A DNA stretch of 64,000 nt, taken from the NCBI RefSeq assembly GCF_003323745.1, contig NZ_QOIL01000027.1:62001-126000 (forward strand). The letters are read 5' to 3'. Positions 1 through 64,000 of the stretch are shown one piece after another; position 1 is the first letter of the stretch; each line of letters begins with the position of its first letter. This DNA is from Sphaerisporangium album. Lineage in GTDB: Bacteria; Actinomycetota; Actinomycetes; Streptosporangiales; Streptosporangiaceae. Made by a program: the position numbers and the translations under genes. The notes under the pieces were generated by a model, which did not search any database, was not told where the DNA came from, and saw nothing but the letters and a program-made list of their open reading frames with translations.

Positions 1-195
1 CGCGCGGCGGCGTTCGCCAACGACGTCGGGCTGCTGGCGGAGGAGGTCTGCCCGCGCACGCGCGAGCTGCTCGGCAACTTCCCGCAGGCGTTCAGCCACA
101 TCGGCCTGGTCAACGCGGCGTGGGCCATCGCGCAGGCGGAGGGCGCGGCGTCCGACCCGGCCTGCCCGTCCGATCCGCCGGGCGTCGATCACTGA
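1..195 (+). CDS. Glycoside hydrolase family 15 protein, C-terminal end (partial)
   Basis: The window opens inside this gene; only the last 64 codons are present, ending at TGA 193-195. The visible part contains the GH15 C-terminal signature LLGNFPQAFSHIGLVNAAW, which lies near the catalytic region of glucoamylase/trehalase-like (alpha/alpha)6-barrel enzymes. Actinobacterial GH15 proteins of this type hydrolyse alpha-glucans or trehalose and are usually about 600 residues long. The substrate cannot be decided from the fragment. Confidence 0.85.
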   Translation, partial: RAAAFANDVGLLAEEVCPRTRELLGNFPQAFSHIGLVNAAWAIAQAEGAASDPACPSDPPGVDH

Positions 196-329
196 TCCTC
201 ACGACCCCGCGCTGATCTTGGCCGTACCTCGCAGCGGAATCGCGGGTTCACCAGGGGGATTCGAGGTGGTTCGAGGGGATTACGCCGGATTCCGTAAGCG
301 GTGAACATGACCATGACTCACACGCGAAG

Positions 330-956
330 ATGGGCCGCATGATGCGGAGGGAGACGCCGTGGGGTCCCTGGGAACCCGCGTCGCTTTCGGAGACGGCCGC
401 GCTGTTCTCGGCCCTGCGGACGCCGTGGTGGATCGCCGGGGGTTACGCCGTCGAGCTGGCGGTGGGACGCGCGTTCCGTGACCACGCGGACATCGACGTG
501 CTGCTGCTCCGGCGTGACCAGCTCGCCGCCCAGCAGGCCCTGCCCGGCTGGGAGTGGTGGGCGGCCAGCCCGCCGCCGGGCGTCCTGCGCCCCTGGGCGG
601 CGGGGGAGATCCTGCCGGGAACCGTCCACGACATCTGGTGCCGCCCGGGGCCGGACGATCCATGGCGGATCCAGGTAATGCTGGACGAGTCCGACGGCCG
701 CGACTGGATCTCGCGGCGGGACTCACGGGTGCGCCTGCCCATCGACGCCGTCGGGCGGACCTCGCCGGACGGCGTCCCGTACCTGTCTCCCGAGGTGCAG
801 CTCTTCTACAAGGCCAAGCGGCCCCGGGCCAAGGACGAGCAGGACTTCGCCGAGGCCCTGCCGCTGCTCGACGCCGCCCGGCGCGGCTGGCTGGCCGAGT
901 CCATCACCCTGGTCTACGGCGACGACCATCCCTGGAACGCGCGCCTGCGCGGGTGA
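330..956 (+). CDS. Aminoglycoside-adenylyltransferase-like nucleotidyltransferase
   Basis: A 208-residue protein with a nucleotidyltransferase fold of the aminoglycoside 2''-adenylyltransferase-like family. The N-terminal half has WWIAGGYAVELAVGR followed by the metal-binding DIDVLLL motif at about residues 54-60, typical of minimal nucleotidyltransferases. Such proteins transfer a nucleotide to a small molecule or hydroxyl group. Actual drug resistance cannot be inferred, because many chromosomal homologues have unknown substrates. The start may also be ATG 339 or 342. It runs convergently with the transglutaminase-like gene downstream. Confidence 0.75.
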   Translation: MGRMMRRETPWGPWEPASLSETAALFSALRTPWWIAGGYAVELAVGRAFRDHADIDVLLLRRDQLAAQQALPGWEWWAASPPPGVLRPWAAGEILPGTVHDIWCRPGPDDPWRIQVMLDESDGRDWISRRDSRVRLPIDAVGRTSPDGVPYLSPEVQLFYKAKRPRAKDEQDFAEALPLLDAARRGWLAESITLVYGDDHPWNARLRG

Positions 957-968
957 GGTGGCACCGGC

Positions 969-1874
969 TCACACACCGATGTCGACCGTCCGGACGCCCG
1001 AGTACGTGGTGTAGGACGTGATCGTCCGCGGCGTGCGCAGGCCCGGGTTGGCGAGGAACAGGTGCCGCAGGCGCGAGAACGGGCCGCCGCGGCTCTCGGC
1101 CTCGGCCACGGCGTCGAGCAGCCGGGCGTCGGTCTCGTCGAGGTGCACCCGCTCGGACAGGTTCCAGCCGTCCCAGGGCAGCACCTCGACCTTGTTGAGC
1201 GCCGCCAGGTCGCGCACGACGTTGCCCTGCACGAAGTCCAGGCCGCTCAGGTTGAGAAAGGACACGCCGAACGTCGCGGGGTCGGCCCCCTCGTGGCGGC
1301 AGGCGCGCCAGGCGTCGCCCGCGACGAGGAAGCGGTCCCGGGGCACGTCCACCGGGTCGAAAGAGATCTTGAACGTGTCCATGACGCGCGGCGTGGGGAG
1401 CTGGGCGTCGACCAGCGTCCAGCCCTTGTCGCGGTCCCAGTACTCGGCGACCCAGTGGTCCTCGTTGCGCCCGGGGACGAAGTAGGTCGCGAAGCCGCAG
1501 CGGATGCGCGCGGGCGTGCCGGTGCTGCGCAGCAGGGAGCAGAGGACGAGCGCGAAGTCGCGGCACGTTCCGGCGAACCTCTTACCGGGCGCGCGGGCCA
1601 CCGTCAGCGGCCTTTCGTCCATTTCGGTGATGATGCGCAGGATCGCGGAGACGTAGCGGGTCTCGGCCTCGTTCTTGCGATGTTCCGGCAGCGTGAAGCC
1701 GAACAGCGGGCCTTCTTCCCGGTGGACGAGCAGGTCGCGGACGAGTCGCGCGAGTTCGCCGGGCGCGCTCGGGATGCCGTCCAGCCTGGACAGATCGCCG
1801 GGGTCGCTGAAAACGCTGTGCGTGAGATAGAAGGAGGGTTCATCCGCTTCTAACGCTTGGCGTGCGTCTGCCAT
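969..1874 (-). CDS. Transglutaminase-like domain protein
   Basis: A 301-residue protein with a transglutaminase-like (papain-fold) core. The presumed catalytic Cys is in FAGTCRDFALVL, the His in EDHWVAEYW and the Asp in WTLVDAQ, giving the Cys-His-Asp triad in order. There is no signal peptide, so it is probably cytoplasmic. Bacterial members are mostly proteases or amidases rather than cross-linking enzymes. ATG 1874 is chosen over the upstream GTG at 1916 because the intervening residues look non-coding. A 154-bp AT-richer gap separates it from the metal-efflux genes. Confidence 0.8.
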   Translation of the reverse strand: MADARQALEADEPSFYLTHSVFSDPGDLSRLDGIPSAPGELARLVRDLLVHREEGPLFGFTLPEHRKNEAETRYVSAILRIITEMDERPLTVARAPGKRFAGTCRDFALVLCSLLRSTGTPARIRCGFATYFVPGRNEDHWVAEYWDRDKGWTLVDAQLPTPRVMDTFKISFDPVDVPRDRFLVAGDAWRACRHEGADPATFGVSFLNLSGLDFVQGNVVRDLAALNKVEVLPWDGWNLSERVHLDETDARLLDAVAEAESRGGPFSRLRHLFLANPGLRTPRTITSYTTYSGVRTVDIGV

Positions 1875-2028
1875 GGTCCGCCTTCCCTCGCCGGGTATGC
1901 CGCATTGGACCCGCATAAGCTTGACGGGAATTAATGGAGAATGTCCACTATTTCACCGTGAGAGGAGAAAATTGACAACGTGACAGGTCAGCTAAACCGA
2001 CTATTTCCGCTGGTAGTCAGGCGGAGCG

Positions 2029-3090
2029 TCAGGTGCCGTCCGGTGGAGCGGTCACGCCGCCGTGATGCGTCGGGCCGTGGGGGTCGGCGCAGTGGGCGCG
2101 GTCGCGGCCGATGGTGAGCAACTCGGGCGTCGCGTGGTCCACCTGGAGCGTGGTGTGCCCGATGCCGTACTGGTCGTGGACGAGCCGCTCGGCGGCGACC
2201 CGCACGCCGTGGCAGTCGGCCCCCGGCTCGACCAGGATGTGCGCCGACAGCGCGGCGTAGCCGGAGGTGACCTCCCAGATGTGCAGGTCGTGGACCTCCA
2301 CGACGTGCTCCAGCGCCGCCGCCTTCCTGCCGATCTCGGCCGGGTTCATTCCCGCGGGGGCGGCCTCCATGAAGACCCGCCCGGACTCGCGGACCAGCCC
2401 CCAGCCCGCCTTCAGCATCAGCGCGGCGACCACGAGGGCGGCGACGGCGTCGGCCCGCGCCCAGCCGGTCGTCCAGATGACCACGCCCGCGACGGTGGTG
2501 GCGATGAACGCGTACAGGTCGTTGAGGATGTGCTGGAAGGCGCCCTCGACGTTGAGGCTGGAGCGGTTGGCCCGGCTGAGCAGCAGCGTCGCGCCCACGT
2601 TGACGGCGATGCCCGCCAGCCCGGTGAAGACGACGTACGCGCCCTCGACGTGCGGCGGCGTGACCAGCCTGACGATGCCCTCGTACACGAAGAACGCGCT
2701 CAGCAGCAGCAGCGTGATGCCGTTGATCTGCGCCGACACGATCTCGGCGCGCTTGAGCCCGTAGGTGAACCCGCCCTGCGGGGGACGCTGGGCGATGCGC
2801 ATCGCGACCAGCGCGAACACGATGGAGATCGCGTCGGTCAGCATGTGGCCTGCGTCGGTGATCAGCGCCAGCGAGCCCGAGACGAAGCCGATGGCCACCT
2901 CGACGACCATGAAGGCGACGATGAGCGCGAGCGCGCCGCTCAGGTGGCGCCGGTCGGTGCCGGCGCCGAACCCGTGCCCGTGGCCGTGCCCGTGCCCATG
3001 GCCCTGCCCATGACTCTGCCCGTGGCCCTGATCGTGGCCCTGCTCTTCGCCGGGTTCTCCCGCGCGACGGCGGGCGGCCCTGTCACCCAT
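2029..3090 (-). CDS. Cation diffusion facilitator family metal exporter (CzcD/ZitB type)
   Basis: A 353-residue CDF transporter that exports Zn2+, and possibly Co2+, Cd2+ or Ni2+, in exchange for protons. It has a His/Gly-rich N-terminal stretch of alternating GH pairs, six membrane segments, and the metal-site residues HML/TD in SLALITDAGHMLTDAIS and HILND in FQHILNDLYAF. A cytoplasmic domain with HDLHIW follows. Its start overlaps the end of the ArsR-type gene by 8 bp, so the two are co-transcribed and the pump is presumably derepressed by metal. Confidence 0.93.
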   Translation of the reverse strand: MGDRAARRRAGEPGEEQGHDQGHGQSHGQGHGHGHGHGHGFGAGTDRRHLSGALALIVAFMVVEVAIGFVSGSLALITDAGHMLTDAISIVFALVAMRIAQRPPQGGFTYGLKRAEIVSAQINGITLLLLSAFFVYEGIVRLVTPPHVEGAYVVFTGLAGIAVNVGATLLLSRANRSSLNVEGAFQHILNDLYAFIATTVAGVVIWTTGWARADAVAALVVAALMLKAGWGLVRESGRVFMEAAPAGMNPAEIGRKAAALEHVVEVHDLHIWEVTSGYAALSAHILVEPGADCHGVRVAAERLVHDQYGIGHTTLQVDHATPELLTIGRDRAHCADPHGPTHHGGVTAPPDGT

Positions 3091-3487
3091 CGCCGGACTC
3101 CCTCTCGGTATGCCGCGCGTGGGTGATCGCCAGGTCGAACAGCATGCGCACGTGGGAGTCGGCGAGCTGGTAGTACGCCATGCGCCCCGACCTGCGCACC
3201 TTGACGACCCGGCGCATGCGCAGCAGCCGCAGGGCGTGCGAGGCGCCGGACATGCTCTGGCCCGTGGCCGCGGCGAGGTCGCACACGCACATCTCGCCGC
3301 CCTCCAGCAAGGCGGCCATCATGCGCAGCCGGCCGGGGTCGGCGAGCAGACCGAACACCTGGGCCAGGTCCTGCACCGTCTCCTCGGAGGGCAGGGACCG
3401 GCGGACGGACGACACGCGCTCGGCGTCGACCACGGGCGTGGCGCAGCCGTCGGGGTCCATCACTACTACAGTTGAACGATCCTTCAT
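3083..3487 (-). CDS. ArsR/SmtB-family metal-sensing repressor
   Basis: A 134-residue winged-helix repressor. The core LADPGRLRMMAALLEGGEMCVCDLAAATG is followed by the recognition helix MSGASHALRLLR. The C-terminal helix contains D-x-H-x10-H-x2-H (DSH...HARH), which is the alpha-5 zinc/cobalt site of CzrA/SmtB proteins, so it probably senses Zn or Co. It heads the operon with the CDF exporter. ATG 3487 lacks a Shine-Dalgarno sequence but lies 7 nt after a likely -10 box, suggesting a leaderless mRNA. An internal ATG at 3460 is the alternative. Confidence 0.9.
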   Translation of the reverse strand: MKDRSTVVVMDPDGCATPVVDAERVSSVRRSLPSEETVQDLAQVFGLLADPGRLRMMAALLEGGEMCVCDLAAATGQSMSGASHALRLLRMRRVVKVRRSGRMAYYQLADSHVRMLFDLAITHARHTERESGDG

Positions 3488-3530
3488 ACATTGGAGTGTA
3501 GGAATCGGCGCGCCGCTTGTCGACCTCGGG
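3472..3530 (-). promoter_or_regulatory. Promoter and candidate operator of the arsR-CDF operon
   Basis: On the minus strand a TACACT -10 box (3495-3500) lies 7 nt before the arsR ATG, with a GTCGAC -35-like hexamer 18 bp further upstream. The dyad TACA-N6-TGTA (3487-3500) covers the -10 box, and a second dyad TGAA-N6-TTCA overlaps the start codon. Repression by the downstream ArsR protein at these dyads is inferred. Confidence 0.45.
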
Positions 3531-3591
3531 ACGGGAAGGCCGTGCCACGCCGCCTCCCACGGCGCGGCACGGCCCGTCCCGGCGGGACGCC

Positions 3592-4176
3592 TTACAGGGG
3601 CGTGAAGAGTCCCCTGTCACGGCGGTAGTTGGACACGACGCCGGTGTCCACCTCGTAGAACCAGCCGTGCAGGCGCAGGCGGCCGCTCGCGATGCGCCGC
3701 GCCACCCGCGGGTAGCGGCGGAGCTTGTCGAGCTGCGCGATGAGGTGGGCCCGGCCGGGCTCCTCGCTCTCGCCGACGGGCGCCTCGCGCCACCGGTGCG
3801 TCTGCAGCAGCCACCAGCGGGTGGTGGGCGCCGAGCGCAGCGTCCATGAGCGGACCCTGCCCTCGACGGCGCCGCAGCGGGTGTGACCGCAGACGATCAG
3901 GTCCTGCACGCCGAGGATGTTGACGGCGTACTCGATGGTGGCGGCCTCGGCCGTGAGCCGGCCGAGCCGGTAGGGCGGGATGATGTTCCCCGCCGTGCGC
4001 AGCTCGAACAGCTCGCCGGGCCGTGCCCCGGTGATCAGGGACGGGATGACCTGGGCGTCGGAGCAGGTGATGAACATCGCCTGCGGCGAGATGCCCTCTT
4101 TGAGGGGCGCCGCCTGTTCTCGCCCTCCGCTGACCTTCTGATGGAACGTGCGGGCATGGTCGATCAACGACTGCAT
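3592..4176 (-). CDS. Beta-class carbonic anhydrase with a substituted active-site dyad
   Basis: A 194-residue beta-carbonic anhydrase, which interconverts CO2 and bicarbonate. Zinc ligands are visible: C38 in TCSDAQ, and H98 and C101 in CGHTRCGAVEG. The flanking block PSLITGARPGELFELRTAGNIIPP is canonical. The usual C-x-D-x-R motif reads C-S-D-A-Q, so the Arg of the Asp-Arg dyad is replaced by Gln42. Start ATG 4176 has an AGGAG about 10 nt upstream. Longer upstream starts give a non-family extension. Activity may be reduced; see findings. Confidence 0.9.
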   Translation of the reverse strand: MQSLIDHARTFHQKVSGGREQAAPLKEGISPQAMFITCSDAQVIPSLITGARPGELFELRTAGNIIPPYRLGRLTAEAATIEYAVNILGVQDLIVCGHTRCGAVEGRVRSWTLRSAPTTRWWLLQTHRWREAPVGESEEPGRAHLIAQLDKLRRYPRVARRIASGRLRLHGWFYEVDTGVVSNYRRDRGLFTPL

Positions 4177-4280
4177 GGAAGAGGACTCCTTCGTGCTGAT
4201 GATCGGACGGGCATGGAAGACCGATCGGACCGCTCCGGGCGTGTCCGACCCCCGCGTCACGGCGCGGGAGATCCCTCTGA

Positions 4281-4670
4281 TCAGCAGCGGAAGACAGGCA
4301 GCCGCGGCCCTGTCGGCCGCGCCCACCGCAGGGCGGAGGCGCCCGCTCCGGACGTCCCCGCCAGATGCGCCGTCTCCTCGACGGACCTCGATCTCTGCGG
4401 TGGGGGTCCGCCGTTACGTGACGGCGGCGGGGGAGGCTTGAAGCAGCTCGCCGCGCGGGGCTGTTCCCAGGGTTTCGGGCACCCGTCGTGGTCGGTGTCC
4501 TCGGGAACGGGCGCGGGAGGCGGCGCGGGAGCCGCCTCCTGGGCCTGTGCGGCGAGTACGGCCGGCGCGGACCGGGGGGCCGGCGAGGGGCCGTCGCTGA
4601 AGGGGGCGATGCCGAGGACGAGCAGCAGGGCGGTGCCCACGGCCGGCAAAGCGCGGAGAACCGCCGTCAT
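4281..4670 (-). CDS. Hypothetical proline-rich secreted protein
   Basis: A 129-residue putative secreted protein. The N-terminus (MTAVLRALPAVGTALLLVLG) looks like a signal peptide. It is followed by a Pro/Ala-rich segment, a DTDHDGC element that resembles a small calcium-binding Asp loop, and more poly-proline. I do not recognise a family. A TTG at 4691 is an alternative start. It lies upstream of the carbonic anhydrase in the same direction. It may be a real small exported protein or fortuitous coding. Confidence 0.45.
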   Translation of the reverse strand: MTAVLRALPAVGTALLLVLGIAPFSDGPSPAPRSAPAVLAAQAQEAAPAPPPAPVPEDTDHDGCPKPWEQPRAASCFKPPPPPSRNGGPPPQRSRSVEETAHLAGTSGAGASALRWARPTGPRLPVFRC

Positions 4671-4927
4671 CGCAGATCGTCGCTCCGTCAACGCATCGCT
4701 CCACTACTTATAGCATGCAGTTGATTACGAATAGTAGTCGAAGGGTCGTGTCACGTACATTGGCTGTTTGGCAAAAGTGCTGGTCACGCTATGGATTTGG
4801 GAGATCGCGGCGGAGAAGTCCCTCATGTCCGGTCTTTCCGGCAATGCGGTTTTCCGATCGCGACGCGGCACCCCGGGGTCATCCGCCGTTGTGCTCACCT
4901 TCACCAGGCGTCTCTAGCGTGTCGGCC

Positions 4928-6142
4928 ATGAGAAAAACCATGATCGGGCTGGGCGCCGTCGTACTGGCGCTGAGCATGTCCGCTCCGGCCTTCGCCGACC
5001 ACGGGAACGACGGCCGCGGCGGGCACGGCGGCGACGCGTTCGGCCGGGCGACGCTGACCGGCTTCGCCTTCCTCCCCGCCGAGACCTACGTGCCCGGCAG
5101 CGAGCCCTCGGGCGCCAAGATCGGCACCACCCCGGTCAACGGCATCACCCCGCCCTTCCCCGGCCAGCCCGTCCAGGGCTTCAGCGGCGTGCTGCGCCGC
5201 AAGGACGGCACCTACGACGTGCTGTCCGACAACGGCTACGGCAACAAGGCCAACAGCGGCGACTTCCTGCTGCGCATCCAGCGCCTCGCGCCGGACTTCC
5301 GCAGCGGCAAGGTCCGCGCGGTCGGCGGCGTCAACCTGACCGACCCCAACGGCCGGGTCCCCTTCCCGCTCACCCGCGCGGACCGCAAGCTCACCGGCTC
5401 CGACTTCGACGTCGAGTCGATCGTCGGCGCCGACGACGGCACGTACTGGATCGGCGACGAGTTCGGCCCGTTCCTGCTGCACTTCTCGTCCAAGGGCGTG
5501 CTGCTGGAGGCGCCGATCCCGCTGCCCGGCGTCAAGGCCCCGGAGAACCCGGACCTGAACGGCGGCCAGCCGAACCTGGGCGGCAGCAAGGGCTTCGAGG
5601 GCATGGCGCGCTCCGGCGACGGCCGCACCCTGTACCCGATGCTGGAGGGCACCGTCGCGGGCGACCCCGCGGGCGCGCTGCGCATCAACGAGTTCGACGT
5701 CCGCAAGCGCGCCTACACCGGCAAGCGCTGGACGTACCAGCTGGAGGACCCGGCCAACGCCATCGGTGACCTCATCTCGGTCGACCGCAACCGCTTCCTC
5801 GTCATCGAGCGGGACAACGGGCAGGGCGACACCGCCAAGTTCAAGAAGGTCTTCCAGATCGACCTCCGCGACCGCGACAAGGACGGCAAGGCCGACAAGA
5901 CGCAGGTCGCCGACCTTCTCGACCTGGCCAACCCGCGCGGCCTCGGCGGCTTCGGCCCGACCTTCCGCTTCCCGTTCCAGACGATCGAGGACATCGTGAT
6001 CCTCGACGACCGCACCCTCGGCCTGCTGAACGACAACAACTTCCCGTTCTCCAGCGGCCGTACCCCGGGCAAGGCGGACGACAACGAGTTCATCACCATC
6101 CGGCTGACCCACGACCTCGACGCGGACCCTTCCTGCCGCTGA
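4928..6142 (+). CDS. Secreted esterase-like activity of phytase family protein
   Basis: A 404-residue exported protein with a signal peptide (MRKTMIGLGAVVLALSMSAPAFA). The mature part matches the PF13449 esterase-like/phytase-like beta-propeller. Visible family blocks are GFSGVLRRKDGTYDVLSDNGYGNKANS, IGDEFGPFLLHF, KGFEGMAR and YPMLEGT, with LLNDNNFPFS near the end. Members are extracellular and often calcium-dependent; phosphatase activity is suspected but substrates are mostly unproven. ATG 4928 is chosen because the signal peptide begins there. It is convergent with the sialidase-like gene. Confidence 0.88.
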   Translation: MRKTMIGLGAVVLALSMSAPAFADHGNDGRGGHGGDAFGRATLTGFAFLPAETYVPGSEPSGAKIGTTPVNGITPPFPGQPVQGFSGVLRRKDGTYDVLSDNGYGNKANSGDFLLRIQRLAPDFRSGKVRAVGGVNLTDPNGRVPFPLTRADRKLTGSDFDVESIVGADDGTYWIGDEFGPFLLHFSSKGVLLEAPIPLPGVKAPENPDLNGGQPNLGGSKGFEGMARSGDGRTLYPMLEGTVAGDPAGALRINEFDVRKRAYTGKRWTYQLEDPANAIGDLISVDRNRFLVIERDNGQGDTAKFKKVFQIDLRDRDKDGKADKTQVADLLDLANPRGLGGFGPTFRFPFQTIEDIVILDDRTLGLLNDNNFPFSSGRTPGKADDNEFITIRLTHDLDADPSCR

Positions 6143-6155
6143 GGCCTTGGCCGAC

Positions 6156-6195
6156 CCGGACGGGCCGGGCCACCCACAAGGTGCCGGCCCGCCGG
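6156..6195. terminator. Candidate bidirectional terminator between convergent genes
   Basis: A GC-rich stem sits in the 62-bp gap between convergent genes. GGGCCGG (6162-6168) pairs with CCGGCCC (6184-6190), extended inward by CACC/GGTG and outward by CGG/CCG across a bulge. There is no clear U-tract, so termination is inferred from position and stem strength. Confidence 0.4.
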
Positions 6196-6204
6196 GTTCC
6201 CGGC

Positions 6205-8511
6205 TCAGGCGCCGGGCGGGGTCGCGGTGACCCGCGTCCACTCGACGCGGGCCCGCGCCGCGTTGCCGCCCGCCGTCCCCGTGACCCAGTGCGTCACCTG
6301 CGGGCTCTCGCGGCTGTCCTGCACCACCCACGTGGCGCCGGTGTCCGCGCCGTCGCGGTAGAGCCGGGCCACGCCCGAGGACCCGACCGTGACCCTCCAG
6401 GTGGACGGCGCGGCGGCCGTGTTCGTGGCGTGGACCCTCTCCCACACGTCCGACCCCTTGCGCATGGTCCAGACCCCGCCCTTCTGGATCGTCAGCATGA
6501 GGCGCCGGTGGCCGTTGGCGACCTTGGCGCCCAGGCTGACGCCCTCCCCGCTCGCGGGGTTCAGCGCGCTGTCGTCGTCCACCCGGCCGCGGAACTCCAG
6601 GGTGAAGTCGCAGCCGTCGGCGACGTCGAGCCCGATGGACGCGCTGGAGGACCTCCGCCCGGTGCTGCGCAGGCGCAGCATGCCGTCCGCCACCTCGGCC
6701 GAGCCCCCCGCCCCGTCCAGCGTCCAGTCGCCGAACGCGTCCCAGGCGCTGCTCGCGACGTCGTCCACGACCTCCACCGCGTCCACCAGCGCCTCCGACG
6801 GCGCGGACGCCGTGCCCGAGCACCACACCGACACGCGGGGCGTCTCCCGGGAGTCGGCCACGACCCACCGCGCCGCGGTCTCGGCGCCGTCGAGGTACAG
6901 GACGGCGTCGCCACCCGCGCCGACCGCGACCTGCCACAGGTGGGGCGCCAAGGTGTCCACCTGGACGGCGTGCACGCGGCTCCACCCGGTCGTGCCCTGG
7001 ACGAACGAGTACACCCCGTCGGCCTGGAGGGCGAGCATCAGCCGCCTGGCCCCCGTGGCGACCTTCAGCGCGAGCCCCGCCCCCGCGCCCGTGGCGGGGT
7101 TCAGCCGCGAGTGCGAGACGACGCGTCCCCGGATCGACGCGACGAACCCGCTCGCCGGGCCGTACATCTGGGTCACGCCCGAGAAGCCGGTCGTGGCCCC
7201 GGGCTCGGCGTTGGCCAGGTGGAGGCGGCCCGAGCCGTCGAGCCCGGCCGTGCCGCCGCCCGTGGCCACCGTCCACGCCGACAGGTCGCCGAAGCCGCCG
7301 CCGACGCCGGTGAACGACGTGCTGATGTCGAGCGGCGCGACCCTGATGTCCGTCTGGTTGTGCTCCCACACCACGAAGAAGCGGCCCGGGGCGTACTCGT
7401 CGGCACTCGCGTACACGTCCCAGCCGCGGGCGGCGCCGGTGGTCAGCCGGGCGCCGTCGGCGAAGAGCCGGCCGGGGCCCCACGGGGCGGCCGGGCGCTT
7501 GATCTTGTAGCACAGGACCTCGCGGTACTGGTCCGGCTTGCTCGCGCCCGAGCCGGTGAACGGGCCGGCGAGGGTGTTGTAGATCGTCAGGTAGCGGCCG
7601 TCGGCGTCCCGGGTGAGGAACCCCTTGACGTAGTAGTTCGGGATGTTCGGGTCCAGCACCATGGGGGACCAGGTCAGGCCGCCGTCCCTGCTCGTGCACG
7701 TGGCCGCGTGGACCGCGTGGGTGCGGTAGTACGCGTCCCGCTGCGCGGGCGACGTGCCGCCCCGCTTGTCGAGGGTGCGCGCCATCATGATCAGCGTGCC
7801 CGGCTCGTCGTGCGACTCGACGAGCTGGGGCTCCTCGATGCCGATGTCCGGCGGGTTCGCCGCCAGCCCTCCCGGCGTCCAGGTCACCAGGTCCGTGGAG
7901 CGCAGCACGCCCGCGCGGGTCGCGCCGCCCGATTCGCGCCAGAACGGCAGCAGCCACACCCCTTCGTGCTTCAGAGGCTTGCCCGCCACCACGACGCCCC
8001 GCCGGTTTCCCGGCACCTGGACCGTGATGGGGAAGTCCGCCCACGTCCGGCCGGCGTCGGTGCTGCGCTTGGCGACCATCGCCACCGGGAAGCCGTCGAC
8101 CTCTCCCTGCGCGTCGCGGTCGGTGGCGACGGTGATGCGGCCGAGGAGCGCGTACAGCGTCCCGGCGTCGTTCAGGAAGATCACGAAGTGATAGCGGTGC
8201 GTGGACGTCGCCGCGGCCAGCGTGCCGGACGTCCAGGTCGCGCCGCCGTCCGTGGAGCGCGCGAACAGGATGGAGCCCTGGTCGGTCGGGGAGGGGTCGC
8301 GGTCGTCGCGGACGCCCGCGCGCCAGCCGACGACCAGAGTGCGCGCGTCGAGCGCCACGATGTCGGGGACGCGGTTCCCCTCGTGCGCCAGCTCGCCCCC
8401 GGCGGAGGTGTCGACCGATTTGTACACGGTGACGGGTCTGCCGACCGCCGTTCCCACGACGTCGGCGTCGGGCCAGGATCTTGAGGCGCGCGCGGCGTTG
8501 GCGGGGCTCAT
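6205..8511 (-). CDS. Sialidase-like (BNR repeat) protein with two C-terminal LamG-like domains
   Basis: A 768-residue protein. Residues about 20-380 form a sialidase-type beta-propeller with three Asp-boxes (STDGGATW, STDAGRTW, SRDGGLTW). The rest contains two similar beta-sandwich (concanavalin/LamG-like) units of about 190 residues, each with a G-x-K-V-A-x-G-x-R-R-L-M-L strand and a YRDGA or YLDGAET strand. Such proteins act on sialic acid or other polysaccharides. No signal peptide is seen at ATG 8511 or in the open frame upstream, so it is either cytoplasmic or exported non-classically. The substrate is unknown. Confidence 0.75.
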   Translation of the reverse strand: MSPANAARASRSWPDADVVGTAVGRPVTVYKSVDTSAGGELAHEGNRVPDIVALDARTLVVGWRAGVRDDRDPSPTDQGSILFARSTDGGATWTSGTLAAATSTHRYHFVIFLNDAGTLYALLGRITVATDRDAQGEVDGFPVAMVAKRSTDAGRTWADFPITVQVPGNRRGVVVAGKPLKHEGVWLLPFWRESGGATRAGVLRSTDLVTWTPGGLAANPPDIGIEEPQLVESHDEPGTLIMMARTLDKRGGTSPAQRDAYYRTHAVHAATCTSRDGGLTWSPMVLDPNIPNYYVKGFLTRDADGRYLTIYNTLAGPFTGSGASKPDQYREVLCYKIKRPAAPWGPGRLFADGARLTTGAARGWDVYASADEYAPGRFFVVWEHNQTDIRVAPLDISTSFTGVGGGFGDLSAWTVATGGGTAGLDGSGRLHLANAEPGATTGFSGVTQMYGPASGFVASIRGRVVSHSRLNPATGAGAGLALKVATGARRLMLALQADGVYSFVQGTTGWSRVHAVQVDTLAPHLWQVAVGAGGDAVLYLDGAETAARWVVADSRETPRVSVWCSGTASAPSEALVDAVEVVDDVASSAWDAFGDWTLDGAGGSAEVADGMLRLRSTGRRSSSASIGLDVADGCDFTLEFRGRVDDDSALNPASGEGVSLGAKVANGHRRLMLTIQKGGVWTMRKGSDVWERVHATNTAAAPSTWRVTVGSSGVARLYRDGADTGATWVVQDSRESPQVTHWVTGTAGGNAARARVEWTRVTATPPGA

Positions 8512-8653
8512 GGGAAGAAGCCAACACGACGCGCAGGCGCGGCGCGCGTGGTCCGGATGGGCATTAACCGGTTGTTCACCCTCGGCGGGCGGCCCGCGCG
8601 TCCGGCCGCGACGACGGCGCCGCCCGCGCGGGCGGCGCCGTCTCAGCGTGCTG

Positions 8654-9754
8654 TCAGGGGCTGGTGCAGGTGAGGGTGGGCGTTCCGGGGGTTCCGGAGG
8701 CCACGTACCCGAAGGTCGTCGTGCCGCCGCCCGCGATGGTCCGGTTGTAGTCGGCGTTCTTGACGGTGATACCGCTGCCGCTCACGGTATGGACGCCGTT
8801 CCACAGGCTGTTGATCGTGGTGCCGGAGGGCAGCGTCCAGGCGGTCGTCCAGCCGTTGAGGGCCGACGTGCCGTTGTTCTTGACCGTCACCTCGGCCTGG
8901 TAGCCGCCCGACCAGGTGCTGGTCGCCTTGAACGTCGCCGAGCACCCGCCGGGGCCGCTGGTGGGGGTCGGCGTCGGCGTGGGGGTCACGGTCGGCGTCG
9001 GGGTGGGCGTGGGTGTGGGCGTCGGGCTGGGGCCGCCGCCGCCGGGGCCGACCCCCGTCACCTCGCCGTTGCCGCCGTCGAAGACGACGTCCGAGCAGTT
9101 GTAGAAGGTCTCCTGGCTGTCGGAGCGCTGCCACACCGAGTAGATGATGTGCCGGCCGCTCTTGCCGGAGGGCAGGGTCGCGTTCCAGTAGTAGTAGGAG
9201 TCCGCGCTGCCGGGCGATCCGACGCTCGGCGGGTCCTGGGCGGTGTAGAACGGGGTGCTCTCCAGGTCGCTCCAGGCCAGCGGGCGGGTCGGGCTCCAGC
9301 TGTCCTTGGTGATGTAGGTGCGCCACGAGCCCGGGTGCGCCGCCCACTTGTTGTACCGGAACTGGATGTTACGCCCGGCGGTCAGGTGGGTCACCGGCCA
9401 GTCGTTGCGGGCGAGGTCGAAGCCGCTGAAGTCGTACACGACCGCGCCGCCGCTGCACAGTTTCCCGTCCGGGATGAAACCGCTCATCCGGCCGCCGCCG
9501 TCCGAGCGCAGGACGGCGAACCAGTTGTAGAGGGAGTTCGGGCCGCTCTGCGCGACCGCCGCCGCGCAGGCCGGGTTGTTGGGCTGGATCGAGCCCGACT
9601 GGGTGAGGCCGTCCTTCCAGCACAGATAGGTACGGCTGCCGGGGATCATCATGGCGCCGTGCGCCGACGCCTGGCCGGGCAGCAGCACGACGAGGAGCAG
9701 GGTGGCGAGCAGGGTCGCCGCGCCCGTGAAGCCGATCTTTCGTCGCTTTCTCAT
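8654..9754 (-). CDS. AA10 lytic polysaccharide monooxygenase with CBM2
   Basis: A 366-residue secreted copper enzyme that oxidatively cleaves cellulose or chitin. The signal peptide ends ...GQASA, so the mature protein starts HGAMM and its first His is one half of the histidine brace. The second His is in WAAHPGSWRTYIT. Motifs IPDGKLCSGG, DFSGFDLARNDWP and HIIYSVWQRSDSQETFYNCSDV are typical of AA10. A Thr-Pro linker (about residues 240-270) leads to a C-terminal family 2 carbohydrate-binding module (CSATFKATSTWSGGYQAEVTVKN). ATG 9754 is chosen because the signal peptide starts there. Confidence 0.95.
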   Translation of the reverse strand: MRKRRKIGFTGAATLLATLLLVVLLPGQASAHGAMMIPGSRTYLCWKDGLTQSGSIQPNNPACAAAVAQSGPNSLYNWFAVLRSDGGGRMSGFIPDGKLCSGGAVVYDFSGFDLARNDWPVTHLTAGRNIQFRYNKWAAHPGSWRTYITKDSWSPTRPLAWSDLESTPFYTAQDPPSVGSPGSADSYYYWNATLPSGKSGRHIIYSVWQRSDSQETFYNCSDVVFDGGNGEVTGVGPGGGGPSPTPTPTPTPTPTVTPTPTPTPTSGPGGCSATFKATSTWSGGYQAEVTVKNNGTSALNGWTTAWTLPSGTTINSLWNGVHTVSGSGITVKNADYNRTIAGGGTTTFGYVASGTPGTPTLTCTSP

Positions 9755-9915
9755 GGAACACCTTTCGGGGGTCACGACGCAGGACCCCGGGGACGCGGGG
9801 ACGCATGGCGGCACCGCGTCCGGCACGTTTCCGAGCACGGACGCCTAGCACGTCAATGAGTCACCGGGGGCCTGCTGAGGTAACCGGTCGCCGCCGTGGG
9901 GCAGGAGCCGTCATG

Positions 9916-9929
9916 CGAAAGCGCTCACG
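9916..9929. promoter_or_regulatory. Possible LacI-type (CebR-like) operator upstream of the LPMO gene
   Basis: The sequence CGAAAGCGCTCACG, centred on the palindrome AGCGCT, lies about 160 bp upstream of the LPMO start. It partly resembles the CebR cellulose-utilisation operator of actinomycetes (GGGAGCGCTCCC-type). The match is imperfect and the assignment is inference. Confidence 0.3.
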
Positions 9930-10057
9930 CGTCATGAACTCTAGGTCGCCGCCCTTCCGGTGTGAATCGGCGCGGCGGGCGAGGGACGGGGGCGGGGGCG
10001 AGGGCCAGGGTTCCGCCGCAGGTGAGAGGCGCGCGGCGGGTTTGTGCACGGTGATAG

Positions 10058-10082
10058 TTTCGTGAAATGTCGTGAAAGTTTC
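10058..10082. promoter_or_regulatory. Short direct and inverted repeats in the LPMO / kinase-like intergenic region
   Basis: The 431-bp gap 9755-10185 holds no gene that I can support. At 10058-10082 there is a direct repeat CGTGAAA...CGTGAAA (10-bp period) that also forms the dyads TTTC-GT-GAAA and GAAA-G-TTTC. This AT-richer patch looks like a regulator site or promoter for the rightward gene. The rest is GC-rich and featureless apart from the operator-like site at 9916. Confidence 0.3.
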
Positions 10083-10185
10083 GCATTATGGGCCTTGGAG
10101 TTCGGGTCGGGCGATCTTTCACGGCCTTGCGCCGGGTCCTGGTGATCTCGTCGCGGCGGGCCTGACGGCGGCGGGGAGCGGCCGG

Positions 10186-10833
10186 ATGATCGGCGAGGAT
10201 GGGGATGTGCACGTACGCCCCATCTCGCCCGCCGCGCTGGTCGAGGAGCTCGCCGACCGCATCGCCGCGACGCCCGCCCCTGCCCGGGTGCGGGTCGCCC
10301 TGGACGGCGCGCCGCCGGCGCGTCCGGGGGACCTCGCGGACGCGCTCATCGACCCGCTGCGCGTGCGCGGGCGCGAGGTCATGCGCGTCTCCGCGTCCGA
10401 CTTCCTGCGCCCGGCCTCGCTGCGCTTCGAGTTCGGCCGTACCGAGCCCGACGCCTTCTACGACGACTGGCTCGACGTCGGCGCGCTGGCCCGCGAGGTC
10501 CTCGACCCGCTGGAGCCGGGCGGCTCGGGCAAGGTCATCCCCACGCTGTGGGACAGCGTGATCGACCGCGCCACGCGCGCCCCGTACGTCACCGTCCCGC
10601 CGGGCGGGGTGCTGATCATGGACGGCGCGCTCATGCTCGGCCGCTGGCTGGCGTTCGACCTCACCGTGCACCTGTGGCTCTCGCCGGGCGCGCTGGCCCG
10701 GCGCACGCCCGAGGACCAGCGCTGGACCCTGCCGGCCTACGCCCGGTACGAGGACGAGGCCGCGCCGAGGGATCTCGCCGACGTGGTCGTCCGGGTCGAC
10801 GACCCCCAGCACCCGGCGGTCATCGACCGCTGA
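10186..10833 (+). CDS. Uridine-kinase-like protein lacking a P-loop
   Basis: About 215 residues resembling actinobacterial uridine kinase/phosphoribulokinase-like proteins. Where the Walker A sequence should be, VRVALDGAPPARPGDLADALIDPL is found, with no G-x-x-G-x-G-K-S/T. Later family features are kept: VLIMDGALMLGRWLAFDLTVHLWLS and DYDDW-like FYDDWLDVGALAREVL. A nucleotide-kinase role is therefore doubtful; it may be a degenerate or regulatory paralogue. The start could be ATG 10186 (GGGGAG upstream) or GTG 10207. The IS element lies immediately downstream. Confidence 0.6.
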   Translation: MIGEDGDVHVRPISPAALVEELADRIAATPAPARVRVALDGAPPARPGDLADALIDPLRVRGREVMRVSASDFLRPASLRFEFGRTEPDAFYDDWLDVGALAREVLDPLEPGGSGKVIPTLWDSVIDRATRAPYVTVPPGGVLIMDGALMLGRWLAFDLTVHLWLSPGALARRTPEDQRWTLPAYARYEDEAAPRDLADVVVRVDDPQHPAVIDR

Positions 10834-10876
10834 CGGTGCCCCCGCCCGCCCGTCCCTACCGGGTTCGTCCGTAGTG

Positions 10877-10896
10877 CTCCGGCCTTCAGGCCGGGG
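10877..10896. repeat. Left-end hairpin of the IS605-type element
   Basis: A perfect 7-bp stem CCGGCCT/AGGCCGG with a 2-nt loop (10879-10894), extended by a T-G and a C-G pair. It shares its core with the right-end hairpin. TnpA of this family recognises such imperfect palindromes at each end. Confidence 0.75.
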
Positions 10897-10969
10897 GTGA
10901 AGCGGACTGTCCCGCGTAGCGGGGCAGGAACAGCCGATTCGCCGCCAGGCGAACCGGCGTCCATCTCGA

Positions 10970-11398
10970 TCAGAGCGGTCGTTTCTGCTGCTCGATGTAC
11001 TGCTTGAGCACGGTCAGCGGGGCCCCGCCGACCGACCCGGCGAAATAGGAGCCGGACCAGAAGTGGTCGTCCTGCAGGTACTTGCGGACGTGGCCGCCGA
11101 ACTCCTTGCGCAGCATCCGAGCCGAGACCCCCTTCAGCGAGTTGACCAACTTGGACAAGGCCACCTTGGGCGGATAGTGGACCAGCAGGTGGACGTGGTC
11201 GTCCTCGCCGTTGAACTCGCGAAGTTCGACCTCGAAGTCGGCACAGACCTCCCGCATGATCTGTTCGCAACGGACCAGCATCGGGTCGGTGAAGGCCCCA
11301 CGCCGGTACTTGGTGACGAACACCAAATGGGCATGAAGGTCGTGAACGACATGCCTTCCCGTGCGCACATCACGGTTCGGTTCCCATCTCGGTGACAT
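10970..11398 (-). CDS. tnpA: IS200/IS605 family Y1 transposase TnpA
   Basis: A 142-residue single-strand transposase. The HUH metal motif is HVH at residues 68-70 within DDHVHLLVHYPP, and the nucleophilic tyrosine is Tyr134 in LKQYIEQQ. LVFVTKYRRGAF is the usual N-terminal strand. The length and both catalytic motifs are intact, so it is probably active. ATG 11398 is 23 bp from the divergent tnpB start; longer upstream starts run into tnpB and are not family-like. Confidence 0.95.
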   Translation of the reverse strand: MSPRWEPNRDVRTGRHVVHDLHAHLVFVTKYRRGAFTDPMLVRCEQIMREVCADFEVELREFNGEDDHVHLLVHYPPKVALSKLVNSLKGVSARMLRKEFGGHVRKYLQDDHFWSGSYFAGSVGGAPLTVLKQYIEQQKRPL

Positions 11399-11421
11399 AA
11401 ACCAAACGGTACGGTCAGCGT

Positions 11422-12690
11422 GTGGAGCAGATGAAGCAGACCCGGGCGCATGTGGCCCGCCTGGAGTTGAGCGCGGCCCAGGCGGCGGTGCTGGACGCAC
11501 AAGCGCACACCGCCCGCACGCTGTGGAACCTGCTGCACGAGTACTTCACCTTCCGGCAGGGCCGGTTCGCGACGCTGAAACAGTGCGACGAGGCGATCCG
11601 AGCGGCCCGTCGCGAGATCGACTGGATGGGCCAACTGCCCGCCCAGGCGGCTCAGGCGGTGTTGAAGACCTACCGGCAGGCGTGGGTGAACCACTTCGAC
11701 CCCGATCACCCCGCCAAGCGCCCGGCGTTCAAGGCCCGGTTGCGATCCCGGGCGGCAGTCGATGTGCCCCAGGCCCGCGACCTGCAGATCAAGCGGGTCA
11801 ACCGGCGGTGGGGTGCGGTCAGCCTGCCCAAGGCCGGGCGGGTGCGGTTCCGGTGGACCAGACACCTGCCCGGCGTCACCAGGGGCGGCCCGGCCGGACG
11901 GATCACCGGAGCTCGGCTGGTCAAAAACGCCTTCGGCTGGCAGATCGTGTTCCGGACCCAGACCATGGCCGCTCCGGTCACCGGCCCCCATCCCGGTCCA
12001 GCCGTGGGGATCGACCGGGGGATCACCGTCGCCTTGGCGTTGTCGGACCAGACCATGCGTGAGCACGGCCCCTGGCTCACCGGCGGTGAGCGCGAGCACC
12101 TGCGCCGCCTGGAGAAGAAATCCGCCCGCCGGCGCGCTGCCCGTACCCCCGGGCAGCGGACCTCTCATCGGCTGATCCGCACCTATGACCAGATGGCCAG
12201 GCTCCGTGCGAAAGCCAAGCGCCGAGCCGTCGACTGGCAGCACCAGACCACCACCGAACTCGCCGGCACCTTCAGCGTGGTCGTGGTGGAGGATCTGAAG
12301 ATCACGAACATGGTTCGCTCTGCCAAGGGCACGATCGAACATCCCGGCCGCAACGTGATGCAGAAGGCGGGGCTGAACCGCGCCATCACCGGCGAGGCGT
12401 GGGGCCGCACGGTCACCTTTCTGGAGTACAAGACCCGTGATCGCGGCGGGCTGGTGGTGAAGGTCCCCGCCCCGGGCACCTCGCAGACCTGCCATCGGTG
12501 CGGGCACCGCGACGCGGCCTCGCGTGACGGCACCCGGTTCTCGTGCGCCAGCCCCGCGTGCGGATGGACCGGCCACGCCGACACCAACGCCGCGATCAAC
12601 ATTCGCAACGCCGCAGGAACTGTGGTGTCAGGACGTGGAGACCTCGGGGCTGCCCGGTCTGTGAAGCGTCAACCCCCGCGCGCCGCTTAA
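11422..12690 (+). CDS. tnpB: IS605-type TnpB, RNA-guided RuvC-like nuclease
   Basis: A 422-residue TnpB. RuvC catalytic residues are present: D198 (VGIDRG), E290 (VVVEDLK) and D387 (GHADTNAAINI). The zinc-finger cysteines are C357, C360, C375 and C380 inside the RuvC domain. TnpB proteins are guided by an RNA from the element's right end and cut DNA at the vacated site, which helps the element persist. The GTG at 11422 is used; ATG 11431 is an alternative. It looks full length and undamaged. Confidence 0.95.
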   Translation: MEQMKQTRAHVARLELSAAQAAVLDAQAHTARTLWNLLHEYFTFRQGRFATLKQCDEAIRAARREIDWMGQLPAQAAQAVLKTYRQAWVNHFDPDHPAKRPAFKARLRSRAAVDVPQARDLQIKRVNRRWGAVSLPKAGRVRFRWTRHLPGVTRGGPAGRITGARLVKNAFGWQIVFRTQTMAAPVTGPHPGPAVGIDRGITVALALSDQTMREHGPWLTGGEREHLRRLEKKSARRRAARTPGQRTSHRLIRTYDQMARLRAKAKRRAVDWQHQTTTELAGTFSVVVVEDLKITNMVRSAKGTIEHPGRNVMQKAGLNRAITGEAWGRTVTFLEYKTRDRGGLVVKVPAPGTSQTCHRCGHRDAASRDGTRFSCASPACGWTGHADTNAAINIRNAAGTVVSGRGDLGAARSVKRQPPRAA

Positions 12691-12735
12691 GCGCGACGCG
12701 ACGGGAGAATCTCCGGCCTTCAGGCCGGAGAGGAG
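12600..12735 (+). ncRNA. Putative omega-RNA (reRNA) overlapping the tnpB 3' end
   Basis: In characterised TnpB systems the guide RNA covers the tnpB 3' end and the right-end hairpin, with the guide continuing into flanking DNA. Here this would include the tnpB tail, the hairpin at 12711-12730 and flanking bases from about 12736 onward. Limits are inferred from position only. Confidence 0.4.
12711..12730. repeat. Right-end hairpin of the IS605-type element
   Basis: A perfect 9-bp stem CTCCGGCCT/AGGCCGGAG with a TC loop, 20 bp after the tnpB stop. The core matches the left-end hairpin. It marks the right end and is the likely scaffold hairpin of the guide RNA. Confidence 0.8.
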
Positions 12736-12856
12736 TTCAACGAGCCGAGGGCTTCGCAGGGGATGCTCTTGGCGTGTATGCGGGCATATCTGTGTCCTTC
12801 GTGGCTGTTTGACCTGGTAAGACGCTTTTCTTCCGACGGGACGTGGGGTCGTCGAG

Positions 12857-14713
12857 ATGTGCGGAATCACCGGATGGGTCGACTACGGCAGGGATCTCCG
12901 GGAGTCGAGGAACACGCTTCACGACATGACCGAGCAAATGGCGTGCCGGGGGCCCGACGACGAGGGCATGTGGATCTCCCCCCACGGCGCCGTGGGCCAC
13001 CGCCGCCTGGCGATCATCGACCTCGAGGGCGGCCGCCAGCCGATGACCGCCGAGGAGGACGAGGAGGTCCAGGCCGTCCTCACCTACAGCGGCGAGGTCT
13101 ACAACTTCCTCGAACTACGCGCCGAGCTGGCCGCGAAGGGCCATCGATTCCGCACCCGCAGCGACACCGAGGTCGTCCTCCGCGCCTACCTGGAGTGGGG
13201 CATCGGCTTCCCCACCCGCCTCAACGGCATGTACGCCTTCGGCATCTGGGACGCCCGCACCGAGGAACTCCTGCTCGTCCGCGACCGCCTGGGCATCAAA
13301 CCCCTGTACTACTACCCGACCCCGGACGGCGTGCTGTTCGGCTCCGAGCCCAAGGCCATCCTGGCGAACCCGCTCTGCCGGCCCGTCGTCGACGCCGAGG
13401 GCCTGCGCGAGCTGCTCTCCTTCGTCAAGACCCCGGAATGCGCGATCTACCAGGGCATGTACGAGGTGCGCCCCGGCTCCGTCGTCGTCGTGAACCGCCA
13501 CGGCGTCGCCAAGGAGCGCTACTGGCAGCTCGAATCGCACGAGCACACCGACGACGTGCACGCGACCGTCCGCACCGTCCGAGGACTGCTCGACGACATC
13601 GTCGAACGCCAGCTGATCTCGGACGTGCCGCTGTGCACGCTGCTGTCCGGCGGCCTGGACTCCAGCGCGGTCACCGCCCTCGCCGCCCGGGCCCTGCACG
13701 AGCACGGACAGGGCAAGCTGCGCTCGTTCTCGGTCGACTTCGTCGGCTACACCGAGCACTTCAGCCCCGACGAGATGCGCGACACCCCCGACACCCCGTA
13801 CGTCCACGACCTGGTCCGCCACCTGAAGAGCCTCGGCGTCGAGCACACCGACATCGTCCTGGACTCCGGCGACCTCATGGACCCCGTCGTGCGCTCCGCC
13901 GTCCTGCGGGCCCGCGACATGCCCACCGGCATCGGCGACATGGACACCTCGTTGTACCTGCTGTTCAAGGCCATCCGCGCCCACTCGACGGTCGCGCTGT
14001 CCGGAGAGTCGGCCGACGAGGTGTTCGGCGGGTACAAGTGGTTCCACGACCCCGAGGCCGTCAACTCCGGCACCTTCCCCTGGCTGGCCGCGCAGGGCGG
14101 GCAGCGGTTCACCGCCCTGGAGGAGGTGCTGAACGAGGACCTCGCCCGCAAGCTCGACATCCCCGGCTACCGCGCGGCCCGCTACCGCCAGGCGCTGGAC
14201 GAGGTGCCGCGTCTGCCCGGGGAGACCGGGCTGGAGGCGCGCATGCGCGAGATCAGCTACCTGCACCTCACCCGGTTCGTGCAGATCCTGCTGGACCGCA
14301 AGGACCGCATGAGCATGGCCGTCGGACTGGAGGTCCGCGTCCCGTTCTGCGACCACCGGCTCGTGGAGTACGTCTTCAACGCGCCGTGGGCGCTGAAGAC
14401 CTTCGACGGGCGTGAGAAGAGCCTCCTGCGCGCGGCGGTCACCGACCTGCTGCCCAGGTCGGTGCTGGAACGGCGCAAGAGCCCGTACCCCTCGACGCAG
14501 GACCCCGCGTACGAGAAGGCGCTGCGCGAGCGGGCCGCCCGCGTCCTGTCGGGGCATGTCGCGGCGGAGCCGCTGGTGGACGTCGCCAAGGTGCGCGCCC
14601 TGCTGGACCTGCCGCAGGACTCGGTGAGCCGCCACGACGTCCGCGCCGCGCTGGAGGGCTTCCTGCAGTTCAACGCCTGGCTCGAACGCTACCGGGTGCG
14701 GGTCAGCCTGTAG
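12857..14713 (+). CDS. asnB: Asparagine synthase (glutamine-hydrolysing)
   Basis: A 618-residue class II amidotransferase making asparagine from aspartate, ATP and glutamine. It starts MCGITGWVDYG, so Cys2 becomes the N-terminal glutaminase nucleophile. The Ntn glutaminase domain runs to about residue 220. The synthetase domain carries the ATP-pyrophosphatase P-loop LLSGGLDSSAVTALAAR and ALSGESADEVFGGYKWFHD. Length is normal. It is probably a housekeeping copy, since no peptide or antibiotic biosynthesis genes adjoin it. The IS element ends about 125 bp upstream. Confidence 0.95.
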   Translation: MCGITGWVDYGRDLRESRNTLHDMTEQMACRGPDDEGMWISPHGAVGHRRLAIIDLEGGRQPMTAEEDEEVQAVLTYSGEVYNFLELRAELAAKGHRFRTRSDTEVVLRAYLEWGIGFPTRLNGMYAFGIWDARTEELLLVRDRLGIKPLYYYPTPDGVLFGSEPKAILANPLCRPVVDAEGLRELLSFVKTPECAIYQGMYEVRPGSVVVVNRHGVAKERYWQLESHEHTDDVHATVRTVRGLLDDIVERQLISDVPLCTLLSGGLDSSAVTALAARALHEHGQGKLRSFSVDFVGYTEHFSPDEMRDTPDTPYVHDLVRHLKSLGVEHTDIVLDSGDLMDPVVRSAVLRARDMPTGIGDMDTSLYLLFKAIRAHSTVALSGESADEVFGGYKWFHDPEAVNSGTFPWLAAQGGQRFTALEEVLNEDLARKLDIPGYRAARYRQALDEVPRLPGETGLEARMREISYLHLTRFVQILLDRKDRMSMAVGLEVRVPFCDHRLVEYVFNAPWALKTFDGREKSLLRAAVTDLLPRSVLERRKSPYPSTQDPAYEKALRERAARVLSGHVAAEPLVDVAKVRALLDLPQDSVSRHDVRAALEGFLQFNAWLERYRVRVSL

Positions 14714-14738
14714 CGTCCGCTCCGAGACGGCGGGGGCG

Positions 14739-16286
14739 TCAGAGTTCTACGGACCTCACGTCCAGCGATCCGAAGAGGGTCGTGTGGACGTTGGAGAGCC
14801 TGTCCGAGTGGCCGGCCACGTTGCGGTAGAAGAAGAGGGGGATGGCCGGCAGGTCGCGGGCGAGGATCTTCTCGGCGCGGCGGTAGAGGGTCGCGGCCCT
14901 GGCCGGGGACGGGGTGCGGTCGGCGGCGGCGAGCAGGGCGTCGAAGCCCTTGTCGCTGTAGCCGGTGAAGTTGCTGGAGTTCCCGGTGCGGTAGGTCGCC
15001 AGGACGTCGGACATGTGAGGGGTGTCCAGGAGCCACGCCCAGCGGTACGCGCCCGCGAGCCTGCCCCGCGTCGCCCGGCTCAGCAGGTCGGCGAAGGTCG
15101 GCACGCCCTTGGCCACCACCTTGACCTGGCCGCCCAGCGCCTTGGTGGCGGCGGTGGCGGCGAGCCTGGCCCACCGCGTGTTCCGCGCGTCCGCGTTGTA
15201 GTAGATGGTGAAGGTCCTGGGCGGGGTGAACCCGGCGGCGCGGGCCTTGGCGAGGGCGGCGCGTGCCCCGGCCGGGTCGTAGGCGCAGGCCTCTCCGCAG
15301 GTCCCCCGCCGCGCGCCCGGGGTGGGCGGCGGTACGAAGGAGTCGGCGGGAACGCGGCTCGCGCCGAACTCCTCGCCGACGGCCTCGCGTGGGATGGCCA
15401 TGGAGACGGCCCGGCGGAAGTCGGCGTTCCCCGAGATCCTGGGCTGTTTCATGGGGAAGTTCAGGACGTGGATGCCGCCCGACGGCGTGTTCACCACGCG
15501 CCCGCCGAGCCCCGTCGTGCGCGGGAGGTTTGGCGCGAAGTCGACCTGCCCGTCCCGCAGCGCCTTGTACGCGGCGTCCCAGTCGGAGTAGGTCCGGTAG
15601 ACGATCCGGGTGGCCGCGGGCAGGGCGGTGCCGCTGTAGTCGTCGTACCGCTCGACGGTGACGTCCTGGTCGGTGCGTGAGACGAAGCGGTACGGCCCGT
15701 TGCCCACCGGGGCCTTGTGGTACTCGGCGGGGCTCGCGAAGAACGAATCGGGCAGGGGCGCGAACGCCAGGCGTCCGAGCATGGGGACGAACCCCCCGAA
15801 CGGCTCGTTCAGCGTGATCGTGAACGTGTGATCGTCCACCACCTTCAGCCCGGAGAGCACCCCCGTGCGCGTGGGCTTGCCGAACCCGGCGATGTGGTCG
15901 AAGTAGTAGGAGCCGTTCGCGCTCGCGCGGGCGCCGTGGCTCCAGGCCCTGACGAAGTTGCGGGCCTTCACCTCGGTGCCGTCGTGGAAGCGCCAGCCCT
16001 TCTTCAGCCGTACGGTGAAGACCTTGTTGTCCCTGGTGGTGATCGAGGACGCCACGGCGTACCGGGTGGCGGGCCCGCCGGGCAGGTATTCGACGAGCCC
16101 GGTGAACATCGCGCCGAGCGCCTCGCCCCCGCAGTCCTCGTCCAGCTCGGCGGGTTCCATGGTGCCCGGCGGGCAGGCGGCGACCGTGATCTCGCCGTCC
16201 TCGGCGGCGGACGCCGCGGGGGCCAGGGCGGCCAGGGCGATCAGGGGCGCGGCGGCGGCCAGGGTGGCGCGTCGCGTAGCGGGCAT
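14739..16286 (-). CDS. ABC transporter substrate-binding protein, family 5 (peptide type)
   Basis: A 515-residue extracytoplasmic binding protein of the SBP_bac_5 (oligopeptide/nickel) family. A Sec signal peptide (LAAAAPLIALAALAPAASA) lacks a lipobox cysteine, so it is exported but probably not a lipoprotein. Family blocks include FTVRLKKGWRFHDGTEVKARNFVRAW and NPLP-like features such as DFRRAVSMAIPREAV. No permease or ATPase genes adjoin, so it is an orphan binding protein that would have to work with a transporter encoded elsewhere. Confidence 0.85.
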   Translation of the reverse strand: MPATRRATLAAAAPLIALAALAPAASAAEDGEITVAACPPGTMEPAELDEDCGGEALGAMFTGLVEYLPGGPATRYAVASSITTRDNKVFTVRLKKGWRFHDGTEVKARNFVRAWSHGARASANGSYYFDHIAGFGKPTRTGVLSGLKVVDDHTFTITLNEPFGGFVPMLGRLAFAPLPDSFFASPAEYHKAPVGNGPYRFVSRTDQDVTVERYDDYSGTALPAATRIVYRTYSDWDAAYKALRDGQVDFAPNLPRTTGLGGRVVNTPSGGIHVLNFPMKQPRISGNADFRRAVSMAIPREAVGEEFGASRVPADSFVPPPTPGARRGTCGEACAYDPAGARAALAKARAAGFTPPRTFTIYYNADARNTRWARLAATAATKALGGQVKVVAKGVPTFADLLSRATRGRLAGAYRWAWLLDTPHMSDVLATYRTGNSSNFTGYSDKGFDALLAAADRTPSPARAATLYRRAEKILARDLPAIPLFFYRNVAGHSDRLSNVHTTLFGSLDVRSVEL

Positions 16287-16422
16287 TCTCGACCTCCACG
16301 AAGGCGGGAGGGATCACGCTAGTGGAGAAGGCCTCCCCTTCGTGGCCGAAAACGCCCCGGTCCCCGCCCCCGGCACGGCGAACGACGACCCGGCCCCCGG
16401 GGGACGGTGACCCGGCGGCCCG

Positions 16423-16848
16423 TCAGGGGGTCACGCGGTTCAGGCCCTCGGTGATGCCCTGGCGGAGCATGTCGCCGTACGGGCCGGCGGGCAAGGCGGC
16501 CGCGTGGTCGGCGGCCAGGCGGAAGTAGCGTTCGGCTTCGGAGGGGTCGCCGAGAAGCTCGTGCGACGCCCCCATGTTCAGGTACAACGACGGGTAGAAC
16601 TCGGTGACGCGGTCGTCGCCGGCCGCGTGGGCGTGGTGCAGCGACACGGCGTTCCACAGCAGGACCTCCTCCGCGGAGTCCTGCTGGCGGGCGACGTAGT
16701 GGGCCGCGACGCAGGCGTCGAAGTCGTCGGACCGCTCGGCCCACGCCTGGTCGAACAGCCGCCTCGCGTCCTCGGGCCTGCCCTCGGCCTCCGCGCGCAT
16801 CCCCTCGGCGCACAACCTGACCACCGCATTCTCGAGATCGAGATCCAC
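16423..16848 (-). CDS. Tetratricopeptide-repeat-like hypothetical protein
   Basis: A 141-residue, mostly helical protein with TPR-like helix pairs, for example AEAEGRPEDARRLFDQAWAE and LYLNMGASHELLGDPSEAERYFRLA. It is probably a cytoplasmic scaffold or helper. It belongs to a widespread uncharacterised actinobacterial type. It lies upstream of the binding protein and downstream of zur, but spacing does not suggest a tight operon. Confidence 0.7.
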   Translation of the reverse strand: MDLDLENAVVRLCAEGMRAEAEGRPEDARRLFDQAWAERSDDFDACVAAHYVARQQDSAEEVLLWNAVSLHHAHAAGDDRVTEFYPSLYLNMGASHELLGDPSEAERYFRLAADHAAALPAGPYGDMLRQGITEGLNRVTP

Positions 16849-16921
16849 GACTACCTCCCTTGTCCGGCACCGAGCAGCCTAGGCATCGGGTACGACAATT
16901 CGGGGGGAGCGGGAGTAAGGG

Positions 16922-17371
16922 TCAGCGGGCGGGGGCGCACTCGGGGCAGATGCCGAAGATCTCGACCGTGTGGTCGACCTCGACGAACCCCGCCTCGGCC
17001 GCGACGCGGTCGGCCCAGCGCTCGACGGCCTTGCCCTCGACCTCGACGCTGCGCCCGCACGAGCGGCAGGTCACGTGGTGGTGGTGGCGGCCGGTCGCGC
17101 AGCGGCGGTACAGCGTCTCGCCGCTCTCGTCGCGGATCGCGTCGACCATCTCGTTCTCGCTGAGCACCTGGAGGTGCCGGTAGACGGTGGTCAGGCCGAC
17201 CTGCTCGCCCTGGCGGCGCAGCTCGGCGTGGATCTCCTGCGCGCTGTGGAACCCGGACAGCTTGCCCAGCACCGACACCAGCGCCTCAGCCTGCCGGGTT
17301 CCCCTGACCCGGGTGCCCCGGGTCGGGGGCCGGTCGAGCTGGGGTGTGGTCTGGGCCGATTGTGACGTCAT
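16922..17371 (-). CDS. zur: Fur-family zinc uptake regulator (Zur)
   Basis: A 149-residue Fur-family repressor. The winged helix includes SAQEIHAELRRQGEQVGLTTVYRHLQVL. It is followed by the metal sites RHHHHVTCRSCG and the second structural pair CPEC at the C-terminus, giving the two CxxC pairs of a structural zinc site. Zur proteins repress zinc-uptake and alternative ribosomal protein genes when zinc is sufficient. Assignment as Zur rather than Fur or Nur rests on overall resemblance to actinomycete Zur. No zinc uptake genes are visible next to it. Confidence 0.85.
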   Translation of the reverse strand: MTSQSAQTTPQLDRPPTRGTRVRGTRQAEALVSVLGKLSGFHSAQEIHAELRRQGEQVGLTTVYRHLQVLSENEMVDAIRDESGETLYRRCATGRHHHHVTCRSCGRSVEVEGKAVERWADRVAAEAGFVEVDHTVEIFGICPECAPAR

Positions 17372-17591
17372 GCTGAGCCCTCCCGCGTCGTGACGATCAC
17401 CGGCCGCGGAACACCGCCGCGCCTACGAACATTACCAACGCGTACGGGTGCCTAGGCGTTCCCCGTGGGTGGCGGCGTGGGCCGGGCGCCGCACCGGTCC
17501 GACGGGCGCGGCTTCGCCCCGGGGGTGGCGGTGGCGCGGGCGTGGCATGCTGGCGTCCGTCGTCCCGTCGCCCCACCCGGAGAACGAGGCC

Positions 17592-18077
17592 ATGAGCGTT
17601 ACCTGGCGTCACCTGCCCAAGCCCGCGCGGGCCATCGCCGAGGCGGCGACCGGCGCGGTGCGGGCCGCTCGGTCCCGTGACGCCGAGGCGTTCCAGACCG
17701 AGGCGACGCGGCTCGCCGCGCTCGACTCCGAGCAGGTCGGCAACGTGCTGGGCGCGGTGGTGCGGTCCCTGCTCGAGGAGCTGCACCCCGACGGGCTGAC
17801 CGCGGACGACGTGCGAGGCCTGGTCGGGCACTGCGTGCGGTCGGCGGCGGAGTGGTTCCCCGGCGTCGAGGCCGATGTCGTGGTGATCCTGGTGGCCGGG
17901 GCGCTCGGCCTGCACCAGTCCGGGCCCGAGGGGTTCACCCTGGACGGGGCGGAGGTCGCCCGGCACGCGCCGCTGCTGATCACCGACCTGCTCGCCGCCT
18001 CGGGACGTTCGTGGAACGAGGTCCTGGCCGCGGCCTTCTCCGGCATCGAGCTGATCGAGATCGCCGAGACGCCCTGA
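17592..18077 (+). CDS. Hypothetical actinobacterial protein
   Basis: A 161-residue, largely helical, acidic protein of unknown function, without signal peptide or membrane segment. ATG 17592 is chosen because a purine-rich GAACGAGGC precedes it. It is convergent with the DUF6461-like gene. Composition and codon bias fit a real gene, but I do not recognise a characterised family. Confidence 0.65.
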   Translation: MSVTWRHLPKPARAIAEAATGAVRAARSRDAEAFQTEATRLAALDSEQVGNVLGAVVRSLLEELHPDGLTADDVRGLVGHCVRSAAEWFPGVEADVVVILVAGALGLHQSGPEGFTLDGAEVARHAPLLITDLLAASGRSWNEVLAAAFSGIELIEIAETP

Positions 18078-18203
18078 CGGGTGCTCCGAGACGCCCCGGC
18101 GGATGCTCCGAGACGCCCTGACGGTGAGGGGAGAGGTCTGACGGGGCTTTGACCGTGGCTCGGTGGCCACGTTCCGTGGCCGGGGGCGTCGCTCGGTAGT
18201 CGC

Positions 18204-18869
18204 TCAGTAGAGGTGCGCGGCCGAGCCCACGAGGGCGGGCCGCGCGAGGTGGCGCCAGGTCAGGCGCACGCCCGTGACGCGCTCGGCGAGGGCCATCGCG
18301 GCGAGGAGGGCGTCGGCCGCCGTGTCCTCGTCCGTATCCGGGGCCATGTCGTCGGCATAGTGGTGGGCATGGTGGTCGGCATGGTGGTCGGCAACGCCCT
18401 CGGCCGGTTCGCCGGCGTCGTCGTGATCGGTGGGCAGGTCCAGGGCGCGCATCTGGGGGAGGAGCCGGTCGGGGGACGCGCCCCAGCGGCCGTCCGGGGC
18501 GCCCGGCTCGAAGCCTGTGACGAGGTGGCCGTCGGCGGCGAAGAGGAACTGCGGCCCGTCCTCGGCGTCGTGGCACACGGCCGCCGTCACCGTGCCCGCC
18601 GAGAGACGCCGGGTGACCTCGGTCAGCGTGCCCGCGCGACCCTCGTCCTCCAGCAGGACGGCGCCGCCGATCGCGGCGTACGCGGCGATCGGCCGGGCGT
18701 CGGACGTCTTGCCGGGGTCGTCCGCCGGCCGGCCCGCCACGCCGACGCGGCGGAACGCCTCCTCGGGGGACAGGTCGCGGACGAACGTCAGGCAGAAACC
18801 GGACGCCCATAAGCTGTCGCCGTACTTCTCTTCGAACCAGGCGTAGTCGGCTGCCGTCGCGTCGGCCAT
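18204..18869 (-). CDS. DUF6461-like protein with a His-rich insert
   Basis: A 221-residue protein beginning ADYAWFEEKYGDSLWASGFCLTFVRDLSPEEAFRRVG, the opening typical of DUF6461 proteins common in actinomycetes. Function is unknown. A middle segment (EGVADHHADHHAHHYADD) carries seven histidines and could bind metal, an unusual insertion for the family. It is divergently transcribed from lysS with a short shared promoter region. Confidence 0.65.
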   Translation of the reverse strand: MADATAADYAWFEEKYGDSLWASGFCLTFVRDLSPEEAFRRVGVAGRPADDPGKTSDARPIAAYAAIGGAVLLEDEGRAGTLTEVTRRLSAGTVTAAVCHDAEDGPQFLFAADGHLVTGFEPGAPDGRWGASPDRLLPQMRALDLPTDHDDAGEPAEGVADHHADHHAHHYADDMAPDTDEDTAADALLAAMALAERVTGVRLTWRHLARPALVGSAAHLY

Positions 18870-19053
18870 CGCGCGATCCCTTCGACGGTTTCGGCCCTGC
18901 GGCATGATCTTGCCAGGACGGTCCGACAGAAATCCGGCGCTCGCCGCGTTCGGTATGGCGGGGACGGCGGCGCGCCCGGCGCGGGGTGCACGGTCCACTG
19001 CGGCGGTCCGGGACAATGGAGGCGTCAGGCTTTCTAGGAAGGATGTGCCCATC

Positions 19054-20775
19054 GTGGCTATGAGCGCTGAGGCCGACTGGGTCTCACGATTCGCGGACGA
19101 GGTCATTGCCGAGGCGGAGCGCCGCGCTCCCGGCAAACCGATCGTCTGCGCGTCGGGGCTCAGCCCTTCGGGCCCGATCCACCTGGGCAACCTGCGTGAG
19201 GTCATGACGCCTCACCTGGTCGCCGACGAGATCCGCCGCCGGGGCCACGAGGTCGTCCACATCATCTCCTTCGATGATTTCGACCGGTTCCGCAAGGTGC
19301 CCGCGGGCGTCGACTCGTCGTGGTCGGAGCACATCGGCAAGCCGCTGAGCTCCGTGCCCGCCCCGCCCGGCAGCGAGTACCCGAACTGGGCCGAGCACTT
19401 CAAGGCGCCGATGATCGCCGCGCTGGCCGAGCTCGGCGTCGAGTACCACGGCATCAGCCAGACCGCCAAGTACACCTCCGGCGCCTACCGCTCGCAGATC
19501 TTGCTCGCCATGCGCGAGCGGGCGCGCATCGACGAGATCCTCGACCGCTACCGCACCAAGGGCAAGGCGGCCAAGAAGGCCCCGCAGCAGGGGCTGGACG
19601 AGGCGGAGGCCGCCGCCGCCGAGGCGGCGGCCGAGGGCTCGGGCGCGGCGAGCGAGGACGACGGGACGGCCGCGGCGGGCTACTTCCCGTACAAGCCGTA
19701 CTGCTCGGTGTGCGACCGCGACATGACCACGGTCACCGCCTACGACGACGAGACCACCGAGCTGTCCTACACCTGCGTCTGCGGCCACTCCGAGACCGTC
19801 CGGCTCTCGGAGTTCGACCGGGGCAAGCTGGTGTGGAAGGTCGACTGGCCGATGCGCTGGGCGTACGAGGGCGTGGTGTTCGAGCCGTCCGGCGTCGACC
19901 ACAGCTCGCCGGGGTCGTCCTTCGTCGTCGGCGGGCACATCGTCAAGGAGATCTTCGGCGCCGAGCAGCCGATCGGGCCGATGTACGCGTTCGTCGGCAT
20001 CAGCGGCATGGCCAAGATGAGCAGCTCCAAGGGCGCCGTGCCGACCCCGGCCGACGCGCTGGGCATCATGGAGGCGCCGCTGCTGCGCTGGCTGTACGCG
20101 CGGCGCAGGCCGAACCAGTCGTTCAAGATCGCCTTCGACCAGGAGATCCAGCGCACCTACGACGAGTGGGACACGCTGCGGCGCAAGGTTCACGAGGGCA
20201 CGGCCCTGCCGGCCGACGTGGCCGCGTACGGCCGGGCGGCCGCCACCGCCGCGGGTCCGCTGCCCACCACGCCGAGGCCGCTGCCCTACCGCACGCTGGC
20301 CTCGATCGTGGATATCACCACCGGCCACGCCGAGCAGACGCTGCGCATCCTGCGCGACCTCGACCCGGAGCACCCGATCACGTCCCTGGACGAGACCCGG
20401 CCCCGGCTCGACCGCGCCGAGCGCTGGGTCACCACGCAGGTCCCGGCCGAGCAGCGCACCCGCGTGCGCGAGGAGCCGGACGCCGCGCTGCTGGCGTCCC
20501 TGGGCGACCGCGAGCGCGAGTCGCTGCGCCTGCTGCTGGACGGGCTCGACGACCACTGGTCGCTGGACGGGCTGACCGAGCTGGTGTACGGCGTGCCGAA
20601 GGTCCAGGCCGGGCTCACCCCCGACGCCAAGCCGACGCCCGAGCTGAAGGTCGCGCAGCGCGAGTTCTTCGCGCTGCTCTACACGCTGCTCGTGGGGCGG
20701 GACACCGGGCCGCGCCTGCCGACGCTGCTGCTGGCGGCCGGCGCCGACCGGGTGCGCGAGCTCCTCGGCGGCTGA
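19054..20775 (+). CDS. lysS: Class I lysyl-tRNA synthetase
   Basis: A 573-residue class I LysRS, the archaeal-type enzyme found in a minority of bacteria including many actinomycetes. The HIGH-equivalent is PSGPIHLGN and the KMSKS loop is MAKMSSSKG. A four-cysteine cluster (YCSVCDRD...YTCVCGH) forms a zinc site. An acidic/Ala-rich insertion lies at about residues 175-210. GTG 19054 is chosen because AGGAAGGA ends about 10 nt upstream; ATG 19060 is an alternative. A terminator follows. Confidence 0.95.
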   Translation: MAMSAEADWVSRFADEVIAEAERRAPGKPIVCASGLSPSGPIHLGNLREVMTPHLVADEIRRRGHEVVHIISFDDFDRFRKVPAGVDSSWSEHIGKPLSSVPAPPGSEYPNWAEHFKAPMIAALAELGVEYHGISQTAKYTSGAYRSQILLAMRERARIDEILDRYRTKGKAAKKAPQQGLDEAEAAAAEAAAEGSGAASEDDGTAAAGYFPYKPYCSVCDRDMTTVTAYDDETTELSYTCVCGHSETVRLSEFDRGKLVWKVDWPMRWAYEGVVFEPSGVDHSSPGSSFVVGGHIVKEIFGAEQPIGPMYAFVGISGMAKMSSSKGAVPTPADALGIMEAPLLRWLYARRRPNQSFKIAFDQEIQRTYDEWDTLRRKVHEGTALPADVAAYGRAAATAAGPLPTTPRPLPYRTLASIVDITTGHAEQTLRILRDLDPEHPITSLDETRPRLDRAERWVTTQVPAEQRTRVREEPDAALLASLGDRERESLRLLLDGLDDHWSLDGLTELVYGVPKVQAGLTPDAKPTPELKVAQREFFALLYTLLVGRDTGPRLPTLLLAAGADRVRELLGG

Positions 20776-20786
20776 GTTCTGCGACG

Positions 20787-20826
20787 AGGGCCGTTCCGGG
20801 ATGTTCCCGGGGCGGCCCTTCTCCTT
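20787..20826 (+). terminator. Rho-independent terminator of lysS
   Basis: A stem AGGGCCG (20787-20793) / CGGCCCT (20813-20819) with an inner CCGGG/CCCGG pairing is followed by a pyrimidine-rich TTCTCCTTT tract, 12 bp after the lysS stop codon. Confidence 0.7.
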
Positions 20827-21047
20827 TCTCCGGGTTCTCTCGCGACCGTGTGGCCGACGGCATGGGCTTCGCGGCGTCCTGGCGCGTGTCGGCCGCCCGG
20901 TTCGCGTTTCTCTGGAATTACGGGCTTGGGCGGTCTGTCGGGTCTCGTGCATTGGTCGCCACATATCCCGGGATTGGCGTAGAAATCCGCATCCACCGCC
21001 GAATCCCCTAAGATCCTTGATGTACCAAGTACCGGGCGAGGAGTGGC

Positions 21048-21854
21048 GTGAACGAGCCGAAGGCACCAGCGGGAGTCGATCCGTTCACGCCGAGCGTCGC
21101 GAGGATGTACGACTACTACCTCGGTGGCAAGGACAACTTCGCGTCCGACCGCGAGGCGGCCGAGAAGATCATCGAGATCCTGCCGAACATCCGCGACATC
21201 GCCCGCGAGAACCGCGAGTTCCTGGTCCGCGCGGTGACCTACCTGAGCCGCCAGGGCATCCGCCAGTTCCTGGACGTCGGCGCCGGGCTCCCGACGCAGC
21301 GCAACGTCCACCAGGTCGCCCAGGAGCTCGCCCCCGAGTCCCGGATCGCCTACGTCGACAACGACCCCATCGTCCTGTCGCACGCCCGCGCGCTGCTGGC
21401 CGAGAACGAGCGCGTGATCGCCGTGGACTCCGACATGCGCGACCCCGAGGCCCTGCTCGGCCACAAGCAGATCCGCTCCCACCTGGACTTCAGCCGGCCG
21501 GTGGCGATCCTGCTGGTCGGCGTGCTGCACTTCGTCCCGGACGACGACGAGGCCGCGCGCGTCGTCACCGCCATGAAGGACGCCCTCGGTCCCGGCGGCC
21601 ACTTGGTGATTTCGCACGGCTCGCTCCGGCCCCTGAGCGACGAGCAGGAGCGCCAGGGCCACCAGGTGTTCAGCCGCACGACCGTGCCGGGGACGAAGTC
21701 CCGTTCGGTCGAGCAGGTGCGCGCCTTCTTCGACGGCCTGGAACTGGTCGAGCCCGGCGTCGTGGAGCTTCAGGACTGGCGTCCGGACGTGCCTCTCTCG
21801 CTGGTCAGGTCGGGCGAGGCGGGCGCGGTCGGCGGCCTCGGACGGGCGGTCTGA
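21048..21854 (+). CDS. SAM-dependent methyltransferase, DUF574 family
   Basis: A 268-residue methyltransferase of the actinobacterial PF04672 family. Signatures are SVARMYDYYLGGKDNF near the N-terminus, the SAM-binding FLDVGAGLPTQRNVHQVA, and YVDNDPIVLSHARALL. These proteins are numerous in actinomycetes and their substrates are mostly unknown. GTG 21048 follows GCGAGGAGTGGC. It is a single-gene unit ending at a strong terminator. Confidence 0.9.
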   Translation: MNEPKAPAGVDPFTPSVARMYDYYLGGKDNFASDREAAEKIIEILPNIRDIARENREFLVRAVTYLSRQGIRQFLDVGAGLPTQRNVHQVAQELAPESRIAYVDNDPIVLSHARALLAENERVIAVDSDMRDPEALLGHKQIRSHLDFSRPVAILLVGVLHFVPDDDEAARVVTAMKDALGPGGHLVISHGSLRPLSDEQERQGHQVFSRTTVPGTKSRSVEQVRAFFDGLELVEPGVVELQDWRPDVPLSLVRSGEAGAVGGLGRAV

Positions 21855-21892
21855 CGGCTCGGGCCTCCGCCCCGCCGCACCTGCGAATCTCG

Positions 21893-21921
21893 AAGGACCC
21901 CGGTCTCCGGCCGGGGTCCTT
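21893..21921 (+). terminator. Strong rho-independent terminator
   Basis: A perfect 11-bp stem AAGGACCCCGG (21893-21903) / CCGGGGTCCTT (21911-21921) with a 7-nt loop and a TTTC tail, 38 bp after the methyltransferase stop. The rest of the gap to 22231 holds a twice-repeated CCCTTCGCGTGCGCGG (near 21952 and 21985) and the promoter region of the ABC operon, with no further gene. Confidence 0.85.
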
Positions 21922-22140
21922 TCGCGCGCACGGGTAAGCGTCCACCCGGCCCTTCGCGTGCGCGGGTCAGGTGCGCGCCGCCCCTTCGCGTGCGCGGTCC
22001 TTCGCGCGATGGGGCCGCCTTCCGAGCCCCCGCGCCGCCGGTGTGGCCGATCTCACGCGCGGCCCCCTCCGAGCCCCGTCATGGCCGCCACCGCCCGCCG
22101 GTTGGGCACATCGTCGCAGGTAGAGGGCTAGATAAAAGAT

Positions 22141-22156
22141 AGCTTCATGCTAAGCT
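22141..22156. promoter_or_regulatory. Inverted repeat upstream of the ABC-murQ operon
   Basis: AGCTT-CATGCT-AAGCT lies in an AT-rich patch (GATAAAAGAT before it) about 75 bp upstream of the binding-protein start. It is the only clear dyad in the promoter region and is a likely operator. The cognate regulator is not encoded next to the operon. Confidence 0.4.
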
Positions 22157-22231
22157 GTGTGAACGAAAAAATTGACCACCCTGTCCTGGCGCCCGTATGG
22201 TCCTGGCAATCGGGGACCTGGAGCACTTTTG

Positions 22232-24016
22232 ATGAAGCGACTCACAGCGATCGCCGCCCTGGCGGTGGTCGCCACAGCCACCGCCTGCGGCACCACGGGG
22301 AACACCTCCTCCAGCGGGGCTGGAGGCATATACACCACGATCGACGGTTCGAAGCAGATCGACGCCAGCGCGCCGATCAACCCCTTCAACCCGCAGGGCA
22401 GCACGTTCATGGGCTACGACGCGATGTCGCTGGGCTGGCCCAAGAACGACCTGATGAACCCTGACCTCTTCTACCCCGGCCTGGCCGGGAGCTGGTCGGT
22501 CACGCCCGGTCAGGGCGAGGTCGTCATCCACCTGCGCCCGCAGGCCCGCTGGTCGGACGGCAAGCCCGTGACCAGCGAGGACGTCCGCACGTCCATCGGC
22601 CTCGCCTACACGCAGGGCGGCAGCGCGTACACCGTCAACTCCGGCGCGGCCGGGGCCGCGGCCGACATCACGGTGGTCGACGCCAAGACCGTCAAGATCA
22701 CCCAGGGGTCCAACCGCAGCAACGCGTTCCTCAGGAACGTCCTGTCGACGGTCGTCGTCCCCGCCCACGTCTACGGCTCGCTGCTGCCCGCCGGCTTCTG
22801 GACCACGCTCAAGACCGCCCAGGGCACCGGCCCGGCCGCCGACAAGGCCAAGGCCGTGATCACCGGCCTGGCGCAGAAGGTCATCGGCTTCTCGCCGCCC
22901 GCGGACGTCTCGGCGGGCCCGTTCGTGCTGGAGCGGATCAACCCCGGCGCCGCGCTGCTGAAGAAGAACCCCTACTTCTACGACGCCGCCAAGATCGTGC
23001 CGGACAAGGTCAAGGTGCTCAACTACACCGGCAACGAGCAGATCTGGAACTACCTGGTCTCCGGCAAGCTCGACAACGCGCCGTTCACGGCGGTGCCGGC
23101 CGCCGTCATGGCCCGCATCAAGGCCACCAAGGGCAACGAGATCCGCAAGGGGTACTCCCCGGTGGCGGCGTCGCTGGCGTTCAACCAGGCGCACAAGCCG
23201 TACGACAACGTGCACGTCCGCCGCGCGCTGGCCTACCTGATCGACCGCGGCCAGCTCACCAGGGTCGCCTCGCCCGAGGCGGGCACGCCGGCCGTCACCA
23301 CCACCGGCATCCACGCCAGCGCGGCCAAGGCGTGGCTCGGCGACGGGCTCGCGAAGCTGAACCCGTACAAGGTCGACCCGGCCAAGGCCACGAAGGAGCT
23401 GAAGGCGGCCGGCATGGTCAAGAGGAACGGCCTGTGGGCGATGCCGGACGGCAAGCCCTGGAAGGTGCGCCTCACCGTGCCCGCCGAGTTCTCCGACTGG
23501 GTGGCGGCGGCCAAGTCGATCGCGAGCCAGCTCAACGACCACGGCATCGACGCGACCGTGACCACCTCGGCCGACTACACGCTCTACCTGGACGAGCTCG
23601 CGTCGGGCAAGCTCGACATCGGCTTCTGGCTGATGGCGCTCGGCCCGTCGCCGTACAACATCTACCAGCGCCTCTACGGCTCGGCCAACGGCTGGTCGTT
23701 GCTCGCGGGGCGGCTGCGCCACTCGCCGCCCGGCAAGGACGGCAACTGGATGGGCGGCCCCGAGGTCGTCGGCGGGGTGAACCCCGGCGAGCTGACCAAC
23801 CGCCTCAACCTGGCCACGCCGGAGGAGCAGAAGCGCATCGTCGGCACGCTCGCGGGGCTGACGAACCAGCAGCTCCCGGTGATCCAGCTCTACGACTACG
23901 TCAACACCCAGTTCGTCAACACGACCCGCTACACCGGCTGGCCTCCGGCCGGCAGTGAGGCGCTGCGGCTTCCCGCGGGCGTGTGGATGCAGCTCGGGAT
24001 GATCGAGAAGAAGTAG
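22232..24016 (+). CDS. Family 5 ABC substrate-binding lipoprotein
   Basis: A 594-residue binding lipoprotein. The signal ends ATACGTTG, where the lipobox Cys (about residue 20) would be lipidated. Family features are HLRPQARWSDGKPVTSEDVRTS and KPYDNVHVRRALAYLIDR. It is the first gene of the importer-GNAT-murQ operon, with 3 bp between its stop and the first permease. The operon content suggests that muropeptides or MurNAc-containing fragments are the cargo, which is inference; oligopeptides are the default. Confidence 0.9.
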   Translation: MKRLTAIAALAVVATATACGTTGNTSSSGAGGIYTTIDGSKQIDASAPINPFNPQGSTFMGYDAMSLGWPKNDLMNPDLFYPGLAGSWSVTPGQGEVVIHLRPQARWSDGKPVTSEDVRTSIGLAYTQGGSAYTVNSGAAGAAADITVVDAKTVKITQGSNRSNAFLRNVLSTVVVPAHVYGSLLPAGFWTTLKTAQGTGPAADKAKAVITGLAQKVIGFSPPADVSAGPFVLERINPGAALLKKNPYFYDAAKIVPDKVKVLNYTGNEQIWNYLVSGKLDNAPFTAVPAAVMARIKATKGNEIRKGYSPVAASLAFNQAHKPYDNVHVRRALAYLIDRGQLTRVASPEAGTPAVTTTGIHASAAKAWLGDGLAKLNPYKVDPAKATKELKAAGMVKRNGLWAMPDGKPWKVRLTVPAEFSDWVAAAKSIASQLNDHGIDATVTTSADYTLYLDELASGKLDIGFWLMALGPSPYNIYQRLYGSANGWSLLAGRLRHSPPGKDGNWMGGPEVVGGVNPGELTNRLNLATPEEQKRIVGTLAGLTNQQLPVIQLYDYVNTQFVNTTRYTGWPPAGSEALRLPAGVWMQLGMIEKK

Positions 24017-24019
24017 CCT

Positions 24020-25156
24020 ATGAAGCTTTTCGCGACGCGTGACGCCTCCCCGGCAGGCCGGGGGGGCAGAACGGGCCATACAGGCTCGGCCGACGACGTG
24101 GGCACGGCCGACGCGCCGATCGCCCCCGACCCGGCGGGCAGGAGGGCCGCGGGCCGCGCGGTCCGGCGGCGCCTCGCGGGCCATCTGGTGCGCGGGCTCG
24201 CCATGATCTGGGTGGTCACCACGATCAGCTTCGTGATCATCCGCAACATCCCCGGCAATCCGGTCCTCGGCCAGTACGAGGCGCTGATCGAGCGGGGCAT
24301 GTCCCCGGACCAGGCGCAGCGCGCGACCGCCGCCCTGTACGGCTTCCTGCCCACGGGCTCGCTGTGGCAGCAGTACGTCGACTACCTGAAGGCGCTGCTG
24401 CACCTCGACCTCGGCCAGTCGCTCAGCACGCCCGGCACCGAGGTCACCACGCTGATCGCCCACGCCGCCTCGTGGACGATCCTGCCCGTCCTCGGCGGCA
24501 CGCTGCTGAGCTTCCTGCTCGGGGTGACGCTCGGCGTCTACGCGGGCATCAAGCGCTCGGGCAAGCTGGGCGACGCGCTGGCGATCTCCGGCTCGCTGCT
24601 GCACGGCGTGCCGCAGTACGTCCTCGGCCTGCTCGTCCTCGCGATCTTCACGACGTTGTGGCCGATCCTCCCCGCGGGCGGCCCGGTGGACGTCGAGTTC
24701 ACGCCGGGGCTCAACGGGCCCTACCTGGCCTCGCTGATCCAGCACGCCACGCTGCCCGTGCTGACGTACGCCCTGGCCAGCTACGGCGGCTGGGTGCTGG
24801 CGATGAAGTCCAGCGTGGCGACCGTGCTCGGCGACGACTTCATCCTCGCCGCCGAGCTGCGCGGGCTGTCGCGGTGGGTGCTGTTCCGGTACATCGCCCG
24901 CAACGCGATCCTGCCGCTGTTCACGATCCTCGCGCTGTCGCTGGGCATGCTCTTCGGCGGCGCGATCTTCATCGAACGGATCTTCAACTACCCCGGGCTC
25001 GGGCTGCTGCTCGTCAACAGCATCGGCGCCCGCGACTACGCGCTCATGGGCGGCACCTTCCTGGTGACCACGGTCGCGGTGATCGTCGCCAACATCGCGG
25101 CCGACCTGCTGTACGCCGTGATCGACCCCCGTGTGCGGACGGGAGGCGCGGCATGA
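24020..25156 (+). CDS. ABC transporter permease, DppB type
   Basis: A 378-residue inner-membrane permease with six predicted segments. The first (IWVVTTISFVIIRNIPGNPV) carries the typical DppB N-terminal topology, and the EAA loop is near LRGLSRWVLFRYIARNAILPLFTILA. An unusual N-terminal cytoplasmic extension of about 50 residues (Gly/Ala/Arg-rich) precedes the first segment, so a later start is possible. It overlaps the next permease by 4 bp (ATGA). Confidence 0.92.
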   Translation: MKLFATRDASPAGRGGRTGHTGSADDVGTADAPIAPDPAGRRAAGRAVRRRLAGHLVRGLAMIWVVTTISFVIIRNIPGNPVLGQYEALIERGMSPDQAQRATAALYGFLPTGSLWQQYVDYLKALLHLDLGQSLSTPGTEVTTLIAHAASWTILPVLGGTLLSFLLGVTLGVYAGIKRSGKLGDALAISGSLLHGVPQYVLGLLVLAIFTTLWPILPAGGPVDVEFTPGLNGPYLASLIQHATLPVLTYALASYGGWVLAMKSSVATVLGDDFILAAELRGLSRWVLFRYIARNAILPLFTILALSLGMLFGGAIFIERIFNYPGLGLLLVNSIGARDYALMGGTFLVTTVAVIVANIAADLLYAVIDPRVRTGGAA

Positions 25157-26064
25157 CCGTCACCGCGATGCTCCCCGGAGGCCAGGGCGGCGCCCGCGCC
25201 ACCCTGCGCCGCAACTTCTGGCGGGGCGTGGGCCGCGTGCTGCGCCGCAAGCCGAGCCGCATCGCCGGGGTGGCCATCATCGCCCTGTTCGCGCTGATGG
25301 CCGTGTTCGGGCCGATGCTGTACCCCGCCCACCTCCCGCGCGACGACAACGCCCTCTACGCCGCGCCCAGCCTGGCCCACCCCTTCGGCACCGACTTCGA
25401 GGGCACCGACGTCCTCGCGCTGGTCGTGACGGGAGCCCGGTACGTCATCCTCACCGGCCTGGCCACCGCGATCATCACGGTAGCGGTCGGCACGGCGCTC
25501 GGGCTGCTCGCCGGGTTCCACCGGGGACGCTGGGACACCGTGCTCATGCGGATCACGGACCTTCAGCTCACCATCCCCGGCCTTCCGCTGCTGCTGGTGC
25601 TCTCGACGGTCTGGAAGTTCGAGGGCCCGCTGGAGATGGGCCTGGTCCTCGGCCTGCTCGGCTGGGGCGGCATCGCGCGGGCCGTCCGCTCGCAGACGCT
25701 GTCGCTGCGCGAGCGCGGCTTCATCGAGGCGGCCCGGGGGCTCGGCCTGCCCACCCGGCACATCATCGTGCGCGAGCTGCTGCCGGGCATGGCGCCGTAC
25801 ATCGCGATGAACATGCTCATCGCGGTGACCGGCGCGATCTACGCGCAGGTCGGCCTGTTCTTCCTCGGCGTCCTGCCCTTCGACTCCAACAACTGGGGCG
25901 TGATGCTGAACCTCGCCGTCTTCGGCGGCGGCGCCCTGACCAGCGCGGCGGCGCTTCCGTACCTGCTGGCGCCGCTGCTGGCCATCCTGCTGCTGACCCT
26001 CGGCATCGTGCTCGTGGTCGACGCGATGGACGAGATCTTCAACCCACGGCTGCGTGAGGAGTAA
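25153..26064 (+). CDS. ABC transporter permease, DppC type
   Basis: A 303-residue second permease of the importer. A first segment (IAGVAIIALFALMAVFGPML) is followed by a periplasmic loop with HPFGTDFEGTDVLALVVTGAR, typical of DppC. The EAA motif is in RGFIEAARGLGLPTRHIIVRELLPG. It forms the membrane heterodimer with the preceding gene. Its start overlaps that gene's stop, which implies translational coupling. Confidence 0.93.
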   Translation: MTVTAMLPGGQGGARATLRRNFWRGVGRVLRRKPSRIAGVAIIALFALMAVFGPMLYPAHLPRDDNALYAAPSLAHPFGTDFEGTDVLALVVTGARYVILTGLATAIITVAVGTALGLLAGFHRGRWDTVLMRITDLQLTIPGLPLLLVLSTVWKFEGPLEMGLVLGLLGWGGIARAVRSQTLSLRERGFIEAARGLGLPTRHIIVRELLPGMAPYIAMNMLIAVTGAIYAQVGLFFLGVLPFDSNNWGVMLNLAVFGGGALTSAAALPYLLAPLLAILLLTLGIVLVVDAMDEIFNPRLREE

Positions 26065-26068
26065 CCCG

Positions 26069-27162
26069 GTGACCATGAACGCGCCACGGCTCCTGAGGCG
26101 CTCCCGCCCCGCCGGGACCGTCTCGGGCGGCGCCGTCCCAGGCGGCGCCCCGCGTCCCGACGCGGGGCCGCCGCCGGGCGTCCGCGTGCGCGACCTCACC
26201 GTCGTCTACAAGACCCCGCTCGGTGAGCTGCCCGCCCTCGGCGGCGTCTCCCTCACGATCGACCCGGGCACGATCACCGGCATCGTCGGCGAGTCCGGCT
26301 CGGGCAAGTCGACGCTGGCGCTGTCGCTGCTCAACGCCGTCCAGCCACCCGGCCGCATCGCCGGCGGCAGCGTGGAGGTCGACGGCCTCGGCGACGTGCT
26401 CAAGCTCAAGGGGGACGAGCTGCGCGGCGCGCGCGGGCGTCACCTCGGGTACGTCTTCCAGGCCGCGCAGAACTCCCTCAACCCGCTCAAGACGGTCGGC
26501 AAGCAACTGCTCGACCTCGGCCGCTCGCACGGCGTGGACGACCTGGCCGCGCTGGTCCGGGACGCGCGGGCGCTGCTGGAGCGCATGGGCCTGGACGGCG
26601 CCCGCGTCCTGGACTCCCACCAGCACGAGCTGTCGGGCGGGATGCGGCAGCGGGTCGGCATCATGCTCGCCCTCGTGCTCAACGCCCGGCTCGCGATCCT
26701 GGACGAGCCCACCACCGCGCTGGACATGATCACGCAGGCCACGATCCTGCGCATCGTCCGCGAGGTGCACAAGGAGCGCGGGCTCACCACGCTGATGGTG
26801 ACCCACGACATCGGCGTGGCGGCCGAGGTCACCGACCGGCTCGCCGTGATGTACGGCGGGCGGGTCGTCGAGCACGGGCCCACCATGGACGTCCTCGGCG
26901 CGCCCAGCCACCCGTACACCCAGGGCCTGATCAGGGCCATCCCGCGGCTGTCCGGCGACCCGGCCGAGGCCCGCGCCCTGCCTGGACGGCCGCCCACGCT
27001 CGGCACGCTGCCCACGCAGGGGTGCGTGTTCCGGGAGCGCTGCCCGCTGCGCATGGAGGTCTGCGAGACGTCCGCGCCCCTGCCGGTGCGACGCGAGGAG
27101 CGGACCGTCGCCTGCCACGCCCGGGAGCCGTACGCGTCCGCCGCCGGACGGGGGGAGCACGC

Positions 27163-27166
<4 letters not shown>
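26069..27166 (+). CDS. ABC transporter ATP-binding protein, DppD type
   Basis: A 365-residue ATPase. Walker A is GESGSGKST, the signature motif is LSGGMRQR and Walker B is LAILDEPTTALD. The C-terminal oligopeptide-type extension holds GCVFRERCPLRMEVC, an iron-sulfur or metal-binding cysteine cluster typical of DppD/OppD. The GTG at 26069 is preferred because GAGGAG is 7 nt upstream; ATG 26075 is possible. It overlaps the next gene by 4 bp. Confidence 0.93.
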
Positions 27167-28212
<1,046 letters not shown>

Positions 28213-28237
28213 GGAGTCCCGTTCGCCCGGAGGCGGC

Positions 28238-29161
28238 GTGACCGGCATCCGGGTCGCCGCCCCCGGCGAGATGCCGGCCATCGGCGAGCTGGCGCGGGAG
28301 GCGCTGGCGCTGGACGCCGAGGAGGCGCCGCAGCTCGTCGCCCGGCTGGCCGCCCCGCCCGAGGGCCGCGCGTGGACGGCGCTGGTCACCTCCGGCCTCG
28401 AAGGGGTGGTGTTCGCGTCCACCTCGTCCATCCCCGGCGTCGGCCACGTGGACCTGCTCGCCGTGCGTCCCCCGGCCCGGTGCCGGGGCCTCGGCCGGGC
28501 CCTGGTCGTCGCGGCCGAGGGCTGGCTGCGCGAGCACGGGGTGCGGGAGGCGCGGCTCGCCGCCAACCCGCCGTGCTACGCCTGGCCGGGCATCGACGTC
28601 CGCTACACGCCCGCGATCCTGCTGGCCGAGAGCCTGGGGTACGAGCGGTACCGCGTCGCCTGGAACATGACCGTCGATCTGGCCGAATACGGCGCCCGGG
28701 ACGCGTCCGCCGGGCCGCCCGCCGCCCGGACCGGCTATGCCTGGGGGCCCTCGGAGGAGGACGACCTCGCCCGGCTCGCGGCGGCGGGGGCGACCGTGCG
28801 CGCGGCGCCCCCCGGCGGGCGGGACGAGGTGGTCGCGTTCGCCCGCGAGAACTGGAACGACGCGTGGGCGTGGGAGGCCGAGCACGCGACCGGCTGCCAC
28901 TACGCCGTCCGGGGCGGGGAGATCCTCGGTTTCGCGGCGTGGGGCGCCCGCCCCCTGTGGTTCGGCCCGATGGGGACGGCCGAGTCCGCGCGCGGGCTCG
29001 GGGTCGGCAGCGTGCTGCTGCGGCGGTGCCTGCGCGAGATGACGGCGGCCGGGCAGCGCACCGCCCAGATCGGCTGGGTGGGACCGCTGGCCTTCTACGC
29101 CAAGACCGCCGGGGCGTGGGTGGAGCGCGCATTCTGGCTCTACAACCGGTCCATCCCCTGA
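28238..29161 (+). CDS. Tandem GNAT-domain acetyltransferase
   Basis: A 307-residue protein made of two GNAT folds. The first domain (about residues 1-145) has the acetyl-CoA loop RPPARCRGLGRALV. The second (about 180-305) has GPMGTAESARGLGVGSVLLRR. Both P-loops look intact. It would acetylate an amine on a small molecule or peptide. Its place between a peptide-type importer and murQ suggests an amino-sugar or muropeptide substrate, which is inference. GTG 28238 is used; a 10-codon ORF (28209-28241) bridges it to the ATPase gene. Confidence 0.82.
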   Translation: MTGIRVAAPGEMPAIGELAREALALDAEEAPQLVARLAAPPEGRAWTALVTSGLEGVVFASTSSIPGVGHVDLLAVRPPARCRGLGRALVVAAEGWLREHGVREARLAANPPCYAWPGIDVRYTPAILLAESLGYERYRVAWNMTVDLAEYGARDASAGPPAARTGYAWGPSEEDDLARLAAAGATVRAAPPGGRDEVVAFARENWNDAWAWEAEHATGCHYAVRGGEILGFAAWGARPLWFGPMGTAESARGLGVGSVLLRRCLREMTAAGQRTAQIGWVGPLAFYAKTAGAWVERAFWLYNRSIP

Positions 29162-29284
29162 CCTGTTCGGGGCGCGGCGGAAGAACACCGGCTCTCAGGC
29201 GCCCCGGACCGCCGCGCCGGAGGCGCGGCCACAAGCACAGCCCCTCGCGACCCCCGATTTCGGGATATTTCGGCATGAGGACTT

Positions 29285-30208
29285 ATGACCCGACCGCCAG
29301 CAGTTCTGGCCACGACCGAGCAGAGCGATCCGCGCTACCGCCGGATCGACCGGCTGCCCACGGAGGAGATCGCCCGGCTGATGAACGCCGCCGACTCCAC
29401 CGTCCCGGGGGCCGTGGCCCGCGCCGTCCCGGCGATCTCGGCCGCGATCGAGGACATCGCCGCCCGCATGCGTGACGGCGGCCGACTGCTGTACGTCGGC
29501 GCGGGCACCTCCGGGCGGCTCGCGGTGCTGGACGCCTCGGAGTGCCCGCCCACGTTCGGCACCGACCCCGAGGTCGTGCGCGGCATCATCGCGGGGGGCG
29601 AGGGCGCGCTGACCCGGTCCGTGGAGGGCGCCGAGGACGACGCCGAGGCGGGCGCCGCCTCGATCCGCGAGCAGCGGGTGGGGCCCCTGGACTCGGTGGT
29701 CGGCATCTCCGCGAGCGGGCGGGCGCCGTTCGTCGTGGCCGCCGTGGCGCAGGCCCGACGGCTCGGCGCGCTCACCGTCGGGCTGTCCTGCAACGGCGGG
29801 GTGCCGCTGTCGGAGGCCGCCGACCACGCGATCGAGGTCATCGTCGGCCCCGAGGTGGTCACCGGGTCGACCCGGCTCAAGGCCGGGACGGCGCAGAAGC
29901 TCGTCCTGAACATGATCTCGACGATCTCGATGATCAAGTGCGGCCGCACGTTCGGGAACTACATGATCGAGGTGTCCGCGAGCAACGCCAAGCTCGTCGA
30001 CCGGGCGGCGCGCATCGTCGCCGACATCAGCGGCGCGGACGTCGCCGAGGCCCGCCGCGCCCTTGCCGCCGCCGGGCACGAGGTGAAGACGGCCGTAGTA
30101 ATGATCGCCCGCGGCCTCGACGCCGACGAGGCGCGCCTCCTGCTCGCCGCCTTCGACGGCCGCCTCGACAACGCCCTGGACGCGGCCGCGGCCGCCCCGA
30201 CGGCCTGA
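29285..30208 (+). CDS. murQ: N-acetylmuramic acid 6-phosphate etherase
   Basis: A 307-residue MurQ, which removes the lactyl ether from MurNAc-6-phosphate to give GlcNAc-6-phosphate and D-lactate in cell-wall recycling. It has the SIS-type sugar-phosphate fold: LLYVGAGTSGRLAVLDASECPPTFG, IAGGEGALTRSVEGAEDD (the catalytic Glu region) and GISASGRAPFVVAA. VTGSTRLKAGTAQKLVLNMIST is also a family hallmark. It follows the ABC/GNAT genes on the same strand after a 123-bp gap that may hold its own promoter. No MurNAc kinase gene is present nearby. Confidence 0.95.
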   Translation: MTRPPAVLATTEQSDPRYRRIDRLPTEEIARLMNAADSTVPGAVARAVPAISAAIEDIAARMRDGGRLLYVGAGTSGRLAVLDASECPPTFGTDPEVVRGIIAGGEGALTRSVEGAEDDAEAGAASIREQRVGPLDSVVGISASGRAPFVVAAVAQARRLGALTVGLSCNGGVPLSEAADHAIEVIVGPEVVTGSTRLKAGTAQKLVLNMISTISMIKCGRTFGNYMIEVSASNAKLVDRAARIVADISGADVAEARRALAAAGHEVKTAVVMIARGLDADEARLLLAAFDGRLDNALDAAAAAPTA

Positions 30209-30405
30209 CCCCGCCCCGATGGCGCGGCCCCGCCTCGACGGGGTGATTCCCGGGGCGTGGGTGATCCCCGAACGCCTCATGTCCGTGGCACGTGAACGAC
30301 TCAGGATGGGATGAAAGCCCACATAGTCGGGCATACTCACCTCAGCCATCGGAGCGGCGTCCCGCCGGTGACCACGACTGGGCGCCCGCGTCGGACGGGG
30401 AGGAG

Positions 30406-30768
30406 ATGCCCTCGCCTGTACGAGTGCGCCGTGTGTACGACGACCCCTCCCCGGAGGACGGGACGCGCGTCCTGGTGGACCGTCTCTGGCCGAGGGGCCT
30501 GAGCAAGGAAGCCGCGGACGTGGGCCTGTGGCTCAAGGACATCGCGCCGTCCGACGAGCTGCGGGCCTGGTACGGCCACGTTCCGGACAGGTTCCCGGAG
30601 TTCGAGCGCCGCTACCTCGCCGAACTGGAGGACCCACGCCATCGTCCCGCCCTGGAGTGGCTGCGCGAACTGCTCCATGAGCCGCCCCTGACCCTCCTCA
30701 CCGCCACGAGGGACGTGCGGATCAGCCACGCCGCAGTCCTCGCCCGCCTGCTCGGCCAGGCGGGCTGA
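30406..30768 (+). CDS. DUF488 family protein
   Basis: A 120-residue protein with the DUF488 hallmark VYDDPSPEDGTRVLVDRLWPRGLSKE and the C-terminal LTLLTATRDVRISHA. The family is widespread and its function is unknown. ATG 30406 directly follows GGGGAGGAG, so the Shine-Dalgarno spacing is unusually short. GTG 30424 is another possible start. Confidence 0.8.
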   Translation: MPSPVRVRRVYDDPSPEDGTRVLVDRLWPRGLSKEAADVGLWLKDIAPSDELRAWYGHVPDRFPEFERRYLAELEDPRHRPALEWLRELLHEPPLTLLTATRDVRISHAAVLARLLGQAG

Positions 30769-30885
30769 CCTTCACAGCAACCTTCCGCCGGATTCTTCGC
30801 CCGTCGTTCGCCGATGCCGGCGCGACGTGGCGAATCGCACGCAAAGCGCGAACGGCGGCCGTCGACAGGAGTAGCTTCTCTCAGC

Positions 30886-31803
30886 ATGTTCTCGGGGTAT
30901 GCGCATCAGAGGTTCCGGTCCCGCCGGTTCGGGACGGCCGTGACGATCCTCGCCACGGCCGCGACGTCCGCGGTGGCGCTGGACGTCGCCTCCGCGTCGG
31001 GCGTGCCGGGCACGCACACGGCGCTCGCGGCGCCATGGCGCGCGGGCTCGCCACTGGTCGCGGGCTCGCCGGGAGGTACGGGTTCCCCGGGGGCCGCGGG
31101 TCCGGCGGTGGGTGAGGGGCGTCGGGCGGTGGAGTCGGTCCTCGGCCTCGGCGACTCGGTGCCCGCCGGGTCGGCGTGCGAGTGCGTCTCCTACGTCTCC
31201 CTCGTCGCCGAGAGCCTGTCGGCCCGCCAGGGCACGCCGGTCGCCGGGCCGAACCTGGCCGCCGCGGGCCTGACCACCCAGGGCCTGCTGGACATGCTGG
31301 ACGACGACGCCGTGCGGGCGGGCGTGGCGGGGGCCGATCTGACCGTCATCACGATCGGGGCGAACGACTTCGAGGAGGAGGGCGTCGAGGACGACGCGTG
31401 CGGCGCGGACCTCGCCTGCTACGGGACGGCGCTGGAGCGGCTGCGGGCCAACATGGACGCCCTTCTGAGCAGGATCCACGCCCTGCGGGGGCCCGGCGGG
31501 CGTGTCGTCGTGACCGGCTACTGGAACGTCTTCCTGGACGGCGCCGCCGGGCGCGCCCGGGGCCCGAAGTACGTCGCGGGCAGCGACCGGCTCACCGTGG
31601 CCGTGAACGCGGCGCTCGCCGCCTCGGCCGCCGCGTCCGGCGCGCTGTTCGCGGACCTCCACACGGCGTTCAAGGGGGAGGAAGGGACGCGCGACGACAC
31701 CGGGCTACTGGCCGCCGACGGCGACCATCCCGGCGCCGAGGGGCACCGGCTCATCGCCGAGACGGTGCTGGCGGCCGTGTCGGCTCCGGATCCGCGCAGG
31801 TGA
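30886..31803 (+). CDS. Secreted SGNH/GDSL-type lipase or esterase
   Basis: A 305-residue exported hydrolase. After a signal segment (FGTAVTILATAATSAVALDVASAS) and a Gly/Ser/Ala-rich linker comes the SGNH fold. GLGDSVPAG holds the catalytic Ser (block I), TIGANDFEE the Asn (block III), and DGDHPGAEGH the Asp and His (block V). Substrates may be lipids, esters or acylated glycans. It is monocistronic. Confidence 0.85.
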   Translation: MFSGYAHQRFRSRRFGTAVTILATAATSAVALDVASASGVPGTHTALAAPWRAGSPLVAGSPGGTGSPGAAGPAVGEGRRAVESVLGLGDSVPAGSACECVSYVSLVAESLSARQGTPVAGPNLAAAGLTTQGLLDMLDDDAVRAGVAGADLTVITIGANDFEEEGVEDDACGADLACYGTALERLRANMDALLSRIHALRGPGGRVVVTGYWNVFLDGAAGRARGPKYVAGSDRLTVAVNAALAASAAASGALFADLHTAFKGEEGTRDDTGLLAADGDHPGAEGHRLIAETVLAAVSAPDPRR

Positions 31804-31916
31804 CGGCGGGTCTCGTATGCGTTTTTTCCGGCACGTCCGGGTATCGACACGTTGTCCCCCGCCGGTAGCCCGGCCGCGAACGCGGCGCGTGATCGTTGGC
31901 ACAGGGGAGAGCACAC

Positions 31917-32372
31917 ATGAACCGCATACTCGCCGTGACCGCGCTGCTCGTCTTCACCGCCTCGGCTCCCGTCGCGACCCAGGGCGCCGTGTCGGCGTCC
32001 GTCGCCGCCGCACCCGGCCCGGTCACGTCCGTCGTGACCGGGGGCGGAGGCGGGGGTGGAGAGACACCTCCTCCGGCGGTGGGCAAGAGGCGGGCGGCCG
32101 AGACGACCGTGAGCGCGGCGCAGTACAAGATCCTCTACAACCAGTGCCGCTACGCCGACACCCGCAAGGCGCGCCGGCAGTGCCGCCTGGCGGTGCGGAC
32201 GAACTACCGCATCGGGGCGTACAACGAGAATCTCGACTGCCGGACGTACTCCGGCATCACCGTCTGCGGCACGCTCAAGCTGAACAAGCGGGAGCGCCGC
32301 TGCGTGGCCTACCTGGTGAAGGCGGGCCTCACCGAGCGCCGCGCCGAGGTCGAGTGCTACGCGTTCGTATGA
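31917..32372 (+). CDS. Small secreted cysteine-rich protein
   Basis: A 151-residue protein with a signal peptide (MNRILAVTALLVFTASAPVAT), a Gly-rich spacer and a compact C-terminal domain with six cysteines (NQCRYAD, RRQCRLAV, NLDCRTYSGITVCGTL, RRCVAY, EVECYAFV), which could form three disulfides. I do not recognise a characterised family. AGGGGAGA lies 7 nt upstream of ATG 31917. It may be an extracellular structural or inhibitory protein. Confidence 0.7.
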   Translation: MNRILAVTALLVFTASAPVATQGAVSASVAAAPGPVTSVVTGGGGGGGETPPPAVGKRRAAETTVSAAQYKILYNQCRYADTRKARRQCRLAVRTNYRIGAYNENLDCRTYSGITVCGTLKLNKRERRCVAYLVKAGLTERRAEVECYAFV

Positions 32373-32501
32373 CGCGCCCGCCCGGCGGCGGTGCCCGAGG
32401 GCGTCGCCGCCGGTGGGAAGCGTTTTCCGTGCCCCCTAGGCGACCCTTTGAGCCCGGGAGAGATCTGGTGACGGCGCCGTCCCGTCCCATTAAATCGGAT
32501 C

Positions 32502-33056
32502 ATGCCGCATATTTCGCTTGGAAACGACGCCCCCGGCATCGTGGGGCCCATGCTGTACCGGCCCGAGACGGCCAAACCCCTCAACGCCCTCGTCGACGTA
32601 CTCCTGCGCGCCGACAACACGCTGTCCCGCGGCGAGCGCGAGCTGATCGCCGCCTACGTGTCACGGCTCAACGACTGCGAATTCTGTGGCTCGATCCACG
32701 GGGCGATGGCGGCCGAGCAGCTTCCCGGCGGACAGGAGCAGGTCGCCCAGGCCTGCGTGAACCCCCACGTCGCCGACGTGTCGCCGAAGATGCGCGCCCT
32801 GCTCGCGGTGGCCGCCCAGGTACGCGAGGGCGGGCGGGCCGTCACGGCCGAGGCCATCGCCGCCGCGCACCAGGCGGGCGCCAGTGACCTGGAGATCCAC
32901 GACACGGTGCTCATCGCCGCCGCGTTCTGCATGTTCAACCGGTACGTCGACGGCCTCGGCACCACCGCCCTGCCGAACGAGGAGGACTACGTCCCCATCG
33001 CCCAGATGATCATCGAGGCGGGCTACGGCGGCGTCATCACCGGATCGCCTTCCTAG
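32502..33056 (+). CDS. Carboxymuconolactone decarboxylase/AhpD-like protein
   Basis: A 184-residue all-helical protein with the AhpD-like redox motif CEFCGSIHG, in which the two Cys and the following His match the E-x11-C-x2-C-x3-H pattern of alkylhydroperoxidase AhpD-like proteins. These proteins reduce peroxides with a thiol cofactor or have unknown substrates. A second part (YVDGLGTTALPNEEDY) is typical of the peroxidase-related subfamily. Confidence 0.82.
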   Translation: MPHISLGNDAPGIVGPMLYRPETAKPLNALVDVLLRADNTLSRGERELIAAYVSRLNDCEFCGSIHGAMAAEQLPGGQEQVAQACVNPHVADVSPKMRALLAVAAQVREGGRAVTAEAIAAAHQAGASDLEIHDTVLIAAAFCMFNRYVDGLGTTALPNEEDYVPIAQMIIEAGYGGVITGSPS

Positions 33057-33320
33057 CCGGCCCCCTGCCGGCTCGGCGTGACAGGCCTCCTTCCGCCGGC
33101 TCGCCTGGCCGGCCTCCGGCCGCGTCTGGTCGGACGGCCGGCCCGGCGACGGCCGAGGTCGGCCCGGCCGGCTCCCCGCGCGGTCGCCGCCGTGAGGTTT
33201 CTCGCAGCGTAACGGGGGTACGCGCGAGCGCACCCACGCGGACCGGGGCCGCCGATCGAGGCCCGGCCCACGGCCCGCGCCGGGCGCCGGGGGTCTAGCG
33301 CGAAGGAGACGAGAATTCCG

Positions 33321-33887
33321 ATGGAGCACAGCGGCGACGTCATCACCGTCCTGACCACCGATCACCGCGAGGTGGAGGGGCTGTTCGCCGAGTTGGAGAT
33401 GCTGCGGGGCTCCGGACAGGACGACCGCCGCAAAGAGCTGACCGAGAAGGTGATCACCGAGCTGGTCAGGCACTCGGTCGCCGAGGAGGCGTACCTGTAC
33501 CCGGCCGCGCGCAAGCGTCTCCCGGGAGGGGACGCCCTGGCCGACCGCGAGGTGTCCGAGCACGCCGAGGCCGAGCGGCTGATGAAGGACCTGGAAGGCG
33601 CGGATCCCGCGGACCCGGTCTTCGACCACCTGCTCGACCGGTTGATCGCCACCGTACGGCAGCACGTGCGCGAGGAGGAGCATTCGCTGTTCCCGGAGCT
33701 GGTGCGGTATGTCGAGGCGGAAGAGCTGGTCAGCATTGGCAGGAAGATCCTGGCCATCAAGAAGATCGGCCCCACCCGGCCTCACCCCGCCGCCCCGGAC
33801 AGCCCCCCGGCCAACAAACTCCTGGCCCCGGGCACCGGCCTGGTGGACCGCGTCCGCGACCTGCTCTCAGGCCGCGGAAGAGCCTGA
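33321..33887 (+). CDS. Hemerythrin HHE domain protein
   Basis: A 188-residue protein with a four-helix hemerythrin-like domain. Probable iron ligands are H and E residues in LTTDHREVEGLFAE, VRHSVAEEAYLYP, SEHAEAERLM and VRQHVREEEHSLFPEL. Such proteins bind a di-iron centre and are linked to oxygen, NO or oxidative-stress sensing. The 264-bp gap before it (33057-33320) is GC-rich and shows no gene. Confidence 0.85.
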   Translation: MEHSGDVITVLTTDHREVEGLFAELEMLRGSGQDDRRKELTEKVITELVRHSVAEEAYLYPAARKRLPGGDALADREVSEHAEAERLMKDLEGADPADPVFDHLLDRLIATVRQHVREEEHSLFPELVRYVEAEELVSIGRKILAIKKIGPTRPHPAAPDSPPANKLLAPGTGLVDRVRDLLSGRGRA

Positions 33888-34021
33888 CCCCTACGCCCGC
33901 ATGATCGGGTGAGCGAAGCGTTCGAGGCCCGAGGTCAAGAACAGGCTTGGGAGCGGTTCGCAATCACCCCGCCCGCCGGGCAGGTCTGTTTACGGCGTGG
34001 GTGAACGGGGAGCAGCCGGTT

Positions 34022-35071
34022 ATGCGGGTGATTGTGGTTGGTGCGACCGGAAACGTCGGAACCAGCGTGGTAACCGCCCTGGAGGAGGATCCGAGCATCA
34101 CCTCCATCGTCGGGGTGGCCCGGCGGATGCCCCGGTGGCGGCCGGGGAAGACCGAATGGCGAGCCGCCGACATCGCCACCGGCGACCTCACCGAGATCTT
34201 CTCCGGCGCGGACGCCGTGGTGAACCTCGCGTGGCTGTTCCAGCCGACGCACGACCCCGTGGTGACCTGGCGGTCCAACGTGCTCGGCGGCATGCGGGTC
34301 TTCCACGCCGCCGCCGAGGCGGGGGTCTCCACGCTGGTGCACGCGTCCTCGGTCGGCGCCTACTCGCCGGGCCCCAAGGACCACCCGGTGGACGAGAGCT
34401 GGCCGACCCACGGGTGGCCGCGCGCCGCCTACGCCCGCGAGAAGGCCTACCTGGAACGGGTGCTCGACATCTACGAGCGCGACCACCCGGGCATCCGCGT
34501 CGTCCGCATGCGTCCGGGCTTCATCTTCAAACGCGAGGCGGCCACCCAGCAGCGCCGCCTGTTCGCCGGGCCGTTCGTCCCGCAGCGGCTGGTACGCCCC
34601 GGCCGGGTGCCGTTCGTCCCCGACATCCCCGGCCTGCGCATCCAGGCCCTGCACTCCGACGACGCGGGCGAGGCCTACCGCCTCGCCGTCACCCGCCCGG
34701 TGTCGGGCGCGTTCAACCTCGCCGCCGACCCGGTCGTCGACCCGGCGGCCCTGGCGAGGCTCCTGTCCGCCCGCCTCGTCCCCGTCCCTCCGTGGCTGGC
34801 CCGGGGCGCCGTCGCGGCGGGCTGGCACCTCCACCTCGTCCCCGCCTCACCCGGCCTCGTGGAGATGGCCCTGCGGATCCCGTTGATGGACACCACACGC
34901 GCCCGCGCCGAACTCGGCTGGCGACCACGCCGCACCGCCCTGGACGCCCTACGAGAAATGCTGGCCGGCATGACCGGCGGCGCCGGAATGGACACCCCGC
35001 CCCTGGAACCCGAATCCGGCCTGAGGGGCCGCCTCCACGAGCTCACCACCGGAGCAGGCAGCCGCCCGTGA
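34022..35071 (+). CDS. NAD(P)-dependent epimerase/dehydratase (extended SDR)
   Basis: A 349-residue extended short-chain dehydrogenase/reductase. The Rossmann motif is VVGATGNVGTSVV at the N-terminus, the catalytic Tyr-x3-Lys is YAREK, and the Ser lies in HASSVGAYSPG. It probably acts on a nucleotide sugar or similar substrate, which cannot be specified. ATG 34022 gives the Rossmann fold at the exact N-terminus. It is convergent with the TudS-type gene. Confidence 0.85.
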   Translation: MRVIVVGATGNVGTSVVTALEEDPSITSIVGVARRMPRWRPGKTEWRAADIATGDLTEIFSGADAVVNLAWLFQPTHDPVVTWRSNVLGGMRVFHAAAEAGVSTLVHASSVGAYSPGPKDHPVDESWPTHGWPRAAYAREKAYLERVLDIYERDHPGIRVVRMRPGFIFKREAATQQRRLFAGPFVPQRLVRPGRVPFVPDIPGLRIQALHSDDAGEAYRLAVTRPVSGAFNLAADPVVDPAALARLLSARLVPVPPWLARGAVAAGWHLHLVPASPGLVEMALRIPLMDTTRARAELGWRPRRTALDALREMLAGMTGGAGMDTPPLEPESGLRGRLHELTTGAGSRP

Positions 35072-35134
35072 CGCACCGCGCCAGGACGCACCCAAGAGGC
35101 GGAGGTGAGGACCGTTTCCGGCGTGGCGACGGGT

Positions 35135-36160
35135 TCAGGCGGGGACGTGGTTGCGGAGGGCCAGGGGGGACGGGTACGGGTGGAAGTGGGTTTGGTCACG
35201 GAGGTAGGTGGCGTGTTCGCCCTTGGCGTGGTGGCTGAGCAGGGTCAGGGGGACGCTGAGGGGGACCAGGTGGGCCCGGTAGGCGTCGATCACTTCGGTC
35301 AGGTCGGCGCGGCGGACCGCGTCGAGGCGGTCGCTGATCATGCCCAGGCAGTGCTGAAGGACGTTGACGTTGCGGCCGATGGTCGCGCGGACGGTCAGAG
35401 CCGCGCGGAAGGCCCGGTCGTAGACGGCGGCGAGGTCGTCGCGGGGGGACGTGCCCGCCGTCGCCACGACGTGGCCGAGGGTCCTGTAGGCGGCGGGGTC
35501 GTGGGCGAGCAGCTGCGTCTTGTGGCGGCTGTGGAACACCACCAGGTCGCGAGGCCGCCAGCCGGACGCGAGGAACGCCCGGAGCCGGGCGTGCGCGAAG
35601 ATCCGCTCGACGAACGCCTCGCGGAGGACGGCGTCGCGCAGCCGTCCCTCGTCCTCGGCCGGCAGCAGCGGGTGGGCCTTCATCACCCGGCCGGCGAACA
35701 GGCCGGGGCCTCGTCCGGCGACGGACGTCTCGCCGTCGTGCACCGGGACGCCGTGGATGCCGCACGTGGGGCTCTTGGCCTTGAAGACGTACCCGTCCAC
35801 GTCGAGGGCGGCGGCGCGCTCGGCGGCCAGCGCCCGCATGGGCTCGGTGAGATCCCTGCGGGTCCGGCGCGTCACCAGGCGCGGCTCGGATTCGTCCGCT
35901 GGTTCGCCTGGGCGGTGCTCGCCCGTTGAGGATCTCTCCAGGTGAAGGGTTTCCCTGGGGGCGCCGAGGCCGATTTCCATTTCTGGGCAAATCAGTACCC
36001 AGTCCACGAACTCGGACAGTAGGTCGGTGAGGAATCGGTCGCGGCTGTGGCCGCCGTTGAAGCGGACCGGCTCGCCCAGCAGGCAGCTCGACACGGCGAC
36101 GCGCGGCCTCGCGTGCTCCCAGATCCGCTCGTACGCCCGCTCGCGGTACTGGCCGTCCAT
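35135..36160 (-). CDS. TudS (DUF523) plus DUF1722 fusion protein, YbgA-like
   Basis: A 341-residue fusion. The N-terminal DUF523/TudS half has the three Cys positions that bind a [4Fe-4S] cluster in thiouracil desulfidases: VSSCLLGEPVRFNGGHSRD, ICPEMEIGLGAPRE and KSPTCGIHG. The C-terminal DUF1722 half begins at about residue 180 and is also found in E. coli YbgA. A role in desulfuration of thiolated bases is suggested but unproven for fused proteins. ATG 36160 is used; ATG 36172 is an alternative. Confidence 0.82.
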   Translation of the reverse strand: MDGQYRERAYERIWEHARPRVAVSSCLLGEPVRFNGGHSRDRFLTDLLSEFVDWVLICPEMEIGLGAPRETLHLERSSTGEHRPGEPADESEPRLVTRRTRRDLTEPMRALAAERAAALDVDGYVFKAKSPTCGIHGVPVHDGETSVAGRGPGLFAGRVMKAHPLLPAEDEGRLRDAVLREAFVERIFAHARLRAFLASGWRPRDLVVFHSRHKTQLLAHDPAAYRTLGHVVATAGTSPRDDLAAVYDRAFRAALTVRATIGRNVNVLQHCLGMISDRLDAVRRADLTEVIDAYRAHLVPLSVPLTLLSHHAKGEHATYLRDQTHFHPYPSPLALRNHVPA

Positions 36161-36361
36161 CTCGTGTCCCATCTCGGCGCGCCGTGGTCGATGCGGCGAA
36201 GGCCCGGTCTGAGCCATCCCCCTGCTTCTTCCTTCGGACGCACGGGCGTCGGTGGTTGCCGGCATGTCGCCGACAGCGGACGTGAGCGGCAATCCGCGCG
36301 CCGGTGCATCCGGACGCCGCGCCGCTGCGAAGGTCCGGGCAGTGATCGAAGGAGCTGGCCG

Positions 36362-37837
36362 ATGGGAATGGCGACGCGGGGCGCGGTCGTGGTGATCGGT
36401 GCGGGGCTCGCGGGCCTGGCGGCCGCCGTACGGCTCGCCGCGGCCGGGCGCGACGTGACGGTGGTCGAGGCCGAGGACGGTCCGGGAGGCTGCTGCGGCA
36501 GCGCGCGGCTCGGCCCGTACCGCTTCGACACCGGGCCGTCGGTGCTCACGATGCCCGGCGTGCTCGCCGGCCTCTTCGGCGTGGCGGGCGAGGACCTCGA
36601 CGACCGGCTGCCGCTGCGCCGGCTCGACCCGTACTACCGCCTGACCTACCACGACGGCTCCCGCCTGGACGTACGCCCCGGGGAGGAGGCGATGGCCGAG
36701 GAGGTGCGCAGGGTCTGTGGCCCCGCCGAGGCCGCGCGGTACGTACGGTTCCGGCGGCTGCTGGGCGAGATGTTCGCGATCGAGTGGCCGTCGTTCATCG
36801 ACGCCGATATGACCCGCCTCCGCAGCCTGCTCAGGCCGTACCCGCTGGCCCGGCTGGCGGCGCTCGGCGGCTTCCGCAGCCTGGACGCCCTGGTCAGGCG
36901 GCATCTCACCGACGAAAGGCTCATCAGGGCCCATACCTTCCAGGCGTTGTACCTGGGCATGCCGCCGCGCCGCGCGCTCGGCATCTACGCCGTGATCGCC
37001 CACATGGACACCGTCGGAGGCGTGTACTTCCCCCGCGAGGGCGGCATGCACGCCATCCCGCGCGCGCTGGCGGCCGTCGCCGAGAAGGCGGGCGCCGTGA
37101 TCCGCTACGGCGTGCGCGCGGTCGAGGTCGAGACCGACACGGCCGGAGTCGCCGCCGTGCGCCTCGGCACCGGCGAGCGTCTGGCCGCCGCGTCCGTCGT
37201 CGTCGCCTGCGACCTTCCCGCGGCGCACGCCGGTCTGCTGCCGCCCGGCTCGGGGGACTGGAGGCTGCGCCGTCCCCGCCACGCGCCGTCCTGCCTGGTG
37301 CTGCACTTCGGGCTCGACCGCCGCCTGCCCGCCCAGGCGCACCACACCCTGCACTTCGGCGAGCAGTGGAACTCCACCTTCGAGGCCCTGGCCGCCGGAC
37401 GGCCGCAGCCCGACCCGAGCCTGCTGGTCACCTACCCCGAGGGGGACGACGGCGCCGCGCCCGAGGGCCACGCCACGCTGTCGGCCCTGGAGCCGACCGC
37501 CAACCTGCTCGGCGGCCACGACTGGGACCGGCTCACGCCCCGCCTGGAGGAACGCCTGCTGGCCCGGCTCGCCGATCTCGGCTACGGCGACCTGTCGGCC
37601 GCGCCGAGGCTGACGCTGGACCCGCCCGCCTGGAAGCGGCGCGGCCACTCGGCCGGCACTCCCTTCGCGCTCGACCACCGCTTCACGCAGACGGCGTGGT
37701 TCCGGCCGGCGGCCGCCGCCCGTCGCGTCCCCGGGCTGCACTTCGCCGGCATGTTCACCGCGCCGGGTGTGGGCGTGCCCCCCGTTCTGATCTCCGGCCG
37801 GCTGACCGCCGAGCGGATCCTGGAGAGCCTCCGATGA
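36362..37837 (+). CDS. crtI: Phytoene desaturase-family FAD enzyme (CrtI)
   Basis: A 491-residue carotenoid desaturase with the N-terminal FAD-binding motif VVIGAGLAGLAAAVRLAAAGRDVTVVE and the C-terminal FAVGMFTAPGVGVPPVLISGR-like signature (LHFAGMFTAPGVGVP). It probably introduces double bonds into phytoene to give lycopene. GAAGGAG lies 8 nt before ATG 36362. It is translationally coupled to crtB (4-bp ATGA overlap). Confidence 0.9.
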   Translation: MGMATRGAVVVIGAGLAGLAAAVRLAAAGRDVTVVEAEDGPGGCCGSARLGPYRFDTGPSVLTMPGVLAGLFGVAGEDLDDRLPLRRLDPYYRLTYHDGSRLDVRPGEEAMAEEVRRVCGPAEAARYVRFRRLLGEMFAIEWPSFIDADMTRLRSLLRPYPLARLAALGGFRSLDALVRRHLTDERLIRAHTFQALYLGMPPRRALGIYAVIAHMDTVGGVYFPREGGMHAIPRALAAVAEKAGAVIRYGVRAVEVETDTAGVAAVRLGTGERLAAASVVVACDLPAAHAGLLPPGSGDWRLRRPRHAPSCLVLHFGLDRRLPAQAHHTLHFGEQWNSTFEALAAGRPQPDPSLLVTYPEGDDGAAPEGHATLSALEPTANLLGGHDWDRLTPRLEERLLARLADLGYGDLSAAPRLTLDPPAWKRRGHSAGTPFALDHRFTQTAWFRPAAAARRVPGLHFAGMFTAPGVGVPPVLISGRLTAERILESLR

Positions 37838-38733
37838 CGCTGACCGCCTGCTACGAGCGTTGCCGCAGGCTGAACGCCCGCCACGGCCGTTCGTACTACC
37901 TCGCGACCCTGCTGCTGCCCTCCTGGAAGCGCCTGCACGTGCATGCTCTGTATGGATTCGCCCGGTATGCCGATGAGATCGTGGACTCCTTCGGCATGAC
38001 AGGCGACCGGGAGGCCGCACTGGACGCCCTCGCCCGGCGGGTGGCGGCGGCGCTCGGCGGCGAGCCGGTGGAGGACCCGGTGCTGCCCGCCTTCGCGCAC
38101 ACCGTCCGCTCCTTCGGCGTAGACCGCGGCGACATCGACGCGTTCCTGCGCTCGATGCGCGCCGACCTCACCGTCACCCGCTACGCGACCTACGAGGACC
38201 TGCTCGGCTACATGGAGGGCTCGGCCGCCGTCATCGGCACCATGATGCTGCCGGTTCTGGAGGCCGTACCCGGGGCGGCCGGCGACGCGCGCGAACCCGC
38301 CCGCCAGCTCGGGCTGGCGTTCCAGCTCACCAACTTCCTGCGGGACGTCGCGGAGGACCTGGCGCGCGGCCGCGTCTACCTGCCGACGCGGGACCTGGAG
38401 AAGTTCGGCGTGGAGGTGTCCGACCTCGGGCGCGGGCGGGCCGGTCCGGCCGTGCGCGAGCTGCTGGCCTTCGAGGCCGGACGGGCGCGCGAGCACTACC
38501 GGCGGGCGCTGCCGGGCATCGACCTGCTCGTCCCCTCGTCCCGGCCCTGCATCCGCGCCGCCTACGAGCTGTACGGCGGGATCCTCGACGAGATCGAGGC
38601 CGCGGACTACGACGTGCTGGCCATGCGCGCGCGGGTGCCGCGCCGCCGCAGGCTGGCCATCTTCGCCCGCCACCTGCCGATCGCCTCGGCGGCGGCCAGG
38701 GCCGAGCGGCGCGTCACCGTCGAGACGCCCTGA
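37834..38733 (+). CDS. crtB: Phytoene synthase
   Basis: A 299-residue squalene/phytoene synthase-family enzyme that condenses two GGPP to phytoene. Both Asp-rich motifs are present: DEIVD at residues 47-51 and DVAED near 170, with the flanking LAFQLTNFLRDVAEDLARGRVYLP. It follows crtI with a 4-bp overlap. A geranylgeranyl diphosphate synthase gene is not in the window. Confidence 0.95.
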   Translation: MTLTACYERCRRLNARHGRSYYLATLLLPSWKRLHVHALYGFARYADEIVDSFGMTGDREAALDALARRVAAALGGEPVEDPVLPAFAHTVRSFGVDRGDIDAFLRSMRADLTVTRYATYEDLLGYMEGSAAVIGTMMLPVLEAVPGAAGDAREPARQLGLAFQLTNFLRDVAEDLARGRVYLPTRDLEKFGVEVSDLGRGRAGPAVRELLAFEAGRAREHYRRALPGIDLLVPSSRPCIRAAYELYGGILDEIEAADYDVLAMRARVPRRRRLAIFARHLPIASAAARAERRVTVETP

Positions 38734-38879
38734 GTCGTGTCGCCGTCTCACCGTCCCGCCGTACGGTGGGTCACCCGGAGCGTTCGTGGACGGACATCGA
38801 CGGGGGTCGTGCCCCGCGTCGAGGGCCGTTTCGTCGGCGAGGTCGTGTCGTGACCCCCGTCGCCGCCGGACGTGCGCGG

Positions 38880-39662
38880 TCAGCGGAGTGGGTCGCGGCC
38901 GTCCCAGGTGCCGGTGCTGGCATAGGGGATGAAGCGGGCGAACAGCTCTTCGGCGTACCAGTTCTCGGCGCGCACGCGGCTGATGACCTGGCGGTGGTGG
39001 ACACCGCGGTAGGCGAACGAGCCGGCCGCGGTCGCGTCGCGCCACAGCGAGAACGTGGCCTGGCGGACCAGCGGCCACTCGCCGATCCCCAGGGACGCCA
39101 GGCAGCCGTCGCTCTCGCGAAGCTCGCGGTCGACCGCCGCGATCGACCGGTAGAAGGCCACGAGGCGCAGGGCCCGGACCGAGGCCCTGGTGAGCACCGC
39201 GACAGGTCCGTCCGGTGTCGAAGGCCCCTTGGCGGCCGGCCGCGGGAGAGCGTCCGTCGGGAGGTCCGGCTCGCGTGCGGAGAGCAGACCGAGCGGGAGG
39301 GACGAGGCGGGCCGAATCGGCGGGCTCGGCGGGATGGACGGGACGAACGGGGCGACGCCGCCCCAGTGGCCGCGCGAGGTCACCGGGGTCAGGCGTACGT
39401 GCCAGTACTCGCTCGCCCGCTCCCGCCAGCGGGCGGCGATCGGCGAGTGCTCCAGGAACGCCTCCAGCGCGGGCTCGTCCCGCCACACCGCCAGCAGCGC
39501 CCATCGGCGCGGGTCGGCGCCGAGGCTCATCGACGTGCCCCGGCCCGTGCCGAGCAGGCGCCAGAACAGCAGCCCGCCGGTCGCGCGCAGCACCGGCCGG
39601 TCCAGCCCCATGTACCGCGTGGCACCGATGTCCGGATACCTGATGAGGTGAAATGAAGCCAT
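38880..39662 (-). CDS. CrtA-like carotenoid monooxygenase/ketolase
   Basis: A 260-residue protein similar to spheroidene monooxygenase CrtA, an acyclic carotenoid ketolase. Recognisable parts are MASFHLIRYPDIGATRYMGLDRP at the N-terminus, FWRLLGTGRGTSMSLGADPRRWALLAVW and TFSLWRDATAAGSFAYRGVHHRQVISR. A Pro/Ser-rich insertion lies in the middle. Its ATG (39660-39662 on the minus strand) shares bases with the ATG of the divergent plsY-like gene. In this cluster it would oxidise a lycopene-derived end group. Confidence 0.8.
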   Translation of the reverse strand: MASFHLIRYPDIGATRYMGLDRPVLRATGGLLFWRLLGTGRGTSMSLGADPRRWALLAVWRDEPALEAFLEHSPIAARWRERASEYWHVRLTPVTSRGHWGGVAPFVPSIPPSPPIRPASSLPLGLLSAREPDLPTDALPRPAAKGPSTPDGPVAVLTRASVRALRLVAFYRSIAAVDRELRESDGCLASLGIGEWPLVRQATFSLWRDATAAGSFAYRGVHHRQVISRVRAENWYAEELFARFIPYASTGTWDGRDPLR

Positions 39663-40257
39663 GGTTCCCCTGCTCGTCGCGCTCATCGGCGGCTACCTGC
39701 TCGGCTCGGTGCCGGTCGCGGTGCTGGTCGGCCGCGCGCACGGCGTCGACCCGCGTGAGGTGGGCGACCGCAACCCGGGGTTCTGGAACGTCAAGGAGCG
39801 GCTCGGACGCCGTGCCGCCGTGCCCGTGTTCGCCGGGGACGCGCTGAAGGGGACGTTCGCGGCGCTGGCCGCCCTGGTCGCGAGCGGCGTCCACACCACG
39901 GGGCTCGGCGTCGTGGCGGGGGCGAGCGTCGTGCCGGTGTACGCGGCCACGGCCGCCGCGATGATCGGCCACGCCTGGCCGGTGTTCGCCGGCTTCCGCG
40001 GCGGCCGGTCGATCCTCACGTTCGCGGGCGGAATCGCGGTGATCTGCCCGCCCGCGTTCCTGCTCGCGCTGGGCGTGCTGGCCGTGACCGCCTTGGCGGC
40101 GCGTTCGTTCGCGGTCGGTGCGCGGGCCGGGGTGTTCGGCGTCCCGGTCCTGCAACTGTTCTTCGCGCCGATCGGGCACGTGGCGGCCACGGGCGCGTTG
40201 ATGTGCCTCATCGGGCTGCGTTTCGGCCAGGCGGCGCGGGCCGCCCGCCGTCCTTGA
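39661..40257 (+). CDS. PlsY-like glycerol-3-phosphate acyltransferase family protein
   Basis: A 198-residue integral membrane protein of the PlsY family, recognised by GGYLLGSVPVAVLVGR, GDRNPGFWNVKERLG (the usual GxxNPGxxN block) and GHAWPVFAGFRGGRSILTFAG. True PlsY transfers an acyl group from acyl phosphate to glycerol-3-phosphate. This diverged copy (GDRNPGFWNV, GGRSILTFAG instead of GGKGVAT) sits inside the carotenoid cluster, so acylation of a carotenoid glycoside is a reasonable but unproven alternative. Its 3' end overlaps the convergent glycosyltransferase gene by 50 bp. Confidence 0.8.
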   Translation: MVPLLVALIGGYLLGSVPVAVLVGRAHGVDPREVGDRNPGFWNVKERLGRRAAVPVFAGDALKGTFAALAALVASGVHTTGLGVVAGASVVPVYAATAAAMIGHAWPVFAGFRGGRSILTFAGGIAVICPPAFLLALGVLAVTALAARSFAVGARAGVFGVPVLQLFFAPIGHVAATGALMCLIGLRFGQAARAARRP

Positions 40258-41494
40258 GCTGCGGATATGGCTGTCCGCCCCTGATGACCCGCGAGGACGT
40301 GCGCCCGTCATCGGTGACCTGCGAGGAAGCGTGCCCGACGTCCGTGACCTGCGAGGATGTGCGCCCGGCGTCCACGGCCCGTGGGTACGTGCGTCCCCGC
40401 CAGGTGCGGACCGGACGCAGCGCCCCGTACGTCAGCCGCGCCGCCGTCAGCGGGTCCAGCAGCGGGGACAGCGCGAGGCCCGGCCCGGGGCGGGTGTAGC
40501 TGCCGCGCAGCGCCCCGGTGAGCAGGAACCGCACCCCGAGGAGCGCCAGGTCGAGGCGGGTCGGCCGGCCCGCCGCCAGGCGCAGGACGGGCAGCGCGGT
40601 GGTCAGCCAGACCACGGCCAGGTCGCCCGCCAGCGGCGCCGGATCGGTCACGTCGCGCAGCGGCAGCGACCGGCCCCACTCCCGCCACACCCCGGCGGCG
40701 GAGTCGTGCATGTCGACCTCCAGCAGTCCGCCCGCGTCCAGGAACCGCACCGCCCAGCCGCGCCCGGCCAGCGCGCGCGCCAGCGCCACGTCGTCGGTCA
40801 TGTGGCCCCGGACCAGCGTGAAACCGTCGGCGGCGCGCATCGCCTCGCGGCGAAACGCCATGCACTGCCCGTTGGCGACGACGCGGTGCTGCGGCGGGGG
40901 AGTGGCCGCGCCGATCGGCCCGAACCGGTACACCAGCGTGGCCAGGAAGGACGCGTGCAGGGCCTGCTCGGCCGGGCCGTCGCAGGCGAACCTCGGGCCG
41001 ACGGTGAGAAGGTCACAGCCGTCCAGGGCGGCGGACAGCGCGCCGAACAGGCCGGGGCGGGGCCGCGCGTCGGCGTCCAGCGTGACCACGATCCGGCCGG
41101 TCGCCGCGGCCAGCCCCTGGTGGAGCGCCCACTGCTTGCCCACCCACCCGGGGGGCGGCGGCGCGCCCGCGACGACCTTCGCCCCCAGCTCGGACGCCAG
41201 CCGCGCCGTCCCGTCCGCCGACTCGTCGTCCACGACGATCACCTCGGTGACGTCCGGGTCGGCGAGCACGGCCCTCAGGCAGGGGCCGAGCCGCTTCTCC
41301 TCGTCCCGCGCGGGCACGACGACGGAGATCGTCCGCCGCTCGCCGATCGCGGGCCGGGCGCCCGTGGGTGGTGCAGGGGGCTGGAGCGGGGGACGCCGGT
41401 CACGGCCACGCGCGAGACGCGCGCCGGCGACCACGGCCGCGACGGCCTGCGCGGCGGTGACAGACCGGCCGATCCACCGGCGACGCGGGGTCAT
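40208..41494 (-). CDS. Family 2 glycosyltransferase (CruG-like, carotenoid)
   Basis: A 428-residue GT2 enzyme with one N-terminal hydrophobic segment. The nucleotide-sugar fold contains ISVVVPARDEEKRLG, EVIVVDDESADGT, the metal motif DADARPRPG and the acceptor region GHMTDDVALARALAGRGW. Its position with CruF- and CrtD-like genes suggests a CruG-like role, adding a sugar to a carotenoid hydroxyl. After about residue 365 a tail of 10-residue repeats begins, which the family does not need. The tail overlaps the convergent plsY-like gene by 50 bp. Start ATG 41494 overlaps the next gene's stop. Confidence 0.85.
   Translation of the reverse strand: MTPRRRWIGRSVTAAQAVAAVVAGARLARGRDRRPPLQPPAPPTGARPAIGERRTISVVVPARDEEKRLGPCLRAVLADPDVTEVIVVDDESADGTARLASELGAKVVAGAPPPPGWVGKQWALHQGLAAATGRIVVTLDADARPRPGLFGALSAALDGCDLLTVGPRFACDGPAEQALHASFLATLVYRFGPIGAATPPPQHRVVANGQCMAFRREAMRAADGFTLVRGHMTDDVALARALAGRGWAVRFLDAGGLLEVDMHDSAAGVWREWGRSLPLRDVTDPAPLAGDLAVVWLTTALPVLRLAAGRPTRLDLALLGVRFLLTGALRGSYTRPGPGLALSPLLDPLTAARLTYGALRPVRTWRGRTYPRAVDAGRTSSQVTDVGHASSQVTDDGRTSSRVIRGGQPYPQLKDGGRPAPPGRNAAR
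40291..40400. repeat. 30-bp tandem repeat, three full copies
   Basis: Units start at 40291, 40321 and 40351, each beginning GCGAGGA (plus strand) and ending near TGACCT or GGCCC, with a partial fourth copy from 40381. Read on the minus strand they encode ten-residue repeats of the type D-x-G-R-T-S-S-Q-V-T in the glycosyltransferase tail. They lie just beyond the plsY-like stop codon. Confidence 0.85.
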
Positions 41495-42954
41495 CGGGGA
41501 AAGTCCTCCTTCACGAGGGAGGCGACGATGTGGCCGCCCATCGCGACCAGCGGCAGGCCGCCTCCCGGATGGGCCGAGCCGCCCACCAGGTACAGGCCCC
41601 GGCGCGGCCCCCGGTTGCCGGGGCGCAGGAACGGGGCCAGCGCGCCACGGTACGGGGTGCCGTAGACGGCCCCGCCCCACGCGCCGTAGCGGTCCCGCAG
41701 GTCGGCGGGGGTGAACATCTCGACGAACCTCAGCCGGCCCGCCAGGTCGTGACCCCGGGCGGCGAGGCGCTCCAGGACGAGGTCGCGGTACGCCTCGGGG
41801 GACATCGGCCACCGGCCCGGATCCCGCGCCGGGACGTTCACCAGCAGGACCTGGTTCTCGGCGCCCGGCGGCGCCTGCGAGGGGTCGTCCACCGAGGAGC
41901 AGCCGATGTAGACGGTCGGGTCCTCGGGCGGCCTGCGGCGGTCGAAGATGTCGGCGAACTCCCGGCCGTAGTCGCCGGAGAAGACGATCGAATGGTGGGG
42001 CAGCCCCTCCGTCGTCCCCTCGACCCCGGCGAGCAGCAGGAACACCGACGACGAGAGGCCGAGCCTGGAGATGCGGCGAAGGCGGCGGCGGTCGGGCAGC
42101 AGCCGCCCGTAGAGTTCGGCCGCGTCGGCGTTGACGACCACGACGTCGGCGCACACGGTCTCGCCGTCCGCCAGTCGGACCCCGCGCACGCGTCCGGAGC
42201 CGGCCGGCCGGACGCCGCGCACGCGTCCGGAGTCCGCCAGGACGGCGGTGACCTCGCTGCCGACGGCGACCTCCACGCCCGCGCTCGCCAGCTGGCCGGC
42301 CAGCGCGTCGGCGAGCCTCGGCAGGCCGCCGGGCACGTACCAGCCGCCGTGGTCGTGCTCGATCGCCGGTACACAGCCCAGTGCCGCGGGGGCCCGGTAG
42401 GGGCTGGAGCCGGCGTAGGTGGCGTACCGGCCGACGTACCGGTGCAGGCGCGGGTCGCGGAAGAAGCGGCGCGCGAGCCCGTCCAGCGTGCGGCCTGGGG
42501 CGACGGCCAGCAGGTCGGAGAGCGCGGCTCCGGACGGCGGGCGGGTGAGCGGGCCGGTGAAGAACGTCCGTTGTGACGCCTCCCAGCAGCCGCGCGCCCA
42601 CTGGTGGAAGGCGAGCCAGGCCCGGCCCTCGCCCGGTGCCAGCCGGTCCACCTCGGCGGCCATGCGCGCGGGGTCGCGGCGGGCGGACAGGACCGTCCCG
42701 TCGGGGAAGCGGTACCGGCACAGCTCGCTCGGCTCGACGAGGTCCAGCTTGACGCCGAGGACCTCGAAGATCGACGGGAGGGTCAGCAGGGAGGGGCCGA
42801 GGGAGAAGGTGAAGCCGTCGCGGCGGTGCTCGGCGAGCTTCCCGCCGAGCCGGGGCAGCTTCTCATGCAGCCTGACCTGATGCCCGTCCCGCGCCAGGAG
42901 CAGGGCGGCCACCATCCCGCCCACCCCGCCACCGACCACGATCACCTCCGCCAC
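41491..42954 (-). CDS. CrtI/CrtD-like carotenoid desaturase
   Basis: A 487-residue FAD enzyme of the phytoene desaturase family (VIVVGGGVGGMVAALLLARDGHQVRLHEK; C-terminal LYLVGGSAHPGGGLPLVAMGGHIVAS). Together with a CruF-like hydratase and a GT2 gene on the same strand, a CrtD-type 3,4-desaturation of a hydroxylated carotenoid is the best guess. A second phytoene desaturase is the alternative. GTG 42954 is used, GGAGG being about 5 nt upstream; GTG 42960 is also in frame. An internal duplication of 11 codons is present. Confidence 0.85.
   Translation of the reverse strand: MAEVIVVGGGVGGMVAALLLARDGHQVRLHEKLPRLGGKLAEHRRDGFTFSLGPSLLTLPSIFEVLGVKLDLVEPSELCRYRFPDGTVLSARRDPARMAAEVDRLAPGEGRAWLAFHQWARGCWEASQRTFFTGPLTRPPSGAALSDLLAVAPGRTLDGLARRFFRDPRLHRYVGRYATYAGSSPYRAPAALGCVPAIEHDHGGWYVPGGLPRLADALAGQLASAGVEVAVGSEVTAVLADSGRVRGVRPAGSGRVRGVRLADGETVCADVVVVNADAAELYGRLLPDRRRLRRISRLGLSSSVFLLLAGVEGTTEGLPHHSIVFSGDYGREFADIFDRRRPPEDPTVYIGCSSVDDPSQAPPGAENQVLLVNVPARDPGRWPMSPEAYRDLVLERLAARGHDLAGRLRFVEMFTPADLRDRYGAWGGAVYGTPYRGALAPFLRPGNRGPRRGLYLVGGSAHPGGGLPLVAMGGHIVASLVKEDFPR
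42182..42247. repeat. 33-bp tandem duplication inside the crtD-like gene
   Basis: CCGCGCACGCGTCCGGA occurs at 42182-42198 and again at 42215-42231. The in-frame duplication gives two copies of the residues SGRVRGVR in the FAD protein, in a loop before the domain returns to the FAD-binding part (VCADVVVVNADA). Confidence 0.8.
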
Positions 42955-43802
42955 GGCCACCTCCGTTCCCACTTCCGCCCTCGAATTCGGCGGGTCCATG
43001 CCAGCGCGGCGAACAACCCCATGGCCGTCCCTCCGGTGGCGGCCACCAGGGGGTCGGGGGGGACGAACACCGCGGCGAAGGCCAGGGTCTCCATGAACGC
43101 CATCACCGTGTAGACGGCGGCGGCGCCCGTCGACGTCCCGGTGAGCACGGGGTCGATCAAGGCCATGACCAGCAGAGATACCACGAGCCATCCGGCGAAG
43201 TCGCTCAGCGGCACGCCGCGGTACGGGCCCTCCTCCGCCCAGGTCCACAGGCCGAGGCGGATCATCTGCGGGTCGAGGAACAGGTCCCACGCCGTCAGCG
43301 CCAGCGCGCCCACGGCGAGGCGGGCGAGCCGTCCACGCCGCGGCGTGGACGCGCCCCGTCGCTGCGTACGGGTGGCCATCGACGCGACCGCGTGCGCCGC
43401 CAGCCCCATGCCGCCCCACGCGACCGCCACGACGACCGGCACCCCGCCGGGCCGGGGCCACAGCAGGTCGGTGTACCGGTAGGTCCCGAACGGCACCCCT
43501 GTGCGGATGCCGACCCATTCCGCCGCGTACCCGGCCGCCACCGCCGCCCCGAACGCCGCCCCCGCCCGGCGCGGCCCGTGGGCGGCCGAGGTGAAGGCCA
43601 CGACGCTCGCCGCCAGCAGCAGGACGACCACGCTCGTGAGCCGCACGGGTTTCGGATCAAGGCCGGACATCACCTGGACGACCACCATCGCGAGCAGCAG
43701 CGCCGTCCCGGCGACGGTGAACGCCGCGGGCGCGCGAACGCCCGTCGCGACCCGCGGGCCGTCACCCGGCAGGCGGCGTGTGTCTCCGGTGGCGTCTCTC
43801 AC
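42942..43802 (-). CDS. CruF-like carotenoid 1,2-hydratase (DUF422)
   Basis: A 286-residue membrane protein of the carotenoid biosynthesis family PF04240, with several hydrophobic segments. The hallmarks WVGIRTGVPFGTYRYTD, VVAVAWGGMGLAAHAVA, LTAWDLFLDPQMI and GPYRGVPLSDFAGW are all visible. CruF adds water to the 1',2' bond of the psi end of acyclic carotenoids. It is the first gene of the leftward cruF-crtD-cruG unit and overlaps the next gene by 13 bp. GTG 43802 is chosen; upstream starts give a cysteine/arginine-rich, non-family extension. Confidence 0.85.
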   Translation of the reverse strand: MRDATGDTRRLPGDGPRVATGVRAPAAFTVAGTALLLAMVVVQVMSGLDPKPVRLTSVVVLLLAASVVAFTSAAHGPRRAGAAFGAAVAAGYAAEWVGIRTGVPFGTYRYTDLLWPRPGGVPVVVAVAWGGMGLAAHAVASMATRTQRRGASTPRRGRLARLAVGALALTAWDLFLDPQMIRLGLWTWAEEGPYRGVPLSDFAGWLVVSLLVMALIDPVLTGTSTGAAAVYTVMAFMETLAFAAVFVPPDPLVAATGGTAMGLFAALAWTRRIRGRKWERRWPWRR

Positions 43803-44133
43803 GATGGGGCATTCGGGCGCTCCCCGGCCACGGATGCACCTGGCACGGGCTTCGCGCCCGCACGCGCCACCGGCACCGGCGTACGCCGCGACCGGTCGGG
43901 CCACTCGGGCCGCGAACCCTGGAACCGATCCGAGCCTCTCACCCCGTCCGACCCCTCCGACCCTTCGAACCGAGCCCCGGACTCCTTGCGGCGGTCAGGC
44001 CCCTTCCACCCCGGTCACCCCTCAGACCCCTCCGACCTCTCGGCCCGGTCGTACACTTTGGCCTGGTCGGGCCTGGTCGGCTGAAGATCATCCCGCGGCT
44101 CGTCACTACTGGTGATCTGGCAGAATCCGAAAC
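43803..44133. other. Divergent intergenic region, no gene seen
   Basis: The 331-bp gap between the cruF-like gene and the rightward ROK regulator is rich in CCGACCCCTCCGACC-type pyrimidine tracts and repeats GGCCTGGTCGG twice (near 44070). No convincing ORF or RNA gene is visible. It must hold the promoters of both genes; a GATCTGGCAGAAT patch lies about 15 bp before the ROK start. Confidence 0.5.
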
Positions 44134-45357
44134 GTGAAACGCGCGGTACAGCAGACGACACGCGACCTGCGGCGCCACAACCGTTCCGTGTTGCTCTCCC
44201 GGCTCTACCTCCAAGGTCCGACCAGCCGGCAGGATCTCACGCAGATGTCCGGGCTCAGCTCCGCGACCGTGAGCAACGTCGTCGCCGACCTGATCAACGA
44301 CGGCGTCGTGGGCGAGGCGGGCTCGGTCGACTCGGACGGCGGGCGGCCGCGCACGCTGATCCAGGTCCGCAGCGAGTACGGCCACGTCGTCGGGGTCGAC
44401 ATCGGCGAGACGCACATCGAGATCGGCCTGTTCGACTACACGCTCGTCACCCTCGCCACCGCGACGTACCCGGTGGCCGGCACGCGGCTCGACCCGGGGG
44501 CGGTCGCGCGCCTGGTGGTCGCCGGGGTCAACGAGGTCGCGGGCAAGGCGGGCGTCGGCCTGGACGCGCTGCTCGGCGTCGGGGTGGGCGTGCCGGGGGC
44601 CGTCCAGGCGGGTGGTGGCGAGCTCGTCCACGCGCCCACCCTGGGCTGGTCGGCGGTGCCGCTGGGCGACATGCTGCGGCGCGACATCCCCGTTCCCGTC
44701 CTGCTCGACAACTGCGCCCGCACGCTCGGGCAGGCCGAGATGTGGCGGGGCGCGGGCCGCGGGGCCGGGCGGGTGGTCGTCGCGCTGCTCGGCGTCGGGG
44801 TGGGGGCCGCCGTCGCCACGGCGTCGGAGTCGTTCCGCGACATCGGCGGCACCACCAGCACGGCGAGCGAGTGGGGTCACACCGTCGTCACCGTGGACGG
44901 CCGGCGGTGCCGGTGCGGGTCGAACGGCTGCCTGGAGGCGTACGTCGGGGCCGAGGCCGTCCTGGCGGACTACCTCGCGCTTCCCGACGCCATGCCGTTC
45001 CGGCACGAGGGCGCCGAGGCCCGGCTGGAGGAGCTGGTCGCCCGCGCCGAAGTGCCCGGGTCGGCCGCGGCACGGGCGCTGGACCGCGCGGCCCGCTATC
45101 TCGGCATCGGCATCGCCAACCTCATCAACCTGCTCAGCCCCGACCGCGTGGTGCTGTCGGGATGGGCGGGCGCGACCATGGGCCCGGCGATCCTCGGGGA
45201 CGTGCGGGAGACCGTACGCGCGCACGCGCTTCCGTACATGTACGGGAATGTACGCATCGAGCTGGGCGAGCTGGGACCCGAAGCGGCGGCACTGGGCGCG
45301 GCGACCCTCCCGGTGGTCCAGGTACTGGCGGCGGGGGGCGTTCCGGGAGTCGGCTGA
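44134..45357 (+). CDS. ROK family transcriptional regulator
   Basis: A 407-residue ROK-family repressor. The N-terminal winged helix is SRQDLTQMSGLSSATVSNVVADLI. It is followed by the sugar-kinase-like fold with VVGVDIGETHIEIGLFD and the zinc motif CRCGSNGCLEAY (C-x-C-x4-C-x-E). Such proteins sense a sugar or sugar phosphate. Start GTG 44134. The following ThuA and dehydrogenase genes are its likely targets, since a perfect 13-bp dyad lies between. Confidence 0.92.
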   Translation: MKRAVQQTTRDLRRHNRSVLLSRLYLQGPTSRQDLTQMSGLSSATVSNVVADLINDGVVGEAGSVDSDGGRPRTLIQVRSEYGHVVGVDIGETHIEIGLFDYTLVTLATATYPVAGTRLDPGAVARLVVAGVNEVAGKAGVGLDALLGVGVGVPGAVQAGGGELVHAPTLGWSAVPLGDMLRRDIPVPVLLDNCARTLGQAEMWRGAGRGAGRVVVALLGVGVGAAVATASESFRDIGGTTSTASEWGHTVVTVDGRRCRCGSNGCLEAYVGAEAVLADYLALPDAMPFRHEGAEARLEELVARAEVPGSAAARALDRAARYLGIGIANLINLLSPDRVVLSGWAGATMGPAILGDVRETVRAHALPYMYGNVRIELGELGPEAAALGAATLPVVQVLAAGGVPGVG

Positions 45358-45392
45358 ACGTCACGGATACGCGCGCGTCCGCCTGGCGGATA

Positions 45393-45405
45393 AGGTCATT
45401 GACCT
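45393..45405. promoter_or_regulatory. Perfect 13-bp dyad, candidate ROK operator
   Basis: AGGTCA-T-TGACCT is a perfect 6+1+6 inverted repeat in the 247-bp gap between the ROK gene and the ThuA gene. A second AT-rich palindromic patch, CTTAACTTAAGTCG, lies at 45421-45434. Either could be the operator and promoter of the downstream ThuA-dehydrogenase pair; binding by ROK is inferred. Confidence 0.45.
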
Positions 45406-45604
45406 CAGCGTTCTTGCGACCTTAACTTAAGTCGTGATCAAAGCGCCGTCCGTGGCGGCGCGTCCCGACGAGTCCCGGAGTTCGCATGAGTCCTCGCCCC
45501 GCCGGTAATCGGTCGTCCTTCGACGGAGCACGGCCGCCGGGCGGCGGTCACGAGAGCCGGGGGCGGGCCGGGCTCAGATCGGGCGGGCCGGTACAGGGCG
45601 ATCC

Positions 45605-46378
45605 GTGGGGGACCGGCCTGTGACGGAGCGTCCCCAAGACCCGCCCCTGACCGAACGCCGGCAGGACCTGCCTGTGGCGGCGCGAACGCAGGACCGGGTG
45701 GTGCGCGCGCCCGGCGGTGGGCGCGTGCGCCGGGCGCTCATCGTGCGGGGAGGTTGGGAGGGGCACGTGCCCGTCGAGGCCACCGAGCTCTTCCGGCCCC
45801 GGCTCGACGCCGCCGGGTTCGACGTGACCGTCAGCGACGACCTGGACGTCTACCTCGACCGCGACCTGCTGGCCGCGACCGACCTGGTCGTCCAGTGCTG
45901 GTCCATGGGGACGCTGACCGCCGGGCAGTGCGCGGGCCTGGTGAGCGCCGTCCACGCCGGCACGGGCTTCGCCGGGTGGCACGGCGGCGTCGTGGCCACG
46001 TTCGGGGACAGTCCCGACTACCTGCGGATGGTCGGCGGTCTGTTCCTGTTCCACCCTCCGGACTTCCTCCGCTACCGGGTCACGATCGCGCCGGAGCAGG
46101 GCGACCACCCCATCGTGGCGGGCCTCGCGGACTTCGACGTGATGAGCGAGCAGTACTGGATGCTCACCGACCCCCTGAACACCGTGCTCGCCACCACCAC
46201 GATCACGCCCGAGCACGGCGGCCACGGAGGCGGACCCGTCCAGATGCCCGTGGTGTGGACCCGCAGGTGGGGCGCCGGGAAGGTGTTCTTCTCGGCGATC
46301 GGCCATCGCATGGCCGACCTGTGCGACCCGGCCGTACGCACGCTCACCGAGCGCGGCCTCCTCTGGGCGTCCCGGTGA
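45605..46378 (+). CDS. ThuA-domain protein
   Basis: A 257-residue ThuA-like (class I glutamine amidotransferase-fold) protein with RRALIVRGGWEGHVP, GTGFAGWHGGVVATFGDSPDYLRMVGG and PVVWTRRWGAGKVFFSAIGHRMAD. ThuA is linked to trehalose/disaccharide catabolism in rhizobia, but its reaction is not settled. The first about 40 residues repeat TERPQD/TERRQD and are outside the domain, so a later start is possible. It overlaps the next gene by 4 bp (GTGA), so the two are co-translated. Confidence 0.85.
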   Translation: MGDRPVTERPQDPPLTERRQDLPVAARTQDRVVRAPGGGRVRRALIVRGGWEGHVPVEATELFRPRLDAAGFDVTVSDDLDVYLDRDLLAATDLVVQCWSMGTLTAGQCAGLVSAVHAGTGFAGWHGGVVATFGDSPDYLRMVGGLFLFHPPDFLRYRVTIAPEQGDHPIVAGLADFDVMSEQYWMLTDPLNTVLATTTITPEHGGHGGGPVQMPVVWTRRWGAGKVFFSAIGHRMADLCDPAVRTLTERGLLWASR

Positions 46379-47442
46379 ACCCGGCGGATCGGGGCGTGTC
46401 GGCCGATCGCGGTGTCCCACCCCATGGTGACGCCCCGGCCGGGGGGACGGTGGTCCTGGCCATGGCGCCCGGGCTGGCCGGCAGGCTGTTCCAGGGGGAG
46501 CGGGCCGACCGGCTGCGGGCGCTCGCCGGCGACGACTGGGGGCCGCCGCTCACCGAGTTCGCCTCCGCCGAGGCGGCCGAGCGGCTGGCCGGCGCCGTCG
46601 TCCTGCTGACCGGCTGGGGCAGCCCCCTGATCGACGCGGACGTGCTCGCCCGCGCGCCGCGCCTGCGCGCCGTCGTCCACGCGGCCGGCACCGTGAAACA
46701 CCACGTCGGCCCGGCGGTGTTCGCGCGGGGCGTGCCGGTGAGCTCGGCGGTCGAGGCGAACGCCGTCCCGGTCGCCGAGTACACCGTGGCGATGATCCTG
46801 CTCGCCGGCAAGGCCGTGCCCGCGCTGGTCCGCGAGTACCGCGCCCGCCGGGGGCCGATCGACCTGATCGGCGAGTACCCCGGCATCGGCAACCACGGCC
46901 GGACGGTCGGCCTGGTGGGCGCGTCCAGGATCGGACGGCGGGTCGTCGAACTGCTGCGGCCGTTCGACCTGGAGGTGCTGGTCAGCGACCCGTACCTGGA
47001 CGAGGCCGGGGCCGCGGCGCTCGGCGTGCGCAAGGCGGGCCTGGACGAGCTGTTCGCCGCGTGCGACATCGTGTCGCTGCACGCGCCCGCCACCGAGGCG
47101 ACGCGCGGCATGGTGACCGCGCGGCACCTGGCGTCGATGCGCGACGGCGCCACGCTGATCAACACGGCGCGCGGGTCGCTGGTGGACCAGGACGCGCTGG
47201 TCGCGGAGCTGGTCACCGGCCGCGTCTCGGCCGTGCTGGACGTCACCGAGCCGGAGATCACGCCGCCGGACTCGCCGCTGTGGGACCTTCCGAACGTCGT
47301 CCTGACCCCGCACATTGCGGGGTCTCTGGGAAACGAGCTGGTCAGGATGGGGTCGCAGGCCCTGGACGAGGTCTTCCGGGCGCTCGCCGGCGAGCCCCTC
47401 CGCCACCCGGTCGACCCGGCGTCCCTGCCCCTGATGGCCTGA
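46375..47442 (+). CDS. D-isomer-specific 2-hydroxyacid dehydrogenase
   Basis: A 355-residue NAD(P)-dependent dehydrogenase with a C-terminal Rossmann domain (GRTVGLVGASRIGRRVVELLRPF), the Arg region LINTARGSLVDQDAL, and the Glu/His pair near VLDVTEPE and VLTPHIAG. It reduces a 2-keto acid or oxidises a 2-hydroxy acid in sugar metabolism, with ThuA as partner. The exact substrate is unknown. Starts with GTG at 46375; GTG 46396 is possible. Confidence 0.88.
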   Translation: MNPADRGVSADRGVPPHGDAPAGGTVVLAMAPGLAGRLFQGERADRLRALAGDDWGPPLTEFASAEAAERLAGAVVLLTGWGSPLIDADVLARAPRLRAVVHAAGTVKHHVGPAVFARGVPVSSAVEANAVPVAEYTVAMILLAGKAVPALVREYRARRGPIDLIGEYPGIGNHGRTVGLVGASRIGRRVVELLRPFDLEVLVSDPYLDEAGAAALGVRKAGLDELFAACDIVSLHAPATEATRGMVTARHLASMRDGATLINTARGSLVDQDALVAELVTGRVSAVLDVTEPEITPPDSPLWDLPNVVLTPHIAGSLGNELVRMGSQALDEVFRALAGEPLRHPVDPASLPLMA

Positions 47443-47567
47443 GATCTCGTGCCGGCCCGATTCGACTTGTTCCTCCCCGGCCTGACCTGTGCCCACGCCA
47501 CCGGAACGGAGGGGGAGCCGTCAGGGGGCGTGGCCGGGGTGCGGCGAGGGTCTCTAGACTCGCCTGT

Positions 47568-48119
47568 ATGCGGCGGCTCAGGAGCACGGTGGTCGTGGTG
47601 GCGGGGGAGCGGGCGGCCGAGACGGTCGCCGGCCTGGACGGTCTGCACAACGTGCGCGCGGTGCGGCGCGGCGAGCGGACGCCCGCCGAGATCACCGACG
47701 TGGTGGTGCGCGCGTCGGCGACGTACGTCGTGCACGACGCCGACCCGCTGGCCGAGGTCGGCGAGGCGTGGACGGCGTTCTTCGACGAGGCGGCCCCGGC
47801 CGGCGCCCTGGAGGTCGCGATCGAGTCGACCCTGGCGGCCCTGCGCGCGGAGCGGCTCATCCTGCCGGACTACTACGTCGTCCTCGACCCCGACGACCTG
47901 CCCGAGACCCGGCGTCACTGGTGGCTCGGCGTGCTCGCGGGCGCCGCGCCGGCCCGGGTCGTCCCCTCCCCGGCCTCGGCGGCCGCCGTCACCCACACGC
48001 TCGGCGGCCTGGCGGCGGGCCGCTGGTGGCCCGCCGACCTGGAGGGCTGGCTCCGCGGCCTTCCCCGGACGATCCCCGACCGCGCCGGCCTCGCCGCCGG
48101 GTCCGCCGCGGGGCGCTAG
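47568..48119 (+). CDS. Hypothetical protein, probably leaderless
   Basis: A 183-residue acidic protein of unknown function, rich in Ala/Val and without membrane segments. The sequence TAGACT (47554-47559) lies 8 bp before ATG 47568 and would serve as a -10 box, so the mRNA is likely leaderless. It precedes manA by 141 bp on the same strand. I do not recognise a family. Confidence 0.65.
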   Translation: MRRLRSTVVVVAGERAAETVAGLDGLHNVRAVRRGERTPAEITDVVVRASATYVVHDADPLAEVGEAWTAFFDEAAPAGALEVAIESTLAALRAERLILPDYYVVLDPDDLPETRRHWWLGVLAGAAPARVVPSPASAAAVTHTLGGLAAGRWWPADLEGWLRGLPRTIPDRAGLAAGSAAGR

Positions 48120-48260
48120 CGCGATGTCCATCGCGGGGCGTCATGGTTCTTTCTCGGCGTGTCGTTTGTGATCTTTTGTCATAGTAAATCCGGTTATGTT
48201 CACCCGTCCCCCTCGGACTCCGGGTCATGACCCCGGCCGTATCCGATCGAGGAGCCCACG

Positions 48261-49358
48261 TTGCACCTGCTCACCAACCCCCTGAAGGACTATGCCTGGG
48301 GGTCGCGCACGGACATCGCCGAGCTCACCGGCCGGCCCGCGCCGTCTCCCGGCCCCGAGGCCGAAATGTGGCTCGGCGCCCACCCGGCGGGCCCCTCCAT
48401 GCTCACCGGGGACGGACGGTCGCTCGCCGACCTGATCGCCGACGACCCCGCCGCCGGGCTCGGCGCGGCGACGCTGGAGCGGCACGGCGCCCGCCTGCCC
48501 TTCCTGCTGAAGCTCATCGCGGTCGCCCGCCCGCTGTCCCTGCAGGTCCACCCGTCCGCCGAGCAGGCCGTGGACGGGCACGCCCGGGGCGTCTACGGCG
48601 ACCCCTGGCCCAAGCCCGAGCTGGTGTGCGCGCTGACCCCGTTCACCGCGCTCGCCGGCTTCCGCCCGGCCGACCAGGCGGCGATGCTCGTCGAGCGGCT
48701 CGGCGTCTCCGCGCTCAAGGACGTCGTCGCGCTGCTCGCGGGGGGCTCCCCGCTCCAGGCCCTGGAGGCTCTGCTCGACGGGCGCGACATCGCCGAGCAG
48801 GTCGTCTGGGCCGCCTCGGCCGTCCACCACCCCGACTACGCGTTGATCGTGCGGCTCGCCCGCTGCTACCCCGGCGACCCCGCCTGCGTCGCGCCCCTGC
48901 TGCTGAGGCGGCACGAGCTCGTCCCCGGGCAGGCGCTGTTCCTCGGCGCCGGGGTGCTGCACTGCTACGTCAAGGGCTTCGGCGTCGAGATCATGGGCAG
49001 CTCCGACAACGTCGTGCGCGCCGGCCTGACGTCCAAGCCGATCGACGTCCAGGAGCTGCTGCGCATCACCCGCCCGGACGCGAGCCCGCTGGCGGTGGAG
49101 GCGGGCACGGACGGCGCGTTCGACACCCCGTCGCCCGAGTTCCGCCTGCGTCGCGTCGCGGTGGACGGCGAGCGGCGCCTGGACGGCGGGCTGCCGCGCA
49201 TCCTGCTGTGCGTGGAGGGCGAGGTGCGGGTGGACGACCTGCCGGTGGGTGCGGGCGAGTCGGTCTTCGTCCCCGCCGCCGACCCCACGGTGACCCTCAC
49301 CGGCTCCGGCGTGGTCTTCGTCGCCGAGCCGGGCGGGGCGGCCTCCTTCCCCGCCTGA
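48261..49358 (+). CDS. manA: Mannose-6-phosphate isomerase, class I
   Basis: A 365-residue cupin-fold zinc enzyme interconverting mannose-6-phosphate and fructose-6-phosphate. The zinc site is visible as SLQVHPSAEQA, PKPELVCAL and GAGVLHCYVKGFGVEIM. A C-terminal cupin half follows. It uses TTG 48261, with GAGGAGC about 6 nt upstream and no better in-frame start. It supplies GDP-mannose or feeds mannose into glycolysis. Confidence 0.93.
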   Translation: MHLLTNPLKDYAWGSRTDIAELTGRPAPSPGPEAEMWLGAHPAGPSMLTGDGRSLADLIADDPAAGLGAATLERHGARLPFLLKLIAVARPLSLQVHPSAEQAVDGHARGVYGDPWPKPELVCALTPFTALAGFRPADQAAMLVERLGVSALKDVVALLAGGSPLQALEALLDGRDIAEQVVWAASAVHHPDYALIVRLARCYPGDPACVAPLLLRRHELVPGQALFLGAGVLHCYVKGFGVEIMGSSDNVVRAGLTSKPIDVQELLRITRPDASPLAVEAGTDGAFDTPSPEFRLRRVAVDGERRLDGGLPRILLCVEGEVRVDDLPVGAGESVFVPAADPTVTLTGSGVVFVAEPGGAASFPA

Positions 49359-49417
49359 CCGCCTTCCTGGCCCGCGCCCGCGCGCCCGCCACCGACCCCG
49401 CTTCGCGCCCGGCCCCG

Positions 49418-49545
49418 TCAGGCGGTGCCGAAGCGGGGGATGGGCAGGTCCTCGGTGGCCACGTGGATGATGTGCGCCTCGGTGTAGACGTCGATGCCGT
49501 GCTGACCGCCCTCGCGGCCGAGGACAAGACGACGTGATGACACGG
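49418..49545 (-). pseudogene. Remnant of an aldehyde dehydrogenase C-terminus
   Basis: On the minus strand about 40 codons translate to ...LGREGGQHGIDVYTEAHIIHVATEDLPIPRFG-T-A-stop. The G-R-E-G-G...Y-x-E pattern and the terminal IPRxG match the end of HpaE/XylG-type aldehyde dehydrogenases. Upstream the frame is closed by a stop and no further ALDH sequence is seen. It is probably a deletion remnant in the 366-bp gap between manA and the GntR gene, which otherwise holds no gene. Confidence 0.5.
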
Positions 49546-49724
49546 GGGATCGAGCGTATCGTCAATGTGGTCGGAGGAGAGCTGATCGGCGTCCCCGGCG
49601 ACCATTTCCAGGCGCTCGCCGGAGCCGGGTTCCGCAGCACTATCCGTGAGGGTCCTGGGTGAGTGATCGTCAGGGGCGTGGTCACCGGCGTGGACACCAC
49701 GTGTCGGCCAGTGAGGGGACGCCT

Positions 49725-50417
49725 GTGAGAGCCGGTAAGAAGCCAGCGGCCGCGAAGGAGTCGAAGGCGGAGCTGAGCTACGAGCTGCTGCGATCACGCA
49801 TCCTCGACGGCACCTACGGGCCCGGCTACCGGCTCGTGATGGACCAGCTCGCCCGCGAGACCGGCGTCAGCACGATCCCGTTGCGCGAGGCCGTGCGCAG
49901 GCTCCAGTCCGATGGCCTGGTCGAGGTCGTGCGCAACATCGGCGCCCGCGTGGCCGCGTTCGACTCCACGCAGGTCGAGCACGCGCTCAACATCCTCGCC
50001 CGCCTGGAGGGCTACGCGACGGCGATCTCCGCGCCGCTGATGAAGCCCCGGCACCTTGAGGCCTCGCGCGAGATCAACCAGCGCATGGCCGAGGCGCTGG
50101 AGGAGTTCGACCCGGCTTCCTTCACCGCGCTCAACCGCAAGTTCCACTTCTCGATCTACGAGCACTGCCCGGACGAGCACCTGTGCGTGCTGCTGGAGTC
50201 GCAGTGGGCCCGGCTGGACCACATGCGGCGCTCGACGTTCACCTACGTCCCGGGCCGGGCGCGCCGGTCGGTGGCCGAGCACGATCAGATGCTGGACCTG
50301 ATCGCGATGGGCGCCGACGCCGCCGAGATCGAACGCGTCGCCTGCGCCCACAAGATCGCCACCGCCGACGCCCTGCACAACGCGCACGTCACCCCGCAGC
50401 AGCCCGCCGCCCGCTGA
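49725..50417 (+). CDS. GntR-family (FadR subfamily) regulator
   Basis: A 230-residue regulator. The winged helix is YELLRSRILDGTYGPGYRLVMDQLARETGVSTIPLREAVRRLQSDGLVEV, followed by an FCD-type helical effector domain (FNRKFHFSIYEHCPDE). GTG 49725 is chosen because GAGGGGA lies 5 nt upstream; GTGs at 49659 and 49701 are further upstream in frame. It probably controlled the lost aldehyde-dehydrogenase region or unlinked targets. It overlaps the convergent acyltransferase gene by 29 bp. Confidence 0.88.
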   Translation: MRAGKKPAAAKESKAELSYELLRSRILDGTYGPGYRLVMDQLARETGVSTIPLREAVRRLQSDGLVEVVRNIGARVAAFDSTQVEHALNILARLEGYATAISAPLMKPRHLEASREINQRMAEALEEFDPASFTALNRKFHFSIYEHCPDEHLCVLLESQWARLDHMRRSTFTYVPGRARRSVAEHDQMLDLIAMGADAAEIERVACAHKIATADALHNAHVTPQQPAAR

Positions 50418-51723
50418 CCGGCCCGCGCATGCCGAACAGGAACCGGGTCGGAGCCGTCCGGCGCACCAGCAGGTCGTACGCGGCGACGGTCAGCGTGAGG
50501 GAGATCGCGACGATCGCGAGGTACTTGACCGGCATCGGGGCGTTCCAGCGGACCACCCAGGAGGCGACCCCGACGACGATCGGCTGGTGGAGGACGTACA
50601 GCGGCAGCACGGCGGCGGCCAGGTAGGCGTACACCCGCTTCCCCAGGCCGCCCCGCCGGGCCGGCGCGGGCTCCGGTACGGCTGCCGGCACGGGTTCGGC
50701 GGCGGTCCCGGACATGAAGGCCGCGGAGGAGACCGGGGTGGGATCCGGTACGGGGGTCCGGGCCGAGCGGCGGCGGTCGAGGACGCCGAGGATCGCGACC
50801 AGGCAGCACCACCCCGCCGCGCCGTAGAGCGTGCGGACGCCGATCGCGAGCGCGGTCATGTCCGTGAAGGGGTTCGCGCCCGGCGCGTCGCCCGCGACCA
50901 GGAAACCGGGCATGCCGATCGCCAGAAGGATCACGGCGCACACGACCGCCGGAATCGCGTCGCGGCGCATCACCGCGCGGAACCGGTCGTCGGAGGCCAG
51001 CACGAACCCGTACAGGAAGAACAGCAGGTAGGCCCAGCGGCTCCAGCCGGCGAACGGCTCCTCCATGCCGGCGAGCGCCGTGATCAGCGCGACCGGGACG
51101 GCGGGCAGGAGCAGCACGGCCCCGCGCGGCCGCACGGCCGTGGCCAGGAGCTCGCGGATCCGGCGGCCGCGCTCGCGAGGCAGCCGGGCGACCACCAGCG
51201 CGAGGAGCAGCGCGTACGCGAGCAGCATCACCACGAACCACAGGTGCCCGGACTCGAAGTACCGGCCCCGCACGATGAACGGGAACTCCGTCAGGTCGAG
51301 GTGGACGTCGAAGAACCGGGGCAGGAACCGCGGGTAGGACTCGTGGTAGGCGGGGTCGGCGCGCAGCCGGATCCACTGGGGAAAGGGCAGGAGCGCGAGC
51401 GTCGCGAAGACCAGCGGCACGCCGAGGCGCAGCAGCCGCTCCACGGCGAAGCCGCCCGCGCCCCGGCGGCGCAGCGAGTACCACGAGCCGAGGCCGGCGA
51501 TGAGGAACAGCATCGGCATCGCCCAGACCACGCCGAAGCCCGCGGCGATCATGGTGGCGTCGGTCGTCTCGGGGTTCTTCACGTAGTAGTCGTCGCGGGT
51601 GTCGAACACCAGCGCCGAGTGGAAGAACACGAGCCCGACGACCACCAGCGCGCGGATCGCGTCCAGTTCGGGCCGCCGCCGCGATCGTGTCGTGAGGGGT
51701 GGATCGATGTTCGCCGCCGTCAT
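50389..51723 (-). CDS. Acyltransferase family 3 membrane protein
   Basis: A 444-residue multi-spanning membrane protein of the acyltransferase-3/OafA-like family, opening with RRRPELDAIRALVVVGLVFFHSALVF, where the conserved Arg and His lie. It has about ten hydrophobic segments and a long Pro/Arg-rich loop around residue 350. Such proteins O-acylate sugars, antibiotics or cell-surface polymers. No adjacent glycan genes identify its target. Confidence 0.82.
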   Translation of the reverse strand: MTAANIDPPLTTRSRRRPELDAIRALVVVGLVFFHSALVFDTRDDYYVKNPETTDATMIAAGFGVVWAMPMLFLIAGLGSWYSLRRRGAGGFAVERLLRLGVPLVFATLALLPFPQWIRLRADPAYHESYPRFLPRFFDVHLDLTEFPFIVRGRYFESGHLWFVVMLLAYALLLALVVARLPRERGRRIRELLATAVRPRGAVLLLPAVPVALITALAGMEEPFAGWSRWAYLLFFLYGFVLASDDRFRAVMRRDAIPAVVCAVILLAIGMPGFLVAGDAPGANPFTDMTALAIGVRTLYGAAGWCCLVAILGVLDRRRSARTPVPDPTPVSSAAFMSGTAAEPVPAAVPEPAPARRGGLGKRVYAYLAAAVLPLYVLHQPIVVGVASWVVRWNAPMPVKYLAIVAISLTLTVAAYDLLVRRTAPTRFLFGMRGPVSGRRAAAG

Positions 51724-51809
51724 CGTGTCTCCGCGCCCGCACACGGCGGTCGGTCGCCGCCGTGCGTGCACGGCAATTGTTGGGCGTTTCCCCGCGAAGC
51801 GCCAGCCGG

Positions 51810-52442
51810 TCAGCCGCGGCGGGCGCGGGCGCGGCGCTTGCCCTCGTGCATGGCCTGCACGCGCGCCACCGGGATCGTGTGCCCCTCCTCGATCAGGTCG
51901 GCCGGCAGCCGCTGCGGCGCGGGCATCAGCTCGGCCCACGGGTCGCCGTCCCCGGCCAGGCCCGCCGCCGTGCGCAGCGTGAAGTCGCCCGGCGTCACCC
52001 GGTCCAGGTCGTCCCACGCCACCGGGAACGACACCGGCACCCCGGGCCTGATGCGCGGGCTGTAGGCCGCGATCACGGTGGCCCCGCCGGCCCGCGTGGA
52101 GTCCAGGAACACCTTGCCCCCGCGGTCATCGCGGATGAACGCGGTCGTCGCCAGCGCCGGGTCCAGGCGCTCGGCCCGCGCGGCGACGGCCCGGGTGGCC
52201 GCCGCCATGTCCTCCATGCCGATCCCCGGCTCCAGCGGGACGAACACGTGCAGCCCCTTCGCCCCGCTGGTCTTCACCGCGCCCGCCAGCCCGTCGTCGG
52301 CCAGCGCCCGGCGGACGAGATGCGCCGCGCGGACCGCCATGCCGAACGCGTCCCCCTCCGGCGGGTCCAGGTCGAGGATCATGTGCGTCGGCGTGTCCAG
52401 CGCGTCGGCCGTGACCAGCGCCGGGTGGTACTCGACCGCGCG
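51810..52442 (-). pseudogene. LigD-type NHEJ polymerase, 3' part, separated by the integrative element
   Basis: About 210 codons encode the C-terminal two-thirds of a LigD polymerase/primase domain, from AVEYHPALVTADALDTPTHMILDLDPPEGD onward. DLDPPEG holds catalytic acidic residues; KTSGAKGLHVFVPL and SPRIRPGVPVSFPVAW are family blocks. The frame meets a TAG inside the element (52446-52448). Its missing N-terminus lies at 63639-63962. The uninterrupted protein would be about 316 residues, the size of a stand-alone LigD polymerase. ATG 52382 could start a shortened product. Confidence 0.92.
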
Positions 52443-52461
52443 CGGCTACTTCCGCTATCCA
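52423..52461. other. attL, left junction of the integrative element
   Basis: Host sequence reads up to the core CGCGC (52439-52443), after which element sequence GGCTACTTCCGC begins. The switch point is set by comparison with attR and by the LigD reading frame. Host arms GTGGTAC...GAACCAC around the rebuilt attB show partial dyad symmetry. Confidence 0.85.
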
Positions 52462-52483
52462 CACACAGCGGAAGCGGGGCACC

Positions 52484-53992
52484 ATGGAAGACATGCTCAC
52501 GACGGAGTACGACGGGTGCGGGCGCTGCTTGGTGGGGGTACGTCGGCTGAGCAGGAAGACCGACGCCACCAGTAGCCCGCAGCGCCAGGCAGACCAGGTC
52601 CTACGGGCCACAGCGGACGCCGGGGGCCACATCGTGGCATGGGCCGATGACTGGGAGGTCTCCGGTGCCACGGACCCGCTGACGCGGCCGAGGTTCGGAC
52701 CGTGGTTGCGTGGGGAGATGGGGCCGTATGACGGTATCGCGGCGGCCACCGTCGATCGCGTCGGGCGCAATGTGCGGGACACGTTGAACACGCAGGCTCT
52801 ACTAACCGATCAAGGTCGCGTCATCGTCACGGCCGATCACGTGGGGGTCTGGGATTTCAGCGACCCGAACCAGGAAAACGAATGGCTGGTAAAGGCGTGG
52901 GGATCGCAAATGGAACTGCGTGCGATCCAGAAACGCAATCGCGACGAGGCCCTACGGGCACGGGCGGCAGGACAGCCCAGGCAGCGCCCATCGTATGGGT
53001 ACATGTATGTCCGTCTCGCCCCAACAGCAAAGGTCGATCACGTAGCGATCGATCCGGTAGCCGCCGAGATTATCCGGGAAGTAGCGCGAAGAATTCTTTC
53101 GGACGAGACGGAAAAGATTACGTGTGCGACAGAAGCGGCACGCTTGACACGCGAAGGCATTCCCTGCCCGTCTGATCGCCGCGCCCAACTCTATGGCCGT
53201 CCAACGAAGAACAGGCCATGGAGGGCGAAAGCAGTCAAGTACATCTTGTGCAGTGAGGCTGCGCTCGGATATCTCATGCACGATTTGCGACCGGTGATTG
53301 GTTCGGATGGACGGCCAGTCCGCATAGCAGATCCGTTGTGGGATCGGGCGACCCATGACGCTCTCGTCGAGAAAACCGCGCCGAAACGCAGTGGCAGCCG
53401 CGCGCCGAAAAGCACGCAACTACTGGCGGGTATCGCTTTCTGCGGTAACTGCGGGGCGCGACTCTACGTCACAGGTCGGTACGGATGCACCGCGCGGGTA
53501 CGGGGGATTCCTGCGTCGGCGCATTGCAGACCAGCCCCCTTCATGCCAATCACCGATTTGGACGCCCTCGTTGGCAAATGGTTCCTCTCCCTCTACGGCG
53601 CCGGAGAGGTCATGCGAAAAGTCTACGATCCCGGAACCGGGCATGCCGCCCAGGTCGCGGAGTTGACGGCTACACGTACTCGGTTGCGAGAGGACCGCCA
53701 AGCCGGGCTATACGACGATCCCGACGAAGCGGAATGGTACCGCGCCGAATATCGGCGGATCGGGGAGGAGATTGCGGCGCTGAAGGCATTACCGGAACGC
53801 AAGCCGGGAATGCGAATGGTGCCCACCGGCCGGACGATAGCCCAGGAATGGGACGCAGGAGATTCCGTCAAGCGGCGGGAAATGCTCGCAGAATTTGAGG
53901 TCCGCGTGGTGCTGCACCCCACTGGCCACGATCCACGTGTGGTCATTACCGGCATGGAGCTTAGCCTAGATGGGCTTGAACTCACCGGCTAA
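52484..53992 (+). CDS. Large serine recombinase (integrase)
   Basis: A 502-residue serine integrase. The N-terminal catalytic domain starts VGVRRLSRKTDATSSPQRQ, in which Ser23 is the likely nucleophile; TVDRVGRNVRDTLN follows. The recombinase domain (about 170-280) contains the GY-motif RPSYGYMY and WRAKAVKYILCSEAALGYL. A zinc-ribbon domain (LAGIAFCGNCGARLYVTGRYGC...AHC) and a coiled-coil region (about 370-430) follow. It lies 40 bp inside attL, pointing away from the end. It would integrate and, with a partner factor, excise the element. Confidence 0.95.
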   Translation: MEDMLTTEYDGCGRCLVGVRRLSRKTDATSSPQRQADQVLRATADAGGHIVAWADDWEVSGATDPLTRPRFGPWLRGEMGPYDGIAAATVDRVGRNVRDTLNTQALLTDQGRVIVTADHVGVWDFSDPNQENEWLVKAWGSQMELRAIQKRNRDEALRARAAGQPRQRPSYGYMYVRLAPTAKVDHVAIDPVAAEIIREVARRILSDETEKITCATEAARLTREGIPCPSDRRAQLYGRPTKNRPWRAKAVKYILCSEAALGYLMHDLRPVIGSDGRPVRIADPLWDRATHDALVEKTAPKRSGSRAPKSTQLLAGIAFCGNCGARLYVTGRYGCTARVRGIPASAHCRPAPFMPITDLDALVGKWFLSLYGAGEVMRKVYDPGTGHAAQVAELTATRTRLREDRQAGLYDDPDEAEWYRAEYRRIGEEIAALKALPERKPGMRMVPTGRTIAQEWDAGDSVKRREMLAEFEVRVVLHPTGHDPRVVITGMELSLDGLELTG

Positions 53993-54012
53993 GGCGGCGC
54001 GCGTGGCGTAGC

Positions 54013-54052
54013 AACCGCCCGACACCTACGCGTGTAGGTGCCGGGCGGTTTT
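54013..54052 (+). terminator. Rho-independent terminator of the integrase gene
   Basis: A long stem AACCGCCCG (54013-54021) / CGGGCGGTT (54042-54050), with an inner CACCTAC/GTAGGTG and a GCGT loop, ends in TTTT, 20 bp after the integrase stop. Confidence 0.85.
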
Positions 54053-54110
54053 GCTTGATGCCTTTTCCGCTGAACATCGGGAATTAGGTCACTATCTTCT
54101 TTGGACGGAT

Positions 54111-54332
54111 TCAGATTGAGGTGAATCTGGGAACCAGATAGCGGACTGTGCGGCCCATGCGTGTGATCACTCGTACATCGTGCATCGATAGTTGCCCCTC
54201 TCTCGGCAGTGCTTCTAGGGGGAATTTCAGTACGCTTGTGGCAGGCCAGGGCGTAAAATCTAGGGCGAAGAGGCCAGCATAAAAATGTCTGGTGTCGAGA
54301 CGGCACCTGAGGGTTTCGGCGTCGGCATCCAC
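54111..54332 (-). CDS. Hypothetical protein, possibly 5'-damaged
   Basis: From GTG 54332 it gives 73 residues. The same frame stays open upstream to about 54530 and reads as plausible protein (WTNAETGAAGWKIITP, ASEWQIRIPHAALTVVVVDADAETL) but has no ATG, GTG or TTG start with a ribosome site. A Shine-Dalgarno and ATG in another frame (ATG CTC AAC GAG TAA, about 54535) sit where the gene should start, so a frameshift or decay is likely. Function unknown; C-terminal part LSMHDVRVITRMGRTVRYLVPRF. Confidence 0.45.
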   Translation of the reverse strand: MDADAETLRCRLDTRHFYAGLFALDFTPWPATSVLKFPLEALPREGQLSMHDVRVITRMGRTVRYLVPRFTSI

Positions 54333-54625
54333 GACGACGACTGTGAGCGCTGCGTGTGGAATCCGGATCTGCCATTCACTTGCTGCGTGAGCGTGGACGG
54401 TTCCGCCGGAGATAGCGGCTACGGCAAGGGCGAGCCGGCGAGTTGGGGTGATGATTTTCCATCCTGCCGCGCCAGTCTCCGCGTTGGTCCAGGGATGTAG
54501 ATTTCCGTCGCATTGATTACTCGTTGAGCATCACCTCTTTCTCTAGGTGGGCGCTTCCCTTTCCGCCGTGCACGGCACTGCCGCGCACGGCGGGCATTGG
54601 ATGGCGTCGTTCCGAGTTAGCCAGT

Positions 54626-54871
54626 TCAGTCGCGGTACAGGCGGCGGGTGCGGTTCCACAGGCGGCGGCCGAGCCTGAGGCGTAGGCCAGTGCCGTTGCA
54701 GCGAGGGCAGAAGCGCCAGCCGGATAGGCCGAACGGGTAGGGAATGCGGCCAGTGCCACGGCATCGTTGGTGTTCGCGGAACGGTCGGACGTAGCAGAGA
54801 AAGGCGTAACGCAGCGTGAACAGGATGGGAAGGGTGATCGCCGCGAAAGCAATCAGCGTGTCTGTGGGCAA
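54626..54871 (-). CDS. Small membrane protein with CxxGxG-type zinc ribbon
   Basis: An 81-residue protein. Residues 6-30 form one membrane segment (FAAITLPILFTLRYAFLCYV), then CRGTGRI and CPRCNGTGLRLR, a DnaJ-like CxxCxGxG-type metal site missing one Cys, and an Arg-rich tail (GRRLWNRTRRLYRD). Small genes of this type accompany FtsK/TraB genes in actinomycete plasmids and AICEs. It starts with TTG 54871, preceded by AGGAGGT. It is the last clear gene of the transfer operon. Confidence 0.75.
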   Translation of the reverse strand: MPTDTLIAFAAITLPILFTLRYAFLCYVRPFREHQRCRGTGRIPYPFGLSGWRFCPRCNGTGLRLRLGRRLWNRTRRLYRD

Positions 54872-54895
54872 GAAACCACCTCCTGAGGGGGTTTC
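54872..54895 (-). promoter_or_regulatory. Hairpin that could mask the ribosome binding site of the zinc-ribbon gene
   Basis: On the minus strand GAAACC and GGTTTC (6-bp arms) flank CCCTCAGGAGGT, so the AGGAGGT of the TTG-started gene lies within a potential stem-loop. It could tune translation; no evidence beyond base pairing. Confidence 0.3.
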
Positions 54896-54964
54896 GGGCT
54901 AGTCGGCGGTCAGGCTGCTACCTGCTACCGGCCTGGTCAGATGGCATATCAGGGTGCTAGCGGG

Positions 54965-55004
54965 GGTGCTTCCGGAAGTATGGTCACCTGCTTCCGGAAG
55001 CACC
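54965..55004. repeat. 14-bp inverted repeats directly after the translocase gene
   Basis: GGTGCTTCCGGAAG (54965-54978) and CTTCCGGAAGCACC (54991-55004) form perfect 14-bp inverted repeats 12 bp apart. Each contains the 10-bp palindrome CTTCCGGAAG. They end 8 bp after the translocase stop codon. In pSVH1, pIJ101-like plasmids and AICEs the cis-acting transfer site (clt) lies just downstream of traB, so this is a candidate. A terminator without a U-tract is the alternative. Confidence 0.7.
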
Positions 55005-55012
55005 CTCCGCGC

Positions 55013-57262
55013 CTAGTCGGCGGAGCGGTTTTGATTACGTTCCGCGATGACTTGGGCGAGATCAGCGCGGTAGATGCCGCGCCTGGTGTGCTTCTTGCCG
55101 TCGATGCGGCGGCCGATGGGTCCGACCTTGACCCCGAGAGGCTTCAAGGCGCTGGTGAGCTGTTCGGAGCGCCATCCGGCGTAGACCTCCGACCGGAGTT
55201 CGGCCAACCGTTCGCACAGCTCCGCGTTCCACGCGGCATCTTCTCCGGCAGGCCAAATGCGCGCGAGATCGGAGAGCAGATCGTAGGCGGGCGGATCGGG
55301 TCGGGTCTGGGTGTCGGGTTCGGGCATGGTGCCCGCCGCAACCCGCATCTCGATCGCCCGTGCGACGACCTGTTTGGCCTGATCGGCGTTGACCTCGAAG
55401 CTTCGGCGGGCACCAGGCTTGCCCACGCCGACGACCACGCCCCAACCAGCGTCGCCCGGATCGTTGTCGTTTCCCGGCTCGAACACGGTCGCCCGATAGC
55501 CCGCCCGGTACATGCCAGTGCCGAGGATCATGTCATTGGCGACCTGATCGCGGACCGACATGCACACGCGTGTGTTGATGTTGCGGGTAATCCCTGTGGG
55601 CAGGCTGTCCTTGTCCGGGATCTGGGTATCTAGCAGCAAGATCACGCCCAGCGCTCGCCCAAGCTTGATCACCTTTTCGCACAGCTCACCGGCTTCAGCG
55701 CCGTACTCCGAGTGCTGGAACAGCTCTTGCGCCTCGTTGAGAAAGACCACGAGCGGATGCAGCCCTGATCCCTTGCGCGAGGCCAACTCGGACGTGACCT
55801 TGTTTTCCGGGGCCATGCCCAGCGCGTGATAGTGGGCGATCTTCGCCGCGCGCTGCTGGCACTCGGTCTGATACAGCCACTTGATCATGGCGGCTGCTTT
55901 GCCGATTGTGGCGTCGTCTTGGCCATCGCCGTACTCGGCGCAGACAGGTTCGACCACCGCGAAGTCTCCGACCCCCTTGAGCGCATACCCCCTGATCTCA
56001 GCGCGCGGGTCGAGGCTGGCTGCCAGGACCAGCAGTCGTAATAGGAACGTCTTGCCCGAACCGGGTTGCCCACCAATCAACCAGTTGCGGAAGATCAGCA
56101 TGGCGTTGACGATCTCCATGCGGGGCGTGACGAACAGCGGGAAGGACGTGAAGACATCCACCCTGCCGCCCTTCAACAGCGGCCAGGACGGCGTTTGCGT
56201 CTTGCTCGCGGGTTGGTAGCCGACCCAAAGCGCCAGCCGTCCAGGATGGCCCTGGGCGGGCTCTGGCCATACCTGGTCCAGCGGTAGCCGCATCCCGGAC
56301 GCCAGCTTGCCGCGCCGTGCGACGACGTCGACGGCTTCCACGCCGAAGGGCAGATCCACGATGGCCAGATGCCCGGGGCCGTCTCGGTGGATCTCATCCG
56401 GGAAGCTGATGGCGTGCTGATCCTTGGCCACGGCGCTGTTGATCGCCGGTATACCGATGCTGAGCAGGGCACGCCTTACCAACTCAGCCGTGAGCTTGCG
56501 ATAGCGCGACCCCTGGCTGACGCGATCGGTGATCGGCTTGTCCTCAGGCCGTCCGGCACGGGCTAACAGCGGTGTCAGCACGGCGAGCAATGCCCATCGT
56601 GCCCAATCCGGCACCGTCACGTCCAAGATAAGCAGGGTCACCACCGATGCCCCCGTGAGCAGGCTGACCAGCAACAGCACCGACCAGCGCCAGCGCGCTT
56701 GCCGTTCCCGCTGTTTGTCCAGCTTGAGCCAGGTGACAGGGTCGTTGCGGTCCGCCGCGGCCTGCCTCAACGCGCGGTTGCCATCCTCTGCACTGGCCCA
56801 GCGCAGCACGCGGGCGATGCCGGAGACGAACCCGACGGGCGCATACGCGGCGGTCTTGAGCGCGTACTTGGGGAGGCGAACCGTGTGGTAACCGAGCACA
56901 TAGGCGGCATCCCTGGCCCACCAGGCGAACATGGCACGCCTACCGACCCTCGTGCGCATCCATGGCGGGACGACCGGGGCGCGCCCCGGACCGGTCGGGG
57001 ACCGGTCCGGGGGCATGCCATCGTCGGGGGGATCAACCGGCGGTCCGACCGCCGGTTGATCCCTGGGAACCGATTCTCGATCGAAGTACGCACCATCCTC
57101 TGCATCCTGGGCGTCGTCGGGGCCGGAGGCAGTGCCGGCGCTCTCTCCCGAGTCCTGGTCAGGGCCGGTACCCGTCGCCGGATCCGACCAGGTGAAGCCC
57201 GTCAGCGGGGTCACGATGGAGCGGTCGGGCGTGTGGTCGGGGTCGGACGGTGGCCGTGTCAT
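55013..57262 (-). CDS. FtsK/SpoIIIE-type DNA translocase (TraB-like)
   Basis: A 749-residue protein expected to pump double-stranded DNA during conjugation. A Pro/Asp-rich N-terminus (1-100) precedes two membrane segments at about 198-243 (WSVLLLVSLLTGASVVTLLI; WALLAVLTPLLARAG). The FtsK motor has Walker A GGQPGSGKT near 398 and Walker B LVVFLNEAQE near 505. The C-terminal part resembles a winged helix (SALKPLGVKVGPIGRRIDGKKHTRRGIYRADL), as in TraB/FtsK gamma domains that bind clt repeats. It overlaps the upstream gene by 4 bp. A GTG at 57262 is used. Confidence 0.93.
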   Translation of the reverse strand: MTRPPSDPDHTPDRSIVTPLTGFTWSDPATGTGPDQDSGESAGTASGPDDAQDAEDGAYFDRESVPRDQPAVGPPVDPPDDGMPPDRSPTGPGRAPVVPPWMRTRVGRRAMFAWWARDAAYVLGYHTVRLPKYALKTAAYAPVGFVSGIARVLRWASAEDGNRALRQAAADRNDPVTWLKLDKQRERQARWRWSVLLLVSLLTGASVVTLLILDVTVPDWARWALLAVLTPLLARAGRPEDKPITDRVSQGSRYRKLTAELVRRALLSIGIPAINSAVAKDQHAISFPDEIHRDGPGHLAIVDLPFGVEAVDVVARRGKLASGMRLPLDQVWPEPAQGHPGRLALWVGYQPASKTQTPSWPLLKGGRVDVFTSFPLFVTPRMEIVNAMLIFRNWLIGGQPGSGKTFLLRLLVLAASLDPRAEIRGYALKGVGDFAVVEPVCAEYGDGQDDATIGKAAAMIKWLYQTECQQRAAKIAHYHALGMAPENKVTSELASRKGSGLHPLVVFLNEAQELFQHSEYGAEAGELCEKVIKLGRALGVILLLDTQIPDKDSLPTGITRNINTRVCMSVRDQVANDMILGTGMYRAGYRATVFEPGNDNDPGDAGWGVVVGVGKPGARRSFEVNADQAKQVVARAIEMRVAAGTMPEPDTQTRPDPPAYDLLSDLARIWPAGEDAAWNAELCERLAELRSEVYAGWRSEQLTSALKPLGVKVGPIGRRIDGKKHTRRGIYRADLAQVIAERNQNRSAD
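57029..57063. repeat. 15-bp perfect inverted repeat inside the translocase gene
   Basis: GGGATCAACCGGCGG (57029-57043) and CCGCCGGTTGATCCC (57049-57063) are perfect inverted repeats with a 5-nt loop, within the Pro-rich N-terminal coding region (residues about 66-78). It may be a regulatory stem or a DNA-binding site, or a by-product of the repeated residues. Confidence 0.8.
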
Positions 57263-57609
57263 GCGCCACCGTCCGGGCTGCTCGGCGCGAGGGTGCCTGC
57301 CTGGTCGGCAAGCTCGTCACGCAGGTAGGACAGAGGGTCGGGTTCGCCGTCCGCGTCGGCGCTCAGGGCGGCGCGCATGGCGGCGGTCAGGTTCGCACGG
57401 TGCAGCCGGGTCTTACTGATCTCGGCGCGGAGTCGGGTGATCTCGGCGACCAGGACGGACGTGTCGTGAAGGGCAGCGGTGACGTGGTGCCAGAGGTCGC
57501 CAAGGGTCGCGGTGGATCGGGCGAAATTGGCGATGAGTTCACGGGCTACGTCGTTACGGTTCAGCACCTCCTGAAGTTCGGGGTCAGGGTATGGAAGTCG
57601 GTAGGCCAC
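57259..57609 (-). CDS. Hypothetical transfer-operon protein
   Basis: A 116-residue helical protein with coiled-coil potential (VLVAEITRLRAEISKTRLHRANLTAAMRAALSADA). It uses GTG 57609 with GAGAGGTG upstream and overlaps the translocase gene by 4 bp. Proteins of this size commonly precede ftsK/traB in actinomycete AICEs. Function unknown. Confidence 0.8.
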   Translation of the reverse strand: MAYRLPYPDPELQEVLNRNDVARELIANFARSTATLGDLWHHVTAALHDTSVLVAEITRLRAEISKTRLHRANLTAAMRAALSADADGEPDPLSYLRDELADQAGTLAPSSPDGGA

Positions 57610-57642
57610 TGAGGCATCACCTCTCTAGGGTCGGTGGACAGG

Positions 57643-57834
57643 TCAGCTACCGGGAGTGATCCAGTGCAGGAACGCGCGCAGGGCGCGGTCAATCTCGGGT
57701 GCCAGCGTGGTCGCGGCCGTCAGGTAGCCGAACACGGCGCAGATCAGCGCCATCCACAGGCGCAACTTGAGGTAGCGCACGGCCAGCACGACGACCACGC
57801 CGAGCAGTACCACGAGGGGAATCGATACGGTCAT
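57643..57834 (-). CDS. Small SpdB-like membrane protein
   Basis: A 63-residue protein that is mostly hydrophobic (SIPLVVLLGVVVVLAVRYL; LWMALICAVFGYLTAATTLA), giving two membrane segments. GGAAGGAGGTGATGCCCCT precedes its ATG. Similar short membrane proteins in AICE transfer operons are called Spd (spread) proteins and help plasmid spread within mycelium; the assignment is by context. Confidence 0.75.
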   Translation of the reverse strand: MTVSIPLVVLLGVVVVLAVRYLKLRLWMALICAVFGYLTAATTLAPEIDRALRAFLHWITPGS

Positions 57835-57887
57835 AGGGGCATCACCTCCTTCCGGCTAGACCGTTGGACGTGGAAGCACGTGAGGTG

Positions 57888-58055
57888 TCATATGCCGTCG
57901 TGACGGGCCTTACGACGACGCCAGCGAGCGCGGGCACGGCACTTGCCGCAACGCTTGTTGCCAAGCTCCAGCGCCGCACCACAGGGGCACCCACGGCGAT
58001 CGGTGCGGTGACGGGCGGCGGTGGTAACCGGGGAAATGTCATTTACTCGACTCAC
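57888..58055 (-). CDS. Small zinc-ribbon protein, 55 residues
   Basis: The frame starts GTG 58055, ends TGA at 57888, and encodes CPCGAALELGNKRCGKCRARARWRRRKARHD at its C-terminus, preceded by SRVNDISPVTTAARHRTDRRG. The four cysteines (C-x-C...C-x2-C) and Arg/Lys tail make a compact nucleic-acid-binding zinc ribbon. AAGGGAAA is upstream and the GTGA overlap with the next gene indicates coupling. It is very short and easily missed. Function unknown, possibly regulatory. Confidence 0.75.
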   Translation of the reverse strand: MSRVNDISPVTTAARHRTDRRGCPCGAALELGNKRCGKCRARARWRRRKARHDGI

Positions 58056-58357
58056 TGGTCTTTCCCTTCCGCGCTACCGGAGTAGCGGACTCGCACGAGG
58101 AACCGACGCGCCAAAGCGTCAGAACCAGATCGCGGCGCGTTCACCAAATGGTGACGGTCACCCCGATGAATTCCGATGATCAGGGCCACGAAGACTACGA
58201 CCGTCGAAACGGCCATAAGCCCGATGCCAGCCAGTACGGCATTCCAGAACATTCGCTTACTCGCTTCCGCAGTTGGCCGAAACAAGCCGGAGGGAGGCTT
58301 TTTCGGTGGCCGTGATTTCCATACCTGAATTCCATCCGGTATTAGGTACGGTTCCAA
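58052..58357 (-). CDS. Small single-spanning membrane protein, first gene of the transfer operon
   Basis: About 100 residues with one membrane segment (MFWNAVLAGIGLMAVSTVVVFVALIIGI). The N-terminal start is uncertain: TTG 58357 lies inside the iteron array and has no Shine-Dalgarno, and no ATG occurs before the Met at the membrane segment. The end overlaps the zinc-ribbon gene by 4 bp. The family is unknown; context suggests a role in transfer. Confidence 0.65.
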   Translation of the reverse strand: MEPYLIPDGIQVWKSRPPKKPPSGLFRPTAEASKRMFWNAVLAGIGLMAVSTVVVFVALIIGIHRGDRHHLVNAPRSGSDALARRFLVRVRYSGSAEGKDQ

Positions 58358-58418
58358 TGCGGCCGTAATGCGGCTTCAGTGCATTACCAGTGCGGTCGCA
58401 GTGCGGTTCGCCGTGCGG
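58356..58418. promoter_or_regulatory. Array of five 11-bp iterons plus a partial sixth
   Basis: AATGCGG at 58356 and 58367, AGTGCAT at 58378, and AGTGCGG at 58389 and 58400 recur with an exact 11-bp period. A further GTGCGG at 58413-58418 is off by 1-2 bp. The array lies at the start of the leftward transfer operon and upstream of the STAND gene. Iterons one helical turn apart bind a protein along one DNA face, as in operators of transfer genes or replication origins. Confidence 0.8.
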
Positions 58419-58635
58419 GGCTGGTAGATCGGCGTTTCCCGCCCCTGTGACGTGGGCGAGCGGATGCGGCGGTCAGCCTCGCGGGGACCTTGCCGGGCAT
58501 GTGCAAACGCACGCCATCCGCAGGCAAGCGCACGTTCTCAGCCTCGGAAGCGGTGGAAGTCTGATCTGTGAGGGGGCGCCGAGTTATGCTGGCGACATCG
58601 ACCACCGTACGAAAACGGCAATGAGGCGGTAGCCA

Positions 58636-60930
58636 GTGGAGATGGTGAACGGCTGGACAGGGCGGGACGCGTGTGCACTGCAATCCGCGCTACGGATGAG
58701 TAATCAGCAATTCGCCACGCATCTGGGATTAGGGCTGCGCACGGTCGCTGACTGGCACGAGAAACTTGAGATGCGGCCACGGCCGGAGACACAGCAGGTT
58801 CTTGACTCCGCTCTGGCGCAAGCTTCGGCGGCCGTGAGAGAGCGATTCGCCGCCCTTACCGGCCGGTCCACGCAGGCAGCGGCGGATACCCAAGATGGGC
58901 TTGACCCTCACTCGCCCGGGGTCAGTATTAATACCGGCGTCATAAGTACCGGCGAGGGCGCCACGATCGACGCTCGTACCGTCCATTTGCCGGCGGATGC
59001 CGTCCGCACGCCCGCCGAGATTACGGCGGTGCGGGGATTGCGCAATTTACCCTCTCCCAGCAACCAAGTTTTTGTGGACCGGGTTGACGTCCTAGCGCAT
59101 CTGGACGCGGTCCTGGGCGAGGAACCGCCCACCGCTCCGCCCGTAGTGCACGGCCTAGGCGGTACCGGCAAGAGCACGCTGGCTCTTCAGTTCGCACACA
59201 GCAATCGCGACCGATACAACCCAATATGGTGGATTACCGCTGATTCGTCCGTCAGCGTCGTCACGGGGCTTGCCCAGCTTGCCGCCCGACTCAACCCGTA
59301 TGAGAACCTGACGGCCAAGACCAGCGCCGAGGCTGCCGCCTGGGCCATCGGCTGGCTGCAAGCCCATGACGGCTGGCTCTTGGTGTTCGATGACGCGGAC
59401 TCACCGCAAAGCATCGAATCCGTGCTCGGGATACTGGCCGCCGGTCGGCACCTGATCACCAGCCGTCACGCCACGGGATGGCACCGCGTTGCACGACCTC
59501 TGCCGCTGGCCCTGCTTCCTCCCGATGCCGCGCTGGACCTACTCACGCGAATCACCAATCCGAGCGACGACGCCGACCGGGCGGTCTTTGAACGTCTCGC
59601 TGCCGAACTCGGCTACCTGCCGCTGGCGCTGGAACAGGCAGCCGCCTACATCCAGCACGCGGCGATCACCCCAGCCGCCTACCTAGACCGCCTGCGGCGC
59701 TACCCTGCCCGCATGTTCGCCGCCTCGGCTGCATCTGACGCGAGCGGGGAGTCCGACAGACAGCGCACTATTGCCCGGATCTGGCAACTGTCACTTGAGG
59801 CCATTGCGGGCAGGCAGCCGCTAGCCGGCGAGATCCTCCGCACCTTCGCATGGCTCGCTCCCGACCCGATTCCCCGCGATCTCGCCTATCAACTGCACGA
59901 AGACCCACTTACGGTTGATGACGCCCTTGCCCTGCTGAACGCCTACAGCATGATCACCCTGACTCCGCAGACGGTCACCGTTCACCGGCTGGTCCAAGCA
60001 GTTGCCCGCATCCCCGACGCCGCCAGGCCCCACAGCGCGCCCGTCACGGTTAGCCAGGCCCGCGACCGCGCCGCACAGCTCCTACTTGATTCCCTCCCGG
60101 AAAATCCTCTGTTCAACGTCCCTAGCTGGCCCCGCTGGCGCGAACTCTTCCCACACGCCCTGGCTTTCACCGATCACATCGGTCAGGATCAGGACACCCC
60201 CGACACTGCGAGCATCCTGCGTGCCACTTCGGGATTCCTGCAAGGTGACGGTCATTTCGACCAGGCCATCGCATCCGCTCAGCGGGCCGTCAACGCCTAC
60301 GAACGCATTCAAGGCCCCGACGCCCTAGACACCTTGACTGCCCGCAGCTTCCTCGCCAGCGCGTACCGCGCTGCGGGCGACCTCACCACGGCAACCCCCC
60401 TCCATCAGCGCAATCTTGCTGATTCTGAGCGCATCTTGGGTGAGGACCATCCGGAAACTCTGGTCGCGCGGGCCAACCTCGCCTACCTCTACGCGCTACA
60501 GCACGACGAAGCCCGCGCACTTCAACTCCACGAGCGCAATCTCACCGACTACGAACGCATCCATGGCCCTGACCACCCCCACACCCTCAACGGCCGCGCC
60601 AACTTGGCCAGCTCGTACAGGGCGACCGGCGATCTAGGCCGCGCTATCGAACTCCATCAGCAGTCCGTCACCGACTACGCCCGCGTCTACGGCCCCGACC
60701 ACTCCGAGACCATCACCGCACGCAGCAACCTCGCCTACGCCTACCAGCTAGCTGGCGACCATGACCGCGCCATCCCCCTACATCAGCAAGTCCTCACCGA
60801 CCGCGAACGCCTCTACGGCCCGGACCACCACTACACCCAGATAGCCCGCCAGCTCCTCACCACAGCCGAACTCCAGGCAACCGAACACGAGCCACCGAAC
60901 GCCCCAGACAACCGGCAAGCTGAGGAGTAA
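58636..60930 (+). CDS. STAND ATPase (NB-ARC) with N-terminal HTH and C-terminal TPRs
   Basis: A 764-residue NLR-like protein. Residues 8-75 resemble an XRE/HTH segment (LRMSNQQFATHLGLGLRTVADWHEKLEMRPRP). A short linker contains INTGVISTGEGATIDA (about 97-112). The NB-ARC motor has Walker A GLGGTGKST (about 173-181) and Walker B WLLVFDDAD. The C-terminal half (about 530-750) has five or so TPR units with repeated GPDHPHT motifs. Such proteins are sensors that act in regulation, phage defence or cell death. Its presence on a mobile element makes a defence role possible. Start is GTG 58636; ATG 58642 is alternative. Confidence 0.85.
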   Translation: MEMVNGWTGRDACALQSALRMSNQQFATHLGLGLRTVADWHEKLEMRPRPETQQVLDSALAQASAAVRERFAALTGRSTQAAADTQDGLDPHSPGVSINTGVISTGEGATIDARTVHLPADAVRTPAEITAVRGLRNLPSPSNQVFVDRVDVLAHLDAVLGEEPPTAPPVVHGLGGTGKSTLALQFAHSNRDRYNPIWWITADSSVSVVTGLAQLAARLNPYENLTAKTSAEAAAWAIGWLQAHDGWLLVFDDADSPQSIESVLGILAAGRHLITSRHATGWHRVARPLPLALLPPDAALDLLTRITNPSDDADRAVFERLAAELGYLPLALEQAAAYIQHAAITPAAYLDRLRRYPARMFAASAASDASGESDRQRTIARIWQLSLEAIAGRQPLAGEILRTFAWLAPDPIPRDLAYQLHEDPLTVDDALALLNAYSMITLTPQTVTVHRLVQAVARIPDAARPHSAPVTVSQARDRAAQLLLDSLPENPLFNVPSWPRWRELFPHALAFTDHIGQDQDTPDTASILRATSGFLQGDGHFDQAIASAQRAVNAYERIQGPDALDTLTARSFLASAYRAAGDLTTATPLHQRNLADSERILGEDHPETLVARANLAYLYALQHDEARALQLHERNLTDYERIHGPDHPHTLNGRANLASSYRATGDLGRAIELHQQSVTDYARVYGPDHSETITARSNLAYAYQLAGDHDRAIPLHQQVLTDRERLYGPDHHYTQIARQLLTTAELQATEHEPPNAPDNRQAEE

Positions 60931-60948
60931 CAAGACCCACCAGACCCA

Positions 60949-61212
60949 TCACCACAGACGTTTCCTAACGAGTACCAAGACCGGTTCACCGTGGACAGTT
61001 ACGACCGTGCGCCAAGAGCGATGGGAATTAAGCGCATGCTCGACCGTGCCCACGACGAACGCGCGGTTGGCCATCCCGACACCCTCTGCGGCTGCCTCGG
61101 GGTCTTGCGCCAGAAGGCTGGTCAGAGCCTCCATGACAACCCGCTGGACCTCCTGAAACGTCTTCACCCGCACCGGTTCTGCGTTGCCCACGCTGACCTC
61201 ATAGCTACTCAC
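60949..61212 (-). CDS. Hypothetical protein
   Basis: An 87-residue protein from GTG 61212 (SSYEVSVGNAEPVRVKTFQEVQRVVMEALTSLLAQ...). No family recognised. A likely -10 (TAACGT) is about 12 bp before the GTG, so it may be leaderless. It ends 19 bp from the convergent STAND gene. Longer upstream starts are possible but cross the preceding terminator. Confidence 0.55.
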   Translation of the reverse strand: MSSYEVSVGNAEPVRVKTFQEVQRVVMEALTSLLAQDPEAAAEGVGMANRAFVVGTVEHALNSHRSWRTVVTVHGEPVLVLVRKRLW

Positions 61213-61242
61213 CCGGCTAACGTTATCCCGACATGAGAAAAG

Positions 61243-61270
61243 GGCCGTGACCCCGGAAGGGGTCACGGCC
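61243..61270 (-). terminator. Terminator of the leftward gene at 61353
   Basis: A perfect 12-bp stem GGCCGTGACCCC/GGGGTCACGGCC with a 4-nt loop. In the leftward direction it is followed by CTTTTCTC, a U-rich tail. It lies 83 bp after the stop of the 100-residue gene. Confidence 0.85.
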
Positions 61271-61352
61271 TGAGGTCTTCCGTCGCTGGCTTTGGGAACG
61301 CTACGCCTCCCCCACGGAGGTGTAGCTGCGGGCGCCGCAGCGCCGAGATGGT

Positions 61353-61655
61353 CTAGACAGTGCGGAGATAGTTGTCGGGGTACTCGGTCCGGTAGACCGC
61401 CCTCTGGCGTACCGGCTCTTTGGGGTTGGTGATGTCGTACGCGATGACCTCCGCGTAGCCGCCGGCCTCACCCTCGTCGTTGACGTAGCTCAGCGCGTCC
61501 GCGTGCTCCCCGAAGACGTCACTTCGAATCACATCGGTCTTCCGCTCCGCGTGTATCTCCGCGAGGTAGACGAAGATGTCATGCGCTCGTACGGCGATCT
61601 TGTGCCCACCGACGGTCACGCTGATGAGCTGAGGCTTGTCTCTTGGCATCGTCAC
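61353..61655 (-). CDS. Hypothetical small protein
   Basis: A 100-residue protein with an alpha/beta-like composition (LISVTVGGHKIAVRAHDIFVYLAEIHAER; EVIAYDITNPKEPVRQRAVYRTEYPDNY). No family recognised. Start is GTG 61655 or ATG 61649. A strong terminator follows. Its promoter region is bounded by the terminator of the DUF397 gene. Confidence 0.6.
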   Translation of the reverse strand: MTMPRDKPQLISVTVGGHKIAVRAHDIFVYLAEIHAERKTDVIRSDVFGEHADALSYVNDEGEAGGYAEVIAYDITNPKEPVRQRAVYRTEYPDNYLRTV

Positions 61656-61730
61656 GGCGGATCACCGTAGAGCACGGATGCAACTACGTCGCGTGCCTGC
61701 CCGTACACGAATACAACCTACTTGTAGCGA

Positions 61731-61764
61731 CAAAAAGGTCCCCCGGCCAACGACCGGGGGACCT
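61731..61764 (-). terminator. Terminator of the XRE-DUF397 operon
   Basis: A perfect 11-bp stem AGGTCCCCCGG (61736-61746) / CCGGGGGACCT (61754-61764) with a 7-nt loop. Leftward it is followed by TTTTTG, 22 bp after the DUF397 stop. Confidence 0.88.
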
Positions 61765-61785
61765 CTGTGACGTCGAATGGCAAGG

Positions 61786-62013
61786 TCAGAAGTCGAATTC
61801 ACCCTTTTTGGCGCCATCCAGGAACGCATCCCACTCACTCGGAGTGAAGACGTGCACGGGGCCTGTGCCCTTGTCCTTGGTGTCGCGAAGTGCTACGCGA
61901 CCGCCGGACAGGGGAGCGACCTCGACACAGTCCCCGCCGTTGGAGCTGGTCTTGGTGGCGGTGCGCCACGCGGCCGTCGCCAGCTCGCTTGCCACTTCAT
62001 CCCGCAGACTCAT
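61786..62013 (-). CDS. DUF397 domain protein
   Basis: A 75-residue protein with the family hallmark AAWRTATKTSSNGGDCVEVA and a C-terminal FTPSEWDAFLDGAKKGEFDF. DUF397 proteins pair with XRE/DUF5753 regulators and act in development in actinomycetes, for example near whiJ and abaA in Streptomyces. It overlaps the XRE gene by 17 bp and ends just before a terminator. Confidence 0.93.
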   Translation of the reverse strand: MSLRDEVASELATAAWRTATKTSSNGGDCVEVAPLSGGRVALRDTKDKGTGPVHVFTPSEWDAFLDGAKKGEFDF

Positions 62014-62821
62014 GCTTTCCTCTCGCCTCCCGTATCACTTGCTCGGATACGTGTAGTGGATGTGCCCACGCGCGAACCGCGTCGTATTTGAGGCTAACGG
62101 CATGTACATCGTCCGCGCGATCGGTTACCTGTCCATTGATGGCATTGTCCAGGTAGGCGGCATCTCTCTCGCCCGCTACCTGTGCGAGGGCGAACGCACC
62201 TGCTAGTCCGTTCGTCGCTCCGACAGCCAGCGGTACCACCTGCACCGAGATACACGGCCGTGCCATGAGGTCGAGCAGATGGCCTAGTTGATCGGCCATC
62301 ACGCGGGCGCCCCCCACGGGCCGAAGCAATACGCACTCGTCGATGACGACGGCCAGCATGGGCGGTGTCCGGCGATCAAGGATCTTCTGTCGCTGGACAC
62401 GAGCGGTCAGTAACTCCTCAACCTGCTCCTCAGAGATCCCCGGCTCGGTCTTCAGAACGGCGCGGGCGTAGTCCTGAGTCTGGAGCAGTCCAGGGATGAG
62501 CACGGGTTGCCACGTCCTGATGGCGCGGGCCGACGCCTCAATCTTCGTCCAGGGCCGGAACCAGCGTAGTGAGGTGGTTTCACATGCCCCCCACAGCTCC
62601 AGAAGGGGGCCACTGATACCTAGAGCTGCTTCACAACGAAGTATGAAGTCCTGTTTTGGCGTGCGCTCCGCGCGTTCCACGAAACCGACCATCGCGGCAG
62701 AGAAGTTGACTTTCCGCGCAAGCTCCTCCTGTGAAAGGCCAGCGGCCTGCCGAAGTCGTCGCAGCTCAACGCCTAACCGAGCCTCGGGGCTGACCGACTT
62801 ATCGGGTTTCATGGGCGGCAT
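61997..62821 (-). CDS. XRE-family regulator with DUF5753 (WhiJ-like)
   Basis: A 274-residue regulator. The N-terminal HTH (about 17-70) reads ELRRLRQAAGLSQEELARKVNFSAAMVGFVERAERTP, and the C-terminal DUF5753 ligand-like domain contains IRTWQPVLIPGLLQTQDYARAVL and FALAQVAGERDAAYLDN. ATG 62821 follows AGGGGAGC. It forms an operon with DUF397 and is divergent from the anti-sigma-type ATPase gene, matching the WhiJ-like gene sets. It probably binds the perfect dyad upstream. Confidence 0.92.
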   Translation of the reverse strand: MPPMKPDKSVSPEARLGVELRRLRQAAGLSQEELARKVNFSAAMVGFVERAERTPKQDFILRCEAALGISGPLLELWGACETTSLRWFRPWTKIEASARAIRTWQPVLIPGLLQTQDYARAVLKTEPGISEEQVEELLTARVQRQKILDRRTPPMLAVVIDECVLLRPVGGARVMADQLGHLLDLMARPCISVQVVPLAVGATNGLAGAFALAQVAGERDAAYLDNAINGQVTDRADDVHAVSLKYDAVRAWAHPLHVSEQVIREARGKHESAG

Positions 62822-62836
62822 CGCAGCTCCCCTCAC

Positions 62837-62853
62837 CGCTACAAATTGTAGCG
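62837..62853. promoter_or_regulatory. Perfect 17-bp palindrome, candidate XRE operator
   Basis: CGCTACAAATTGTAGCG is a perfect 8+1+8 inverted repeat 16 bp upstream of the XRE start in the divergent promoter region. A second dyad GTGTGAGACAC lies at about 62882-62892. Autoregulation by the XRE protein is inferred. Confidence 0.6.
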
Positions 62854-63039
62854 AGTCACTACTAGATTTACCGCAACAGATGTGTGAGACACCTGTGTTG
62901 GTCGGTCCTATGCGCACTCTAGATGAGCGCAGGCATCCTGGGAATCTGCTTTTCGGAGACAAACGCACGGCGACAGGCAAGCCCGATGACAAATCGGATG
63001 AACAGCCGTAAGGCCACTCGCAGACAGGATCCCCACCCA

Positions 63040-63477
63040 ATGCGCGCAATTCCGTTCACCGCGAGTCTGATAGGCGAGGTAGAGCTTCTACGACGCGACG
63101 ACACCCCCGGCGTAGCACGGGAGGCCATCGACAAGTGGATAGGCGCGGATCACCCGGCCAACTTCAACGTACGCCTGGCGGCGTCCGAGCTGGTCACCAA
63201 CGCCGTCCGGTACGCCACAGCGGGCGGAGTGGTGTGGCTGCGCCTGTTCGACCTGGGCGGCAGCGCCCTCCGGCTCGAAGTCCAGGACGCGGGGACGGCC
63301 CTGGAAGAGGAACCGATACTCGACCCCCCACAGGACGACATTGAGAACTCGATGCGCGAGGGGGGACGGGGCTTGTTCATCGTGGACGCGATCTCGTCGG
63401 ACTGGGGCGCGACGGTCACCAAGAGCGGGGGGTTCCTCGTGTGGTGCGTCATCCCCAACGACGACCCCAACCCGTGA
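63040..63477 (+). CDS. Anti-sigma-type ATP-binding (HATPase) protein
   Basis: A 145-residue single-domain GHKL ATPase like RsbW. N-box VRLAASELVTNAVRYA and the ATP lid LEVQDAGTAL...EGGRGLFIVDAISSDWG are visible. Such proteins bind sigma factors or anti-anti-sigma factors. It is the third member of the WhiJ-like set. ATG 63040 is used; ATGs at 62986 and 62998 are further upstream. It is the last gene before attR. Confidence 0.88.
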   Translation: MRAIPFTASLIGEVELLRRDDTPGVAREAIDKWIGADHPANFNVRLAASELVTNAVRYATAGGVVWLRLFDLGGSALRLEVQDAGTALEEEPILDPPQDDIENSMREGGRGLFIVDAISSDWGATVTKSGGFLVWCVIPNDDPNP

Positions 63478-63624
63478 TCGACAATGGGGAAGCCGTCAGC
63501 GACCGCCCCAGCTCGGCGCCGGTCGTGGTGTCGTTGCCCTGAGAATGTGCGAGCTGGGCACGCATCACCGCCAAGATGCTCCGGGCTCACAAAGCTCCCG
63601 TGGTTCCCCCGGGAGCGGTAGTGT

Positions 63625-63660
63625 GGTTAGAGGAAGCAGCCGCGCTGGTTGGCGAACCAC
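63625..63660. other. attR, right junction of the integrative element
   Basis: Element sequence ...GAGGAAGCAGC ends at the CGCGC core (63641-63645), after which host LigD sequence CTGGTTGGCGAACCAC resumes. The core copy is in direct orientation with that at 52439-52443. Confidence 0.85.
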
Positions 63661-63962
63661 AGCAGCGTGCGCCGGTCGTCGCACAGGGCGTAGGAGACCT
63701 GCCGCCGTGAGGTCTCCGCCCACAGCGTCACCGTGCGCACCCACTCCGGCGTGTACTTCGGGACGTTCTTCTGCATGAACGGCTCCTGGCCCGCCCGCAC
63801 GCGGATCACCGAGAGCGGCCGGCCGCGCAGCACCGGGACGATGCGGCCGGCGACGGCGTCCAGGTAGTCGACCAGGTCGCGCTTGGTCGCGCCCGCCCCG
63901 TCGAACAGCGGCTGGTCGAGGTTGGTCAGCGGAACTCCGTCACGCGTCTCATCGCTGGTCAC
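63627..63962 (-). pseudogene. LigD-type NHEJ polymerase, 5' part, cut off by the integrative element
   Basis: The first 107 codons of the gene, starting GTG 63962 and reading LTNLDQPLFDGAGATKRDLVDYL, EPFMQKNVPKYTPEWVRTVTLW and LLWFANQR. This is the N-terminal third of a LigD polymerase domain. After the core the frame reads four element-encoded residues (GCFL) and stops. Joined to 51810-52442 across attB it restores an uninterrupted polymerase of about 316 residues. In LigD the domain adds nucleotides during break repair with Ku. Confidence 0.92.
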
Positions 63963-64000
63963 CAGCCCACCATGCCCACCAGGACATTACGGGGTCAACC

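Follow-up and report, generated by a model that had tools for sequence, protein, structure and literature searches.

What kind of element interrupts the ligD gene of Sphaerisporangium album, and does it enter its target in one orientation or in both? The 64,000-nucleotide stretch of DNA analysed here (the window) contains two pieces of a LigD-type primase-polymerase gene on the reverse strand. The 5' part occupies positions 63644-63962 (Pfam LigD_Prim-Pol, 2.5e-21), with a frame that reads on past the boundary as far as 63627, a few codons inside the element, and the 3' part lies at 51810-52441 (LigD_Prim-Pol, 7.6e-45; residues 106-316 at 100%). The LigD_Prim-Pol domain spans both pieces, which cover profile positions 1-83 and 103-254 of 254. 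The preliminary description had proposed that the reading frame of the split gene fixes attB, and had pointed to unbroken homologues in related genomes as a check. Joining the flanks does give an unbroken frame (...LLWFANQR/AVEYHPAL...), and in all ten congeners searched the gene is unbroken and has identical spacing at the joint. Over 42 positions placed symmetrically about the joint, 35-41 are the same as in the rebuilt attB; six of the congeners lack any gap up to 100 bases from the joint, and four have a 9-base gap starting 38 bases away. An unbroken relative at odds with the rebuilt attB, named beforehand as the case against it, was encountered in none of the ten. Judged by its sequence, the element interrupts a chromosomal polymerase gene of the DNA-repair type in an actinobacterium of the soil type.

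The integrated element extends from 52442 to 63643, 11,202 bp from crossover to crossover. On the forward strand, attL (52420-52463) consists of a ligD-derived half up to 52441 and an element half from 52442, with the core CGCGC at 52439-52443 and the centre at C52441/G52442. In attR (63622-63665, same strand) the element half runs to 63643 and the ligD-derived half starts at 63644, with the core at 63641-63645 and the centre at C63643/G63644. The identity of the two sites stops at a mismatch on both sides of CGCGC, and the cores are offset by 11,202. Upon re-reading, the core coordinates given earlier proved correct, as did the count of 16 of 19 pairs for the palindrome of the rebuilt attP; extended outward, the symmetry comprises 20 of 23 pairs. 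A binomial estimate for at least 16 of 19 pairs is 3e-7 per register, and when 400,000 pairs of 19-mers were drawn at random from the element, 490 attained 12 of 19, with a maximum of 15. The dyad of the rebuilt attB is weaker, as had been claimed (11 of 19 pairs versus 16 of 19 in attP). Its GTGGT/ACCAC arms are a property of the ligD attB sites and were not shared by the further attB sites compared within the family. The near-palindromic attP, the attB with unlike arms and the 5-bp common core follow the pattern of large serine recombinase sites. By eye, the GTGGT motif of the window is 4 bp closer to the centre in attB than in attP, which recalls a 5-bp shift described in PMC3783163; the offset was not found in the relatives, and no claim is made about it. 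A search of the assembled genome for the attP junction gave 0 matches, and a consensus assembly would rarely contain one. An alternative join, with the core read as CCGCGC at 52436-52441 and attB 2 bp shorter, is extremely improbable and was rejected: CCGCGC is present in attL two bases leftward and, by eye, the symmetry of attP alone does not exclude such a join, but the ligD frame would shift, the longer spacing is kept in 10 of 10 congeners, and in this alternating run of C and G any dinucleotide would be self-complementary anyway.

Next to attL, on the forward strand, the element encodes a large serine recombinase (integrase) of 502 residues (52484-53992). Its N-terminal Resolvase domain scores above the Pfam cut-off (1.2e-11), and the matches to Recombinase and Zn_ribbon are weak and below cut-off. 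Residues 14-490 align to the Bxb1 integrase, gp35, with 31% identity over 494 aligned positions. The integrase gene is uninterrupted, and its product is 92% identical over the full length to the integrase of an element in Nonomuraea longispora, which occupies the same ligD codon in the same orientation and has the same centre, CG. In a phylum-wide sample of 396 genomes (E 1e-100), the window integrase was the only match. The claim of a serine integrase and a gene-splitting insertion is borne out by the protein families, the ten empty congener sites, the same-site element in another genus and the likeness to Bxb1. The boundaries, attP and attB, the target, the integrase family, the recurrence in another genus and the symmetric core can all be read from the DNA and its relatives.

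The other genes of the element are only partly recognizable. On the reverse strand, an 81-aa ORF (54626-54871) with a four-cysteine motif, seen by eye, has a conserved counterpart of 83 aa in the N. longispora element and no family at E 0.01. It is followed by a candidate FtsK/TraB-like DNA translocase of 749 aa (55013-57262, reverse strand), in which GGQPGSGKT is, by eye, a Walker A-type motif. Its matches to Pfam FtsK_SpoIIIE (E = 0.003) and NCBIfam TraB (E = 4.5e-4) are both below the curated cut-offs, and PDB FtsK is matched at E = 0.033; a PADLOC match to mad8 (2.6e-10, 38 bits) was not accepted as indicating a defence system. The N. longispora element, which is split over two contigs, has pieces 80% and 86% identical to this protein, and FtsK-like genes are present in 8 of the 12 elements compared. 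Those of L052 and L055 fall into the same single-linkage cluster as that of the window at 1e-5, yet the window protein as a query found nothing at 1e-10 in these two genomes, so that the gene is not closely conserved together with the integrase. Beside it on the same strand are a 116-aa ORF (57259-57609; cluster 2) and a 63-aa ORF, hydrophobic by eye (57643-57834; cluster 3), each conserved in this neighbourhood in 5 of the 12 elements. The cargo includes a 764-aa NB-ARC/TPR protein of the FxSxx-TPR family (58636-60930, forward strand; NF040586, 343 bits, cut-off 300). This gene is convergent with a 105-aa ORF (60949-61266, reverse strand), and the pair (clusters 9 and 10) recurs in the element of L053. 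Towards attR there are a DUF397 protein (61786-62013, reverse strand; Pfam), an HTH_31/DUF5753 regulator (61997-63049, reverse strand) and a HATPase_c_2 ATP-binding protein (62923-63477, forward strand), the last two with tentative start codons. For the DUF5753 regulator, PADLOC returned matches to helix-turn-helix control proteins.

This gene content suggests that the element is related to the actinomycete integrative conjugative elements (AICEs) but is not a complete one. An integrase and att sites, as in AICEs, are present. The FtsK/TraB-type transfer protein has a candidate with matches below the curated cut-offs, and no Rep gene was recognized: a Pfam search of 14 element ORFs found no RepSA, RepAM or Prim-Pol family. 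RepSA occurs at six places in the genome, with none on contig C20. RepSA is present in L058, a relative with an integrase of this family, and L064 has a protein of the same cluster. That the element is instead a prophage or a phage satellite is very improbable. The integrase family is found in 675 of 50,697 phage records, all below 60% identity and the best-ranked at about 32%, but the same 14 ORFs contain no phage structural or packaging family in Pfam, one viral contig matches at 50%, and the RepSA of L058 and the FtsK-like genes of the related elements point to a conjugative type.

All four dinucleotides of the core CGCGC are self-complementary, a property on which the preliminary description did not remark. 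The window alone is insufficient to place the crossover within the 5-bp core. The attP and attB of the N. longispora element have only CGC in common, which narrows the crossover to CG or GC, and site symmetry, rather than cleavage, would put it at CG. When the symmetry rule is applied to Bxb1, the published GT centre beside the integrase gene comes second among 291 positions, behind another inverted repeat 87 bp away. An asymmetric central dinucleotide, which is usual in characterised large serine recombinases though not a condition of membership, is absent here. The central dinucleotide of phiC31 is TT. The centre of the window element differs from that of A118, GG, and that of Bxb1, GT (PMC3642061). 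In Bxb1 (PMC3642061) and A118 (PMC3556126), the asymmetry of the dinucleotide alone fixes orientation. When the core of the A118 sites was symmetric, deletion and inversion products arose at 64.5/35.5 and 52.5/47.5% (PMC3556126, section 13). With this precedent and a self-complementary core, a two-base crossover identical on both strands is predicted to make the element, probably, orientation-blind on integrating.

The insertion process may be pictured as follows. On the circular element, integrase dimers would bind attP, a near-palindrome, and in the ligD gene they would bind attB, the dyad of which is weaker. Four strands would be cut around the two-base overlap, and their rotation and religation would create attL and attR, leaving the gene split. 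As the overlap CG is self-complementary, the cut ends could pair in either alignment, and integration would be expected in both orientations. Excision (attL with attR, probably with a directionality factor) would stay clean because the synapsis of attL and attR would be aligned by their unlike P and B half-sites; PMC3783163 describes attP and attB as synapsing in both alignments, and attL and attR as doing so preferentially in parallel. On balance, and with reasonable rather than firm confidence, we favour the reading that an AICE-related element was put into ligD by an integrase of the Bxb1 kind, the CG overlap of which would permit integration both ways and clean excision. Activity of the element, like both-way integration and directional excision, is what we infer from these sites.

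The related elements bear on the role of the central bases. At one methyltransferase site, five elements with the centre GT (four read at both ends, L074 at attL alone) are inserted one way and two with AC the opposite way. The integrases are 90% identical yet the orientations are opposite, and the centres are reverse complements of each other. GT versus AC at this site is, from the aligned sites, a natural polarity switch, in which orientation follows the central dinucleotide. L057 and L060 had been considered as a loss of orientation control, which was rejected: the attP core of one is the reverse complement of the other's, and orientation therefore follows the dinucleotide. The half-site registers were chosen by hand on the basis of the arms, ahead of any comparison of the centres; in a first hand reading the attL and attR centres of L057 and L054 were unlike, which was resolved once the arms were placed in one register. 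Counting the window, both ends could be read in 17 elements, and in 16 of them attL has the same centre bases as attR. Three of these 17 have self-complementary centres, at 2 of 9 target sites. The 17-element counts leave out elements in which attR was not found (L056, L061, L065, L066, L067, L069, L070, L071, L072, L074 at a contig end, and L119) as well as L063, L068, L073, L075, L076, L089 and L100-L114.

It is unlikely that, with the same element, integrase and att sites, orientation is fixed in life by some other factor, such as asymmetric half-sites, supercoiling or the replication or transcription context, and that the CG centre is inconsequential. The ligD insertions in the window and in N. 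longispora do share one orientation (2 of 2), an outcome expected by chance half the time, and the left and right arms of attP differ (16 of 19 pairs symmetric). However, the dinucleotide is the sole determinant in Bxb1 and A118, and all 7 elements at the methyltransferase site are oriented according to it, the two orientations having similar outer attP arms.

A somewhat doubtful alternative is that the element has decayed into an immobile remnant, whose att sites are true scars of a past integration. The lack of RepSA in an element whose genome has it at six other places is consistent with decay, as are the failure to identify a directionality factor and the frameshifted integrase of a relative, N. 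jabiensis. Against this, the window integrase is unbroken and matches its same-site counterpart in another genus along the full length, and the core and the attP arms are intact.

A broader picture can be drawn, which is about evenly balanced between being right and wrong. This would be a natural orientation-blind integrase lineage, with CG at attP and at the ligD attB, entering either way at similar rates and excising cleanly. In sister lineages, polarity would be set by the crossover bases only, would have been reversed once (GT to AC, at the same codon), and would drift freely in attP instead of being selected. The proportion of target sites with self-complementary centres is, in this small sample, near chance level and thus gives no sign of selection on polarity. 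The polarity of serine integrases is usually treated as a fixed, useful property, and to our knowledge symmetric cores are known only as engineered sites. With a natural symmetric core and a natural polarity reversal, selection on integration polarity can be asked about from genomes and by simple assays. A by-product is a set of Bxb1-related integrases with paired attP and attB from actinobacterial genomes.

Several known systems resemble the window element in part. It resembles pSAM2-like AICEs, in particular those with a serine integrase such as Faln2929 of Frankia (PMC3218068), in the integrase convergent with the transfer gene, the insertion into a protein gene and the FtsK-like transfer candidate. 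It differs from them in that no Rep gene was found and its FtsK-like gene is below the curated cut-offs. The multi-targeting large serine recombinases (PMC10083194) likewise have close integrases in different target genes; here the window and L052 integrases are 88% identical, and those of L060 and L116 96%. Unlike these, the window integrase has no DUF4368 match, and the targets that could be read are coding genes, that of L054 being unassigned. Bxb1 shares with the window element the integrase family, a near-palindromic attP directly upstream of int and, to judge by a paper title, an attB inside a coding gene (groEL1); its GT centre is asymmetric whereas CG is self-complementary, and the carrier in the window is not a phage. 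The mutated-core sites of A118, in the part of PMC3556126 that treats them, have a symmetric 2-bp core and recombine in both alignments, as predicted for the window element, but those cores were laboratory mutants, whereas the symmetric core in the window is natural.

The integrative element of the window occupies 11,202 bp (52442..63643) within G000:C20:62001-126000 of a 9.3-Mb, 62-contig genome, and splits a gene for a LigD-type primase-polymerase (ligD). The core CGCGC, claimed in the preliminary description for attL (52439-52443) and attR (63641-63645), was confirmed and is bounded by a mismatch on either side; all four of its dinucleotides are self-complementary. The attP described as near-palindromic was rebuilt by reading left from 63643 and right from 52442, and 16 of its 19 pairs are indeed symmetric (20 of 23 with longer arms). 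The binomial probability of 16/19 is 3e-7 per register, given the base composition of the element. Among 400,000 random 19-mer pairs drawn from the element, the top score was 15, and 490 pairs scored at least 12.

Of the 254 positions of the LigD_Prim-Pol profile, the two gene fragments cover 1-83 and 103-254. Their joining gives an open frame without a stop, which bears out the proposal that attB is fixed by the LigD reading frame. A search for ligD-type genes in 11 genomes of the genus, own genome included, found the gene in two pieces in the own genome and whole in 10/10 congeners, at 77-90% identity. A whole gene unlike the rebuilt attB was not seen: all ten congeners match it at 35-41 of the 42 bases around the joint, which lies at their middle. 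There are no gaps within 100 bases of the joint in six of the ten, and a single 9-base gap starting 38 bases from the joint in the other four. A 2-bp-shorter join, also permitted by the sequence, is excluded because the alignments of the ten congeners keep the spacing of the rebuilt attB at the joint. The own genome carries two more LigD-type paralogues, 37-38% identical, and the split gene is therefore not the sole such polymerase there. In one congener (L014 / L002, G003:C1:4636060-4636368) the intact gene is preceded, about 100 bp upstream, by an extra 300-bp ligD-type piece that is 78% identical over query residues 192-293.

The centre, that is, the two-base crossover dinucleotide, was placed at the midpoint of attP symmetry. 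When this rule was tried on Bxb1's own DNA, at 291 positions upstream of the integrase gene, the published GT centre ranked second (14/21 flanking pairs), behind a different inverted repeat 87 bp away. Symmetry is maximal at the assigned centre in 10 of 11 rebuilt attPs, the exception being that of the element L062; this control is partly circular, because the half-site register was set by hand from the arms. Agreement of the two centre bases between attL and attR is a less circular test. They agree in 16 of 17 elements: 11/12, window included, and 5/5 from a second set of six, of which L119 was left out for want of a convincing attR, elements without a found attR being excluded from the count. 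The sole disagreement is again L062, whose attR is one base shorter at the crossover than that of L060.

The integrase (52484-53992, 502 aa) matches the Resolvase domain (1.2e-11), with zinc-ribbon and Recombinase matches below cut-off, and is 31% identical to the Bxb1 integrase gp35, in agreement with the serine-integrase call. Its PDB matches, 10 entries, represent one distinct 500-aa 'Integrase', probably that of Bxb1 judging by its length. All 675 matching phage records are below 60% identity, the best-ranked at about 32%. Near relatives are rare: with the own genome counted, they occur in 3/297 genomes of the family sample (E 1e-40), 5/345 of the order (1e-60) and 1/396 of the phylum sample (1e-100). 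Relatives in genome_contigs comprise 26 loci, and the L060 integrase as query matched 23 of 392 Streptomyces-group genomes at 1e-150. In L055 (Nonomuraea jabiensis, G303:C1:11098181-11099685) the integrase match is broken into two overlapping segments, as a frameshift would do, although both att ends are intact.

The centre is CG in the window element and in L051, both in ligD, and in L064, whose 37-aa target piece has no Pfam match and which we take, from the peptide, to belong to an OmpR-type regulator. Elsewhere it is TC in L052 and L055 (ribonuclease PF00545, searched with the L052 piece) and in L121 (target without Pfam match), CC in L053 and L058 (Methyltransf_19), GG in L054, and AC in L120 (G863; Metallophos). 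In the last of these the metallophosphoesterase gene is interrupted at the codons for TGNHEYF, which looks like a conserved motif. Self-complementary centres occur in 3/17 elements and 2/9 target sites against a chance expectation of 0.25-0.29, and this small sample gives no hint that they are selected against.

L051, from a different genus (Nonomuraea longispora, G190), has a 92% identical integrase and lies at the same ligD codon in the same orientation; the element is divided between contigs C54 and C183. Differences between its attP and attB at -2 and +3 leave only CGC in common, and the crossover there is CG or GC, with symmetry in favour of CG. The window integrase has no match at 1e-40 in the ten congeners, and the two ligD insertions are therefore probably separate acquisitions, although clean excision would also wipe traces. 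Their shared orientation speaks neither for nor against orientation blindness.

A natural switch of polarity is found at one methyltransferase site, DAVL/TATALHW. In L057, L059, L117 and L118 (GT at both ends; the L057 piece, which comes from the opposite side, has no Pfam match) and in L074 (attL only), the ATALHW side adjoins the integrase. In L060 and L062 (AC, the L062 value from attL; Methyltransf_25 in the L060 piece) the DAVL side does so, and the orientation relative to the gene is opposite. Orientation tracks the dinucleotide in 7/7 elements. L057 and L060 have integrases of 90% identity and, outside the core, similar attP arms. As the AC pair falls inside a set of GT lineages in the tree (L057 plus pair 100/100, pair 99/98, L059 and L074 outside), AC is probably the derived state. 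L116 (G789:C1:260529), also AC, with an integrase 96% identical to that of L060 and nearly the same attP, lies in a different gene, apparently after a recent change of target. Smith et al. reportedly had phiC31 as their subject.

Symmetric-core sites of A118 undergo productive synapsis in either orientation, and two double mutants gave deletion/inversion proportions of 64.5/35.5 and 52.5/47.5% (PMC3556126; one mutant name is printed twice in the source). Because of such published behaviour of other integrases' sites, the window integrase is predicted, by extrapolation, to integrate both ways and to excise cleanly. Searches of the open-access literature found no description of a serine integrase whose natural crossover dinucleotide is symmetric, or of two-way insertion at one attB. 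This is weak evidence of absence; big site collections, e.g. PMC10083194, may include symmetric-core sites unremarked. The native symmetric core is the variant part of a window element otherwise of known sort.

The window element carries an FtsK/TraB-like candidate below curated cut-offs, beside it a conserved pair of 116 and 63 aa (each in 5/12 elements), an NB-ARC/TPR protein of FxSxx type (343 bits, cut-off 300), and DUF397, DUF5753 and HATPase genes. The NB-ARC/TPR gene and a convergent 105-aa ORF of no Pfam family (58636-61266) recur as a pair in the L053 element. FtsK-like genes form one single-linkage cluster in 8/12 elements, yet are diverse: at 1e-10 nothing in the L052 and L055 genomes matches the window protein. 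One additional cluster has members in both L058 and L064, the L058 protein being RepSA (2e-148), and the integrase family therefore also serves backbones of actinomycete integrative conjugative elements (AICEs). No Rep gene was found in the window element; the own genome has six RepSA genes outside the window contig, on C3, C4 (two), C19, C25 and C27, which suggests several more AICE-like elements. On replication the window element falls outside the AICE definition; it is classed as AICE-related, perhaps mobilisable, rather than as an AICE. According to excerpts of an AICE survey (PMC3218068), serine recombinases occur in 19/144 AICEs, and Faln2929 excises detectably with no identifiable directionality factor. 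In Faln2929, as excerpted there, int is convergent with tra and rep and a protein gene is disrupted, a layout to which the window element comes near.
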